This document shows, piece by piece, positions 1-64,000 of a stretch of 64,000 nucleotides of DNA (its first letter is position 1; each line of letters opens with the position of its first letter). The notes below the pieces were generated by a model, which saw only the letters and a list, made by a program, of their open reading frames with translations, had not been told where the DNA came from and ran no database searches. The stretch spans positions 173,355 to 237,354 of the forward strand of contig JAJKFJ010022336.1 in NCBI GenBank assembly GCA_027382625.1, in the 5' to 3' direction. The stretch is from Tetmemena sp. SeJ-2015 (taxonomy: Eukaryota > Ciliophora > Spirotrichea > Sporadotrichida > Oxytrichidae). The position numbers were made by a program, and so were the translations under genes.

Positions 1-429
1 ACCATCTTATCACTGTTTTTGAGTCCTTTTCATTTTTAGTTTCCCCTAATAGCATAATCTGAGCTAAAATTATATCTAAGTCATTTTATTTCATTAAATA
101 CATATTTTTCTTTGATTGTATAATTAAAAATGTAATTTCATGTATTCTAGATTTCTTTTAAAATATTCTAGAATTAAATATTGAAGCCTTAACTTTAAAA
201 TAGCTTTAAGTATGTTTAAAGTAATTTCATTTTTTATATAATTGTCTTTTATAGCATTGATATTTTTCGTAATTAACTATTATCTTATATGTAAAACATA
301 TATTTTTATTCAATAAAATATAATCTTTTTTCCAATAAAGTTTCCTTAAAAATAAAAATTTATTTTGACTGATTCTCAAAAAAATCTAGCTCTATTTTCT
401 AAATTAAAGAATATAATCGTGATGAGCCT
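1..429. other. AT-rich stretch without a recognisable gene
   Basis: No frame with TGA-only stops gives protein-like composition. It may be the interior of the element whose terminal repeat lies at 430-540. Confidence 0.5.
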
Positions 430-540
430 TCTGAAATTGAATTAGGACTAAAAAATTGGAGTTTTTTGCTAATTTTGGGCTAGACAATCATTTTTCATAT
501 TTTTATGAAAAAAGTGGATGACGAGGAAAGGCCCCCCCCC
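430..540 (+). repeat. Solo terminal repeat of the C9-ended inverted-repeat element
   Basis: About 110 bp that closely match, with some divergence, both termini of the element at 49512-50134. The shared end reads GTGGATGACGAGGAAAGG followed by nine C. The partner repeat is not seen to the left, so it is outside the window or lost. It shows that this element family has more than one germline copy. Confidence 0.75.
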
Positions 541-603
541 ATTTTTTTAATTTGCCTTTTTTTTGCTACTTAATTTTATCTTACCTTTGACATGAATTAT
601 CGA

Positions 604-856
604 TTTTCTCATTAGAGAATTGACAGATAAAACTAGATTTATGAGAAAGCTTTGTAAATTACCTGAAAATATCAAAGCCTTAATAACGAGAGATATATTT
701 GCATCCGATTCTATGTTCGAATTTGTCAGAGATTATACTGTCGACAAGTACTTAGTAGTTTAAGATTCATAATCAAATTAATTATTCAATTTTAAAACTG
801 TGATTTTAAAGAGAAGGTAAATAAGCAATTCGAAAAAAGCCACCAAGATTAGATAT
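604..856 (+). CDS. Possible coding fragment, unknown
   Basis: One frame is open with coding-like composition, for example LITRDIFASDSMFEFVRDY around 690-740. It runs with Gln codons up to the left arm of the foldback element. No start codon or family was recognised. Because only TGA stops translation, random frames stay open for long distances here, so this is a weak call. It could be a germline segment of the gene that resumes after the palindrome at about 2160. Confidence 0.3.
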
Positions 857-2157
857 AGGATGAATATGAATGGATTATAGGAGGTGGTAGGAATCAAAAT
901 AAAGTGATTGTGAATCTGATCTCTCGTGGCTCTGATGCGTGGCAGTTTGATATCTCTGCTCCCATTCAAGTTTAAATTTAATAGGTTGAGTAAATTAAAA
1001 GAAATAACGCCTTAATAAATTCTAATTACACTAGCAGATATTCAGTTTAGACTATTGGAACATTTTGGGATTAGACTATTGGAACAAATGAGTAGGAATA
1101 AGAACATATCTACAAGAAGAGTACATTGATAATTCAATTAGAGCGTAATAAATGTTCCAATAGTCTAAAAAAGCAGATAGAGGAATGAGATACTGTTAGT
1201 TTATTGGAGTGTGATATATAAAGCCTTAGTGATAAATAAAGTTATAAAGACTAATGCAATGACTACCAAGACGCATGCACATCTGCCGCCGCATTTCACC
1301 AGCCACACTGCTAAGCCGGGTCATCTCTGCTAGCCCCAGGCCAACTCCGCGCTCTTAGGGTGCTCACATGGTGCTTGGCTGAGACGAGATAGAGCGGTGG
1401 CCGAGAGTAGGCTCGGCAGGTGAAGAACTTCAACAAACAAGGCATCTTCCCCCAGCATCTATCTTCTATACCTGCTCAAGAGTGCAACCGTCTCCAGTTG
1501 CTGTATGTGCAACTATTGCTGCCATGCTTGCTCTAGTCTGTATTCATTCATAGACTTTCTCTCAACAGTACCCTGCATTATAGTGCCTGACCTGCCGAGC
1601 CTACTCTCGGCCACCGCTCTATCTCGTCTCAGCCAAGCACCATGTGAGCACCCTAAGAGCGCGGAGTTGGCCTGGGGCTAGCAGAGATGACCCGGCTTAG
1701 CAGTGTGGCTGGTGAAATGCGGCGGCAGATGTGCATGCGTCTTGGTAGTCATTGCATTAGTCTTTATAACTTTATTTATCACTAAGGCTTTATATATCAC
1801 ACTCCAATAAACTAACAGTATCTCATTCCTCTATCTGCTTTTTTAGACTATTGGAACATTTATTACGCTCTAATTGAATTATCAATGTACTCTTCTTGTA
1901 GATATGTTCTTATTCCTACTCATTTGTTCCAATAGTCTATTCCCAAAATGTTCCAATAGTCTAAACTGAATATCTGCTAGTGTAATTAGAATTTATTAAG
2001 GCGTTATTTCTTTTAATTTACTCAACCTATTAAATTTAAACTTGAATGGGAGCTGAGATATCAAACTGCCACGCATCAGAGCCACGAGAGATCAGATTCA
2101 CAATCACTTTATTTTGATTCCTACCACCTCCTATAATCCATTCATATTCATCCTATA
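854..2157. mobile_element. Foldback element: 568-bp near-perfect inverted arms
   Basis: Left arm 854-1421 and right arm 1590-2157 are inverted copies differing at only a few bases (for example TCTCTGCTCCC against TCTCAGCTCCC). The loop is 1422-1589. The inner 150-170 bp of each arm and the loop are clearly more GC-rich than the surroundings. Each arm carries a small inverted-repeat unit. No target-site duplication or transposase frame was recognised. It is probably a germline-limited foldback element or an inverted duplication. Confidence 0.85.
1046..1169. repeat. Mini-element with 20-bp terminal inverted repeats (left arm copy)
   Basis: It begins TTTAGACTATTGGAACATTT (1046-1065) and ends with its exact reverse complement (1150-1169), with a third partial copy in direct orientation near 1073. 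The mirror copy lies at about 1842-1965 in the right arm. It resembles a miniature inverted-repeat element nested in the foldback structure. Confidence 0.75.
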
Positions 2158-2164
2158 GCAGAAA

Positions 2165-3329
2165 TCAGCTACTAATTCTAGCAAGTTATCTCAAAAGATT
2201 TCAAAATGCTTCAAACTTAAATATACTCAGCTTAGCACTTGGGAATCTCCATGATTCTCCTTAAATCAGCTTACTCAAAACTATTATCAATACCTTTTTT
2301 TAATTTTTATAGTTTTAACTTTTAGTTAAGCGCTTCAGATATCTTCTTCGCAATACTCATTCAAGTAAAGCTTCCAAAATGATGATGCCTTCACTAATTA
2401 AAAACTAGATCATTCTAAAAATAAGAATGATCAATTTAGAATTATATTTAAAGATCAAACAAAAGTCTTCAAAAATAAACAAGTTGTCTTAAATCATAGG
2501 CTAAAAAGTAAGTGATATGGAGATAGAATAGCAAATGAAACTAGAGAAGGAAGAATCTTAAAAAAGCCCACTCATTTTTCTTAAGAGTAGCATTAAAGCA
2601 AATTATGAAATCGACAAGCATTATGAAAAATTGCAGTTCTTTGATAAATTAATTTTATAATGCTATCGAAATTATATAGCTGAGAACTTTATTAAAATTG
2701 ATGAGTGAATAAAAGGCAAGTGGGTGAACGAAACATAAAGGTTGATAATGTTTTATTTCGCCTTCGATCTGTACCTTTTTAAAGGTAATAAAATAACTAA
2801 AGTTTATTGTTAAAGGAATCCTTTTATGTCCTTTTCTAAGGATCTTGATTTAAATAAACTTCTTTTTCCCTAGGGAAATTTTTTTAAAAAACCCTTTAAA
2901 TTTAGTAACTCCAACAAAAAAGTGTATATGATATAGTTCTATACTTGATTGAATTTTAAAGAACTTTATTAAAATATGATATCTTAACAGACACTATTTA
3001 TAATGCATCTAATTTAGCTCATAAATTAAATGGCTCTCCAATAAATGGCCAACTATATTATAGATTAAGATTTTCCACAAAAATATGACTGCGTTAATAT
3101 GGATGGGTATCCTCTTCGGCTGAGTGATGAATTCCTCTATAAATTAATATTCATGAATGATGAGGAGTCTGGGACTGGATACGAGTTTTTCAAATTGCAA
3201 CACAAGAATCAACTAAGGAACAAATTAAGAAGAGCTTTTAGAAGGATCTCATTAATTAAAGTGCATCAGCATTTCAATAAAATTGCAATCCCGGGGGAAT
3301 TTGGGGAAATTTTATGGGGAAAAATTTGA
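2165..3329 (+). CDS. Coding fragments, probably 5' part of the ankyrin-type gene
   Basis: Two stretches have coding-like frames. About 2250-2708 ends in TGA and contains RFRYLLRNTHSSKASK. About 3028-3329 starts at an ATG and includes MDGYPLRLSDEFLYKL. They are separated by AT-rich DNA with little coding character (about 2710-2960) that could be an IES. They run in the same direction as the ankyrin-type frame downstream and may be its N-terminal segments. No family was recognised and the joins are not resolved. Confidence 0.35.
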
Positions 3330-5238
3330 AAGAGAAAGTTCAAATATAAAAAGGGTTAAATATGGTTAAAGAGGAGTAGCTTTCACGAGTATATAATTGA
3401 GAGGATAAGAAAGATGCTTTTAAAAAGAGACCGTATACAATAAGTCTAATCAAGAGAACTGGATGCCATGAAACCTCGACTTACTAGGAAAACCAAAGTA
3501 TCTGTGCACATATAATAAAATAAAATTTTATTACTGTGATTCAGCGTAGAGCCCATCAGAACAATCGAATTCGGAGGCCTAAATCACTTTAAAATAGTGC
3601 ATTAACACGTTTGAAAGATCCTAATTTCTTATAGTTGAAATATGAAAATCCTTAAAAAAGACTAAAATCTTCATTAGATCTACTCGGATAATAAAATGAA
3701 GTTAATCAAGCAGATAGAAACAACAAGTTTTTTTATATGTTTAAGAGAAGGATTGGTAAATATGTCTTTGAAGGTGGACTAGGTTCCAATATTTTAGGGT
3801 CTGATTAAGAAGAGGGAGGGCGAAAATCTTAAACTCTGGAGAATTAAGATCCTACTGTAAAGAGAGATTTATTGAACCTCAAAGAGCGGATAGTTAGAGA
3901 ATGCTAAATATATATTAATCGGTTATTAGTTTAAGAATATGGAATAAACAGGGCAAGGAGAAAGGTTTCGATGACTGAAGATGAGAAATAGCAACAGTTT
4001 TATGAGGACTTACGATGCGATTTGCTTCTCGATAGTATTGATCCCCAAGGATAGAAAATTTAAAAAAGAAAAAATTTTAAAAGGGGCATAAATTTATGAT
4101 TTTTAGTTTTTTTAAAATTTAAAACAAGAAAGAGAAAGGCATCTCATGGAAATGGATATGAAGAGTCTGATAGCTCGTCATCGAGTAGAAAACAAAGTTA
4201 AATGAGTCATCGTTAAAGCAAGAGAACAGCTCAAATTTTTGAGATGATGGATGAAGACTCTAATAGCTCCAATGCTGATGTATACAAAATTTTGGGATAT
4301 TTTTTCGTATACCGAATCTAAGAGCCTATGCAAATTAATGACTTTCCTTATAATTCGAGCATTCTAGAAGTAAGAATAGAAAATTTAGAAGCATTAAGTC
4401 AGAGGGTTTCAGATTCTATGGTCTCAGATCAGGTAAGATTATAAGCAGCTCATAATTATTTTAGACAAAAACATTGAATTTGCGAAGAGATAGATCCTCT
4501 ACAGATAATCTTTTTATATTTTAATTTAAATCTGAGGATTTATCAAATGAAAAAAGCCATTCCAATAATCAGACTGAATTCATCATTTCTAGATAGAGTT
4601 GTAAATTAGAACTCTGTAGAAGACTCCTTTCCTCTCCCATCTTCCCATTCAATATATTCTTAGGCTTTCTAGGCTATTGAACTCAGTTCCTCAATTGTAA
4701 GTTTCCACATTCTCATAATAATGACTTATCTTAGACTTAAGAAGAACATCAGACTTAGTCTTAAGTCAGAAAAGAAGATCTTATAATGCTGTAAATGAGG
4801 CAAGGGAACACTAATCTAGCCCTGATGTTGCTTCGTTAAAGTCTTACTCCAAAAAAGACAAATTTCATAAGTAGCTTATTTGATTCCCAAAAGAAAAATG
4901 CAGAGAAAGCTTTAAATTTAGAATACAGAGACAGCCAAGGAAATACCTTTCTTAATTAATAAGTCTATAAATTAGAATTTGAATTCTTAACTTAGCAGTC
5001 TAGCTTAATTAGTTTTCAAAAAAATACTAAATTTCAAAAAGGAAAAAAGGACAAAAAAACTAATAAATCTCAAAAATAAAAAAGGAATATTGACTTAGAC
5101 ACTACGAATAATGAAGGAAACACACCTCTTCATTATGCTAGATAATTAGGACTAGCTGAGATAGAGAAAATTTTAATTGAGAAGGGAGCTTCCTAAAAAA
5201 TAAAGAATTCTAAAGGCCAAATTGCTTTTGATGCTTGA
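3290..5238 (+). CDS. Ankyrin-repeat-containing protein, 5' end unresolved
   Basis: The C-terminal part, about 4770-5238, is one frame with TAR read as Gln. It ends in an ankyrin repeat: NEGNTPLHYARQLGLAEIEK, then ILIEKGAS, then TGA at 5236-5238. The TPLH signature and hydrophobic helix spacing are typical. Upstream, 3512-4090 gives a long charged frame, and 4110-4700 is Ser-rich with possible GT-AG introns near 4434 and 4700. AT-rich breaks in frame near 4090 and 4480 suggest IESs. Ankyrin repeats mediate protein binding; no other domain is visible, so function is open. The next gene starts only about 84 bp downstream. Confidence 0.6.
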
Positions 5239-5321
5239 ATAGGTCCTGTCTTTTGGAATGTGATAATTAAAAATAGAAATGAGGCTTTAATTTAAATTAT
5301 TTAATATTCTTAATAATTAAA

Positions 5322-6799
5322 ATGAAAAACATTGCTATTTGGACTTGCTTAATTATATTTTAAGCTGTTTGTGCGTCTCGTCAAGAGGTAAATAAATTTG
5401 CCTTATTCATTTCTTAAGTTGAATGATACAATTCAAGATGCAATCACTCCTTTCAATGGTAACTCTTAAGATATCCTAACTAATCTCTTAAAATAGATGA
5501 TTAGCCAATCTTTGTGAAAGGTATGACATAAATACTAGGAAGTGACTATGAGGCAGATTGCGAATGTAGAAGTAGGATTACTGACTGTATTAATCAATTC
5601 TAGAGCCTCCTGTCTTCTAGCAGCCTTCATAAACTGCTTCTCAGATTTCATAAGAGGATGATCTTATAGTTCAAGGGTGTAACCCCTCCTAAGTAAAAAT
5701 CAAACTTGTAAGTGGCTTGATCTTTCGTTTTGAAACCTAATGACTTGATTAGGAAAGTGAAGGAGAGGGAGCATCAGAGAAAGACATTAAGGATCTAGTA
5801 AACATTGCAGGCGGGATAAAGTTAGCAAGAGTGCTAGAGACGGGATTCAAGACTGTGGATGGACGTGTTTAAGGAAACTATTTAGCTACTCCTGGTGGAG
5901 ATGCTTTTATGGAAATTTGAATTCAATATTTATTGCAATGCTGGAGAATTCATCTTGGGCCTGCAAATATTCTCAGATCTGAAATAGTAGCATCTCACTA
6001 GAAAGAAGGTACTAAACTTGTTCAAGGACTATCTTACTTAAATGAAGCAACCTCAATTATATTTAGCCACTGATGACAAGGCAATATCGCATATTGAAAA
6101 GTAACTCAATATGATTGGCATTGATATCACCAATCCTAAGAAATCAATACAAAATGATAGATCACTCACTCATTTATATGTGTTTTATGATATTCTGCGA
6201 ATAATCGCCCAAGCTGAGAACTAAGGAGATCTTCACATAAAGCTCTTACTGCTTTAATTTTTATCTTTTATGCAAGATTCCCAGAGTTATTCAGTGAATA
6301 AGACTGTTGTGGAGTATTTCTTGCACTCGTACTTCTACTTGCTTTGGAATAAAGATCAGGGATATTCTGAGAAACTCCAACTAGACGTATTAGCTGGCGA
6401 TCACGTGGAAGTTGCATTCATTGAAGTCAAAACAGATATGGAATACATAAATTCAAGATTAATTCCACTATATTATATTAGGAATGTCTGCGAAATAACA
6501 GGGCACCTTTGCTATCTGGGCAGGGTAAAGATGGACTGCAAGTGTTTGTGAATCACATGGATGCGGTTACTTTAGTTAGAGCTCAAATCATAATCATTAC
6601 AGATTTAATAATTTGAATCGCTAAGTTCTTCACTTAGCATGTTGACCACGAAACTGCAGCATCTGCAGTCAGTGGGATTACCTAATCAGAGACGGAGACT
6701 ATGTTCAATAGAATGAATCACATGGGACTTGCATTCTTGGAGTTAACAGGCTCACAAGTGGCAAAGGACCTCAATTTCTACACAGTTAATTTCGTTTGA
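5322..6799 (+). CDS. Predicted secreted or lumenal protein, unknown family
   Basis: It starts MKNIAIWTCLIIFQAVCASR, a good signal peptide (short basic n-region, hydrophobic core, Ala-X-Cys-Ala near the end). A probable GT-AG intron follows at once. The body is recovered in several frames joined across IESs: a Cys-rich piece (DYEADCECRSRITDC), a helical middle with ITNPKKSIQNDRSLTHLYVF, and a C-terminus with VDHETAASAVSGITQSETE ending at TGA 6797-6799. One IES is clear at 6586-6619. I recognise no family. Length is about 450 residues. It is likely exported or membrane-lumenal; function is unknown. Confidence 0.6.
6586..6619 (+). other. IES, pointer AATC
   Basis: AATC occurs at 6586-6589 and 6616-6619. 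Deleting 30 bp removes an in-frame TGA and joins RAQ to IAKFFTQHVDH in one frame. There is no GT-AG option. Confidence 0.7.
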
Positions 6800-6896
6800 T
6801 TATGTCTATTAACTTTTAATTGCATATCACTTGTAAAGGGAAATAGGGAGTCAATTAAAGGACATTTAATTTATTTTTTAATCATCCTAAATTAAA

Positions 6897-9475
6897 ATGA
6901 GAAATGCATAGAACTCATCTCTGATTCATCATAACAGCACCACCACCAACTATAACATCAACAATAACTCCTACTCTTCACCTGATATTAATATAAATCA
7001 ACATCCTAGCAACTTATTTACAAAAAACATACAACTCTATTAGATTTGAAATTAAATTAAAAAAATAACATTAAATACATCTCATTTCTCTTTAAATAAA
7101 TTTTATGTCTCCTATTAAACTAGAATTTTTGTATTTTTATATAGCAACTTGCCTTAACAAAGGCAATTAAACATGCATCACCACTCAAACAACTAGTCTT
7201 CGGTGTTCATTTAAAACCAAGCTTACTCAGAAAATATAAACATTGGGTCTTCAATGGGATTCTATCAGCAACCTGCTTTATATTATATTTATGTTTTATT
7301 AATGCTAGACAGGAAAAATACTTCAGTGAGGATTTTCAGCAGATCTGCAAAATACTCAACATCGACCCTCACTCTCTCTAACAAAGGTAAGAAACATATT
7401 TCAAATACTTTTCTTAAAATCTCACAATCATAAAAAGAAAAGATAATTATAAGAGTTGAAATAGTGAAACGCCAATTTATTCACTTAAATAAAGCAATCA
7501 GTGCTTTTAATTCTCATTCAATTAGCTTACAAAAGCATGAATTGTTTATAATACTTCTAGGACTTTACAAGAATTCATGGCATAGGAAAACAACGAAGCT
7601 GTAGCAAGAATCAGATTTGAGCACTATGACAAAAAACGCAGAGTTAAGCTAAGACAGATACAAGAGTTCATGCATGCACTTTCTAAGAAAAGCAAATCCA
7701 ATTTGATCACGCTATCACTCATTCCTAAAGAAAGCATTACTCAACTTAAGAAAACCAAGAGTAAGTTCACTCTCACCAAAGAAATTATTTTATTATATTA
7801 TTTTTCTTTATCTCATTATATATTAGTTTATCAGAACAGCACAGCCGCCTCAAATTAAGATAAGTAAAAAGAAAGCGAGGAAAATAATAACAACAACTAC
7901 ACAGGAGGTTTAACTGGTGGCAGTTATATGCTCTAGTACAGCTTCAATAAAAATAACAGGTCAAGACCTAGAACTCACAAAGGGTCCCTAACTAGAGATC
8001 AAAGCGCTTCTGTTTATCCTCATGCAGGGAAAATGAATGCCTCAGTGACTAATCTTAACTACAGTTCAGTTCCTTTACTTACTAGGAAATAATTGATTGT
8101 ATATTTATTCCTCCAAATCAGAGAGCATAGACAGCAAATTTATATGGTGCTAGCGGCGGCATTAATTAGGGGAACAACATCTTTGACTTGACTCATTTAG
8201 ACGGAGGCTCAAATCTTACTTTTGACAAGAAAAATCAAGAAGCCTACGTTAATTCAACAAAGCGAAAAGCATAACTTTATTTCTTTAATATTTTAAAGCG
8301 ATCAATCATGACTAACTAACAAGAAGGAGAGGGCTCAGAAAACAAAGTAGACTTTTTTAATTAACACATAAACCTTATCTTATTTACGTAAGACTACTTG
8401 CATATGTTTAAGAACAGAGAGTTCTTTTCAAAGCTTTCGGTTGACGAAAGACAAAGACTTTTCAGGCTAAAGTCAGCTAAGAAAGAGAAGAAGATAGAAA
8501 AAGAGCAGAAGGCGAAACGAGATGAGTGGCAGTGGAAAAGTCAAAAGCGCAATGAAAAGATCGAGCAAGTGCTCAATAGGAAAAAGATACTAGAACTTGA
8601 GGAAGAAGCAAAGAGAGAGGGCAAACTCCAAGAGTACTTTTAGAAGCTAGAGAAGATGCAGTAGAACAAACTCAATCATGTAATGAGTCCTTAACTTTAC
8701 TATACTAAGTCGATTAATATATAAATGCATGAGCTAAGGAGATAGTGTAAACTTAGAGAGTTCCCAGGAAGACACGTAAGTGAACAGTAGATCTCGCACA
8801 AGGCAACATTTCTTTTCTTAAGAAGCATCACACGATGAACATGAACTTGCCTATCGTCTTCAAGAGCATCAAGAAAAAATGCTAAGAGCAGCTATTAGAA
8901 AACAGGAAGCCCTATAAAGGGAAAGAGAACGAATCCATTCTTAAAACCAGCAAGTTAGAGAGAAGCGCAACTTGTTCTTCTAAGAAAACCAGTAAAAGCA
9001 ATATGGAACTTTGTAAAGGTATTGCGAGAGACAGAATAAGTCCAGAAGGCTAATTAAGAGAAAGAAAGATGAAAAGGTTGATCTGATTGAGTGGAAAAGA
9101 TAGAAAGAAGCCGAGAAGAATAATATGATGCTACTCAGAAGAGAAGAATAGAAGGCATAGATGGATTAGAAGAATCAAATCAATGTACAAAACTACTAGA
9201 ATAGAAGCATGATAATTTCGCAAGAAATGGTTAACAACGAGAAAGTAATAGAGAAAAGAGTCAAGTCTCATCTGCGAGATCAAGATCAAAGGAGTAATCT
9301 CAAGAGAATTCTGTAAAATTAGAAGTAGTATAAAGAGTAATTAGTTCAAGGGTTGCAAGAAAAGGATAAGCGATATAAAGGATATTAAGAGTTTAAGCTA
9401 TAAATTATGGCGTCCACTCATATTAACCCAAACTTGGTGAAGTCTAATCAAAACATGCCTTAGTTATCATCGTGA
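6897..9475 (+). CDS. Large coiled-coil protein with EF-hand-like N-terminal region
   Basis: ATG at 6897 to TGA at 9475. The N-terminus is Asn/Ser/His-rich. A helical region follows (YFSEDFQQICKILNIDPHS, then HYDKKRRVKLRQIQEF) that looks like a degenerate EF-hand pair without the canonical Asp loops. After a Gly/Asn/Ser linker comes a very charged coiled coil to the C-terminus (LAYRLQEHQEKMLRAAIRKQ). Two GT-AG introns are likely: about 7385-7572 and about 7759-7827. Six IESs interrupt the frame. Without removing the one at 8259-8301, the gene would seem to be two genes. The family is unknown; such proteins in ciliates are often cytoskeletal or axonemal, which is inference. Confidence 0.75.
7025..7174 (+). 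other. IES, pointer AAACAT
   Basis: AAACAT at 7025-7030 and 7169-7174; 144 bp would be eliminated. The join gives LFTKNMHHHSNN in one frame and skips an in-frame TGA. Confidence 0.7.
7274..7306 (+). other. IES, pointer TGCT
   Basis: TGCT at 7274-7277 and 7303-7306; 29 bp would be eliminated. It changes frame and joins GFYQQPA to RQEKYFSEDF. The insert is AT-only apart from its ends. Confidence 0.75.
8070..8112 (+). other. IES, pointer TTCCT
   Basis: TTCCT at 8070-8074 and 8108-8112; 38 bp would be eliminated. The frame change joins NLNYSSVP to PNQRAQTANLYG. Confidence 0.75.
8259..8301 (+). other. IES, pointer AAAGCGA
   Basis: The 7-bp repeat AAAGCGA is at 8259-8265 and 8295-8301; 36 bp would be eliminated. 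It fuses what look like two genes: NSTKR continues into SIMTNQQEGEGS. Confidence 0.8.
8349..8395 (+). other. IES, pointer AGACT
   Basis: AGACT at 8349-8353 and 8391-8395; 42 bp would be eliminated. The join reads NKVDYLHMFKNREFF. Confidence 0.75.
8772..8834 (+). other. IES, pointer ACACG, with a decoy splice donor
   Basis: ACACG at 8772-8776 and 8830-8834; 58 bp would be eliminated. It joins FPGRH to DEHELAYRLQEHQ. The insert begins GTAAGTG, so it mimics an intron, but splicing GT to the only nearby AG leaves the wrong frame. Confidence 0.8.
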
Positions 9476-9588
9476 AACTAAATAAAATTATTTTATTATA
9501 TTCAAAATTTAAACATCAAATTTATTTAGATTATATAAAGACTCTAAAAGGAGAGATAAGTTAAACGCCCAAAATTATAAACTAATTC

Positions 9589-10823
9589 TCAAAGATCAAA
9601 AACGAAAATTATAACTTAGGGTTAATTGCTATCATTCTTTATACTCCATTAAGTTCCACTTCCTAATTTAATTTGTTCCTCTAAATCCTTTTTTTGTTCT
9701 TTCGCTCTGACTAATTTGTAATCCAAAGATAAGACGTGTTTAAGTCCTCTTTCATTTTTGATTAAGATTGGCACTGGTTTAAGCTAATTATATTTTTATA
9801 TTTAGATGGTTGTGGCTCTTGCTATTCCAATCTATGATAAGGCTCAAGCTCAATTTTGACTGTATATTAGTTCTTGTTGTTTGCTATTTTCTTGACCTCA
9901 GTAGATATCTTCTCATATATATGCTTAGAGTTTAAAATAAAACTCTACTAAATATTTACAGGTATTATAAGTTATCCTCATCTTTGAGAAATGGTAAAGC
10001 GTAGTATTCGGGGCCTCCTGGATATTCATTATAGTCTATATCTGCCTACTCAGCCTTCCTTTTCTTTTGAGGTTGACCTCTCTTATTGCCGCCCATAGCT
10101 CCCTATGCTCTTGCCTTATTTTCTCTTGCTTTAATCTGGTTGGGTCCCTGATTATTCCTAAGCACATATTCATCCCTCACTGGTGAAAGCTTTGCCAGTG
10201 TGTTCTAGTTCTAAAGAGGTATGCCTTGCCTGCAGTAGTTTCCCTAAAAAGATAAGGAGTAGTGGCTATCAGGTATCCAAGGTTTATTCCCCAAACTATC
10301 AGGAAATTAGACAAACTTATTTCTAATAGGTCTAAGTTTACAAGACTACGCACAAATCCTCAGGCTTGCTTCTGTACAATCTGAGCCTCTTGGGATACCT
10401 TCTCCCCATAGGATAGATCTTGTCGATAGCCGTCTTTCAAGTATTGGGCCAAATGAAGAACCCACTGAATCTGCCATTAGAATTTTCTATAATCTTCTCT
10501 AGTTGAGGAACTATGTACCTTTCAACATCCTCTGGACTGATCTTTCTTGACTCTAGAATTATAGAAGCCACTTCTCTTGAATCATCCACTAGTTTGGCTT
10601 CTTAGAATTCCACAAATCAATCAATAAGAAGTAACCAATAAAATTGTTTATGAACACTCCACAAGTCTTCTTTTGAGCCTTTTGTAATCGTCTCCATCCA
10701 GTTCGGGAATGAAAAATTTAGGAGCCTCAAACTGAATAATCTATTGCTTTTGAGGAGTTTTCTAGGCTCTTCTATCATTTGCAAGACTTTTATTACTTTA
10801 TTTGCTTGCTTGAAACACCTCAT
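9589..10823 (-). CDS. Unknown protein, basic and Gln-rich C-terminal half
   Basis: ATG at 10823, TGA at 9591-9589. The N-terminus reads MRCFKQANKVIKVLQMIEEP. Further on are FEAPKFFIPELDGDDYKRLK and a helical piece with ISPEDVERYIVPQLEKIIEN. The C-terminal half contains GGNKRGQPQKKRKAEQ, a likely nuclear-localisation-type basic cluster, then NEYPGGPEYYALPFLKDED. The frame changes at least three times, so IESs or indels are present but pointers were not resolved. No family was recognised. It is convergent with the coiled-coil gene to its left, with about 110 bp between stops. Confidence 0.55.
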
Positions 10824-10861
10824 AATATTATTTATATGTAAATATCATTTTATAAGATTAA

Positions 10862-12960
10862 ATTAATTAAACCAGAGTTAAAATCATGTTTAAAAGTGGT
10901 TTAATAAAAGAATATGGATTGCAAATTTATTTTAAAATCATTTTGATTATCCTCTTCTGGTACTTTGTTCTCTTCGAGTAGTTGCTATTTATTTTCTTCT
11001 TGTCCTATTTCAATATATTCTGCAAAGCTGGCCTACTCTCCATAATTATCCTCTTATTACTCAAATGCAGCTTAATTTTCAAACCCAAATATCTAAGGCT
11101 CCTCTTCCCCTTCAAACTATTCTTTTTGGTTTTCATCAGCTATTTGAATTCGATTATCTATTCCAAAAGTTTGCTGGATGTGCTCATTATATAATAAATA
11201 CAATTTAAGCACGAGTTAAAGAAAAAGAACTTAAAATAATTTAAATTAAAAAACTTTACGAATTCAATTTAATAAATAAAACTTTATTAAAAAATAACAC
11301 TTTTAGTAGATTATATAAAACTTGCAATAGATCTTTTAAAAGAATAATGCTTATAATTAAACTTACACTTATATGTAAATTATAAAAATGATTTTACCAA
11401 CTTTTTATAAAATATTTAACCCTTTCTTAAATATTTTTGTGTGTATCAGATTTGATATCCTGCCTTATTGGATCAACTTTAAACTCCTCAGATTAGAAGC
11501 TATCACTTTCAAAAGCACTCCTCTCTCTTTTACTAGGACTTATGCTTTTTCTTTTCTGTTCCTCTATATCTTGTTGTCTGTGTTATTCCTAGCGCCAGAA
11601 TCCTTCAAAGTTTACACTATCCTCATACTATCTCCTACTCCTGGGCATCATGCTCCTGAGACTATCTCTCAACTCTCTTTCCTGATGAGTTTTAGCATTC
11701 CAATTCCTGAGCATCTTTTTCATTACATCGTACAACTGGAGCATTTCATTTGCAAATATCGACCTATTCACAGAGTCTTCTTCATTCTGCATAACTCTCA
11801 GTTGCATCTATCTTTCCTTCTAGTATATAGAGAGACACTCTTCTTTAGAGCTGCACAAAAGGAAATCTCCATAGTTTTATCTAAAAGGATCACCACCTGA
11901 CAGATTGGGATCTATCCAGCCATAGATTTATTAAGTCTCCTCAGAATCCACTTCAAATCTTTTGCCCGTTATCTACTTTATAAGTTGAGATCCACCCAGT
12001 TTTAGCATAAGTCTTTCGAAGGGTTGAATTGGCCTATTCAAGAGGAATGGGTCCGAACTTTGATGAGAGTTTGTATGTCTCTCTTGTAGAACCTCATTTC
12101 TCTATTTAAAAAATTTGATCATAAGTTTATAAGACGTCTCTGTTGAAGACAGTCTGCTCATCATCGCTATTTTCTGAAATGAAGCCTTTTTCTTTAGTCC
12201 AAGTAAGAATTTTCTCATGCCTTCTGTCTCCTTAGTTCATTATGAAATCCTTGTGACTAATTTCCTCGCTCTAGTTATTAGATTGCCTGCTAACATAAGT
12301 GAGGAATTCCCTCTTGAAACATATAGTGCATGAAATTAATGTTTCTTGAAAGCTTCCCATACTTATGGCTTGCCATCTATGTTAACTATATCTTTAGGCT
12401 TCCTAAAGGGTTTCTTCGCTTTCTCAGGGACGATCTTCTACTTCGCTAGTCTCTCCTTAGCTAAGAGTAGAGGATGAGTGATGTCGGGATCTTGCTTAGA
12501 ATCATCAGACTTTTTGGCAGAACTAGGAAGGTCTCCCCACAAATTGGGATTAGTCTGTTCTCTTCTGCTCAGCTAACAACATGCAAATGAAACAATTTCA
12601 AATGAATAAAGCTTCCTTCTTGGAATGAGGTTTTAGAGCTCTTCAATCTGTTGATCTCCGATGTCTCTTGCGATATGGAATAGGAAGTTCTGATTCTTAT
12701 TGCCGAAATGAGTCTCCTCTTCTTAAATTCTATCTCTGATGCTTTGCAATTCCACCTGTGCATGATCTCTAGCATTTTCTTCTCTGATCATTTGTAAGTT
12801 TCTCAAATATAAATTCCTTGTTTCGCCACTGGAGTCGCTGCTGCTTAAGATTTCATTTGCTCGATTGGAGTATTAATGCATATAAATAATTGGCTGACTG
12901 GGCAGCTAAACTATGCTGTTCCGCATATGCACGAGGAGAAACATTGTCCCATTTCTTGTC
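10862..12960 (-). CDS. Unknown charged protein with helical segments
   Basis: Consistent minus-strand coding runs from about 12,960 to 10,862. In order: a segment with RAYAEQHSLAAQSANYLYAL; SSDSSGETRNLYLRNLQMIR; a Lys/Pro stretch near 12,400 with KPKDIVNIDGKPQVWEAF; a middle with MLQLYDVMKKMLRNWNAKTH; and an acidic, Gln-rich tail near 10,900-11,150. Frame changes near 12,870, 12,240, 12,120 and 11,380 point to IESs. No start ATG is clear. No family was recognised; composition suggests a soluble scaffold-like protein. Confidence 0.55.
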
Positions 12961-13035
12961 ATAATTGCAAAAAATAGTAAAAGTGTTTTAGTGTTGTTGA
13001 TAATTAGTTAAAATAATTATTCATGAAATTATTCA

Positions 13036-13539
13036 TCAAGAAAAATAACAGTTAAGAGCTATATTTATTTATATCTAGCTCTAATTAAATTTATGATATA
13101 GAAATAAATTATATTTTATCATAAGAGATGGCCTTTTTTTATTGCACTTCTGATGCAATATTAGATTAATGGTTTTCTGTCTAATTTCTTTTAATAAACT
13201 TATAAGCAACAGAATGATGAAAAATTAAAAAAGGATTAGATTATCCTGTGAAATAGGTTCCTCATTTATCATCTGTTCAATCTGCTAAAAAGTCTCTCTG
13301 TTCACTGAGAGGCTTTTCCTCAAGTTCAAGTGCTCTTCGTATTCCATAATTGCAGGAGTCTTTTTTGCAAATGGACTTATAGAAGGAACTTCATCCTATT
13401 ATAGGTCAGAATTTTTAAAGAGTGGGGTTAAGAACTCTAAAGTGAAGTTTTAGACAAGGAAGGCAGAGTGGTCCTCATGATTGTACTGGATTTGTTTGAG
13501 TTTATTCCGGAATCCCACTTATTAAAAACTTATATACAT
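13036..13539 (-). CDS. Small unknown protein
   Basis: ATG at 13539 to TGA at 13038-13036, about 167 codons in one frame with TAR as Gln. The centre reads FLVQNFTLEFLTPLFKN and PAIMEYEEHLNLRKSLSV, which has normal amphipathic composition. The last 50 codons are AT-rich and less convincing. The true end may lie near 13,220 after an unrecognised IES. No family was recognised. Confidence 0.5.
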
Positions 13540-14270
13540 TTCATAATTAATGATTAGTCTGATATCTAATAGCAAATCACTTCCTTCTTAAGATAGTCAA
13601 AAATAGCATTTTCGATTATATCTAAAACAAGATCTCAAATAAGAAAATTAGCAGATGCTTAAAAATCATACCCACTACGTCTGAAATACTCTCAAGTGAA
13701 AAATGTCAAAAATAATTGTAGGTAATCATAAGTGGCCGCGCTCCAGTACTGATTGCAATTGAAACTTATAACTTTAAATAATCTTTGCTAGGTAGAGTTT
13801 GATATATAAACAAATAGGCTCTTCTATTAACCTCTTTTTAAAAATTTTATCTTTTCTATTAAATTCTACACCAAAATATTGTAGTGAAATTAATTAACTT
13901 ATGACTCTAACTAAATAACTAGGAGGGAAATATTAAAATGTGAGCAAGCCAAATCATGAGTAAAATTGTCCCCTCTACTTTTTAACTAGTTCGAATAAAA
14001 ATAAAAATTGAGCCAAATAGTCTTTATAAAATTATTCATAGCAAAGTTAAAACGAGCGAAGCGTATTTCTAAAGAATTAAATCCTTTATTGAAATGTGTC
14101 TTTTTTATTTTGCTAGAAGAATCACACAAAATATTTTATAGGGAGAAAACTTTTTGAAAGAAATACTTTTTGTGCTGCTGTAATTGATTTAATTAGCCAT
14201 TTTAAAATAAGTTCTTAACTCAATTATCTATTAATATCTAAGAAAAATTAAAATGCATAAGTAAAAATGA
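13540..14270. other. Intergenic, no gene seen
   Basis: AT-rich, without a convincing frame on either strand. The 3' end of the minus-strand gene to the right could extend into it once the insert at 14271-14821 is removed. Confidence 0.5.
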
Positions 14271-14821
14271 ATACAATCAAAATAATAATAATAATAATAA
14301 TTAAGGAATTAAAGGGCCCCCGGCATAAATAAGATTGGCCATGACGTCAATGATATTGCAGTGACGCACTTATCTGACGCACACAAACCTACAGCGAATA
14401 GGGATATTAAACACTTTGCACCCCCACCTCACACTCTTGACAGAGCCCCCGCTTCTGCAGACCATCCAAAAAACCTGAAAGGAGAAAAAAATCCGGTAGC
14501 ATCGGACCGAGAGCAATCGCTGCTCCGTAGCTCTGGCTTCGCTGTCCACTGCATGACTGAGGTTTGCCCATAGATCTCGTCCCTCCACGCCTAACAAGAT
14601 TGGAGGGTGAGTGGAACCACTCACCTTGATTATCTCAGTACAGCTAACCACCCCCAGGCTTCGGCTGCCATTATCCCTTGCCTCTTTTAAGCACTCACTC
14701 ACCAGCCAATGGATTACCAAACCAGAAAGCCTTCATGGAAAGGGCGACCGGTGCCTAGTGCCAGTCGTGTGCGTCCTGAATTTTAACTTTCTAATTTAAT
14801 AATTATACAATCAAAATAATA
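14271..14821. mobile_element. GC-rich insert flanked by a 17-bp direct repeat
   Basis: ATACAATCAAAATAATA lies at 14271-14287 and 14805-14821. Between them are an (AAT)n run and about 470 bp far richer in G and C than the flanks. Some short hairpins are visible, for example GGTGAGTGG against CCACTCACC near 14,605-14,625. Deleting 534 bp leaves the minus-strand frame open across the site. It could be a large IES, a germline-limited element, or an element carrying a structured RNA. No tRNA box or known RNA motif was recognised. Confidence 0.75.
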
Positions 14822-16370
14822 TTCATGAAGTTGATGGTGATCAGAATATTATTCCTCCTAATCAAAAAGGTTATCAATTCTAAGAGCTTCTGGAATTTTA
14901 GATATATCTTAAACGTCGGAGTACATGGCTCTTATGATTTCAGGATGGGCTTTAAGAATTACTTGCTAGCCTCCAAGTTTCTCCAAAATCTTTTCCTTAA
15001 AGCTAGGATTACACTTTAGAAATATGAGCCTTAAAAATTTAGATCAGAAGTGAAAAGGCGTTCCCCATGCTTATCAAAGGTCTTTTTGAGAGTTTCTACG
15101 AAATATTTGCTGCCCTCTGAGAGCATAAAGCTACCATCATTCAATTTAGGATCTCTCCTATATGTGCCATCTATCTTCTCCTTAGTTATCCCTTTTGCGA
15201 GACCATAGTCAGTCATGAATTGAGAAGCTGACTCTCTCTCCATAAGTGCAAACATATCAGTCTTAAACTGTCCTGCTTTCTCTCTAGCTTTATAAATACG
15301 GTATGGCTCTCCACCTCCCTCCAATTTTTATCTATGCAGCTGACTATTCTTTTGAATATAGTCTACTGGCCGATCTATTAAACTATATTAAGTTGTAAAG
15401 ATTATTACCTGAATACTTAGCAAGTACTTCTTCATCTTCTTCATAATCTGAGTCGTCATAAATTGCACTTGGATATCTAACTAATTCCTCCTAAATAACT
15501 TTGGGCATGATTGTGAGTCGATGTATTCTGGGATAAGAAGGTGGAATTTTCAAACCTAGATTTCTGCATTGGTTGAAGCGTCTTCTTTCTCTCTGAGCCA
15601 ATACTCCCATTTCAATTCTGTTAGAATTTAATTTATTAGTGATGAAATTAAAGTTGTCGAAAGATCTACCAAAAGGTTGAGAAATAAATATGATTTTACT
15701 ATCCGCCGTGTGCCACTGCAATATTCAGCTAATTGATATTGACTTTAGCCCTGTGGGTTTACTGAGAAACGCTGTCACTGCCATCACTCGAGTCCTGATA
15801 ATCAGATTCATGTGACATTTTCCTCGTATTCTTCTCAAGTTCCATTCTCTTTTATCTCTTCTAGTAAAGCCAAATTCTTTCTCTGTTAGCTATCTCATTT
15901 TCCAGTTCAATTACATCTGAATGACCCTCAATTTCAAAAATGGAGGCAAAAGATAAATAATTTCGTGGTTTCTCAGATTCTAGAGCTATAAATCTTCTTT
16001 GAGTTAGGCCAGTCTTTCCTTCAACTCTTGCATTTTACTATCCTTTCTCTCTATATACTTTGGCTAACCAGTTTCGTCCTCAGAGTCATCTTTTCTACAA
16101 ATAGGTTTAGAAAAGGACTTCTTATTTCTGCTTACAAAGGTTCCCAGAGAACTTATTTGAGCACAAGAAAGTGATCCTCATTTTGTGTCCAAAAATCTGG
16201 ATGGTGAGCAGCCTCCTTATCTGCTGCAGCTTGAATTGAGCTAGTAATCTGCTGAATTAACCTGTGGCCTTGCTCTGACACATCTGATATTTCTTGTCTA
16301 TCGTTTTTCCCTTCAAAACCTACCCCTCTCTTTTTAATGCTCTCTCGCTAATCAAAATGCTCACTTGAGC
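14822..16370 (-). CDS. Unknown acidic and coiled-coil protein
   Basis: Minus-strand coding from about 16,370 to the GC-rich insert. The N-terminal part reads SSEHFDQRESIKKRGVGFEG, then a coiled coil (KMQELKERLAQLKEDLQLQN) and MSHESDYQDSSDGSDSVS. The middle has QPFGRSFDNFNFI and RYPSAIYDDSDYEEDEEV. A GT-AG intron lies near 15,380-15,410. The C-terminal part has EGGGEPYRIYKAREKAGQF and KILEKLGGQQVILKAHPEII. Frame changes near 15,950 and 15,730 indicate IESs. No start codon or family was recognised. The 3' end depends on removal of the 14271-14821 insert. Confidence 0.55.
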
Positions 16371-16428
16371 TCGCTGACTTCAACTCACAAAATAATTATA
16401 TCAACTATTTTAAGTATAAGCAATTTAT

Positions 16429-17101
16429 TCATAAATACGTAATTTTATTTTTTTCTCTTTGGGATGAATTAAGCCTAATTATTTTATTTTACTCATCTAA
16501 GTTATATTCTTATTTATACTGAATGAGGAAACTATTTTGTTGAAACATACCATAATTTGATATCTGCTTCTTGTGAGTGGGTGCAAGCCATCTCTATTAT
16601 TCAGAGTTCAATTCATTATCAGTCTGATTATTGGTAGGTTGATTTTTGCCCTAAAGATAAATTAATCAGGATTCCTAGTGATGAATATTCTTGAGCAATT
16701 TATTGATTAACTTACTTTAAGTTATTCATTGCGAAGTAAAAATGGCCTTTAAGGCTTTTAAGCCTGAGATTTCTACTCTGGGACGCTTTGTTAGTTTGCT
16801 TACTGAGATAGCTACATCAGACGAGAGTTAGTAATCCTATACTGATAGTTCATTCTAGAATCGGGTTGCACTCTTGAACGAGCTGAAGCTTATAATTAGT
16901 TCTTCTACCTGCTCATTCCAATTGTAAACGCTCCACCTTTATTGCTTTAATCTTCTTATTTTGTGGCCTTTGAATTTTTCAATGCATTTATTCAACTTAG
17001 AATTAAAAACTTAAATTTATTGAGGGAGCATTTTAAGGCTTGTGGTTCCATGATTACATAGGATTGGGCTGATGCTTTGCATTCTTAGAATTAGCTCTCA
17101 T
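16429..17101 (-). CDS. Unknown basic protein
   Basis: ATG at 17101 (MRANSKNAKHQPNPMQSW) and TGA at 16431-16429. The centre is basic and helical: FKGHKIRRLKQQRWSVYNW, then NEQVEELIISFSSFKSATR, and LTKRPRVEISGLKALKAIF. The last exon-like part ends near KITYL. A frame change near 16,990 and another near 16,720 suggest IESs. The Trp spacing faintly recalls Myb-like helices, but I do not assign a family. Confidence 0.5.
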
Positions 17102-17663
17102 ATTTGAAGCCACTTATTTTATTTAAACCTATTTAAATTTGAATTCAAATAATCCGCAACACTTACTCATTTATTAATGATTGGGTGGGAACAAAATGAA
17201 ACTGAATATATTTGCGAAATGTAGTTAGTTTGTAATTATCACTCGTCTTTATTAAATATATATGGTCTATTATTTAAATATAGCTGATATTTTAATAAAA
17301 AAGAAATTGATATTTATAATTAAAATGGAATTAAAGAGTGGAAGTTGAAGAAGTGTCTCCTATTTGAATAATTATTTTACAACTTGATTAAGCCTAAGAT
17401 AATAAGAATTTTTGTACTTGCAAATTTTGCGTGGGAGAGCTTAGTTAAAGGAAAAAACAACGAATAAAATCATCATAATAATGTATGATTTGCTGTGGAA
17501 GAAGTTCGGGGTTTTTGTAGCTATTTCAACAGTAACGGAGATGCAACTCTCTTTTTATTAATTTAACCACTGACTGATTTTAATTTAATTCTCAACAATA
17601 ATAATTGTAAAGCTTATATAGAACAATAGAATTAGTAACACTTAATCAGAAAATAAAATAATA
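17102..17663. other. Divergent intergenic region
   Basis: AT-rich DNA between a minus-strand start (17101) and a plus-strand start (17664). No gene was seen; it probably holds both promoters. Confidence 0.5.
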
Positions 17664-18699
17664 ATGAGAGACAGAGAAGACTCCTCTAGTTCTGCCTCAT
17701 CGGAGGACATGCAAGCAATTAATCCTCATCTAATTTATAATGAGTATTTATTCAATAAGGGAGAGAAACAGTGCAGGCTATCAGATCAAAATTATGCAGT
17801 TCGAAGAAAATGAAACTATTCAAGATAGCGATGCTAACAAGGTCATCAGTGTTTAGACTTTTAACAATGATAAAAATAGCTTCAAATTACTTCTAATAAA
17901 ACATTTCAATTTATATAAATAGCCAACAGACTAAGGTTAGCTTCTTAGATGTGTCTAATGGGAACAGAATTAATTAATTGCCCATTGAAAATAGGAACTA
18001 AGGAGGATTGAAACTTAATAGTCAAAGATCTGCAAAAGTATCACGACCTACTTCTAAAAGTCTACTTATTCGCTATTTAATTTAAGAGTAATGCGAAGAG
18101 CGACCGTTGTTAATCCTCATCAAGATAAACTCTAAATGCAATAACAGCAAATGAACCATAACTCGAGTTACTCTAACGCTAACTCAAATCATTTGTCTAG
18201 CAGTCCTCCTAGAAAGTCAGTCATGAATTATAACAAGGCCAATAAGCAAATGAAATCTCGTAATACCATTTGCAAGAGCAGAACAGATATGACAAGCAAG
18301 TTTGTCAATAAATTTTCAAATCACTTAGGCACTAAAGTTAATCAATTAATTGACTACTACAAACACCGAGGCAACAAATTTAAAGTTAAATTTCATTATC
18401 ATTCTTATAACAGAGATAAACTAGCGATCTTAAAATCGAGAGGAAGATCATATGCAAATCAAATATATTCAAAGTTGTTATCAAAGTTAAATAATTAGCT
18501 AGCTTGCTCTTCTTTAACAAAAATCTATCCCTGTGAAATATGTTAAAGACCGGCGTTCTGGCTCTTTCAAAGGAAGAGCCAATTTTAAGAGCAAGCTGCT
18601 GCTTATCAGCGAATCTCACTGATTTCATCTAGAATCTCCGAGGATGAACATCTTATAATTCATCTATCATACCATAGCTAATCTATTTAATTATCTTGA
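17664..18699 (+). CDS. Unknown Ser/Asn-rich basic protein
   Basis: ATG at 17664 (MRDREDSSSSASSEDMQAIN). Coding continues in shifted frames (IMQFEENETIQDSDANKV, then LKLNSQRSAKVSRPTSKS) and a long clean frame at 18,090-18,499 with NYNKANKQMKSRNTICKSR and a basic end. With TGA as the only stop the frame continues to 18699, which overlaps the minus-strand gene. The real end is probably near 18,500. No family was recognised. Confidence 0.5.
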
Positions 18700-19339
18700 G
18701 CTCGTTAATAGCAACCTCCTTTGGCTTGTCGCCGTTGTATCTGACTAGTCTTGCTTCGATTCTTGCTCTCTGGGTCTCAGATAGATTGTTTGTTCTCATG
18801 AAGTTATCCATGTAAAGGTTCAAGCCACTCATTTCATCAATGAGAGCCAAATCATTCATGGTGATGCGAGTATCTCTCTTGGGCTCGGGAGGAAGCTCAG
18901 AGAATACCTTGGGGCCTCTCTTCTCAACATCAATTAGAATGTCTTCAAGTTGCTCCTTGTGCACTTCGAAGTGCTCCATTAAACTTGCTTAATTATTTCA
19001 AGAGATTAAAGAGGTGTGCATTAGCTTATCATGTTGTGGCAGAGGCGATTTCTCTTTTCGAAGAATTGCCAATTGTAGAGCAAGTGGTTGCAATTTTGCT
19101 CAGCTAATCTGTTTACGTGCAGACCATACCTAATCATTTCAAATCAGATTCAATCAATGAAAGGGCATTCAAAATTTAAAGCTTCGATTAAAGATCTGCA
19201 ATAGAACGAGAACTTACAAGTAGAGGGGCACCATAAAGAATACTGAAAGGCCAGCGCAGGTGTTGATGTGTCTTCCCACGTATTCATCGTAAAAGGCGAC
19301 ATACCACCATCCTCTGGTTCTGGAGAAATAACTACCCAT
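18386..19339 (-). CDS. Small one-TM protein, possibly mitochondrial, unknown family
   Basis: ATG at 19339: MGSYFSRTRGWWYVAFYDEY followed by a hydrophobic segment (AGLSVFFMVPLYLYGL). A GT-AG intron of about 88 nt lies in that segment (about 19,131-19,218). After removing the IES at 18977-19032 the frame runs through EDILIDVEKRGPKVFSELPP and GDKPKEVAINELKIIKQISY to FERARTPVFNIFHRDRFLL. TGA is at 18386, but conserved-looking sequence ends near 18,500. A short single-TM protein with Arg/Trp-rich N-terminus resembles accessory subunits of ciliate mitochondrial complexes; that is only a guess. Confidence 0.6.
18977..19032 (-). other. IES, pointer ATG
   Basis: ATG (CAT on plus) at 19030-19032 and 18977-18979; 53 bp would be eliminated. 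It joins KRNRLCHN to MEHFEVHKEQ and restores frame. The pointer is only 3 bp, so confidence is moderate. Confidence 0.6.
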
Positions 19340-19470
19340 TTTATATAATCTAAAACTAATTATTATAATCTCTCTCTCCTTTCCGTATTCATTGATATCA
19401 ATTACTTTTTCTTCATTAGATTAAGTTTAGCTCTTCCAATTCCTAGGAGAGAGAAAACAGTCCTCAAGCT

Positions 19471-22094
19471 ATGAAACGGTTGCTGCCCAGCACTAAGCCT
19501 TTTCCCCCTCCTTTCAGGATGATTGATTTAGCTGAGATAAAGGAAGACGAATAGAAGCGATAGCAGTCTCTATCCACGAAGTCGTTTGACTCTAATGTCA
19601 AGTCACAACTCTACTTACTAGATCAGATCTTCAACAACCAAAAAGGGAACAACAAGCAGGATGGAAATAATATCCTAAATATCTTTATTACACTTATATA
19701 TAAATAAGATCACTAGTCAAGACTAGTCACTTGAAAATGAATTCAAAGCTTACTAAAATTTGACAGTTGCTCAGTATAGGAAGCTCAGTAAGATAGATTA
19801 ACAGCATTTAAAGATGCTCAATCTCAAATTGGCTCAGCCAAAGAATATTATAAGCTCTTTATATTCTTATCTAATATAATACCGTAAATTTCTTAGATGT
19901 GCCTTCTTAGCAGATTTAGCAGTCACGTTCAAGTTCAATAACTGGTCATCTTACCAGCAATTTATCAGCCAACGAAGCTAACTCTGAAGATGTCTTAAAG
20001 ATTTTAATTCTTAAGATAACAAAATGAATTTGATGTCCAAACTTAGAACAAGTCAAGTTCAGCAGCTGGTACTAGTTCATTTGCTTAGTCGCAGACTGTT
20101 TAGATTCCATAATAGCCAGCACCCTAAGTTGATGTAAAGTAAATACCCACCTCTCAATTTTCTCCACTAAGGTAGAGAATAATCCATTAAAAGACAGTAA
20201 CCAACAACAAAGATACTCAACATCAGCAATACACCTCTATTCTCAAATCCTCAAAACCCAAACAAGATAATCAGAAAACTCTGCTCAGGTAATATTAATT
20301 GATATTTTGATTATCACTTAAGTAAAAGTCATAAGCTTCAGTAGTTGATAATAGGAAGAGCGCCTACTTCAAGAATCTGGATAGAATGAGTGAGCTAACT
20401 GAGATGGTGGAGGTGCTCAAAGTAGAAAATGAACAGAGTATCAAATTTCTCTCTCAACTTAGAGATGCAAATCACGCTTAGTAGCAAAGAGAACTCTAAA
20501 AGGAAAAGGAGAAGCTACTCAAAAAGATCGTATTGTTAATAGTTCATGCTTATTTGTATTGGATGCCGAAAAGAAGCGAGAGAAAGAGAATTTGATCAAC
20601 GCAGCATTAGTGAACGAGGATGGTTTATTTTTAATGGATCAGGTTTCTCTTCCTAAATTCAATACGTTAAGAGATAAAGACCGCAGTCATCATTTGTATC
20701 AAGAAATCACTAATTGAGGAATCATAACTCTGACTAAGAAAGTAGAAAGAAGAATCAAATTGAGTCAGTTTCTTCGTTGCAACAGTCCAAAGAAGCTTAT
20801 AGCTTTAAAGCAAACCAAGATAGCAAAATATTTTTATATCTCTAGCAAAGTAAGTTTAAGAATCTAAACTAAGAGAGAGCCCGAGGATTATTACAACTCT
20901 TATGGCTTGCAAAACCATGGAAGTTCAACTGTATAAAAATAAAGGCAAATTTTGAAATCAACCAGTTCTGATAGAAAAATATAATTATCCAGATAAGATG
21001 AAGATGATCCAAATTATATTATTATACAGTGCTATATTAAGTTTTATCCTTCATATAAAAGTCATAAAGCAGTTCCTAGTTCTGTTAAAACTTCTTAGTC
21101 ATTACTGGCTATGAAAATATTAAAATTAATTATCTTGCTTATCTAAATAAAGAGGAGCACAACCCCACAAAAGCTATTAGAAAGGGAAGACTAAAATAAT
21201 CGCTCTCCCAACAAATTGAAAGAATAGATAAAAAGTGTATACAACTTATCAGATCAGTTGAAAACACTTTCCAGGGCTAGGAAAAATTATCAAGAATATC
21301 TATCACATTCTCACAGCCATAAAGTTAAACCTAGCTAAAAATTTAATTCTATGTAATGACTGTTAAATTATATCAATTAGCAAGGAAGATAAAAAGAAAA
21401 ACTTTTAATTCTTTACTTTTTTACTAGTTGCTTTAGCAATTGAACGGTCTCTCACCAAAGCAAAGAATGCTTTTGATTGAAAGCTTTGTTAAATAACTTA
21501 ATAATCAGCCCAAATCTCAAACTCCCTCAGTGTTTCATATATAAAAATAAATTGAAACTATTAAAAGTGTTTACTTCTCTAAAAGAGCAGCAGCAGCCCT
21601 CTAGATAAAAGCATAGGATATTCTAAAAGGCTCTGCAATTCATTTATCCCCAAAGAATATTTAACCAAGCTCTATCTTTTTTATGCTTTAGTTTTGTTAG
21701 TATCTCCAACGGGCAAACCTCATAGACAGATTCAAGTAGTTTTCCAACTTAGTTTTAAATGAAAAGCAGAAACATTTGGAAAAATCAATAAAGTAAAACT
21801 GAATCTTAGATACATTAGAACGACAGTGGATTTTGGACTAAAGACTCTCTTAAAAGCAACCACAACTAATCACTCCAGCTGTAGGAAATGAGATAAGATA
21901 GAGATTTTGATCCTCACAGTTCTTCAACAGTCGTCTATGAGGGTCTATAGATGACTGTAGCAGAAAGAAAATAAGAGAGCTCACTAGATAAGCTCAGAAG
22001 GAATCACCAAAGAGTCTAGTAAGAAATATAGAAATATAGAAAGGTGCATAATATTCGGAAAGGACCCAATTCAGGTCACTTATATATCTTATGA
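19471..22094 (+). CDS. Long coiled-coil protein, unknown
   Basis: ATG at 19471 (MKRLLPSTKPFPPPFRMIDL). Coding pieces follow in several frames: LENEFKAYQNLTVAQYRKL; SSSITGHLTSNLSANEANS; a coiled coil with MSELTEMVEVLKVENEQSI and EKEKLLKKI; EKKREKENLINAALVNEDG; LKEQIKSVYNLSDQLKTLS; GLSPKQRMLLIESFVKQL; and a C-terminal charged part with STVVYEGLQMTVAERK. At least six AT-rich breaks (for example 19,680-19,715, 20,290-20,320, 20,530-20,560, 21,390-21,430) change frame and are likely IESs or introns. No catalytic motif or family was recognised. Confidence 0.55.
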
Positions 22095-22167
22095 AACTAG
22101 ATAGTCTTAATTAATTCATGCATTTCTTTTAAAAAGAAGACCATTAAGAATCTACAAAGGAAAGAAT

Positions 22168-23360
22168 TCAGCTTTAAAAGAAATGCATGGAGCATTTATG
22201 TTCTAAATTTGTAGCCCAAAGAACTTTCTGTATGTCATCGTAGTCCAAATACCCTTTAGCACCTGTATCTCAAAAGATATTAAGTCTAAAATATTTTTAA
22301 TGAAAGTATCAGCTTCTTCAAAGATTTTCTCTTGTAGGGTTCTTATATCTTCATTAGACATCCTATTTCCAAACAATAGCTTCATTATATGCAGAAGATC
22401 TTTTTCATCTACTTTCTTATTTTTGTCTGTATCAAAAATTCTGAAGTAAACTAAACTAGATTTCAGCTTGCGAATTGTAACTTACATTAAATTTTTTCAT
22501 CCAAGCCTGTCTTTGGATTAAAGAGAGAGAGATATTTTGCGAACTCTGCGAATGTTATATAGGGCTCTGTTCCTAATTTCCTTATAAAATCTGGTTCGTC
22601 TTCTTCAGTTTTTAAGTGCTCATCTTCCTCTTCAAAGCCATGTCCCATACCTTCTTAGCCTGATGTTGTTTTAGCCCTTCTCAAGCCGTTGCCTGCATCT
22701 TCAGGGGCAACTTTCCCTCTTGATTTTGCTCCTACTCCAAACTCTGTCTTAGAGTTACCAAGTCCATTGGCATTTGATCTCTCTGCCTCAGTTTAGGTCC
22801 CATCAAAGTTCAATGCCTTATTCTCTTCTAGGGTATCTTTCCTGAGAGCATCATTAAAGTCCTCAAGTTAAAGCTATGGTAATTTTGAGAAATATTCATT
22901 GCAACTCTTACTGAGTCTTATCTCATTAGACGCATCGTTTTGACATCCTCGTCTGATTTAAGTTGAAAGCCGTCTATCAACCTTGATCTGAAAGGGGTGT
23001 ACCTCAGTTCTGGAAGGTTTAAGAATTCTCTATTTGTCAATGCAGTCTAAGCAAAGATCACGATCATATCATCTGTTATATTCTTACTCTTCTATTTACA
23101 TCGAGCTCCTTGAATTTTTTGTAAAGTTTGAACAGTTCTTGCTCATTGACTATTTATAGTTTAGTTGATTTAGAATTGATATAGCTTATACATTTAAGAG
23201 TTGATATAAAAGTATTTGAGAGTAATTATGTCTTATAATTTTCTTTCGTCTTACATTAAGTATTCATCATGATTTCTTCAATATCCTAGTCAGTTAGTTT
23301 CCTTCCCGAGAGCTGAATAATTTTTTGCAAGTGCTCTTCTTTAGAATTTCTGCAACCCAT
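22168..23360 (-). CDS. EF-hand protein, calcineurin-B-like, N-myristoylation signal
   Basis: ATG at 23360 (MGCRNSKEEHLQKIIQLSGR): Gly2 with Cys3 fits N-myristoylation plus palmitoylation, as in calcineurin B and CBL-type sensors. A 105-nt GT-AG intron follows, then ELFKLYKKFKELDVN, a degenerate first EF-hand, and NLPELRYTPF as in calcineurin-B-like proteins. An acidic, low-complexity insert of about 90 residues comes next. Two canonical C-terminal EF-hands follow: FRIFDTDKNKKVDEKDL, and after IES removal ADTGAKGYLDYDDIQ. The stop is TGA 22170-22168. It is probably a membrane-tethered Ca2+ sensor; its partner is unknown. Confidence 0.85.
22265..22310 (-). other. IES, pointer GATAC, inside an EF-hand loop
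   Basis: GATAC (GTATC on plus) at 22306-22310 and 22265-22269; 41 bp would be eliminated. Removal rebuilds a perfect EF-hand loop, D-T-G-A-K-G-Y-L-D-Y-D-D. Unexcised DNA reads out of frame. Confidence 0.9.
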
Positions 23361-23690
23361 TTCTTTTAAATTAATAATTTAAATTTGGTTTTATATTAAG
23401 ACTAAAATTAAGATCTGATTTAAATTAAGAGGCTTATTACAGCTTATTTGCTATGTAATTCTACTTATTAAAATAATCGTAAACCCTTTAATTAAAAATG
23501 GAAATTACTTCAATTCAATAGAATCAATTAAAAGCTTTCAGATAAAAATAGCAAAATATATAAAAAACCTTTATTTTTTAATTGTTGCTTTATCATTTCT
23601 TATTTGTATTTTATTTTAATGTTTGAGTTTATAATTGAAGTCTATGAAAAATCAAAATTCCTAGTAAACTAAGACACATTTTTATATTTT
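23361..23690. other. Divergent intergenic region, no gene seen
   Basis: AT-rich, without a coding-like frame. It lies between a minus-strand start and the next plus-strand gene. Confidence 0.5.
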
Positions 23691-23699
23691 TTGCAATTT

Positions 23700-26600
23700 A
23701 TAGTGAGAAGGGTTTAGAGAAGTTAGGTAAATAGTTATAAGATTTTAAAAGTGTAGTTATAGGAAGAGAACAGCCTCGGAGAAATCTGGAAAATAAGTCA
23801 ATCCTAAAGTGTGGAAGAGGAAGATGATTTCTAAGATCAAAACCAGCAATATATATCCCACAAAAATAAATATCACATAATACTTTTAATCTTAAGGATT
23901 TGGATTGCAAAATTAAAGAGGAGAGGAGATTACTAAGACATTTTTAACAAGTAGCACCAAAGGATTATACCTACGTCCCAAAAAGAATATGTTGAAAATC
24001 TACACTAAATCCTTCAAGACAACAATCAATACTTGAAAATTGAAGATCCTAACTTGTTAGCGAACTCTAATCAGCCAAGTTTTTTCAGGAGTTCCCAAGA
24101 TTCAACCGATTAAAGGTCTCAAGCAAAGAGCAGTCAAAGAAATGAAATTACTCAAGCATAGGATCCTGTCTAAAATCATGATAAAAGTTTCAGTTTTATG
24201 GCTTCCTAATTAAATTAAGATCAAAATGAGCAATCTTTAGATTAAGCGTAATGAGCATTATATTATATATACGAATCTCAAGTTTCAGAGGACCGCTAGA
24301 GCAGCTTTAAAACAAAAAGAAATGTGAGTAAACGCCAGAGCGGAGAGTGTCATTTAGAGCGGATGTGATAGATCTGGAAGAATCTGTGCTACCTAGGGGC
24401 ATGCTTGGAAATGGAAATTCATCAGAAGGTCTATTGCTAATGTATTTGCATCCTTAAATACAAATACTTTTATTTAACTACTTTTTAATTTAATTAACTT
24501 CATTTAATATCTTCATAACTTAATCAGAAACCCCGTTATCATATACCAGGGCAAAGAGACCTGCTTTACTTGAGAAGCTGAGCTCAAGCACTAATCAGAA
24601 CTTAGTGACAGAGGATTCAAGCAGTTAGAATGTGAGTCAGTCAAGCAACTTAGGTCAGCTAATCAAGGAGAGATAATACTTACTCAAAAAGAGACTTAAT
24701 ATCAAAAAATAGTATAATGGTGCACCCTCAAATTTAGTCATTGTAGAAAATGATGACAGTAAGAAAATTGACCCTCAAAATTCATGTATATATTCATTTA
24801 TTACTTAATTCCACTAGATTCAAGAAACTTCCCTTGATAAATTTTATAATTCATTAAAAAGTCTCTTTCTCTTTTATTAAATGAATGCACATAAACTTAT
24901 ATTCAATTTTGAAGATAAGAGAAGATTCATAGTCAGGAAGAGTTAGCCCAAATGACCAAGGGTCTCAGAAAGATCCAATTATTATGAGTATTTTAAGAAG
25001 CTCGATCTAGTTTAGGAGCGTCTACAGAGAGTAGAGTTAGTTAGCACCAAGACTTAATAACCGTTTCTAATTTTTCTTGTTAAATTAGTAGACTTGATTT
25101 CTAAACTGATGAAAAAGAGCAATAATCCTACAACTATAGAGCCATATAAATCCTATCGGTTTGAAGCTAAAAATACCACGCCTTCTTCAAGGGTGAACTT
25201 TTCAAACAACGAATCTTCAATTTTTACAAACTCAGTAAACAACTACAAACTCAAACCGATAGAGTTGGGAAAACCTATCACTTCTTATAATCTAGCTCCA
25301 ACCCTAAATTAGCCAAAATTAATTGAGAAAATGTCTACCACACCAAAAGACACTTTCGAAAGCTTATTTAACTTTAGAATAGATATTTTAAGATTGCATG
25401 TAATAGAACAGTAATCAAGATCAAACTATACTAATTTTAATTTATACTTAAAATTATTTAAAGCTAATAAAAGCAATAAAGAATTTGAAAGGACTTGAGA
25501 TGATCTAGACTCCACGAGTAGTCAAATTTTAAAATTACAGAAGTTATAAAGATAACAAAAATCTCCTGACAATGAGGAAGATTATGAAAAAATTTAAGCC
25601 TAAAAGGATTTTGTGATTAAAAGTCAAGATCTCGTCTCTCATAAATTAATTGATATCAATAGATTATAAATATGAATAAAAATATTTAAAGGGAAAGAGA
25701 GGCCAAAAAATAAGTAGCTGGATAAACACTTCTAAAAGTATAATTTCTTCATCTAAGAAGAAAATATTGTCCTAAAGACTAAAAAACGGAAAGAGGAAAC
25801 TTTAGAGATCAGAGCTAACAAGGATACCTATACTGGAGTTAATTGACAATATCACTTTAATATAAGCTTTTTTATTGAATTCAGAGTTACTCCCTAAGAG
25901 TTTCAGATGCTGAAATAGTTCCTGACTGAGAATTATTCAAAGAGAGGCATAGCAATTGATGAGGCTGTAATAGAAGACCTTGCAAAAACATATCGATAAC
26001 TTTTGATGAAAGAAAAAAATGCTCAAGACCAAACGATAAATGCTAAAACTAAGTCGAGTAAGCTTTTTCAAAAATTCAAGACGAGATAAGACTTGAGTAC
26101 TTACTAAGACACAGATTCTTCTTAAAATAGAACGCTAGCAGATATTTTAGGAGATTAGAAATGGATCGAGAAAAATTGGGTCGATCAAAAATATCAACTT
26201 ACTGAAGTGCAAAAGCTATCCTTAACACCCTTAGAGAGGTACATATATGAGCTACCAGAGATTATTATATAGAAAACGCCAAAATATGGAGACAGATTTT
26301 CCTGTGGAATCTATTCAGGCTTGTGCAATTATGAAATTTATGAGAAGGAGTCTGAGAAAAGCTGGATTAATGTTCAAGAGGAAACTCTATTAAAAGAGAG
26401 GATGTGTTTGTTAAGTTCTTAAAGATCGAGTAATTTCAGTTTGCATTTTCGATACAATAAATATAATGCGAATTTAAGTTATCTATAATAACTAGGTCCT
26501 ATCAATATGGAAATAGAAGAAGACTTTTTTATCACCTCTAATTAATTTCTGTAAACCTACTACCTACTATTTTGGAACCTAGCACTACTAAGTGAAAGAC

Positions 26601-26800
26601 GAGCTTATTTATAATTAGCTTGGTACAATCACAATTTTGAAAAGCAATTCTCCATATATAATAAATGTTGAATTTTTCTAAAGCAATGCTTTTGAAGTGA
26701 GAGTATCTATCCACAAGAAACATGCCGAGAAGCCTTTATTTGAAATTGAGTTGCCTCTCTTTACTTGGAATTTGTGTTGTGTTGAATAAACATAAATATT
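23700..26800 (+). CDS. Large unknown protein (possibly more than one gene)
   Basis: Coding pieces in the plus direction, in order: YVENLHQILQDNNQYLKI; SFFRSSQDSTDQRSQAKS; ADVIDLEESVLPRGMLGNG; NLGQLIKERQYLLKKRLNI; LISKLMKKSNNPTTIEPY; a long Asn/Lys-rich stretch; FRVTPQEFQMLKQFLTENY; TLADILGDQKWIEKNWVDQ; ERYIYELPEIIIQKTPKYG; FEVRVSIHKKHAEKPLFEI. The C-terminal pieces have beta-strand-like alternation, so a C2- or Ig-like fold is possible. IES and intron junctions are not resolved and no start codon is certain. No family was recognised. Confidence 0.45.
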
Positions 26801-26849
26801 TTTAGCTCTTCAAAAATCAATATCTGATTAAATTTTGTTGAATGTTCTA

Positions 26850-27140
26850 AAACTGAAATGAGGATAATTGATAAAATTTCACATAGAACAGCCGGGCTCA
26901 TCAGAAAAAAGAGAGCTGGTGTTTGCCAGCCTTTCTGCTCCTTAAACTCTCTATATCATATAATTTTTCCACGAATAGCTTCTCCAATGGATAAGCTTTC
27001 TATAATATCTGCTCTTATAGTACTTGACTACATACTTTATAACAAGAAGATTGGATGCTTACCTAATTCTATTAAAGGATATGCCTGTTGTTTTTTACCA
27101 TTCTGAAACTTATCTATTAATATTTTAGACTAATTAAATC
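26850..27140 (-). CDS. Minus-strand coding fragment between plus-strand segments
   Basis: Reverse-strand frames have good composition: NGKKQQAYPLIELGKHPIF, and in a shifted frame AYPLEKLFVEKLYDIESLRS then TGA. It sits between the plus-strand gene at 23.7-26.8 kb and the first plus-strand segment of the C2CD5-like gene. It may be an inverted segment of a scrambled neighbour, or the 3' part of a small separate gene. No pointer was found. Confidence 0.35.
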
Positions 27141-27169
27141 ATTATAATTTGGAACTGATTTGAGTATAG

Positions 27170-27182
27170 AAGAAAAATTACT
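27170..27182 (+). other. Scrambling pointer, incoming copy AAGAAAAATTACT
   Basis: The 13-bp sequence is identical to the reverse complement of 30944-30956. It marks the start of the plus-strand block of the C2CD5-like gene. Bases on both sides differ between the copies, so the identity is exactly 13 bp. Confidence 0.85.
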
Positions 27183-30100
27183 AGAAGCAGATAGCTGGAA
27201 AACAAAATTTGAAGAGCAACTTACTTTTGAACAAAGATAAGGATTAGGATGACACTCGACCAAAGGTGGAGTTTATTACCTCAAACACTTTCCCAGAAGA
27301 TGCACTGATGTGGTTTGGATCGACAGGGTTTCAGTCCGATCAGTACGCTTGATATCACTCAAGACTACTGAGAGAAATAGTTGGTGGGCTGAGCTAAGAG
27401 AGGAAATCACTAAGAATGCACTCTCAATGAATTGCTCGCACATCATAGGCTATAGAGAAGTGGTGAGTATCTATAAAGATGTCATGGTTCTGAATGCTTT
27501 TGGCACTGCGGTTAAAATTAAAGAGATCTCTCATTAAGCTACGAAAAAGGATCATCTTAAGGGCAACCCTATTAGGATGAGAACTCCTATGGAATATTCC
27601 CCTTCTTTAGAACCTATACCACTTAATAAGAATGTAAGCGCCTAACTCCAAGACTATAAGTATTAAAAGAAGCAGGGTGAGGGAGCTTTATAGCAAACTC
27701 AGAGCTAATCTAATAAGACTACAAGACTTTCCTGCTAATTCTGCCATGTCATTCAGAAGAGCTACAGCTAGGATAAAGTGATGAGCAAACTTCATCTCTA
27801 CAAATGCTTAGAGTGCAACAAGGATTACGTTCCAGAAATTATTATAGCATCAGTTGATCCTCCCGAAGGTCTAAATATAATAGGGACTTCCAAATACATA
27901 GAAGCTAGATTAGTTAAATTGAAGAAAAATTTAAAAGGAGAGCAGCATGCTATAACCATAAGTGAAAAGGTGTTCTTTTTAGAGTACCATCTGCATAGTC
28001 AACTTATAAAAAAGATGAAGATGTATGGTAAAAATGCTCTCTTCAGTTTGAGATTTAACATCATTATCTCTGAAGATACTATAGTTGGAGTAGCCACATT
28101 TTAATTATTGATAAAATTTCGAAGATTTTTGAAATTATAAATACACAGGAACTGCTCTATGCCTCAAAGCTCTTCCCATCCCTGCCCATTAAAGATACAG
28201 TAAAACATGCAAGTTTTCTAAGAGAATTAGGCTGATAAGCGCTTGTTTGAGAATCTTGAGAAACTTTAAAAGTTTTACATAGAGCAAAGTCTGGAGTCAG
28301 ACATCTATTCTATCAGGACTCCTTACTTCTTCATGCAGTAGTAAAAGTATCAAGAGTACTTTGCAGACAATAGAAAGTTTAGCTCTGATTAACTAGCTAT
28401 GATAGAAATTATAAAGAAGTCGCCATCCAAAAGTAATACTCTAGAAGAAGAAAAGTTTAAAGCATCTTTAAAAAAGTGTTATTTTATTTTAAGTTAACAG
28501 ATTTGGATAATTTGCTGGCTCACTCTGGCTTTTAAGGAATACAAGGGAATCATATTCTTGCAAACTTTAATCATGAATATTTGAGGAGAATATCGGAGGA
28601 GGTCTTATCAAACGATCATGCTAAAATTAGCCCAAAAAAACTCTAACCAAGACAGGCTGATTAAGATTTCACTAATTTTGAAGAAAATGTGGAAGAGCCA
28701 CTTACAAACAAAAACAGTCAATCTAAGAGAAATTTTAATCAGATTAACATTCTTGCACTGGATAATTAAATGCCTTATCATTTTTATAATGAATAAGAGA
28801 TAAGCATTAATTTTTGAATTAAATGCCATAATCTCAGATAAGTCCTAGTAACGTCCAATAATCTCCAAATCAGAATACTAATTTTGTTTTCACAAGAGAG
28901 GAATCTAAAGGTGCAACCGAAACCCAAATAAATTAGAAAAATACGAATGCGGCAGGAGGTAGTGTTTATCTAAACACTGCAGGTTCTCCGCATGATCAGC
29001 AAGAAAGAAAGGAAGAGAAAGAGGAGTTCCGTAAAATGAGAAACTCCCCTTAACAGAGAAACCACTCTGAGAGACAAGACTTTTATTTTTTAAAGTTAAT
29101 CATGATAATTTCAAAGGAGGCCAATCAGTAAATAGTTTGAATTAAATCAAACTTAAGATCAATTTAGAAGGTGTCAACAAAAGAGTAACTCAAGACAATG
29201 AAGAAAGTTATTTCTTTCCAAATTATTGAATAATTAACATTTTTAAAAAAGAAACAGCTGGAAATTTCCAGAATGATAGTCGGTAAAATCACATTGTTGA
29301 AAATGTCCGCGGTAAATACACCTTGTCATTGAAGGACATGACATTAAAAATTGTTAATTAATATCTTTCTTTCATTTTAATTAGAGCAAAAGGTAGAGTT
29401 CTACAATTTAAATGACAACTTCCAACTAAATAAATAAGTTCCTTCATTTTCTCTACCAGGGGCTGCATTATCATTATATCAAAATGAGTTTCTTGCTTAG
29501 CCAAATGACGTTCCTTAGTCGCCTCTTTTAAATAATCAAGTGTCTGCGGGTGGCAGTCAGCTTCCAAATTTCTACGATTTCATAGCTGATAATAAGCTAG
29601 TAGAAAGCACTAAGTATCAAATGTACCTTGGCAATAACACTCAAGTGAAGACATCTTTTCTCATTAAGCTAGATGATATGAAAGATTTAGATGTCTTAAA
29701 AAGTGCACTAGATCCCTTTGTGCCAGAGAATTAAAAATTTTAGGACTTGTAACTTCCAATTTTAGTTTAAGTGATTATTCTGAATTTGATAATCCTGAAT
29801 ACCTAATATGACTTGTTTAACTATAACTGGTAGAGCATAGATCCCGACAAAGTGTAATTCATCTACAAGAGTTGCAGATTCCTGTTTGAGGAAAGAGATG
29901 AAAACAAGATTAATACCACCTTTAATCAAATACTCCAGCAAGCTCATCAAATTTATTGATTGTAAATGACTTCTATTACTTTATACATCTAGAGTTAGTG
30001 TAGTGGGTTATTCAGCAAGGATACACCCCTGGAGTGATTTGCGCATTGAGAGATTAGATAAAGATCTAAGACAACAACTATATTGACATCATTTTTACTG

Positions 30101-30884
30101 GAGCCATTTTGACAATTGAGGAACATCAAATGCTACAAGTAGTGAGGAAAGAAAAAGACAAACTATCGGTCAGAACTGATATTGATCTTCCCAAAGAGAT
30201 ACTTTCAAAAATTATAAAAGCTTATTATACTTGAGTCGATTAATTAAAGTGGTCATAAGCCTGGAGATGATCATAGAATATCTATAGACTTGACTCTCGG
30301 GGAAGGTAATTTGCATAATGGCTAATACCAAGGATAAAAAGAGAAGAAGGAGAAGAGGAGGAGGTGGTTTCTTTTCGTTTTTCAAATGCGGTCAAAATAA
30401 ATAGGTTAAACAAGAATAGTATAACCCAATTGCAAACAATTTTACTTTATATATGTCATAAACAAAAGAACTCATATAAAGTTGCTGCCTATGTCTATTT
30501 ATCCCAAGAAGATTATCAAAAAAGTACTTGGGAATTGTGGATGTTCATTTGATGAGGCAAATTAGAATAACTATAAGAGAAGAAGACAAGTTGCCATCTT
30601 TGATTGAAGGAGTCTTAGATGAAGTGAATGAAACAGTCAAAGCTAAGGTAGAGGCTCTTGGTGGAAATTGCCTACTGGGATATAAAATCGATGTTAATAC
30701 TCTTGAGCAGACTTAATAAACCTAGTTGAATTTGCTGATAAGTTGTTTCGGAGACGTAGTGGAAGTTGAAGAAGCCAAAGATATTAATTATGGACTAGAA
30801 AATTTAAAGCCTAAGGTCACTGAAATCGATAGCGCTATCTAGAAAACAACAGTTAGAGACTACCTCCTTAAAGATATGGCTTGA
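27170..30884 (+). CDS. C2CD5: C2CD5-like protein, middle and C-terminal part (scrambled gene, second block)
   Basis: This block encodes everything after the first repeat domain of a C2CD5 (CDP138)-like protein, a C2-domain protein linked in animals to membrane trafficking and vesicle fusion. Matches in order: KVEFITSNTFPEDAL; VSVRSVRL then NSWWAELREEI and CSHIIGYREV (second repeat); a C-x2-C pair near 27,800 with YKCLECNKDYVPE; ARLVKLKKNLKG and KMKMYGKNALFSLRFNI; and FIPRRLSKKYLGIVDVH, KVEALGGNCLLGYK and ISCFGDVVEV near the C-terminus. The stop is TGA 30882-30884. It has no C2 domain or start codon of its own; those are on the other strand downstream. A one-base slip near 27,305 looks like an indel. 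Confidence 0.88.
28095..28147 (+). other. IES, pointer CACA
   Basis: CACA at 28095-28098 and 28144-28147; 49 bp would be eliminated. The join reads VGVATGTALCLKALPIP, which matches the C2CD5 family at this position (consensus ATG followed by LxALPxP). Confidence 0.85.
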
Positions 30885-30943
30885 CAATTCATTCATTTTA
30901 CTAATCTAATTCGCTTAAAGGATTTTAATGAGTATTTGTTGGG

Positions 30944-30956
30944 AGTAATTTTTCTT
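30944..30956 (-). other. Scrambling pointer, outgoing copy (reverse strand)
   Basis: On the minus strand this reads AAGAAAAATTACT, the same as 27170-27182 on plus. Joining the two blocks here gives NKKNY continuing as QKQIAGKQNLKSN and on to DDTRPKVEFITS in one frame. Confidence 0.85.
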
Positions 30957-31845
30957 GTTAGCAAGGTTAAGTTGCAAGTTTTGATTTCTACCTGACTCAT
31001 CATCAAGTTTTATAATTGCTGCAGCAGTTCCATAGCCTCTGAGAACAAACCTTTTACTTTTGGCACCCTCATTATCAAGTACCTGTCTATATGATATAAT
31101 CGCATTTCCGCCTCTCTTAATCACTATCTTTCCCAACTTTCTTCTTAGTTTTAGGCAGTTTTCCTATATCAAAATCATATTCTCTGCTTCGGAGCGATCG
31201 CTCTTTTTGAAGTCGACAAGTTCTTCAACGAATCCAAGCATATTTTTCACAATGCAAAGAGGAGGGGAAGCTGAAGAAAAGAAAGACACCAGAGTCGTAG
31301 ATATGGCTTTTGCAATAAGCTTATGGAATTAATTATAAACCCATAATTTATTAAGTAAGGTTTATTTTCATCTCTGACAAATGTTAGCTTAACTTCTACA
31401 AGCAGCTCTCCTCTAAGGCCCTGAAACATGTCATAGATAGGAAACCAGCACTTGATTTGCTGGCTGTGATCTCCTCGTTCAAAAGAGAACTTAACTCGAT
31501 CAAGACAGTTCCAACCATATTTTCTCTGTTTATTACATCCTCATCTATGACCTTGATCTCCAATACATTTTCTTAAAGCTACTCGTCGTCTATTTTCTCA
31601 AACGCAAATGTTGCATTCTGCCATTTAGGATTGAGTTCATTTAATATAAAATTTGCTTAATTTAATGTCTCTATATTTTGATTATCATTGTAGACAGTTT
31701 CAGTTTAGAAAATTGTTCCTGTTCCATCGACACCCCCAGTTCTTCCGAATTACACAAGACAGTAGGCATCAGTTGTGTTCCTAGATTTCTCCATTATAGG
31801 CAAGTTCCTAGCTTCATATATGATACATTTTAATTCACTAGGCAT
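30944..31845 (-). CDS. C2CD5: C2CD5-like protein, N-terminal C2 domain and first repeat (scrambled, inverted block)
   Basis: ATG at 31845. The start MPSELKCIIYEARNLPIMEK aligns with the C2CD5 N-terminus. The C2 domain continues with TDAYCLVQFG, LNPKWQNATFAFEKI and IKVIDEDVINRENMVGT, then CWFPIYDMFQGLRGELLVEV. The first conserved repeat follows: MLGFVEELVDFKKSD, RGGNAIISYRQVLDNEG, VLRGYGTAAAI. The block ends at the pointer 30956-30944, just 59 bp from the C-terminal stop of the same gene on the plus strand. It starts 152 bp from the divergent RING-H2 gene. One frame slip near 31,460 looks like a missing base. An AT-rich gap near 31,300-31,370 is probably an intron or IES. Confidence 0.9.
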
Positions 31846-31997
31846 TTTACTATTTAATCTAGGGAAAATTAATATACTTTTATTTTATAACGCCCCCCAC
31901 TTTAATTACTTTGACATTATATTTGATGAGATAGAGAGCAAAGTACATGGATATCCATTAAAATATATTTTGGATAAATTCGTCATTGATATCAGAA

Positions 31998-34445
31998 ATG
32001 AACGAAGACTACTTGTATGATTTTGAAGCAGAGGAAGAATAGACTCTGAACGGGAGAATCTAAAACCCACATCCCCAACATAATCTAAACCGAGGTTAAG
32101 TGAATGCTTTGAATCAATCGAGACTTGAAATTGGAGAATCCCCAGAGTCTACTGATGATTCTTTAGAGAATGATGAGGTTCAGTTACCCGAAGAGATATC
32201 TAGATGTAAGAAGGATTCACATTATCTCTTTTAAACATTAATATAGAGACATTTTATGATTACGATAACCCAGAATTAAATCATGGAAATTAAACAAACC
32301 GAACTTTACTCTAAGAAGATGCAGATGATGATCATCATAATGCTCTAAATTATTCTTTCTTTTAAATGAAAAGGAATTTTCAAAATATTTTTAAAAGCTC
32401 CCTGTTAGAGAAATCAAACATAAAGAAAGAATAGGATGAATACAGATAGTAAGAAAAAAGAGAATAAAGTCAAAAGAAAGCATAAAACATCAAACACAAG
32501 AGCCCCGACTTATCACGCCAGTGATAATTTCAATTCTAATGACGATGATGAATCTTTATTATAAGCTTTTTAAATGAAGAGGGCAAATAAAGTTCTGCTG
32601 AAAGAGAAGAAGATATAGCAGCGCTTCCAGCTCAGTAAAATCAAGAGGATGAATCTTACTCAACTCAAGCTACTGAAGAATTAGAGGAAGATAGAATATC
32701 AGATGGATTAGATGACTCTATTGAAATAAGAGAATTAAGACAACTCTAGAGGATTTCTTTTTAAGATCCACATTAAATTTATACCTCTTACTTATAACAT
32801 TAAAGAAAGACTTGTAGTGACTATTTCTTGAATGGCATGAATATTTTTCTCACCTTCTTGACAAAGATTTTCTACATCATTTCTCTCGTGATATATCATC
32901 TTTTTACTACTCTGATTGCAGTAAGATAATCATTTTTTAGATGTTTTATAAAACTTTTATAGTTAACGATTGCTATTTTGTTCTCTTCTCTTACGCTTTT
33001 GTTCGCTTTTAATGTGCTCTCAATGGTAAATATCATTAAGATTTACTAACCTTGTTTAGAATGTGGCAATATGGATTTTTGTAGTCCTTAGTTTGACATT
33101 TTTTATTTTTAAGATTTGTCTCCAGCAACTTTTCCCAGAGAGTGTAAGCTTAGGTCTTCTTGATTTATTAAGCAGTCAAAATATATTTGATCATTTGTTG
33201 ATTAGATTTTAGGATGATCTAACTAGCTTGTTTGATATGGAGATATATGGAGTGAGAAGAAATGAACAAGATCAGTTCTTCCATCTCAATCTATTGAAAT
33301 GAGCGCAGCTTTCCGGAGAAATACCAGAGCAAGAAGAACTGAAGAAATGGGCCGACTAAACTCACCTTTTAGAAGCAGACACTCAAGCAGGCCTCAGTCC
33401 CTTAATTAAAGAAGATTAGCAAGAGATTTCGATAGAGCTTATTTCGAATCCAGAATAAGACAACTCGAAATGCAAATGAAATTAAACTTTTAAATACTCA
33501 ATTCTTAGCAGCATTACGGCTACCCACCTAGATTGAATGGGTTAAATAGACTTCCAACACCTACTTTCAGAGCTTCTCTTTATCCGGGGATAATAAATTT
33601 GAGCTCACTTGATAACCAATTCATCGCATCAGACTCAGCTGAGAGACTCTCAACACAAGGAAATGATTTTATCACCGCATCAATAGATGACGATATTACA
33701 AGACTTGAGTGATGTAAATTTTTTTTTCTTTGAGGAAGAAGCAAGACTAAGAAACTAACGAAGACTCAACAGAGAACTAATACGCAATGAAATACTAAGA
33801 CTTCTAACATCTCCTGCTGACTTTGACCGATCAAGTTCTGCAAGCACTCATAATGCACTTATTTTGAGAAACTTACAATATCTTCAGCAGGTCTCCTCAA
33901 TTTTATTTAATGTTCTTTCTTTTATGTTTTGATAATGGGAGCCAGAGACTTTACTGAAAACGATTATGAGATGCTCTCTTAACTTGATAACTAGCAATAT
34001 AATAGAGGTGGGTCCTTAAGAACTTAAATGCTGATTTCATCTCTTCCAACTTATTAATTTCAAGCCAAATAGCAGCCATCGAGAGCTACTGAGGGTGATT
34101 AAGATATTGATTTGGAAAATGGACAAGGAAAAACAACTTAATCTATTGTAGATAGTTAAGGTAAAGAAAGTGTGAGCAAGATTTGGATCGGATAAAGTTT
34201 TAATATACTTTGAAAATTCTTTTCATTATGTTAAAAAGAGATCAGTGCACTATTTGCATCGAATTATCTTTATTCAATTATATGAAATAGAATCATTTGA
34301 GCATGATGAGACCATCAAAATATTACCGTGCTTCCACTAGTTTCATTCTAAATGCATAGATGACTGGCTTCAAAGAAAGACTCTATGCCCAGTCTGCAAG
34401 TTTGATGTTAAAACTGCAAATTAAAGTGAAAGACAACTTGAATGA
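31998..34445 (+). CDS. RING-H2 finger transmembrane protein, likely E3 ubiquitin ligase
   Basis: ATG at 31998 (MNEDYLYDFEAEEEQ), stop TGA 34443-34445. The N-terminal half is acidic and low in complexity. Hydrophobic segments in the middle (IFLTFLTKIFYIISLVIYHL near 32,840; a second near 32,950; a third near 33,070) suggest a multi-pass membrane protein. An Arg/Asn-rich region follows at 33,300-33,750. The C-terminus, after removing one IES, is a perfect RING-H2: C-T-I-C, then ILPCFHQFHSKCIDDW, ending in LCPVCKFD. Spacing is C-x2-C-x14-C-x-H-x2-H-x2-C-x10-C-x2-C. Such proteins ubiquitinate membrane or organelle targets. Other frame breaks at 32,220-32,790 and 33,850-34,210 are unresolved IESs or introns. 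Confidence 0.85.
34261..34293 (+). other. IES, pointer GAAT, inside the RING-H2 finger
   Basis: GAAT at 34261-34264 and 34290-34293; 29 bp would be eliminated. It joins CTICIE to SFEHDETIKILPC and sets the 14-residue spacing of the RING-H2 finger exactly. Confidence 0.92.
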
Positions 34446-34516
34446 AGTCATTTAAATGAGTTAAGATAATTCGTTATAATTGTCAAACTTAGAAATTAAA
34501 AAGAAACAAAGTCTAT

Positions 34517-35008
34517 TCACTATTGCTTTTGCTCAGAATTGCCTTCTTAATCTTTTTATTCTTCATTTATTTTGATGCTTCCTTCACATTAAGAATAAAA
34601 AGTAATTTGATGCTTGAATTAGTTTTTGAGTCTATTTTCATACAAACAGTACTGGCACTTAACATTGATCATCTTCCCTTTCTTAGAAGTCTTATAGAAG
34701 TTGGCTTGCTTGTCAATCCTGGAATTGCATCTTTTACAAATCCTTCTCTTTATATCGCTATCTCTATAATTAGTTTAATCAGCTAAATGAGAGTCTTACA
34801 TTTTAAGTACTTATCTTTTGGCTATATTTTTAATCTCAGAGGTATAGAATCTTTGCAGAGATGGATCGTCTTTTATAATATCACTCGCTTGTAGAAGATA
34901 CTACATTCTTAGGAGGTACTCTGCATTTTGAATTCCTTTGAAATTTGGGTATTTGGCAGTAGGGTCTCTCACTATTTACAAATATTGAGTCTGCTGCTTA
35001 TCTTCCAT
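34517..35008 (-). CDS. RNase P/MRP subunit of the Rpp21/Rpr2 (Snm1) family, probable
   Basis: ATG at 35008 to TGA 34519-34517, 163 codons in one uninterrupted frame with 14 or so TAR Gln codons. An N-terminal helical region (AEYLLRMQYLLQASDIIKDD, then FYTSEIKNIAKR) matches the Rpp21 pattern of helices ending in an 'IAKR' motif. It is followed by two CxxC knuckles, RRICKRCNSRID and VKCQYCLYENR, which would bind zinc. The tail is Gln-rich. Family members are about 150-160 residues and sit in the RNase P/MRP holoenzyme that processes tRNA and rRNA. No IES or intron is present, unusual for this window. The gene is convergent with the RING-H2 gene, with 71 bp between stops. Confidence 0.7.
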
Positions 35009-35221
35009 GTTAATAATAAAGTAATTCTTTGCTAAACTGAAGCTATTTTATAATTTTGAAAGCAAATTAAAATTTCTAAAATTAATTGCCAATGCTCACT
35101 TTGAAAAAATTATATGGACATTTATCATTTTGCAGCAAAGGTAAATCAATATTTATAATATCATTCTATAAAAACTTAATAACAAAATATAGCTGAATTA
35201 TACCAAAGGAAAATTAATAAT

Positions 35222-37570
35222 TCACTCTATTGAGGATTCTTCAGCAGGTTAGCTCTTTTTATTGAGGGCCTGCTGTAAATTGCTCTATAACTTCATAATC
35301 TCCTCATCAAGAGAAGTTATTTCTTTCTGCAGATTCATTGTCTTTGCACTCATGAAATAAACTCAAATATGATTAAAATATTTAAAGAAATTATTTCCAG
35401 AGCTTAATTCTGGTTGGATGTAGTAACTTCCTAGTTATCATTCTGCCTTAATAAACATTAATTAACCTTTATTGATGTATCTCACTACTGCTGTTTTTTA
35501 TTGCTTAGGTGTTCTCACTTTAATGGAGCCCTCCAGTGGCAACTCCAGCACTTGATGTAAATCCAGTCAGGAATCCTGAAGTTAGAGTATTTTGCTTATC
35601 TGTAGTACAATAACTGTCAATCTATCCTCCATTGTTAATTTTTCCTATGAGTCCATCAAGAACCATTTGCTGATTGAATATGGCTCTCTTTTAATCGTAA
35701 GAAGAGGATTGTTCATGACCATCTAACTATTCCGGATGATTTATGTAACTGATGGTTTGATTCTCTGAATCTGAATTTGCATTGTTAGATTCGTAAAAGG
35801 CAGGCGATTTAATCTTAGAGCTCAGAATTCTGCTCTGAAGCGACATTTAGTGATGATGATGGCTCTAACTCGCAGGCTTGAAGATGCTCTCATCCTCTAT
35901 CATTATCATGTTTTCCTTGTTTTAGAAATCTTTCTATGGGTTCTACTAGACTGAGCTAAAACTATTGTTCTAGTTAGCTAGTCTAAGAGGAGCATAGAGG
36001 CTGCTAATTGAACCATTAGCATTCTTCACTTAAAATGTCTCCTAACTCTGATATAAAGATATTTAAAAATAGATTTTTACTAGTCTAATTAGCAGATAGT
36101 CTATTCTGCTAAAGATGCTATTCTAGTGATCTATCTGTACTTGACTGCCCGCTTCTTATACTTGCATCATTCTAAGCTTGCATTTAAAGCCTTAAGATTG
36201 ATTGATTCTGGCTGCTTAAATTATCCATCAACAACTATTGATAATTCATTCCTTCGTTCTGACTGTTTTAATTTCCTTAGTTTAGTCTGGATATAGAAAC
36301 ACATAAAATGAAATTCTCATCCCGATTCAATTAATGAAGAAGCTCCTCTTTGATCCTGGTTTTTTCTCAGTTCTAAAGTTTTGCTCTCTATAAAGTTGCT
36401 TGATGTTAGCAAAGATGAAGTCTAGAGAGGAAGATTGTTTGAGGCCCCACTTTTGGCACTAACACTAAACTAACTTGCATTTCCATTGAAGGAGTTTATA
36501 TTAAGTCCAAGAGGGATCATTTAGGAGCTGTACTGCAATCTATTAGAAGTCATTTATTAAACACATGGTAACTAGCTGGTTGAAAGATCAGACCCACTCT
36601 TTTGAATAGTGCTAGAGATATTCATTCCATTTGTGTTGGTAACAGCTCCCATACTTCTGCCTCCAGATTTATCTCTATTCGTTACTTCTTGAGACTAAGT
36701 TTGGATGATTTCTTGAAGTCTGAGATTGTCTATGGGGGAGCGGGTAGATTTGTGCTGCACACTCTGTGGCATGATATGATTATCTGCTTGCTGTTTAGTT
36801 CCACTCTGCTCTGAACCCTTGAAGTATTGATTAATTTGTAGATTGGCATAGGAATTTGAATTTGAGTTTTAGTTAGATCCAATCTTATCCTTCATAGTTG
36901 ACTGTTTAAAGTTTCCAGTGTTGAGTTAGTGCATTTGAACTCCACTGTTCTAAATCTGAGGGTTGCTCAGGTTGAAGTCTATTTACTTCTATATGTAATT
37001 AATCGGAGAGGACAGTCTCATTTGATTCTCAGGCTAAGTGCTGCTCAATGAAAATAAGCCATTCTCGTTTCCTCCCTCTAGAATTATAATTTCAGACTTA
37101 TCATTTGCATAATAAAACAATAAATAACGCATTAGTGTCTATATACATACTGCTATCGGTCGCATTTGGAAGAAACTGATTCATAGTCATGGGTTATCCT
37201 CTTAAGAATGGCTGCTTCATCTTGCTTTAGTTAGACTTATTTAGAAATGATTGTGTCAGATTAAAGTCAGATTGGGTCATATTATTGAGAGTGAAAGCTT
37301 GTACTTAATTTGGAGCTTCTTGATTTTGAGTTTGATTTTATTAAGAATTTGTTCTGTTGGTATAGTAATTATTTCCACTGACTGAGAGTGGAGTCTTTGA
37401 AAATTCACTTTGGCCTATTCCTTGATTGCGTATTGAATTTTAGTTCTACTATTCTAGCATTTGGCTCATCTTTTACTTTAACTAATTTGTTGAAGTCGAA
37501 TTTATGATGCTTGGCTTTGAACCTAAAACACTAGGACTCAGGCTATTAACTTCATACTATTATCTAATTC
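35222..37570 (-). CDS. Ser/Asn/Gln-rich low-complexity protein with short C-terminal coiled coil
   Basis: The minus strand carries a long Ser/Asn/Gln-rich sequence in pieces: PSVLGSKPSIINSTSTNQL near 37,520; SEFSKTPLSVSGNNYYTN; GNENGLFSLSSTQPENQMR near 37,050; QSTMKDKIGSNQNSNSNSY; RSMGAVTNTNGMNISST near 36,610; LTSGFLTGFTSSAGVATGGL near 35,540. A short clean frame at 35353-35222, MSAKTMNLQKEITSLDEEIM ending in TGA, is either its C-terminal coiled coil after an IES or a separate 43-residue protein. Several AT-rich frame breaks (about 37,100 and 36,060) are likely IESs. No start ATG or family is clear. Confidence 0.5.
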
Positions 37571-37803
37571 CAATTTTTATAGATTATTTATTTATAGTGG
37601 TGTTGGTATCTATTTTTCCAAAAAAGATGTTATTCCTTTTGTAAAAAAACAACTATATGTTTAATTCCTTTCTAGACTTTACTTAAAATTCATTAAAGAT
37701 AATTTTTTTTACCCAATCTTTAAAGTTAAATTAATATTTCAAGCTGGAAAATATATAATCATGCGTTATCAACGTATTTTAAAATCTATAATTCTAAAAT
37801 ATT

Positions 37804-40800
37804 TCAATGATAATCTTAGATTTTTAGATGATTTAGATTTTAGCTATGTCTTCCATTACTGATTTATGAGTTTTCTTATCCTGACGATCCTGAGTTAAGA
37901 AGCTAGAAATACTTCAGCATTTTTTCTTGTTTCCTATTGAAACTTTCAAGGTTATTTATTTACGACATGAACTGTTCTCTTTCTGATTTTAGACTTTTAT
38001 TTTCCGTATTAATATTTTAAACCTACATTTATAGATGTTGAAGCTATTATCTAATTTTTGACATTTCCTCATTTGCCAGCACTTCATTTTATTTTTGGAA
38101 ATAGGGCTGTATTTGAGAGGCTGGATTGCTTTGATATTAATTTTTATTTGAGTGTACTTTTTCAGCCTCAAGTTGGTGAATTTAACCTTGCATAACTTCA
38201 TTAGCTTGTCTGAGTTTATCGAAAGCTTCTTTATATTGGGGTAGTAATGATTACTCACTTTTCTCTCTTTAATTCTCTAGGATTGATACCAGTTTTTAGT
38301 TTTACTCTCTGAGAGCTGAATTCTCATCCTAAAGATTGTTTTATTGCTCGCGTATTGCTAGCATTTCAGAAGTAAGTTTAAGTAAAATGTCTGCTTGCTG
38401 TATTTATTAAGAGCCTCTGCTCGATTAAATCTTTAAATAACTATTTAAATATCTACTGGCTTTGATCTTGAAGAAATTGGGACTGATATTAGAGCTGAGA
38501 ATAAAAATCTCCAGTCAAATGAGACTAATCCAATTAATGCTACTTTTCATCTGAATCTTAATTAAGCATTTAGAAATTTTGGCTTCGTGCATAGTGATTT
38601 TGATTTTGAAATTTGATTTCTGAATCATTCTAGTGTTTCGAAGAGTTATTGTACGAGCTTTAATTGGTCTGTGTAACAGGAGTTATCTAGTCTTATTATA
38701 ATCTGAGATTCCCATACCCTCGATTAGGAATTTTCTCTTGACTTCTGTTCTCTCTTCGAATTAAATCTACTGATTTGTTTAAAATTATGTATGATAGAAA
38801 TAAATTATGTTGTGAATTTCATCTTGTGAAAGACTTTCTCCGTTAAAGATAATCTAATCTTAAGAAATCTTAAATTTATCTTTGCCATCGCTTCCATAGA
38901 TCCTAATTTTAATTAAAGATCACATTTTAAGAAGAATCATAATCAAACCTCCCTTCTTTAATGATGCTTTGCTGAGATGTATCAATCTAACTTTTTATGC
39001 TTTGAGAGTAAACAGATCTACTCATATTTTGAGTCCGACTGTGATTATCCAAACTCTCTAAATATAATTGTCGTTCATAATTAATTTAAATACCATCTCT
39101 AAATGCTGAATCATTAGGTATATTGCTTTGAAAGTATCAGCGACATTATTGAAACTTGCTTGATCACCTAGCCTATTGTATTAAGCTTATTCCAAATGCT
39201 ATATCTGTTCAGCTAATTAGCTGATTATAACATGTCTTTGCTGTTAATTTCTCTCCTCCTGTTCCTCTTTCAATCTAATAAGAGTTTCATAATTCTGTCC
39301 CTCCTATTCGCTTTTATCTTTAATTTCTTATAACTAATTTTTCAGCTCTGAATTTTCTCTTCTGAAATCCTTCGTTAGCAACTTGTATTTCTCTGCCTTG
39401 GTGAAGAACTCATCTGTCTTTTCTTGCTCAGCCTCAAATTTCGTCTTCCAAGTATGAATCTAATCCTCTCCTTCATGCAATCTCCTAGTCAATGATTCGA
39501 GCTGAAACTTAAGATCATAAGATTTTTATCTGTATTTAGCTAATTATTACTGCATTTCTTCCACCTACAATCCATCTCTAGAGATGTTTTAATGACGAGT
39601 AGTTGAAATCTTCTAATTTTGAAGCATCTAAAAAGAAGGAGTTGTAGCTGCCGGAATAGAATTCAATTTCGCATGATCTGAGGTAGAGGAACCTACCGAA
39701 GGCTGTATATGGCTTGTGCTAATAAAATGAGTAGACTGAACTGGACTTAAGTTTGGAGAATGATCTATTATTTAATGACTTTGCTTGTCTTCTCTTATTG
39801 GATTCTAGGCATTTTTTACTTGATCATTTTGTCTCTTTTTAGCTTTCACAGATTCATTATAAAAGCTATTGCCAGTATATTGATAATCTAATTCTTCAGC
39901 CTATTGTTGTTTTTAAGTTTATTTTGGCCTCTTCTAATAATGACTGATAGGAGTTGACTCATATGACTTTATCCCAATTCCATAGTTTGATTGCTGCTAC
40001 CCTCTTTAATTCTTCTTTATAGAAGAGCTCTTTTTGCTATGACTTCTGCTTTTATCTTTATGTTTAGATGAAAATGATCTGCTTCTTGAATGACTTTTGC
40101 TGCTATTTAAACTCTTTTGATTGGATTTGGTTTTAGAATTTTTTCTTAAGTGTCCTACTGCAACATCAGTATAGCCTCTTGTATCATAAGTATCGCCTTA
40201 TTTTGGAAGTTGAGAGTACTTCTTATGCTATTTCTGTAAGGATTGAATAGTCAAAGCTGTCTCTTTTATGATGGCGAAGATGGAAATTTGGATTATTTTC
40301 ATTCTTTTGAGATGCTTTTTAAATTGAAGAATTCGTTGACTTGAAATTAGATCCAGCTGTGGAGTCAAAATATTTTAGTTAAATTATAAAAAGGAGTTGT
40401 GTCTTTTTTCAGCAAGTTTAATCTAAAATTTTCCGCTTCTGTTTATATTGGAATGATCAGGGCTAGAATCTTGGGAAATAGCAGATTAGTTATGATTTTG
40501 CCTTTTAGTAGAAGTAAAGCTATCTCTTCCATCATAGTCCCTGCTCTATTCAAATAGCTTTAAAATAGAAAAATAATTCATTAAAATGTCATAGCTAGGT
40601 GTAGTTGTGTTTTTCATAGAGATCTTATTTTTGTTTTCTTGAGGTGTGTCTTTTATCAAATGCTTGTTTTATACTTTTCTTTTGACCACCTTTGTTTCTG
40701 GAATGAGATCTTGAAGAAGCTTATCTGCTTTTTGACTTCTAACATTAAATAAGGAATATTTTATCTAAGAACAAATAAATAATATGTGTATTTAAAGACT

Positions 40801-40927
40801 TAGATTTGCTTCTTGACTGGGCTTTAATATTTGTATTTTAAGTTATTTATCTGTATCTCTGATCGCGACTCACGGGGACTTAAAATTCCTAAATCCTATT
40901 AGGGATAATTTTATGTGCAGGCTTCAT
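37804..40927 (-). CDS. SR-rich and coiled-coil protein, unknown
   Basis: ATG at 40927 (MKPAHKIIPNRIQEFQVPVS), TGA at 37806-37804. The N-terminal 150 residues are Arg/Ser and Lys/Ser rich (KSKSRQASSRSHSRNKGG), then Gln/Asn/Ser-rich near 39,600-40,300 (SFYNESVKAKKRQNDQVKN). From about 39,600 to the C-terminus it is a coiled coil (EAFDKLRQANEVMQGQIHQL near 38,230). One IES is clear at 40734-40801 and more are likely near 40,580, 39,000 and 38,750. The layout (low-complexity head, coiled-coil tail) fits a structural or centrosome/axoneme protein, which is inference. Confidence 0.6.
40734..40801 (-). other. IES, pointer AAGTC
   Basis: AAGTC (GACTT on plus) at 40797-40801 and 40734-40738; 63 bp would be eliminated. 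It joins SRSKSKS to KSRQASSRSHSR, keeping the SR repeat pattern. Confidence 0.75.
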
Positions 40928-41097
40928 CTTTTCCTGATTTTTAAGAATAATTAGATTTTTAGTTAAATAAACCACACTTTCAAATTTTAACGTTATTATT
41001 TACAATTTTCTACAAAGTCACTCGCAAATAAAGATTGTGAGGATTCGAGCAGAGACGAAGCATTAATAATTAATAAATTAATAGAACAGAGGTAACA

Positions 41098-44000
41098 ATG
41101 AATTTAAACAGCGACGATTATTATTCATGTAAGCACCCATATTTATATTCAGAACATCTCAAAATCACTTCCTCAATAATTTATCCTGAAACATAACACA
41201 AAAACCTATAACTGAAGATGTAAAAATTCTCACTACTATCAAATTATTTGCCGAGACTCAACTTAATCTCAAGCTATGAAAGTCAAAAAGAATTCTCCTC
41301 CAAAACTTATTTTTAGCTTAAAATAATATTTAGAAGTTTAATTGAAAGTAGCTCAAGCTTTTTGGAGAACTTCCATTTTGATGAGAAATAATAAAATTGC
41401 TTTATATAGTGTCTGACGGAGAGAAGCGGAAAGGTTTCTTCGATCCCCAACTCCCAAATAAAGTAATCAGGACTAAAATCAGCTAGCGAGAGTTTAAGGA
41501 TATTCTTATCACATTATTTTATAATAACTATGGATTAGATCATATTTCTGACTATCAAGGAGGAGCAATAGACCAAAGTGAGTAGTACTTTGATGAAATG
41601 AAGAATGGCAGCAGCAATATACTTGTAAGTACTCCTCCTTTGCAAAATTAATACCTTTTGCCCAAATTCTTCGGCCAAGAGCTGAGGGTAGAAAATATGT
41701 GAAGAAATGCGAATAAAGACTAAAAATTTTATCTCGCATTAAAATTAATCATCTGAAATTAAAAACGTCAATTAACTAATTTCTTAGGTTGCTGTCAGAT
41801 TGAGACCGATGTGGAAAAAAGAGTTAGAAAAAGATGAGTTTGAGATTGTGAGAATTCTCGACTAAAAGGTTGTGAATGTATTATATGTTTCAATTCTTTT
41901 TCTTCTTAATTGTGATCTTGATGGACCCAGCAGATATCCTCAACGAATAGAATGTGTTGGGAAAGAATAGAAATAAAGAAAAATAATACGCTTTCGACTT
42001 TGCATTCGATAAAGACACTCAGTAGACTGAGATATTCCAGAAAACTACTAAGTTTCTTTGCGAAGGAGTGCTAAATGGTTACAACGCTACAGTATTTGCT
42101 TACGGAGCCACAGGTGCAGGGAAAACTTACACGTAAGGATCATTTATAGACAATTCTACTTGAAATGAGTTATTAATGTAATTGTAGTATGTTAGGCACT
42201 GAGGACAAACCAGGCATAATGTTCCAAACTTTGAAAGAGTTATTCACTAAAATAAGAGACTTTGAAATCGACAGAAGTTACAATATACGAGTCTCCTTCC
42301 TTGAAATATACAACGAGTAGATTAGAGATCTTATCATGGTTTCTTCAGACGTTCTTGACCTGAGAGAAGATCCTGTCAAGGGAGTTTAAGTTGCAGGTCT
42401 ATCAGAGATTGAAGTAGATACTCCTGAAGAAATTTTGGACTTGCTCATGTAAATATATCCTAAATTGGTTTAATCTCATTTAGATTTGGAAATAAGAATA
42501 GAACCGTTGAAGCCACTGGTGCAAATGAAACTTCTTCAAGATCACACGCAGTGCTTTAGATTATCTGTGAGCACAAAGATAAAGATGCAGGAATAGAGGC
42601 TGAGCTCAGAACTGGAAAGCTTTCTCTTATTGATTTAGCTGGCTCAGAGAGAGCCTCTAAGACGAATAACAGAGGAATTAGAATGATTGAGGGTGCAAAT
42701 ATTAACTATAAATATTTTACTGATTGTTTGAAGTTTTATTTTTAAACAGATCACTTTTGGCTTTGGGAAACTGCATAAACATGCTCCACGAGAATAACTC
42801 GAAGAACTAGCAAAACTATATTCCCTTCCGTGACTCAAAGTTAACTCGTCTTCTGAAAGATTCTTTAGGAGGCAACTGCAGAACAGTTATGATTGCCAAC
42901 ATTTGTCCATCTAATGCTTGTTATGAAGATAATAATCTCTATATCATATATGATAGTATACTTATTTAGAGATACTCATAACACTTTGAAGTATGCAAAC
43001 AGAGCTAAGAATATTAAAACAACAGTCCAGAGGAATGTTCTCAACGTAGAATATCACGTCTCGAAGTACACGTAAATTATAGCCTAATTGAGAAACGAAA
43101 TCTAGGATTTGAAACATCAACTCAAGTCTAATATAGTATCAAATGGCGGAATAAATCCCTCCTCGTAGTTAGCCCTTCCACCCATATCTAGAGAGCCTCC
43201 CTTCAATGCAGAGCAACTCGAGAGGCTAAAAGATGAATTGAATACTCACTTCGCTGAAGAGATAAAAGCCAAAAAGCGAGTCCATGAGTTAGAGCAAAAA
43301 ATGGAGACAGTGCACTTAGTGTCATCACCAAAAAGAATGAGTTAGCTCAAATACTCAGAGAGAAAGGATAGAATGCGAAGGACAGTATTCAGGTTAAGAT
43401 TATAAATGAAGAGATCGAGGAGTCTCAGAATTAAATAGGAGAGCTAAAGAAAAACCTTGAGGCCACTAATCAAAGAATCACACAGCTCCTCAAGCGCCGA
43501 GATTAATTCCCTTAAGACTGGAAATAAGCAGGAGCTAAGGAAATAGCTCTAGAATATTTCTTGGTATTTATTATGCATTAGAAGTGTTAGGTCATGTAAT
43601 GAAGGAAAATACAATTTTGGTGGAGAATATGGAATTCTCTCGTCGAGAGTAGAAAGCAGACCTGCAGTTGAAAATCAAAGATATGTAGTTCAGTAAGTTC
43701 CAAGAACAGATTAGGATAAGAGATGAAATGCTAGCTTAGGCCAAGAGAAGATACAAAGTTGAAGGCTTCGAGTATGATATCGATGATCCTTAAGTTTTAA
43801 TCTATGTAGAGAATTTATAATCCTCGAATGATATAAATTGAGGAACTAATGCAGTAGAGTTCTCTGTTCCCACCCATTTAAAATACTGCATACGGAAAGG
43901 CAACAGGAAATTTAATTAAGTCCTTGCTCAACAATTTTAACGGTAGTGGCAATAGTGAGGAGAAGAAAGCTCCAACTTAAAGGCGACAGTAGAACAACCT

Positions 44001-45096
44001 CAATAATAACAATGTTTACCATTCTCTTCCACCGATTGGACCTACGAGAGACCAGAGTGAATCCAGGATACCAAAGCCAAAGTATGTTTTATAAGCAAAT
44101 TTTGATGAAAAAAATAGAGCGAACATAAACTTCAAGGATTTAAGGGAAGCCTCCAATATTGGCTAGCCTAAGCGAGCTCAGCAACTATCTGTGAATTCGA
44201 GAGTCTAGAGCTACGGCTTGATCGGAAAACGATTTAGTATTATATAGTATCAACTTTAAATGGAAAGCAAGGTGGGAGTGCAAACAGCAACTTCGCTAGT
44301 CAACCCTACGGTCAGCTTAACATTCAAAACTAGTTAGGCATACATGGTTAATCTTCATTGCTCACAAACGCGACCAATCCACCATCGAGTCACAATAACA
44401 ATAACCACAATACCAGTCAAAATAACATTATTGGCTCTAAAACTAATCTTGCAAATATAAAACAGCAGATCAATTTCGCGAGTAACTTTGCGAAGAATTT
44501 GCAATTTAAATCTAATGTAAAGAAACCCACTTCTCTATTAAATAGAGGAGATAGAGAGAATGTAATTAAGAAGTCACTGCTTCCTTCACCTTCATAGAAT
44601 ATAAATTTTGCAAACATTATTCTCTTTGACATAGATAATTTTTTAGAATATTCTAACCCATCAACAATTTGAAGAGCGAAAGAGATCCAACTCAGTTTAA
44701 TCTTCAGGTTCCATAATCTCCACTGCATCTTCTAACTCCCCAAAATTAGATGGAAAGAGAAACAATAAATCTAGTTCTCTTCAGATTGCAGGTATGTAAC
44801 TCGGCAGCCAGAGGAGAAATTACATCCCTTCCAAATTTGACAAAAGTCCTTTTGTCAAAGCTAGTTTATACTTGATTTAGATTTTTGAAGCAGGTGATAT
44901 TGTACCAAGTGGGGCTCCAGGCTCAGGAGGTCCAGGTAGAATTAGCAACTAGAGAGTCGGAGGAGGAGGTGTTGCACTTTCCATGGCAGCAAGAAAGAAG
45001 GAAATGCAAATTCATTAAGAGCAGAGCTAGCAAATCCTAGAAAAGAATAAGAGAAAGGTGCTTGATGCTCTTAACAAAAATTACAGGAAAAGATGA
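41098..45096 (+). CDS. KIF19: Kinesin-8, KIF19-like
   Basis: The motor domain runs from about 41,789: VAVRLRPMW, then after IES removal [10 protein letters not shown] (KIF19 has xVVLMDPxE here), P-loop GATGAGKT near 42,110, [18 protein letters not shown], switch [13 protein letters not shown], switch [51 protein letters not shown] and a neck with [10 protein letters not shown] as in KIF19. An N-terminal extension (41,098-41,680) precedes it through a GT-AG intron. Further introns: 42133-42187 and 42449-42483. A coiled coil and a basic Ser/Gly/Asn tail follow, ending [15 protein letters not shown] and TGA 45094-45096. KIF19-type kinesins move to and depolymerise axonemal microtubule plus ends and limit cilium length. 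Four IESs are clear. Confidence 0.9.
41870..41915 (+). other. IES, pointer TTGTGA, in kinesin motor domain
   Basis: TTGTGA at 41870-41875 and 41910-41915; 40 bp would be eliminated. It changes frame and yields [12 protein letters not shown], the kinesin-8 consensus. No AG acceptor is available for an intron. Confidence 0.92.
42704..42747 (+). other. IES, pointer AAC, in kinesin motor domain
   Basis: AAC at 42704-42706 and 42745-42747; 41 bp would be eliminated. It restores the invariant [13 protein letters not shown]. The insert has no GT-AG ends. Confidence 0.92.
42927..42973 (+). other. IES, pointer AGAT, in kinesin motor domain
   Basis: AGAT at 42927-42930 and 42970-42973; 43 bp would be eliminated. 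It restores [19 protein letters not shown], the last conserved motif of the motor. Confidence 0.92.
44858..44891 (+). other. IES, pointer AAGC
   Basis: AAGC at 44858-44861 and 44888-44891; 30 bp would be eliminated, in frame. The join [16 protein letters not shown] removes a hydrophobic stretch with a Gln stop-type codon. It is less certain because the frame is open either way. Confidence 0.55.
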
Positions 45097-45285
45097 GAGA
45101 TTTTTCATTAAAACACACAAATTATTTAGATTAGCATATTTCAAAAAGATTAAAGGGTTTAAATGGAGAGAGATTAAGTTAGTTATCTTATAAAATCATT
45201 TTCTTCTTTAAAATACTTAATCATATCTCGAGGGATTTAAAGTTCTAATGACAATTACTATAATATTAAAGTAAATACAATATAA
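45097..45285. other. Short intergenic spacer
   Basis: 189 bp of AT-rich DNA between the kinesin stop and the PRPF6 start on the same strand. Confidence 0.6.
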
Positions 45286-48200
45286 ATGGTTTTCAAGAAG
45301 CCTAATTTTGGACCACCTCCTGAGAATTACATCGCAGGTTTAGGCAGAGGGTAATTTTCTTTTTATAATCTTTAATTTTTTCTTTAGAGCAAGCGGATTT
45401 GTAACAAGAGCTGACTACGGACCTTCAAAGGTTGGAGTGACAACAGTAAATGGGTAGACAATTGATTTGTAGGTAAATAATTTCATGAGCATAAATCATA
45501 CTAACTATCAATGGAATTATAGACCAGTAAGTAAAGTAAAGTAAAGTAAAGTAAAGTAAAATTTTAGGAATATAATTAATAATCAATTTCATTAAATCAG
45601 CACTTTCGTACTGTTTATAGAAATCAGTTACTATCCTATGTAAGATTATAGACCAGAATCAGGACCCCAGCCTGGCTAAACAGGAGCAGGGCCTCAACCC
45701 ATTAGAGGTGCCCCTACTGCTGCTATGAGAGAACTGACTGGAATGGGTAGGGGAGCAGCGATGCCTGGCAAGGAAAGAGAGCAAGATTTCTCTGACTCCA
45801 ACTTCGATGAATGGAGTGGTTTTGGAGGGAGTTTGTTCTCTGGCAATACTGCTAATGATGATGCTGAGGACAGAGAAGCTGATAACATGTTCTCAAAGAT
45901 TGATGATTTCATGGATGGAAGGAGAAAGCGCAAGAGAGAAGAAAAAATCAAAGAGGAAGAGCAAAAGCTTGCCAAGGATAAAAAAGACATGTAAACTCAG
46001 TTCGCAGATTTGAAAAGAGGATTAGCAGGAATCAGCAGAATTGAGTGGGAAGCACTTCCTGATGCTCCTGACTTAGTGAAAAGATCTAAGAGATAGAAGC
46101 TTAATGACTATCAGAAGTACACTCCAATTCCTGATGTTGTAATTGATCAAGCGAGATTGGATTCTCAAACTAGTACTTTCATTGATCCTAACTCTGGAAT
46201 GACCACAACTACAGGACTTATAGCTCCAAATGGTGGAAACGCTGGTTTTTCTTCAGTGATGAATGGCGGAATGGTTAGCAGCATAGGTGATATTGGTCAG
46301 GCTAGAGGGAAATTGCTAAATCTCAAATTGGCAGCTGCAGAAAGCGTAATCTCAAGTACTAAAAGCAATTCTACCTCTACTTTTGACAGAGATGGCTATA
46401 TCACAGCAATCAACTAGCAGCAATTTAACAATCTTCATGACATAAAGTAAGTCTTTCTTTGAGTATTAATATATTATTAGTGATTTCAAGAAAGCAAGGA
46501 AAATGTTTAAGAGTGTCATCTAGCAAAATCCTCAGAGTTCAATGGGATGGATAGCTGCAGCTAGAATTGAGCATTTAGATGGAAAAATTCAAGAAGCTAG
46601 AAATATCATCAATTAAGCTTGCCAAGAACTCCCTAATGACGAGGATATTTGGCTTGAAGCTGCGAAGATATGCCCACAAGAAAAGGTTCAAGCATTAATT
46701 ATAAAATAGCTGTCATTATAAAATCAGATAGCTTTTATTAATATTGCTGGCAAAAGCAATAAGTAATATTCCTACTTCAAAGAAGCTGTGGTAGATGGCA
46801 GCTATGAAAGAATAAGATGGAGAGATAAAGAAACAAATTTACTAGAGAGCATTAGAGCAGTTGCCAACTGATCTTGAACTTTGGAAAGATGCCATTTAGA
46901 TAGCTAACCCTGAAGAAGCGAAGACACTCCTTTATAGAGCTGTAAAATGTATTCCTGATTCTACTGAACTCTGGCTTGCCTTAGCTAAGCTAGAGACTTA
47001 CGAGAACGCAAGAAACGTACTAAATGATGCTAGAGCAGCTGTCCCTTCAGATCATACTATTTGGGTGCAGTGCAGCAAAACTAGAAGAGGCTTAAGGTAA
47101 TACTCAACTAGTTGATAAAATTATCAACAGAGCAATAAAAAAACTTGGCAAAGTTATTGCTCTTAAAAGAGATCAATGGCTCAGAGAAGCTGTACTTGCT
47201 GAAGAAAGTGGTTCTGTTGTAACTTGCAGAGCTATTGTCAAAGAGACAATGGATTTTGGAATGGAAGATATTACTAATGCCTATTAGGATGAGCAAGAAA
47301 GAAAGAGACAAATTAGAAATGTCTGGAAGGAAAATGCCGAAGAATGCATAAGATAAGGTGCTATAGAAACTTCTAGGGCCTTATACTCTTATGCTATCAA
47401 AGAGTATCCTTAGAAGAAAAGTCTTTGGTTTAGCGCGATAGAGCTTGAAGAGAAATATGGAAGCAAAGAGAATGCAAATGCTTTGCTTAATAAAGCTTGC
47501 GAGCATACTTCATAAGTCTTTTTCTATCTCAAGCATGCAAAATTCACTTGGAAAAATATGAAAGATGCTGCAGCTACAAGTAGAATCCTTATTGCAGGCT
47601 ATAACTAGCATCCAGATTCTGAGGATATAAACTAAGCCTTATAAAGCAAGTTCATTTTATTCAAGTTTTAAGTTTAGTTCTGGCACTTCAGAAGTTTTAC
47701 AGAGAAAATCTTTAGTTTAAAAATGCAGAGAAACTTCTAGAGTAAGCATCTGAAGCAATCCCCTAGAGTGAAAGAATTCTTATGCAAAGAATTTAGTTGC
47801 AAAGAGAATAGAATAACACTTCAAACGCACTTGCCCTTGCTGATTTAGCTTTGTAAACTCATAGATCCTTCTATAAGTTTTGGTTGATCAAAGCTCACAT
47901 TCTTCAGTTCTAAGCTAGTCTTATTCCTGAGGGTGCCGAAGAGTCTGAGCAAGAAAGGGAAAGAGTTTAGTTGCTCGAATCTTCTCGCAAAGTTTATGAC
48001 GAGGCTTTGACTGTGGAAGAAGTTAAATCTTAGAGAATTATCTGGCTTGATTATGCGAGGTTTGAGTCTGATCAAGAAGCATTCACAAGAGCTAGAAACA
48101 TTTTACAGAAAGCTAGAATTAGGATGCCTGCAGTTGATGAAATATGGCTTGCCTCTACTCGTCTTGAAATTAAGAGTGGTAATATCCAATAGGCTAAAAG

Positions 48201-48666
48201 ATTGATATCTGAGGCCTTACAAAAGTGTCCGAATAGTGGTAAAGTGTGGGCTCAGCATCTTGAGATGGAGCCCTCTGCCACAAGAAAATCTCAATCTCAT
48301 AATGCTGTTACTAAGATTGGAAATGATTGTGTTTTGTTCCTCGCCATAGCAAAGATTTTCTGGAGTGAGTATAAAACTGAAAAGATGAACAAGTGGATAA
48401 AGAATGCACTCGCAATCGACAAGGATAACGGAGATGCTTGGGCCTTGCTTCTGAGATACGAAATGGAATTTGGTAATGCCGAAAGTTAGGAGCAGGTAAT
48501 TAAAGATTTTAAGGAGGCTGAGCCTAGACATGGAGAATAATGGGCAACTGAATGCAAAAAGGTAGAGAACTGGAGGAAGGATAGAGCAGAATTGCTTAAA
48601 AAGTTAGCTCTCTTCAATTCAAATGTTCCCTTAAATTTGATTTCAAGTTTAGAAGCAATACTTTGA
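45286..48666 (+). CDS. PRPF6: Pre-mRNA-processing factor 6 (Prp6/PRPF6)
   Basis: U4/U6-U5 tri-snRNP bridging protein, nuclear, needed for spliceosome activation. The N-terminus MVFKKPNFGPPPENYIAGLG then RGASGF is the PRP1_N signature. After an acidic stretch (DSNFDEWSGFGGSLFS) come IGQARGKLLNLKLA and, across an intron, DINDFKKARKMFKSV. HAT repeats fill the rest: WLALAKLETYENARNVL, WKENAEECIRQGAIETSRAL, NSGKVWAQHLEME, IFWSEYKTEKMNKW and EAEPRHGEQWATECKKVENW near the end. The stop is TGA 48664-48666. GT-AG introns: 45351-45387, about 45,469-45,522 (with a TACTAAC branch site, overlapped by an IES), and 46447-46480. A likely extra base near 47,071 breaks the frame in IWVQ-AAKLEE; another slip lies near 46,700. 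Confidence 0.95.
45516..45656 (+). other. IES, pointer ATTATAGACCAG, overlapping a splice acceptor
   Basis: The 12-bp repeat is at 45516-45527 and 45645-45656; 129 bp would be eliminated. The insert begins with seven GTAAA-type units (45528-45557). The pointer contains the 3' splice site TATAG|ACC of the second PRPF6 intron. After deletion, intron removal joins QTIDL to PESGPQPGQTG in frame. Confidence 0.88.
47639..47676 (+). other. IES, pointer TTA, in PRPF6 HAT repeats
   Basis: TTA at 47639-47641 and 47674-47676; 35 bp would be eliminated. It changes frame and joins HPDSEDINQAL to VLALQKFYRENLQFKNAEK, matching the repeat register of PRPF6. Confidence 0.8.
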
Positions 48667-49097
48667 AAACTCTAAATTATAGAGAGAAATAAATTCAAAT
48701 ATATATAATTGTAACTTCACTAAAAATGATGAGTATCTTCTCCTCAAATATTAAGCCATTTTTTTTTACAGCTAATTTTATTTTCTCAATTCAAATAATT
48801 CTCTCTCTCTTCTCTAGGGGCTGCTTCCAAGTTTTAGTAAAATAACTTTTATTCAAAGAATTTTTTTAAAAAAATTTAACTTGGAAGAATGAATATTTTA
48901 TTCTAATGCTGATCCTGTTTAATTCAGCACAATAATTTCTCAAACTAATTTTCTAAATTCCTCATTTCCAAATTAATTGATGTTTTTGATTTATTTACAA
49001 TTATAATTAAGTTTTAAAAATATAAGCACATTTGAAGAATATACATTTTGGTTGTAGTATAAATTGCTTCTTTTTCTATTTAAGTTTTAATATATTC
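48667..49097. other. Convergent intergenic region, no gene seen
   Basis: Strongly AT-rich DNA between the PRPF6 stop and the end of the His-rich frame on the other strand. Confidence 0.6.
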
Positions 49098-52000
49098 TCA
49101 TTCATGACTATGATCATGAGCATGACTGTGATCGTGACCATGATCGTGACCGTGATCGTGATTATGCTCATGATGAGCATGCCCGTTTTCATGTTAATGA
49201 TCATGATCGTGGTGGTCATGATTTTCAGCAGCATGGCTGTGCTCATGATCGTGTTTATGATTGTGATCGTGCTTATGCTCATGTCCGTGATCGTGACCAT
49301 TTTTATGCCCGTGATTGTGACCATGTTTATGCCCGTGATCATGACCATGTTTATGCCCGTGATCATGTTTATGTCCGTGGTCATGTTTGTGACTATGATC
49401 ATGTTTATGCTCGTGATGGTGATTATGTTTGTGATCGTGTCCATGATCATGGTTGTGATCATGATCATGGTGTTCGTGATCGTGATGCATTTTATAATAA
49501 GAGAGAACAGCGGGGGGGGGGCCTTTCCTCGTCATCCACTTTTTACATGAAAATATGAAAAATCATGATCTAGCCTAAAATTAGCCAAAAACACCGTTTT
49601 TTTAGTCCTAATTCAAATTCAAAAGGTCTATCTAGGCCATATTCCTTATTTTGGTAATTTAAAAGATCTTTGAAAGAATTTTTATTAGAAAAAATAAAAT
49701 TGCAAATGTATTGTAATATTAATAAAAAAATAGGTTAAATTTAATAGGTTTAAGATAAAAATTTAAGAAGCTAAGAGATCTCTCAATTAAGAAACGAAAC
49801 TCTTAGAATCATCTTTAATATTAAATCTCTAAATAAAACATAAGATATTATTTGATATAAATCTAAAGATGTTTATTAAAAGTATTTTTCTAGGGTATTC
49901 CATAAGTTTTATATAAAACACAACTAGTTTTAAATAAAATATTATGAAAGATAAAATATACAGTTTATTTTTTTTTAAATTAATGCTACTTTTCTAAATA
50001 AAGAATATTTCCTGAATAGATCGTTTGAATATCAATTTGGACTAAAAAACTGGTGTTTTTGGCTAATTTTAGGCTAGATCATGATTTTTCATATTTTCAT
50101 GAAAAAAGTGGATGACGAGGAAAGGCCCCCCCCCAGAACAGCTTCAAATTGAATGATGGTCGTGGTCATGGTCATGTTCTAATTCTTTGGGCACTTTATC
50201 ATTCACTTAATTCAATACTTTCAAGGCTTTAAATTATTGGAATTTAAGGATTGTCGCAGCAGCCAATCTCAAGAAGATCGTTTGGTGTTTCAATCTAGAT
50301 TGTAGTGTGATAGATATTGTACTTGTTCCTGAGAATAGCGGTCATCTTGTGAAGAGCAATGAGTGGTCTGTCTGATCTTACATGCCCACTCATAGACAGC
50401 TTACCAGCTGAGAGTGACCAAACATGGAAATCATGAATCTCATCAACCTCGTCCAGAGAGAGTACATCTGTGAAGCATTGAACGACATCGATATCCTTAG
50501 GAGTAGCCTCCATCAAGATTGAAACGCAATCTCTGAAGATGGGTATGGTAGTGAAGATGCACAAAAAGGTGAAGAGGAAAGTGCAAATAGGATCCACGAT
50601 GTGCCAGTCTGGTCTAAAGTAGATCAACTCATTAAGACACATTATAACTTAAATAGATGATAATGGCAGCAATGACGACTCCAATACTCTGAATGATATC
50701 TCCAATATAGCTCAATTACTATTAAGATGAAAAGTTATAATGCTTAGATTCTTCTTCATCTATTCTAGATGATAGAATAATGTGGATAATTGCAGCTCGA
50801 ATGTTCATATTTTCATGACTGTGTCCGTGGCCACCATGTCCGTGACTGTGTCCATGTCCGTGCGAATGACCATGAGAATGACCGTGGCTGTGTCCTTCCT
50901 TTTTCTTCTCCTTCTTTTCGTGTTAGTGATCATGTTTGTGGTCGTGTTTGTGATCGTGGTGCTCATGCTTGTGAGGGTGAGAGTGAGCTTGAGATTGGCA
51001 AGTACTTCCACTACATTCTTGATCTGATGGTTGGTAGTATTTCTGATCGCTAAGTGGGGAGGCAGCAAAAACATTGCCTCCATCTCAAAATAAGCATATT
51101 ATAAAGTAACCTCTCATGACCATAGATTGGTTGTTGCTGACAGTTGTCATGGTATGATTCAAGCTCTGCTTTTCTAATTGTCCTCAGCAAGCAATTGATC
51201 GTGATCTTCAACAATCTCTAAATCATGTAAGCCTTTTAACATGAAATAACTTTGAAGGAATTTTTATGAGATAGATTACTTTGTTGTGATTATCTGAATG
51301 ATGATGATGATCATGATCATGGTTGTGGTGTTCGTGCTTCTTATCCTTTTTGCCTTTCTTAAGCTTTCCATTTCTCTTTTTGGCTTCTTGATTGAGTTTC
51401 TCAAGCTCCGGCTGATGGCAATGACTCAGCTCCTTGCTCTCATCATTTGAGTGACTATGACCATGTGCATCGCCATGGCCGTGATCATGCGAATGGCTGT
51501 GCCCATGATGATGATGACCACCGCACGAGTGTAGAGTGAAGATAGAAATGAAGTTGAAGACAAGTCCCACTCCAGCAGTAATAAGCATGATCTCACCATC
51601 AATGCCCTCTGGATCAACGATTCTGTGAATAGCTTCTATAAAAAGCCAGATAATCAAACCCCAAATCAGTAAGACTGAAGCCAGTGCTCCCAAAATTTCT
51701 GCTCTGTGGTAGCCAAAAGACATCTGATAGTTAGCGGGTCTTGATCCCAAGTAAATAGCGAAATAGCTTATCAAAAATCCAGCCACATCGGAAAGCATAT
51801 GAGCAGCATCAGTGATGATTGCAATAGATCCTGAAAGATAACCTCCCACGATTTCTCCAGCCATAAAAATGAAGCAAAGGCAAGTGACTACTAGTAGTTT
51901 ATAGCGAGCCCGATCGTTTTCTTCTTTCATAGCTTTGAGTAAGTCAGTCTGTTCTAAAGCACAGTTTCCCCTGTTGTCTTTTGTATTTGAGAAACTCTTC

Positions 52001-52146
52001 ATAAGAAGAGACTTTTTAAGTATTGAAGGATTAGATTCTTCGTCTGCGTTCTATTTGAGTCGATTGTAAAGGATGTCATTACGGATGGGTCTTTGTTCGA
52101 GCAAATTTTGACTTTACTCTGAAAGAGCTCCTGGGGTTGTGCTCAT
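49098..52146 (-). CDS. Zinc transporter, ZnT/SLC30A family, with very long His-rich regions
   Basis: ATG at 52146 (MSTTPGALSEQSQNLLEQRP). TM helices of the cation diffusion facilitator fold follow, with metal site AIITDAAHMLSDVAG and FGYHRAEILGALASVL, LIWGLIIWLFIEAI. A His loop (GGHHHHGHSHSHDHGHG) then extends into a second His-rich stretch at 50,800-51,000. TM5-6 need IES removal: NIRAAIIHIIGDIIQSIGVV (the conserved H-x3-D site), then PDWHIVDPICTFLFTF. The C-terminal domain has LDEVDEIHDFHVWSLSAGK and NIYHTTIQIE. It would export Zn2+ to vesicles or out of the cell. The end is uncertain: the frame may stop near 50,199, or continue after the CATCA IES into a His/Asp tail of about 125 residues to TGA at 49100-49098. 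One missing A near 51,170 is likely. Confidence 0.88.
49483..50158 (-). other. IES, pointer CATCA, carrying a nested inverted-repeat element
   Basis: CATCA (TGATG on plus) at 50154-50158 and 49483-49487; 671 bp would be eliminated. The join links ELEHDHDHDH to DHEHHDHDHNH in frame, so the His-rich tail becomes part of the ZnT protein. Caveat: His-codon repeats make short pointer matches likely by chance. Confidence 0.55.
49512..50134. mobile_element. 623-bp MITE-like element, about 115-bp terminal inverted repeats, 8-bp target duplication
   Basis: The ends are runs of 10 G (49512) and 9 C (to 50134), then GGAAAGG/CCTTTCC and GTGGATGACGAGG in inverted orientation; about 115 bp match nearly perfectly. 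The flanking AGAACAGC is duplicated at 49504-49511 and 50135-50142. The interior is AT-rich with no transposase, so it is non-autonomous. An 8-bp duplication fits hAT-like and several other DNA transposons, but the G-run ends are unusual. Another terminus is at 430-540. Confidence 0.92.
50614..50649 (-). other. Candidate IES, pointer AG, in ZnT
   Basis: Removing 34 bp between AG at 50648-50649 and 50614-50615 (CT on plus) joins IAAIIIYL to RPDWHIVDP, the ZnT consensus. A GT-AG intron of 35 nt at nearly the same place gives the wrong frame, but a one-base indel could make it the right one. Confidence 0.5.
50704..50779 (-). other. IES, pointer TATT, in ZnT TM5
   Basis: TATT (AATA on plus) at 50776-50779 and 50704-50707; 72 bp would be eliminated, in frame. 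It restores RAAIIHIIGDIIQSIGV. There are no GT-AG ends. Confidence 0.88.
51233..51282 (-). other. IES, pointer AAAG, in ZnT
   Basis: AAAG (CTTT on plus) at 51279-51282 and 51233-51236; 46 bp would be eliminated. It joins HSDNHNK to GLHDLEIVEDHDQ. The insert begins GTAAT and ends AAAG, another intron mimic; splicing it would give a wrong frame. Confidence 0.7.
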
Positions 52147-52529
52147 CTTAATTAGTAAATTTATTATTTAAACTACGTAGTAGTGAGTTATGAATATATG
52201 TTTAAAGTTTAGTAAGTTTACTTAAGTCCTTGATGTAATACTACTATCTTCTTTGCTATCCTTAAAAAAGAATAGTTGATAAATTGTCCTAACACGTGAA
52301 AGTGAGAATTAAAATCATCAATATAGGTATGAGTTAATTAAGTGCATTTAGTAATATATATTGGATATGCATTTGTATCTCAACAAATAGAATAAACACT
52401 TTCTGAGAATCAAAATTAACAGTTAATTTGTTTTCAATTTAATTTCAATCATATTTCAATTTAGCTTATCTGTCATGTATATTTTTTTCTAATTCACATT
52501 CTACTAACTTTATCTTTCAGTTTTCTAAA
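52147..52529. other. Intergenic, no gene seen
   Basis: AT-rich DNA upstream of the ZnT start and downstream of the next minus-strand gene; it probably holds the ZnT promoter. Confidence 0.5.
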
Positions 52530-55500
52530 TCAGTAAAATTCTTAGTGGTTAGATAGTTGCAAACCTCTCTTCTACTCAGAGTAGATTTAGTTGCTCTGAA
52601 CTCCTGTGCTACTTCTCTTTCCTCTACTCTTGCTCTCTCTTCTACCTTTGTTTTAAGGGAAGTCGTCATCCTCATCAGTCAAGTTCTGAAAATGTGTTGC
52701 TCTCTTCATTTTGATAATCGTAGTGCTAGGAGCTCTTTTTCTAGCTGCTCTTAATTTAAGAACTTGAAGATGGTTTAGAGCTCAGGTTCTGTGGCATACC
52801 ACTTGCTTGTGAAAGCCTTTAGTTCATAGTGTGATTAAATTAGCTCGCAATTCCTTCGTGCACTGCTTTAGTCATAGTATTTTGCTTAGTGTTTGAGTTA
52901 TGAGAATTTAATATTTTCTGTCCTAGTTAATGGAACTTATCTAGCACTTCATGAGGTTCTCTCATATGAGATCCTTGCATATTCTCGGAAAATTGCATAC
53001 TGTCCTGCTTTCCTTGTCTCATCTGAGGTAAGTTAGATTTAGTTTGATTCTAAGAGGCAATTGATTTCTCTAGAGGTCCAGCAGACCGATTCGTACTGTC
53101 ACTAAAAGGCTGGGATTAGACATGAGGCGGCACAACCTAATTGAGTTAGTTGCTGCTAGTATTTCTAACAGGGGTGAACATGATAGAGTTATGCATTTAG
53201 GATGAACTTCCGCACCTCTCAAAGAGATATATCTTCTCCTTGAGTCTATCATTTTCTTCTTTCTATTTCTTAGAATCCTCTGTCATGTCCTTCAAAGCTA
53301 AAGCTAAGTCACTGTTCCTGTCAACCAGCTTTTCTTTATCATTTTTAAGTGAGTCTATAATATTTTTCAGCTGCTCTATTGCTTAAGTGTTAGATTATCC
53401 ATTGGTTTAACCTAGTAGGAGGTTTCCTTGAGTCTAGTTTCGCTCTATTTCATGAAGCTTACTTTTAATTATGAAGTTCTCTTGAGTGAGTTCTTGTGAA
53501 ATTCTTTCAACTTAGTCCATCAAGAAACTCAGATCGTAATTCTGCTAAGAGTTGAAGTTTAGGAGCCTAGCTAATCTTTAAGTGGCATCCTCTATTTAGT
53601 AGGTCATATTCATTACACTGCTTCGAAGCTCTTCATTCTCTTTCTCAAGATCAAATTACCTTTTATGTTGCTGGGAATTGGGTTTATCTCCCTTGCTTTC
53701 TTTAAGAGCATTCTCGTATTTAGTGAAAAGTCTCTTAGCTTTATCGAAGATGAAGTCGCACAACACCTCAAAAGAATACTTTATGTAAGAAAGGTTAAAA
53801 GATTAAGATATTAATACTTTTGCTTAATTTCCTTCTTTTCAAATAGCTCAGCTACTTCAGTTATTCTTAGCCTTATAGACTCCATCTGCGCATCCTTAGC
53901 TGAGTTATCTCTTTCTACTTGTAATATCTTTTCTAAAGCATCCTCAAGACCTCTGTGGCCATCTTTCACTTATCGCTCCAAGTCTTCGCAAAGCTGAAGC
54001 ATAATAGATATAACAGATTTGTCTCTTAATATAACTATTTAGCAAGGCTTTTCTTTCAGTTTGCAGTTCTTAGTTCTCAGTTAATAATTAGGAGTGCTTC
54101 ATCTGTACAAACTTAGAGTCCTCTAATTGCCTCTTTAGCTGCATTATAATTTGATCTTGCTCTTCCAGTGCTCTTTGATTTTCTTGCTGCTATCTGCCAG
54201 GGTTTAATTACTGCTATTATGATGAATAAGGAAAATAGCATATGATGGAGGAACTCCATTGAATTTTACTATCTCCACCTCTCTTTGGAGTGAGACTATT
54301 TCTTTCAGTTGCTTCTCTGCAATTCTTTTAAGGTCTAAGATCACATTTCCGTTTTCAGTTTCTCTAAGTAAACTCAAATACACTATCAAATCAGATTGAT
54401 TATCTTTAATTCCCTTGATGATATATTTACCTCATCTAGTTCAGAGAGAGTAGACTCGTATTTATGGATTTGCCTTTAGAGAATAGCGTTATCTTGCATT
54501 AGGCTATCCACCTTGCATAACTAATTCATGAGCTACTCGTGTAGTTGCTGAGTTTGAGCCACTTTTCAAGTGATTGTCAGCTTGTCTCTTGACCTAATAA
54601 TTCTAGTCGAGAATATTCATGCTCTACTACTATTACTACTATTAGGGCATCATATACTGAGATTAGGCTGATTACAAGCCATCATGAGTGCTGTTAAAGG
54701 ATAGTACTTAGGTCGCTTGAGTAGGTCTAGATTGAGCTCTCTCTAACTCGAACTAATGAAGCAGAGCGATCTCACCTGCAAAACTAACCAGTTGCCTAAT
54801 TTCATAAATGTATTGATGCATCTCTCTCATAAACTCATCTTCCTGAAGTTGGTTAGCTGACTGCTTTACTACAACGGCGTTGCTTTCAAAGCGCTCATAA
54901 AGAAGCTATGCTTATTAGGGATCTTTACAGAGAAGTGACTTCGACTTAGATAACTCCTGTCTTAGCTTCCCTAAAGCGATACCAAGATCATTTATTTTCA
55001 ACAACAAAAATCATAGAGAATACACCTATAATATTTTATAGGTGTTAAATTATCTGAATATTATTTAATGAATGTTCTACCTTTGAATCTGAGTTTCCGG
55101 TCCAAAATACTGAGCATGATAATTCTACGTATTTATCTCTTATTGCTGTAAATCCTCTACTAATATTCTCATTTTCAGAATTTCTTAATTCTTCTCTTCT
55201 ATCAACTTATCTTTTTCAACAATATCTTTTCTAAGCCTATCAACTTGGCCTTAATTATTGAAATTTTGCTAAGCTTGGTGGTCCTGATGGTTGATAAATT
55301 ATTAATTTTAGGCCTTCAAATTACCCATACTTGAGCATTTCTAAGGACTCATTCTTTCAAAGTTTTCATACCCTTCTTCATTTTATTGATAGCCATCATT
55401 AAAAAGCATTTTTGTAACCTTAAAATTATAATTGATAGTATGAAACGTCTCTGTGGGGACTTTTTCCGTAGTCCTGCTAGTGTCTCGTTCTAGTGGGATT

Positions 55501-57985
55501 TTAAGAGAGAATGAATTAATTCTACTCGAGAAGCCTTCTTGCATTGGCCTCCCTAAGTTCTCTCTTTAGAATCTCGTTCTCATCTTTCAGAAGACCCATT
55601 TCAACCTCTGAATGCTTCTTGATGAAATTAAGTTCCTCTTCCAGCTTTTCTTTTATCATCTCCATCTATGTCTCTCTTTGTCCATGAAGTCTATCCTGCT
55701 CCTCGTGCTTCGCTTCTAGGCGAGAGAAGTCTACTTTTAGCAGCTGGTAAATTTCCTCTTTCTGTTGCAACTCTAACTAATAAGAGTTTACATGCTGCTC
55801 TAACTCTTGAATTGATTAAGTAAGCTCGGTTATAAGTTACTCCTGCTGCATGCGTTGCTAATTTTCCTCCTAGAATTATCTCTCCTCGCTGAGGTTCACA
55901 TACTCCTAAAATTGGTCTAAGAGAGTGGCAAACTTCTATTTAATCTAGTCGTTCTCTCTCTGTACTTATTAAAGAGTCTGTTAATGATCTTGCCTCTGTT
56001 GGCTCATTATAACGAAAGAAATTAAATTAGAGCGAGCTTCTCTTTCAATTCCTTATGCTACTGATTGACTAAATCAAACTAAGTTAGTTTATCTTTCTCG
56101 TCCTATTTTAAATCAATAAGTGTCTGCTCCGCTACTTTAGCAGCTTAGATTTGATTCAACAAGGTATCTTCAACGTCTATCAAATAATTTGATGCGCAAA
56201 ATAGAGGACCATCATTCACAAATTAGGTACTTTTCTTCTTAGCTCCTTTAGTGAGATTACTTTATGATGGTATTCTAAGCATATCATCCTGCTTCTGACC
56301 CCCTATATCGCAAAAATTGCCAGAGTTCAAAATTCCATCATCTAGAGAAGTGTTGGGCCTCCTCATAAATATCTCTCATAAATTGTAGTTTATTCTTAAA
56401 AGCAGACTTTTGTTGAGATTAAGCTCTAGTTCCACTAGAACTTTGCTGTTGCGTTTTTCTCTCTGATTTTGATAGTGAGGTGACGGCTTCTCTCTTTCGC
56501 ATATTCCTTTGCTCCATCGTTAGATTAGAAGATTAAGATGACTCTTTACTTGTACTTTAAAGAGGGATTTCAATTGAATGAGCATTTATTAGCTCCTCAA
56601 AAGTGCTTTGCAATTTTTTGATAGCAGTCTCTTTTTGTTGAATAATATCATCCTTGCTCTCTAATTCTTTCTTAAATTTCTCTAAGTCTAACGCTACTTT
56701 GGCCTTGTAACTTTCGAATTAGCTCTGGATAGATAAAGAAGAGTCTGATTTCATTCTTAAGGCTTCTTCTTTCTATAACAACTCAAATTTAATATCCTTC
56801 AAATCCTAAGTCAAGGAGGATACTTATTGCTCTGACTGTTATAGCTGGAACTGCATTTAATGTATGTTCTAATTGCCAGTACCTGTGGGAGGCTTGCTAT
56901 TATGAGATGCATTTGAAGCCAAAGAGAGATTGAGTTATTATGCGGGAAGTTGCGGTTGATGCTGAGGATTAAAGCTTGCTGATGAGTGTGTGCTCGTATT
57001 ATGAGACTCAGAATTAGATCTCTATTTTCCTGATGGCTCCCCAAATGATGAAGATTATAATACAACACTTTATGTATTATTTCATAATGAATAGGAGAGA
57101 GGAGGAATTAGGCCTTACTCTTTGTTAGAGTTGCCAAATAGCTACACCTAGCTCAGATTAATTCGAGCTATTTGTTTTACGTTTTTAGAGTTTCAATTTC
57201 TTTTCTGAGGTACTCTACTTACTTTTGATAATAGTCCTTCTCAGTTTTCACGCCTTTAAGCTGATCATCTTATTTCTGGAGTTGCACCTTAAGGATGCTA
57301 CAATCAGCCAAAGCCTTATCATTCATCATTTATGAGTACTCATTATCAAGGTTAGCATCATGTGCTTCCTGGTATGCCTCATATAAGAAGTCAATCTATT
57401 TGAGAAGCATTGAAGAGTACTTCAATTGGTTAAACTATGCATATAAAGAAGAAAAATTAAAACTGCAATAGATTCTGGGTTGATTCTTGGATAGTTTGAA
57501 AGTGACTCTGAAATTTTATTCTAAGTCTAAATAATCTAAGTGGAGAGTATTAAGAGATCCTAGTCACTTTAAGAAGAGAGAAAAGCTGGTTCCTCTATTC
57601 TGGTCTACTCAAGCGGTAGGATTTGTGAGATTTCTGACCTATTGCTATTGTAATGTTGAGAATGCTACTCCTCTATCTTCTGTTGACTATTATTAAGCTG
57701 CAAATTTTGCTGTTATTGAGCTAGCAAGAGCTGTTGCATCTGGAGAAATTAGTAAAATTGTTGCTACTGATCTTGCTACTGCTGCTAAAGTGATGATGGA
57801 TATTGTATTAGGTATTGTAATTGGGGCTAAGCATGTGAAGGCTAAGGGGCTTGCTCCATTTCCTCGATTTCTTCTGTGGTTACTTGAGAATTTGAAATGG
57901 GGTATAGCTAAGGAGGTTTTTCTTGTTATGGATGGTTTTGCTCTTTTGGGGAGCTGCAACTACTGTTAGTTTAAAATTAATTCAT
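52530..57985 (-). CDS. Long Gln-rich and coiled-coil protein
   Basis: ATG at 57985 (MNQFQTNSSCSSPKEQNHPQ). The first 120 residues are extremely Gln-rich, encoded by many TAG/TAA codons (for example QFLQMQQLLLAQQQQNLQLN). The rest, to TGA 52532-52530, is coiled coil with Lys/Glu/Gln heptads and ends in a basic, Asp-rich tail (DEDDDFPQNKGRRESKSRG). Breaks near 57,430, 57,080, 56,020, 55,020, 54,600, 54,010 and 53,790 are AT-rich and likely IESs or introns. The layout suggests a cytoskeletal or golgin-like rod, which is inference. It could be more than one gene. Confidence 0.55.
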
Positions 57986-58192
57986 TAACGGACAATACTT
58001 ATAATTCACAATTTATAATTCCTTATTCCTCCTATCTTCAACAACATTCTCTGTTGAAAAGCTGTAATTCCTTAAATTAAATTTATCTTTAATGAAATTA
58101 GAGAGTAGCAATAGGATTTTAATCATCTAGATTTGATGTTCATCTGCTCACTGAGAGTCTTTTAAAGTAGCTTTTTGCTAGCAATGAGATTT

Positions 58193-60300
58193 TCAACTTG
58201 CTTTTAAATCAAGGTATTTCTAAACTAGTAAAATGTGCAAGTTTTTATAATGATGATAGGAAGAGTTTATCTTCAAGTTATCTTTATATAAGAGAGGATT
58301 GCTCGGTCTAGTTTTATAACGATAAATTTTTCCTCTTGTATCATCCAACTCCCATTTCAGTTCCTTAATTTCTCTCATCAGTGTCTCTCTATTCCCTCTT
58401 AGGCCCTCCTCTTTTTGCTCTTTCTCTCTTTCCTACTCTTATTGATATCTCCTTGCCTATTACAAATTAGCCTCGAGTCTCCTAATATCTGCTAGCATCG
58501 GTTCTATTTGTTGCCTAAGCTACTAATTCTCAGTTTAAGAAGCTCTGAGTTTATCTTCCAAGTAAAGAATCTCAGATTAATTGTGCTTGATCTAGTCCGT
58601 TAATTTAGCAATTTGAAGAGCAGACTCTTAATTCTAAGTCTAAGTAATTATTAAGTCCTGTCTAGTCTTTTAAAGATTAGCCTACGCTTTAAATGTCAAA
58701 ATTATATTCATAATTTACAAAAATAGAGCTTGCTCTTCAAAGTTTTATTTGATTTAATCCTTGAGCTATGCAATTTCATCCCTCAAAAGTTTCACTTAGG
58801 TTTCACTTTGAGTGCTCTAGTATCTATATCTCTCATGCTCTTGCTTTAATCCCTCACTTTCCTGCTCCTTCCTTCTTATCTGAGAAATCAGCTCGTCTAG
58901 TTGAGAGCTCTATCTTTGATTCATATCAGAAACTGCTCTTAACTCTTCATGAACAGACTGTAGCCTCATCTCATGCTTTGTATTCAACTCCTCTATAAAA
59001 TCTAGTAAAGTATCTTTCTCTTTTTGAGTCGTATCTAGCTGATTTGACAAAGATTAGTTCTTCGAAGATAAGTAGTGTATCTCCTACTCCAGGCGAATGA
59101 ATTCTAGGTTGTTTGATTCTCTTATCAGCTTTAGTTCCTCATTTTAAGCTTACAGACTTTGCATCTAAAGTTGATTAAGCTATTCATTCTCTTAAACTTA
59201 CCTGTATATTAAGTTCGGATATCTTAAAGAGCATTCCTCTCTTTTCATCTTCAAATATCTTCTAGTTCTACTTACTCTTATATAATGATTAGGAATTAAG
59301 TGAACCCCTAATAGGGCATATAATAAAACTTAATCGATTTAAAGTTAATTCACAGGAGTAACTCCTTGATCATTTGTGCCACGTCTGCCCAGACGTCAGT
59401 TAATAAGTGATGACGCACTACTCTCCTTTAGAGATGAGAGTGGATCTCTGTTGTCTGACAAACTAGCAGTCGCTAGCACATTGATATCGATTGAAATCCA
59501 CCGGTTTTCCACTGTGGTCTCCGCAAAAACTTATTTGTCCAGTGCTGGTCAGGCAAATAGCAATCAGCTGCTCACTCTTAATCAAAGATAAAAGCTACTC
59601 TTTATTCAGAAGTCCACCCATGTCTTTTATTCCCAACTCATGGAATTTCAACTCCTAATTAACATTAAACAAAAAAGAAATTCTTACCAAAGCTACTGCC
59701 ATTGTTTAAATCTCCTGCTGCTATTCTTAAACTCTCTGATACATTCCTTCTAGAAGAACATCTGCTTTATCTTTATCTGCTCTTAACTTTGCTAATTAGT
59801 CTCTTTAATTTTGAATGATATCTTAAAGTGGACCCTTGCTTTAGCCTCTCATCACACTCTCATCATTTATAAATTATATCAAAGCTAAAATTTACAAAAT
59901 AAAGAAATTTTGACTTCTATCAGTAGTCTTGTTTGCATACTCACCTCCTTGTGTCTTATTAACTTCTGAGATGAGTCTGCTTTCTAGTTTTCTGGAATAA
60001 TCTTTTAGCTTTTTGAGCTCCGTCTCGAGTTCTTACTTCTCTTCTTTGATTCTTAGATTTGCCTATTAGACGACCCTAAGTTCTTTCTCGTTTTGTTCAT
60101 TCAAAGTTCTCTATCTTACAGTTTCTTTTTGGCTTTATTACAGTTAGGAAAGAGTTTTCTCATGCTGTTTAGATAAGTTCTAAAACTTTGTAAGTAGCTG
60201 CTTATGTTCAGTATGAGGAACTGCTAATGAGGGAATAAGACTTGAGGTATTACCATTTCCAGACTGAATTATTGATTAAGGATATTTATTAGTATAAAAG
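58193..60300 (-). CDS. Coiled-coil rod protein
   Basis: Minus-strand coding from about 60,300 to TGA near 58,193. The N-terminal segment reads GNTSSLIPSLAVPHTEHKQL, then almost continuous coiled coil: KQHEKTLSQLQQSQKETVRQ, EKQELETELKKLKDYSRKLE; and at 58,760-59,200 NQLDTTQKEKDTLLDFIEEL and SSQLDELISQIRRKEQESEG. The C-terminal part has KELKWELDDTRGKIYRYK. Breaks at about 59,890-59,950, 59,273-59,602 and 58,700 are likely IESs or introns. No motor, kinase or other catalytic domain was seen. The start codon is not clear. Confidence 0.6.
59273..59602 (-). other. Candidate large IES with GC-rich core, repeat AAGAGTA
   Basis: AAGAGTA (TACTCTT on plus) at 59596-59602 and 59273-59279; 323 bp would be eliminated. 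About 240 bp (59,360-59,595) are clearly richer in GC than the flanking coiled-coil gene and lack heptad coding. Exact frame restoration was not shown because upstream breaks are unresolved. Confidence 0.55.
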
Positions 60301-61042
60301 ATGGTAATAACAAATGTACACATTTTATAAACATATAATACATTATTTTTTAAGATATTGCCCTCTAATCACTGTTACTAATGCTTATTGTCTTATTTTT
60401 AAAAATGCACTAGATTTTTGGAGAATAAGGAGACCTAGAATACAAATTTTAATATTTTATATTTCATATATTAGTTATTGAGCACTAAAAGACCCTTATA
60501 AAAATTACTTAATTTTTCCATAATCATAGTAAAAATAAAATGATACTGATGTGAGAAAAAAGCAGTCCCAGATTTGGGACTTAAGCTTTATTTTATTTAT
60601 ATAGAGATTAATGTTTTAATTTTACTGTAAATGAAAAATTGATTTAGTTGGAGTACGCGATCTCTTTTAGGCTTAGAAATTCAATTAGTTTTAATGATTT
60701 TGCTATAAAGTGGCCCCTGAAGGTGTAAGTACTGACTATGTGTAATTATGATCGTTGAAATTTTGATTCTATTCTTTTTAAAAATCTAATTTCTATTATG
60801 GGATGTCTTTAGAATTCAAAATAGCAGATCTTTTAGGCTGGAAAGGAGAGTGTTTCATGGAATGACTGTTTTAAGAGCTTTTATCAGGACTGACTATGTT
60901 AAATTTGTGTTTCTTCTAATGAATGTCCAGGTATGAACTATAAAAATAAACAAAAATAACTTGATTGATCGTCTACATATAACTATTAGATAGATTTGGT
61001 ATTACTGAGAGACTTTGAAATAAAATCATATATAAAAATAGA
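60301..61042. other. Divergent intergenic region, no gene seen
   Basis: AT-rich DNA between a minus-strand 5' end and a plus-strand 5' end. No convincing frame; it probably holds both promoters. Confidence 0.5.
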
Positions 61043-64000
61043 ATGAAGGATTAAAAGATTCAGTAGTATTGTTTCTGTTAGGTTTAGAGGCTCTGTTTTA
61101 AATTTTCATTTTAATTTTTGATTTATTAATCTGCTACTCATTTTGAAACTCTTAATCCTTTCACTCATTTCAACATTAGAGTTAAATGTTTTGAGTTTTG
61201 TCGAGCAACCTAAAACAGCAGTCAGACAATTACTCCCCAGAATAATTAGGCAGCTCTTAAAAGCTCAGTCTACCATCAGAGAAAGCTCTCTTATCAGCAT
61301 CCTGGGTAATATGCACAGGCCTAAATAAATCTGTCTAAGAGATCTCCCATTGCTACCTCGTTTCTTAATAAAGATCAAGCAAATAAGAATTCTGCAGCTG
61401 TAAAGAGAAAGATGTCACCAAAGCCAAGTTCTATTCAGCATCCTCAGGTTACATAATATTTGATTAAAATATGACTTATTCATTACTTCGAAGCCTCAGA
61501 TTTAAACAAGCACTAAGAATGGCATCCAACATAATGTTTAAAAAGGAATCTCTGCAACTCTTAAGCACTCATAATTGACATCACCTAACCAAGGAATAGG
61601 TCTCAAGGTTTAATAATCAAGTTCAAAATCAAATCTTCTCCACTCCTTCATACAAAATCCTTAATGCACTCATTAGAAAAGTGCCTCAGTCCATAACACT
61701 AAGTTGGTGCAATAGTCTTACCCAGCCAAGGCTAATTTGATGCAGTAAAATATGTCTTAATAGATACAGGCCATGCAGCTTTCCCTTAATTAAAATTCTG
61801 CAAAGCAGTCGCAAACTGCTTTATTCATCGGCGCTAATTCATCAAATGCTTCAGCCACACTTAATAAGGACACCAACAGATCTACCAAGGATCTCAAGAG
61901 TAAAATTATTTCAAATGCTACTAAGAATTACAAGGATCAGCTCAAAAATTAAGGGAGTGTAGTTGCTGGCAAACTTAATTTACAAGGCATGACAGGATAA
62001 ATTAAAAAGAGCATATAAAGTGAGAAGACATCTCCTCGCATAGTATTTCACAACGATTAGGCATCACAAAAGAAAATCGCTAATGTATCTATCGATCTAT
62101 CTAAAGCTTCTTTCATAAAAAATCACAGCAACGTTAATAGCTCATCTAATATCTAATCTTCTCAAAACTATAACAATCAGTTTAACCAAGCTTAGTAAAA
62201 TACTTTGAGGTAGCAAGCATCTCTGAGGCAGCACTCTAAATTCTCACTTCAAAAGAGCGACTCCGCTACCTATAAGAATGAGTTCTTGGCTCGTAAAAAC
62301 TCTTCAGCTATGCCAACACCAAGCAATCAAAGTCAGAGTAACCTTCACCAAGGCTCAATGAAATTTAACTTAGAAAGCCAGAGAGATGTTTCACCTTAGC
62401 ATTTAACGCACAGGATAAACTTCTATCCCAAAGGCCAAGGAGAATCCTCAAGTTTCCTGAACAGAGACTATAACATCAACAACAGTACTATTTAAGTAGA
62501 GAAATAACCTCAAAGTTTCCATGGTCACAGATACTCTGTTTAAAACTCTCCCCAGAAGAATAACTCCATATTCTAGAAAACAGTGAAGCAGTCACATCAC
62601 CTAAAAACTAATTCAATGTCAAATATTATGGCAGAAAATACTTCTCAACAGAGCTTGGCTTAATCATTCCACAAATTTTAGGTTGCTAACCAGTATTTGA
62701 TAATATTCTTATTATCCTCATTCTGTGGTGCAATCTCCTACGGAATAGTAAAGATAGAACAGCCTTTTTATTCAGCCTCAAGGCTAAAATCGCTAATAAG
62801 CTTTCTACCAAGAAGGTAATAATTCGAATCCGTAGGCTTTCAGATAACAAAGCCAACCCAGCAATAACTACAATAATCTCATTAAGAACTTTGTAAGCAA
62901 TAACTTGCATAATAGTCAACTCGCTAAAAATAATGCCAATATATCATCAGCTAATACCCCAGCTGATCCTTCATTCTTAGAGGAGGAGTCAATAATCTAG
63001 CAAGCTAACCATCTCAATATGAGCTATCATTAGCATAACTACAAGGATCAATTTAATAGGTATATTCATCAGAATGATAAATAGCTTGCTACTTATAAAT
63101 ATGAGTTGACTCAACCATACGAACTCAAACTATAAGACTCTAGTAATTTAAATAAGCAAGCCGTACTTGTCAATCCAAATTATTAGACCACGTAACTAAC
63201 TCATAATGGGCATAAGTTTTCACATAGCTAGTTGATAGGTAACTATGCTCCAAGTATTTAGCAAAGCTTTTCAGAAGCTGGAATTCCAGATTAATATAGA
63301 TAAAAATTTATGTTAGATCATTAATATTTCATTCGAAGCAAGTATGTATCTTCCTTTAACTCTTATGTTTTTAATTTATCTTTCAAACTTTAATCTCTTT
63401 TTATTTCAAGAATATTCTTAAAAATGTCTATAGTTGATTGTATTTAACTTTGGAGTATATTTAGGTAAATCTTACTTATTTAATTTACTTTTTGAATATC
63501 CTTTTGAGCATTAAAAGCAGAAGCCATCACATATCTTGCTATAACAGCAAATAAATTAGAACAAATTATCTGAAACCGAACACCTTCTTAATCAGATTAG
63601 ATCAATTTAATTGATTAGAGGATATATAACTTTTGCTATTTCATATGCTTCGTTATGGAGCTTTGCTCAGGTGGAGACTTGCTAACTTATGTCAGAAAGA
63701 GAAGAAAGCTAAAGGAAGATGTAGCTAAGTACTTCTTTAAGTAAATCATAGAGGGGCTTGCATACATTCATAACTCAAAATTAATCTCAATAACTTAGGA
63801 ATGATATTCCCAATAATTTGTTGCAATATTTTGCTTGACGCAAATGGAAAGATCAAGATCTGTGACTTTGAAATTTATAATTTGACTTAAGGTTCTGAAA
63901 CTGAAAAGATGACTGAGCAATGTGGAACTCCTGCCTATATTGCTCCTGAGATCTTGAAAATGTAGATAATTTGGCTTCTTTATATGAGGGCTTTAAAGTT
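61043..64000 (+). CDS. Ser/Thr protein kinase with long Asn/Ser/Gln-rich N-terminus, partial
   Basis: Candidate ATG at 61043. After the IES at 61442-61499 a single frame runs more than 1.2 kb through a low-complexity region (SFLNKDQANKNSAAVKRK, then SATLNKDTNRSTKDLKSK and HSKFSLQKSDSATYKN) to MLDHQYFIRSK and a GT donor near 63,340. Kinase C-lobe motifs follow: FVMELCSGGDLLTYVRKR, FFKQIIEGLAYIHNSK, NILLDANGKIKICDF and EQCGTPAYIAPEIL (activation loop to APE). The style is CAMK/SNF1-like. The Gly-rich loop, VAIK lysine and HRD catalytic loop are not found where expected, and the DFG site is split by about 21 bp. The gene runs off the window. Confidence 0.8.
61442..61499 (+). other. IES, pointer CCTCAG
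   Basis: CCTCAG at 61442-61447 and 61494-61499; 52 bp would be eliminated. It changes frame and joins SSIQHPQ to IQTSTKNGIQHN, opening a frame of more than 1.2 kb. Confidence 0.88.

Follow-up and report, generated by a model that had tools for sequence, protein, structure and literature searches.

The C2CD5-family gene that we describe here from Tetmemena sp. SeJ-2015 is very probably a scrambled micronuclear gene, with its 5′ block (MDS1) inverted and placed downstream of the 3′ blocks. It was found as two head-to-head blocks on opposite strands of a 64,000-nt germline window, that is, the whole stretch of DNA that was analysed. We read the gene as scrambled because the two blocks are complementary, they carry a pair of pointers, they join in frame, we could find no further copy in the assembly, and the assembly has a germline character.

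Two blocks on opposite strands

The front of the gene, with the C2 domain and the first YbjQ repeat, is located on the minus strand at 31845-30944, and the remainder occupies the plus strand, starting at 27170 and ending with a TGA codon at 30882-30884. The blocks were translated with code 6, in which TAA and TAG are read as glutamine. The main features are as follows.

30957..31845, minus strand: first macronuclear-destined block (MDS1), with the start codon at 31845, the C2 domain and the first YbjQ-like repeat; one probable small IES within
30944..30956, minus strand: pointer AAGAAAAATTACT, closing the first block at its 3′ end; the sole minus-strand copy in the window
30885..30943, no strand: spacer of 59 bp, separating the stop codon of the second block from the pointer of the first block
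27183..30884, plus strand: second block, with the remaining YbjQ-like repeats and the C-terminus; stop codon TGA at 30882-30884; at least one probable IES
27170..27182, plus strand: pointer AAGAAAAATTACT, opening the second block at its 5′ end; the sole plus-strand copy in the window

From 31845, the minus strand reads MPSELKCIIYEARNLPIMEKS..., which belongs to the C2 domain. GFVEELV... and a YbjQ-like repeat come next, and the block closes with AAGAAAAATTACT at 30956-30944. The plus strand reads from 27170-27182 into KVEFITSNTFP..., RSVRLI, WWAELREEI and more YbjQ-like repeats as far as the TGA.

Homology and conserved domains

A preliminary description of this DNA had assigned the C2 domain and the first repeat to the minus strand and the rest to the plus strand, and both the Pfam and the tblastn matches agree with this assignment. 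In the first block, Pfam C2 (PF00168) scored 54 bits (cut-off 22). YbjQ_2 (PF23025, described as ‘C2 domain-containing protein 5’) scored 34.9 bits over residues 2-76 of the first-block query, which also spans the join, and 41.5 bits in the first block by genome search; on the second block it scored 115.2 bits (cut-off 29.1). The profile search that had been proposed gave C2CD5-type domains on the two blocks. The C-terminal YbjQ-like domain alone reached 13 bits with PF23128 (cut-off 27) and 19.9 bits with PF23025 (cut-off 29.1), and it was matched by five of the eight homologues in tblastn.

These homologues came from a search of the joined protein against 5.8 billion proteins, in which only the 8000 candidates with most words in common were scored and eight relatives were found. 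Two of them are named, as C2CD5-like proteins of Ptychodera flava and Ornithodoros turicata. When the homologues were aligned to the DNA (tblastn, code 6), seven of the eight matched the minus strand, within 31851-30951 and with residues up to 275, and all eight matched the plus strand, within 27319-30782. In the seven homologues matching both strands, the plus-strand residues start at 303, and the remaining one, P0008 (427 aa), has a plus-strand match only. Residue overlap was found in none of these seven, so the earlier claim that the blocks cover complementary parts of one protein without overlap holds.

The joined gene shares the N-terminal C2 domain and the YbjQ-like repeats with C2CD5 proteins (PF00168, PF23025; P0001-P0007). 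In addition, the FPIYD, GFVEELV and RSVKLL-type motifs stand in equal order in the alignment after joining. However, the germline copy described here is split and inverted, and its C-terminal repeat falls under the Pfam cut-offs on its own. In the literature, a search on C2CD5 in ciliates yielded a single paper, which deals with melanocortin-4 receptor signalling.

Copy number in the assembly

Across the whole assembly, YbjQ_2 exceeded its cut-off only at this locus, in three places, and in the three corresponding places on contig C3713 (six matches among eight candidates). A protein query across the join matched only the window locus and C3713 (four matches among four candidates). Over the 30 kb compared, C3713 and the window have 100% identity. 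C3713 was therefore rejected as a second gene and is regarded as an overlapping contig, which is not an independent confirmation either. Besides this contig, we found no further C2CD5-family copy and no joined version of the gene in this one 146-Mb assembly.

It is hardly credible that the two blocks are separate genes, or that two transcripts are joined after transcription. Each block could in principle be transcribed from its own strand. However, separate complete C2CD5-family genes, which the preliminary description had named as one result that would speak against scrambling, were not found; a single set of C2CD5 parts was found in the assembly. Furthermore, no protein region is common to both blocks, and the plus-strand sequence ahead of the plus block gave no tblastn match to the C2 domain or the first repeat.

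The 13-bp pointer and the join

The 13-mer AAGAAAAATTACT ends the first block and opens the second. An exact shared word with different flanks had been claimed at this place, and we found it in one copy on each strand of the window. It is the longest word common to the 125-bp end of the first block and the 178-bp start of the second block. Common words of at least 13 bp occurred in 6 of 2000 dinucleotide shuffles of the edge pieces and in 3 of 3000 pairs of pieces drawn at random from the window, where draws less than 400 bp apart were skipped and are still counted within the 3000. A match of such length is thus seen in 0.1-0.3% of controls.

Joining at the 13-mer gives one frame that is open over the join, from 31367 to 27349, and this frame carries the homologous stretch KVEFITSNTFP..., as placed by alignment. 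The alignment with the homologues places the join itself in the family's variable linker. It had been stated that the join runs in one frame into the next conserved block; it does so, and the frame is the one required by homology. The two copies of the 13-mer are oppositely oriented, so a single flip of 27170-30956 is sufficient to bring all parts of the gene into the right order, reading along the minus strand.

Amplification is known to create inverted chimeras at short homologies, and a false inversion in the contig, made by amplification or by assembly, should be considered here. In addition, the same arrangement on C3713 is no independent witness, since this contig matches the window at 100% identity along the compared 30 kb. 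Nevertheless, such an artefact is very improbable. Both edges of the inversion must break at the same 13-mer, so two matched false joins would be needed. The contig is 237 kb long, and by our reasoning a 13-bp repeat is too short for flipping an assembly graph.

Frame changes and probable small IESs

Neither block is a single open frame. Five frame changes were examined, of which two fit short IESs and three are one-base breaks, as listed here.

28096..28144, plus strand: probable conventional IES of 49 bp, with the 3-bp pointer ACA; second copy of the pointer at 28145-28147
31305..31351, minus strand: probable conventional IES of 47 bp, with the 3-bp pointer ATA; exact ends uncertain, with several frame-restoring options
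31440..31450, about 31444, minus strand: one-base frame break inside the conserved SGWFPIYD motif
27300..27327, plus strand: one-base frame break just 5′ of the conserved VSxRSVxL motif
28185, plus strand: one-base frame break in less conserved sequence

Further frame changes are present between about 28480 and 30400, in poorly conserved sequence.

Judged from the sequence, 28096-28144 and 31305-31351 are probably conventional IESs. Removing 28096-28144 gives VGVATGTALCLKALPIP, which can be compared with VGVATGTAVYLSALPPP of homologue P0003. An alternative 59-nt GT..AG intron at this site would, by eye, lose the three conserved residues VAT. Near 31340, about 20 extra residues are found relative to the homologues, and they are gone if the 47-bp stretch flanked by ATA is removed. 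This stretch was picked by eye for its fit to the homologues among the first 12 frame-restoring options, and none of the 12 options listed was a frame-restoring GT..AG option.

The one-base breaks are probably assembly errors. Decay of the gene is possible too, because two of these three breaks hit conserved motifs and the poorly conserved parts contain more frame changes. This leads to another explanation, in which a germline inversion via the 13-bp inverted repeat broke the gene, is not undone in development, and left the gene to decay. A simple inversion suffices for the observed arrangement, and no second intact copy was found in the assembly. However, the conserved domains score well on either side of the break, and the conserved sequence is restored once the probable IESs are removed. 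In addition, the neighbouring gene Prp6, which is expected to be essential, is likewise interrupted by a one-base break at about 47065 (seen by eye), and this points to indels at the level of the assembly. Thus, we consider a dead, inverted gene unlikely, and prefer the reading of a scrambled gene with small IESs.

Two other causes of the frame changes were rejected. The first is a Euplotes-type code or frameshifting at stop codons. By eye, TAA and TAG stand for glutamine inside conserved stretches, and the examined one-base breaks are not at stop codons. The second is that all frame changes are sequencing errors. The 49-bp ACA and 47-bp ATA cases fit short IESs; furthermore, one of the frame changes in Prp6 is a 34-nt GTAAGT..AG intron (46447-46480), and another (47631-47690) is an IES or an intron.

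Arrangement of other genes

The Prp6 gene in the window is colinear by alignment. A kinesin gene and a cation-efflux gene appear colinear as well, from Pfam pieces and, for the rest, by eye. In the actin family, all 20 multi-piece groups were colinear (grouped by eye from 65 rows, redundant contigs included). Scrambling is thus not widespread among these sampled genes.

Germline character of the assembly

The window sits on a 237-kb contig of an assembly of 146 Mb in 5213 contigs, and TAA and TAG are readable as glutamine. That the assembly is a spirotrich germline is supported independently of the C2CD5-like gene. A DDE_3 transposase gave 921 first-look candidates, and all 150 that were scored matched. 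There are 67 exact C4A4 matches in the assembly, nine of which begin at contig base 1; the pattern reads identically backwards, so the built-in control of this contig-start count is uninformative. At the three contig ends that were inspected (C298, C334 and C508), the repeat is exactly 20 bp.

Telomere-bearing elements have C4A4 ends. When the telomere-ended contig C298 was compared with C1815, two matching pieces were found (95 and 97% identity), overlapping by 3 bp. They are parted in C1815 by a 6.5-kb insert that opens with C4A4 repeats, the pattern left where an IES that is excised is a telomere-bearing element. The abundance of DDE_3 and this comparison argue against a somatic assembly, which was therefore rejected. 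The probable IES at 28096-28144 also fits a germline sequence. An IES-like insert was seen in one of the two telomere-ended contigs tested. It is absent for the second, C672. The match of C672 to C3247 covers 2917 of 2980 bases and contains no large insert, and about 32 bp of C672 are missing from C3247. C672 also contains a 400-bp repeat, for which there were 1329 first-look candidates, 40 of them scored.

Discussion

The anatomy of the locus and the known biology of the group lead us to infer, as the best account of this gene, that it yields a working gene only once its blocks have been inverted and joined as the macronucleus develops. In this process, the cell would pair both copies of the 13-bp pointer, with recombination at this site. 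The recombination would either invert 27170-30956 or move and invert MDS1, and in both cases one copy of the pointer would be left and the frame would run through. The short conventional IESs inside the blocks would also be removed. Guidance by a template from the old macronucleus is known in hypotrichs, and such a template would probably guide the joining here too.

Inversion of MDSs is established in spirotrichs, and canonical pointers are given as 2-20 bp long, with longer ones at scrambled junctions (PMC9797194). The presence of probable small IESs with 3-bp repeats and of a 13-bp scrambled pointer in one gene agrees with this difference in length. According to a comparison of four spirotrichs, scrambled chromosomes make up 4.2-29.2%, and those with inversion only account for 21.4-69.4% of the scrambled chromosomes, from 21.4% in O. 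trifallax to 69.4% in Strombidium cf. sulcatum (PMC10901763). The gene described here resembles the inverted scrambled nanochromosomes of that study in having MDSs in opposite orientation. However, those were defined with matched macronuclear assemblies (PMC10901763), whereas our gene is known from the germline alone.

The closest published layout that we can compare is the actin I gene of Stylonychia lemnae, with the micronuclear order 3-4-5-6-7-8-10-(-2)-(-1)-9 (PMC2394655). In both genes, the 5′ part is inverted and lies behind later parts, as MDSs 1 and 2 of actin I lie behind MDSs 3-8 and 10. Both also combine a long scrambled pointer with short conventional pointers and IESs, which are probable ones in our gene; in actin I, the scrambled 2-3 pointer is 19 bp, the conventional pointers are 3-10 bp and the conventional IESs are 23-64 bp (PMC2394655). 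However, actin I has ten MDSs with a permuted MDS 9 (PMC2394655) and encodes actin and not a C2CD5-like protein, whereas one inverted junction suffices here. Since this layout has already been published for Stylonychia actin I, we judge the C2CD5-like case to be scrambling of a known type.

One might speculate, with considerable doubt, that this is a minimal and possibly recent scrambled gene in a germline whose sampled conserved genes are otherwise colinear. If this were true, a plain flip between the 13-bp inverted repeats would restore the gene, and no loss of DNA would be needed at the junction. The gene could then be a first step, in which inversion together with programmed repair makes a scrambled gene out of an ordinary one. 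It would allow a test of whether the unscrambling machinery buffers a fresh germline inversion.

The C2CD5-like case leaves the existing knowledge of scrambling unchanged, and adds one clear and simple inverted junction from a germline assembly. With its single inversion and well-defined 13-bp pointer, it offers a clean example in which to ask how the cell tolerates inversions in its germline and reverses them.

Probable macronuclear and micronuclear forms in the assembly

The telomere-ended contig C298 (L044) has its counterpart in positions 27612-37120 of the longer contig C1815 (L062 and L063). Comparison of the two contigs showed an identity of 95-97% outside one insert of 6.5 kb, which separates the C298-matching parts of C1815. 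C4A4 telomere repeats were found at the start of this insert, and there was a 3-bp overlap at its junction. The insert is probably an internal eliminated sequence (IES) resembling a telomere-bearing element, with C298 and C1815 as the macronuclear and micronuclear form, respectively.

Another telomere-ended contig, C672 (L046), matches the longer contig C3247 (L065). Contig comparison revealed no large insert between them; about 32 bp are present in C672 and absent from C3247. In addition, C672 contains a high-copy repeat of 400 bp. The assembly contains redundant contigs: C3713 and the contig that holds the window overlap, and the 30 kb that were compared are 100% identical.

C4A4 repeats were also seen elsewhere. 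Many matches are clustered contig-internally in C2828 (3805-4156), and those of C126 and C204 (L003 and L005) sit inside a C-rich repeated sequence that is shared between contigs.

Other genes

The window includes the following other genes and features:

41686-43723, plus strand: kinesin gene, split into short frames
44876-48663, plus strand: Prp6 (PRPF6) homologue, colinear
46447-46480, plus strand: 34-nt intron (GTAAGT..AG) in the Prp6 homologue
near 47065, plus strand: one-base frame break in the Prp6 homologue
49101-52314: region with a cation-efflux (ZnT-like) gene on the minus strand (Pfam match at 51226-52314) and a downstream repeat

Judged by eye, the order of the kinesin gene looks colinear. 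The cation-efflux gene includes histidine-rich stretches; downstream, at 49101-49562, there is another histidine-rich tandem repeat.

The best actin-family match in the assembly (C2293:49904-51013, L024) is a single open frame of 368 aa, whereas actin I is scrambled in Stylonychia and Oxytricha, according to a paper on the Stylonychia lemnae micronuclear gene (PMC2394655). Either the C2293 actin is a different paralogue, or this is a lineage with actin unscrambled.
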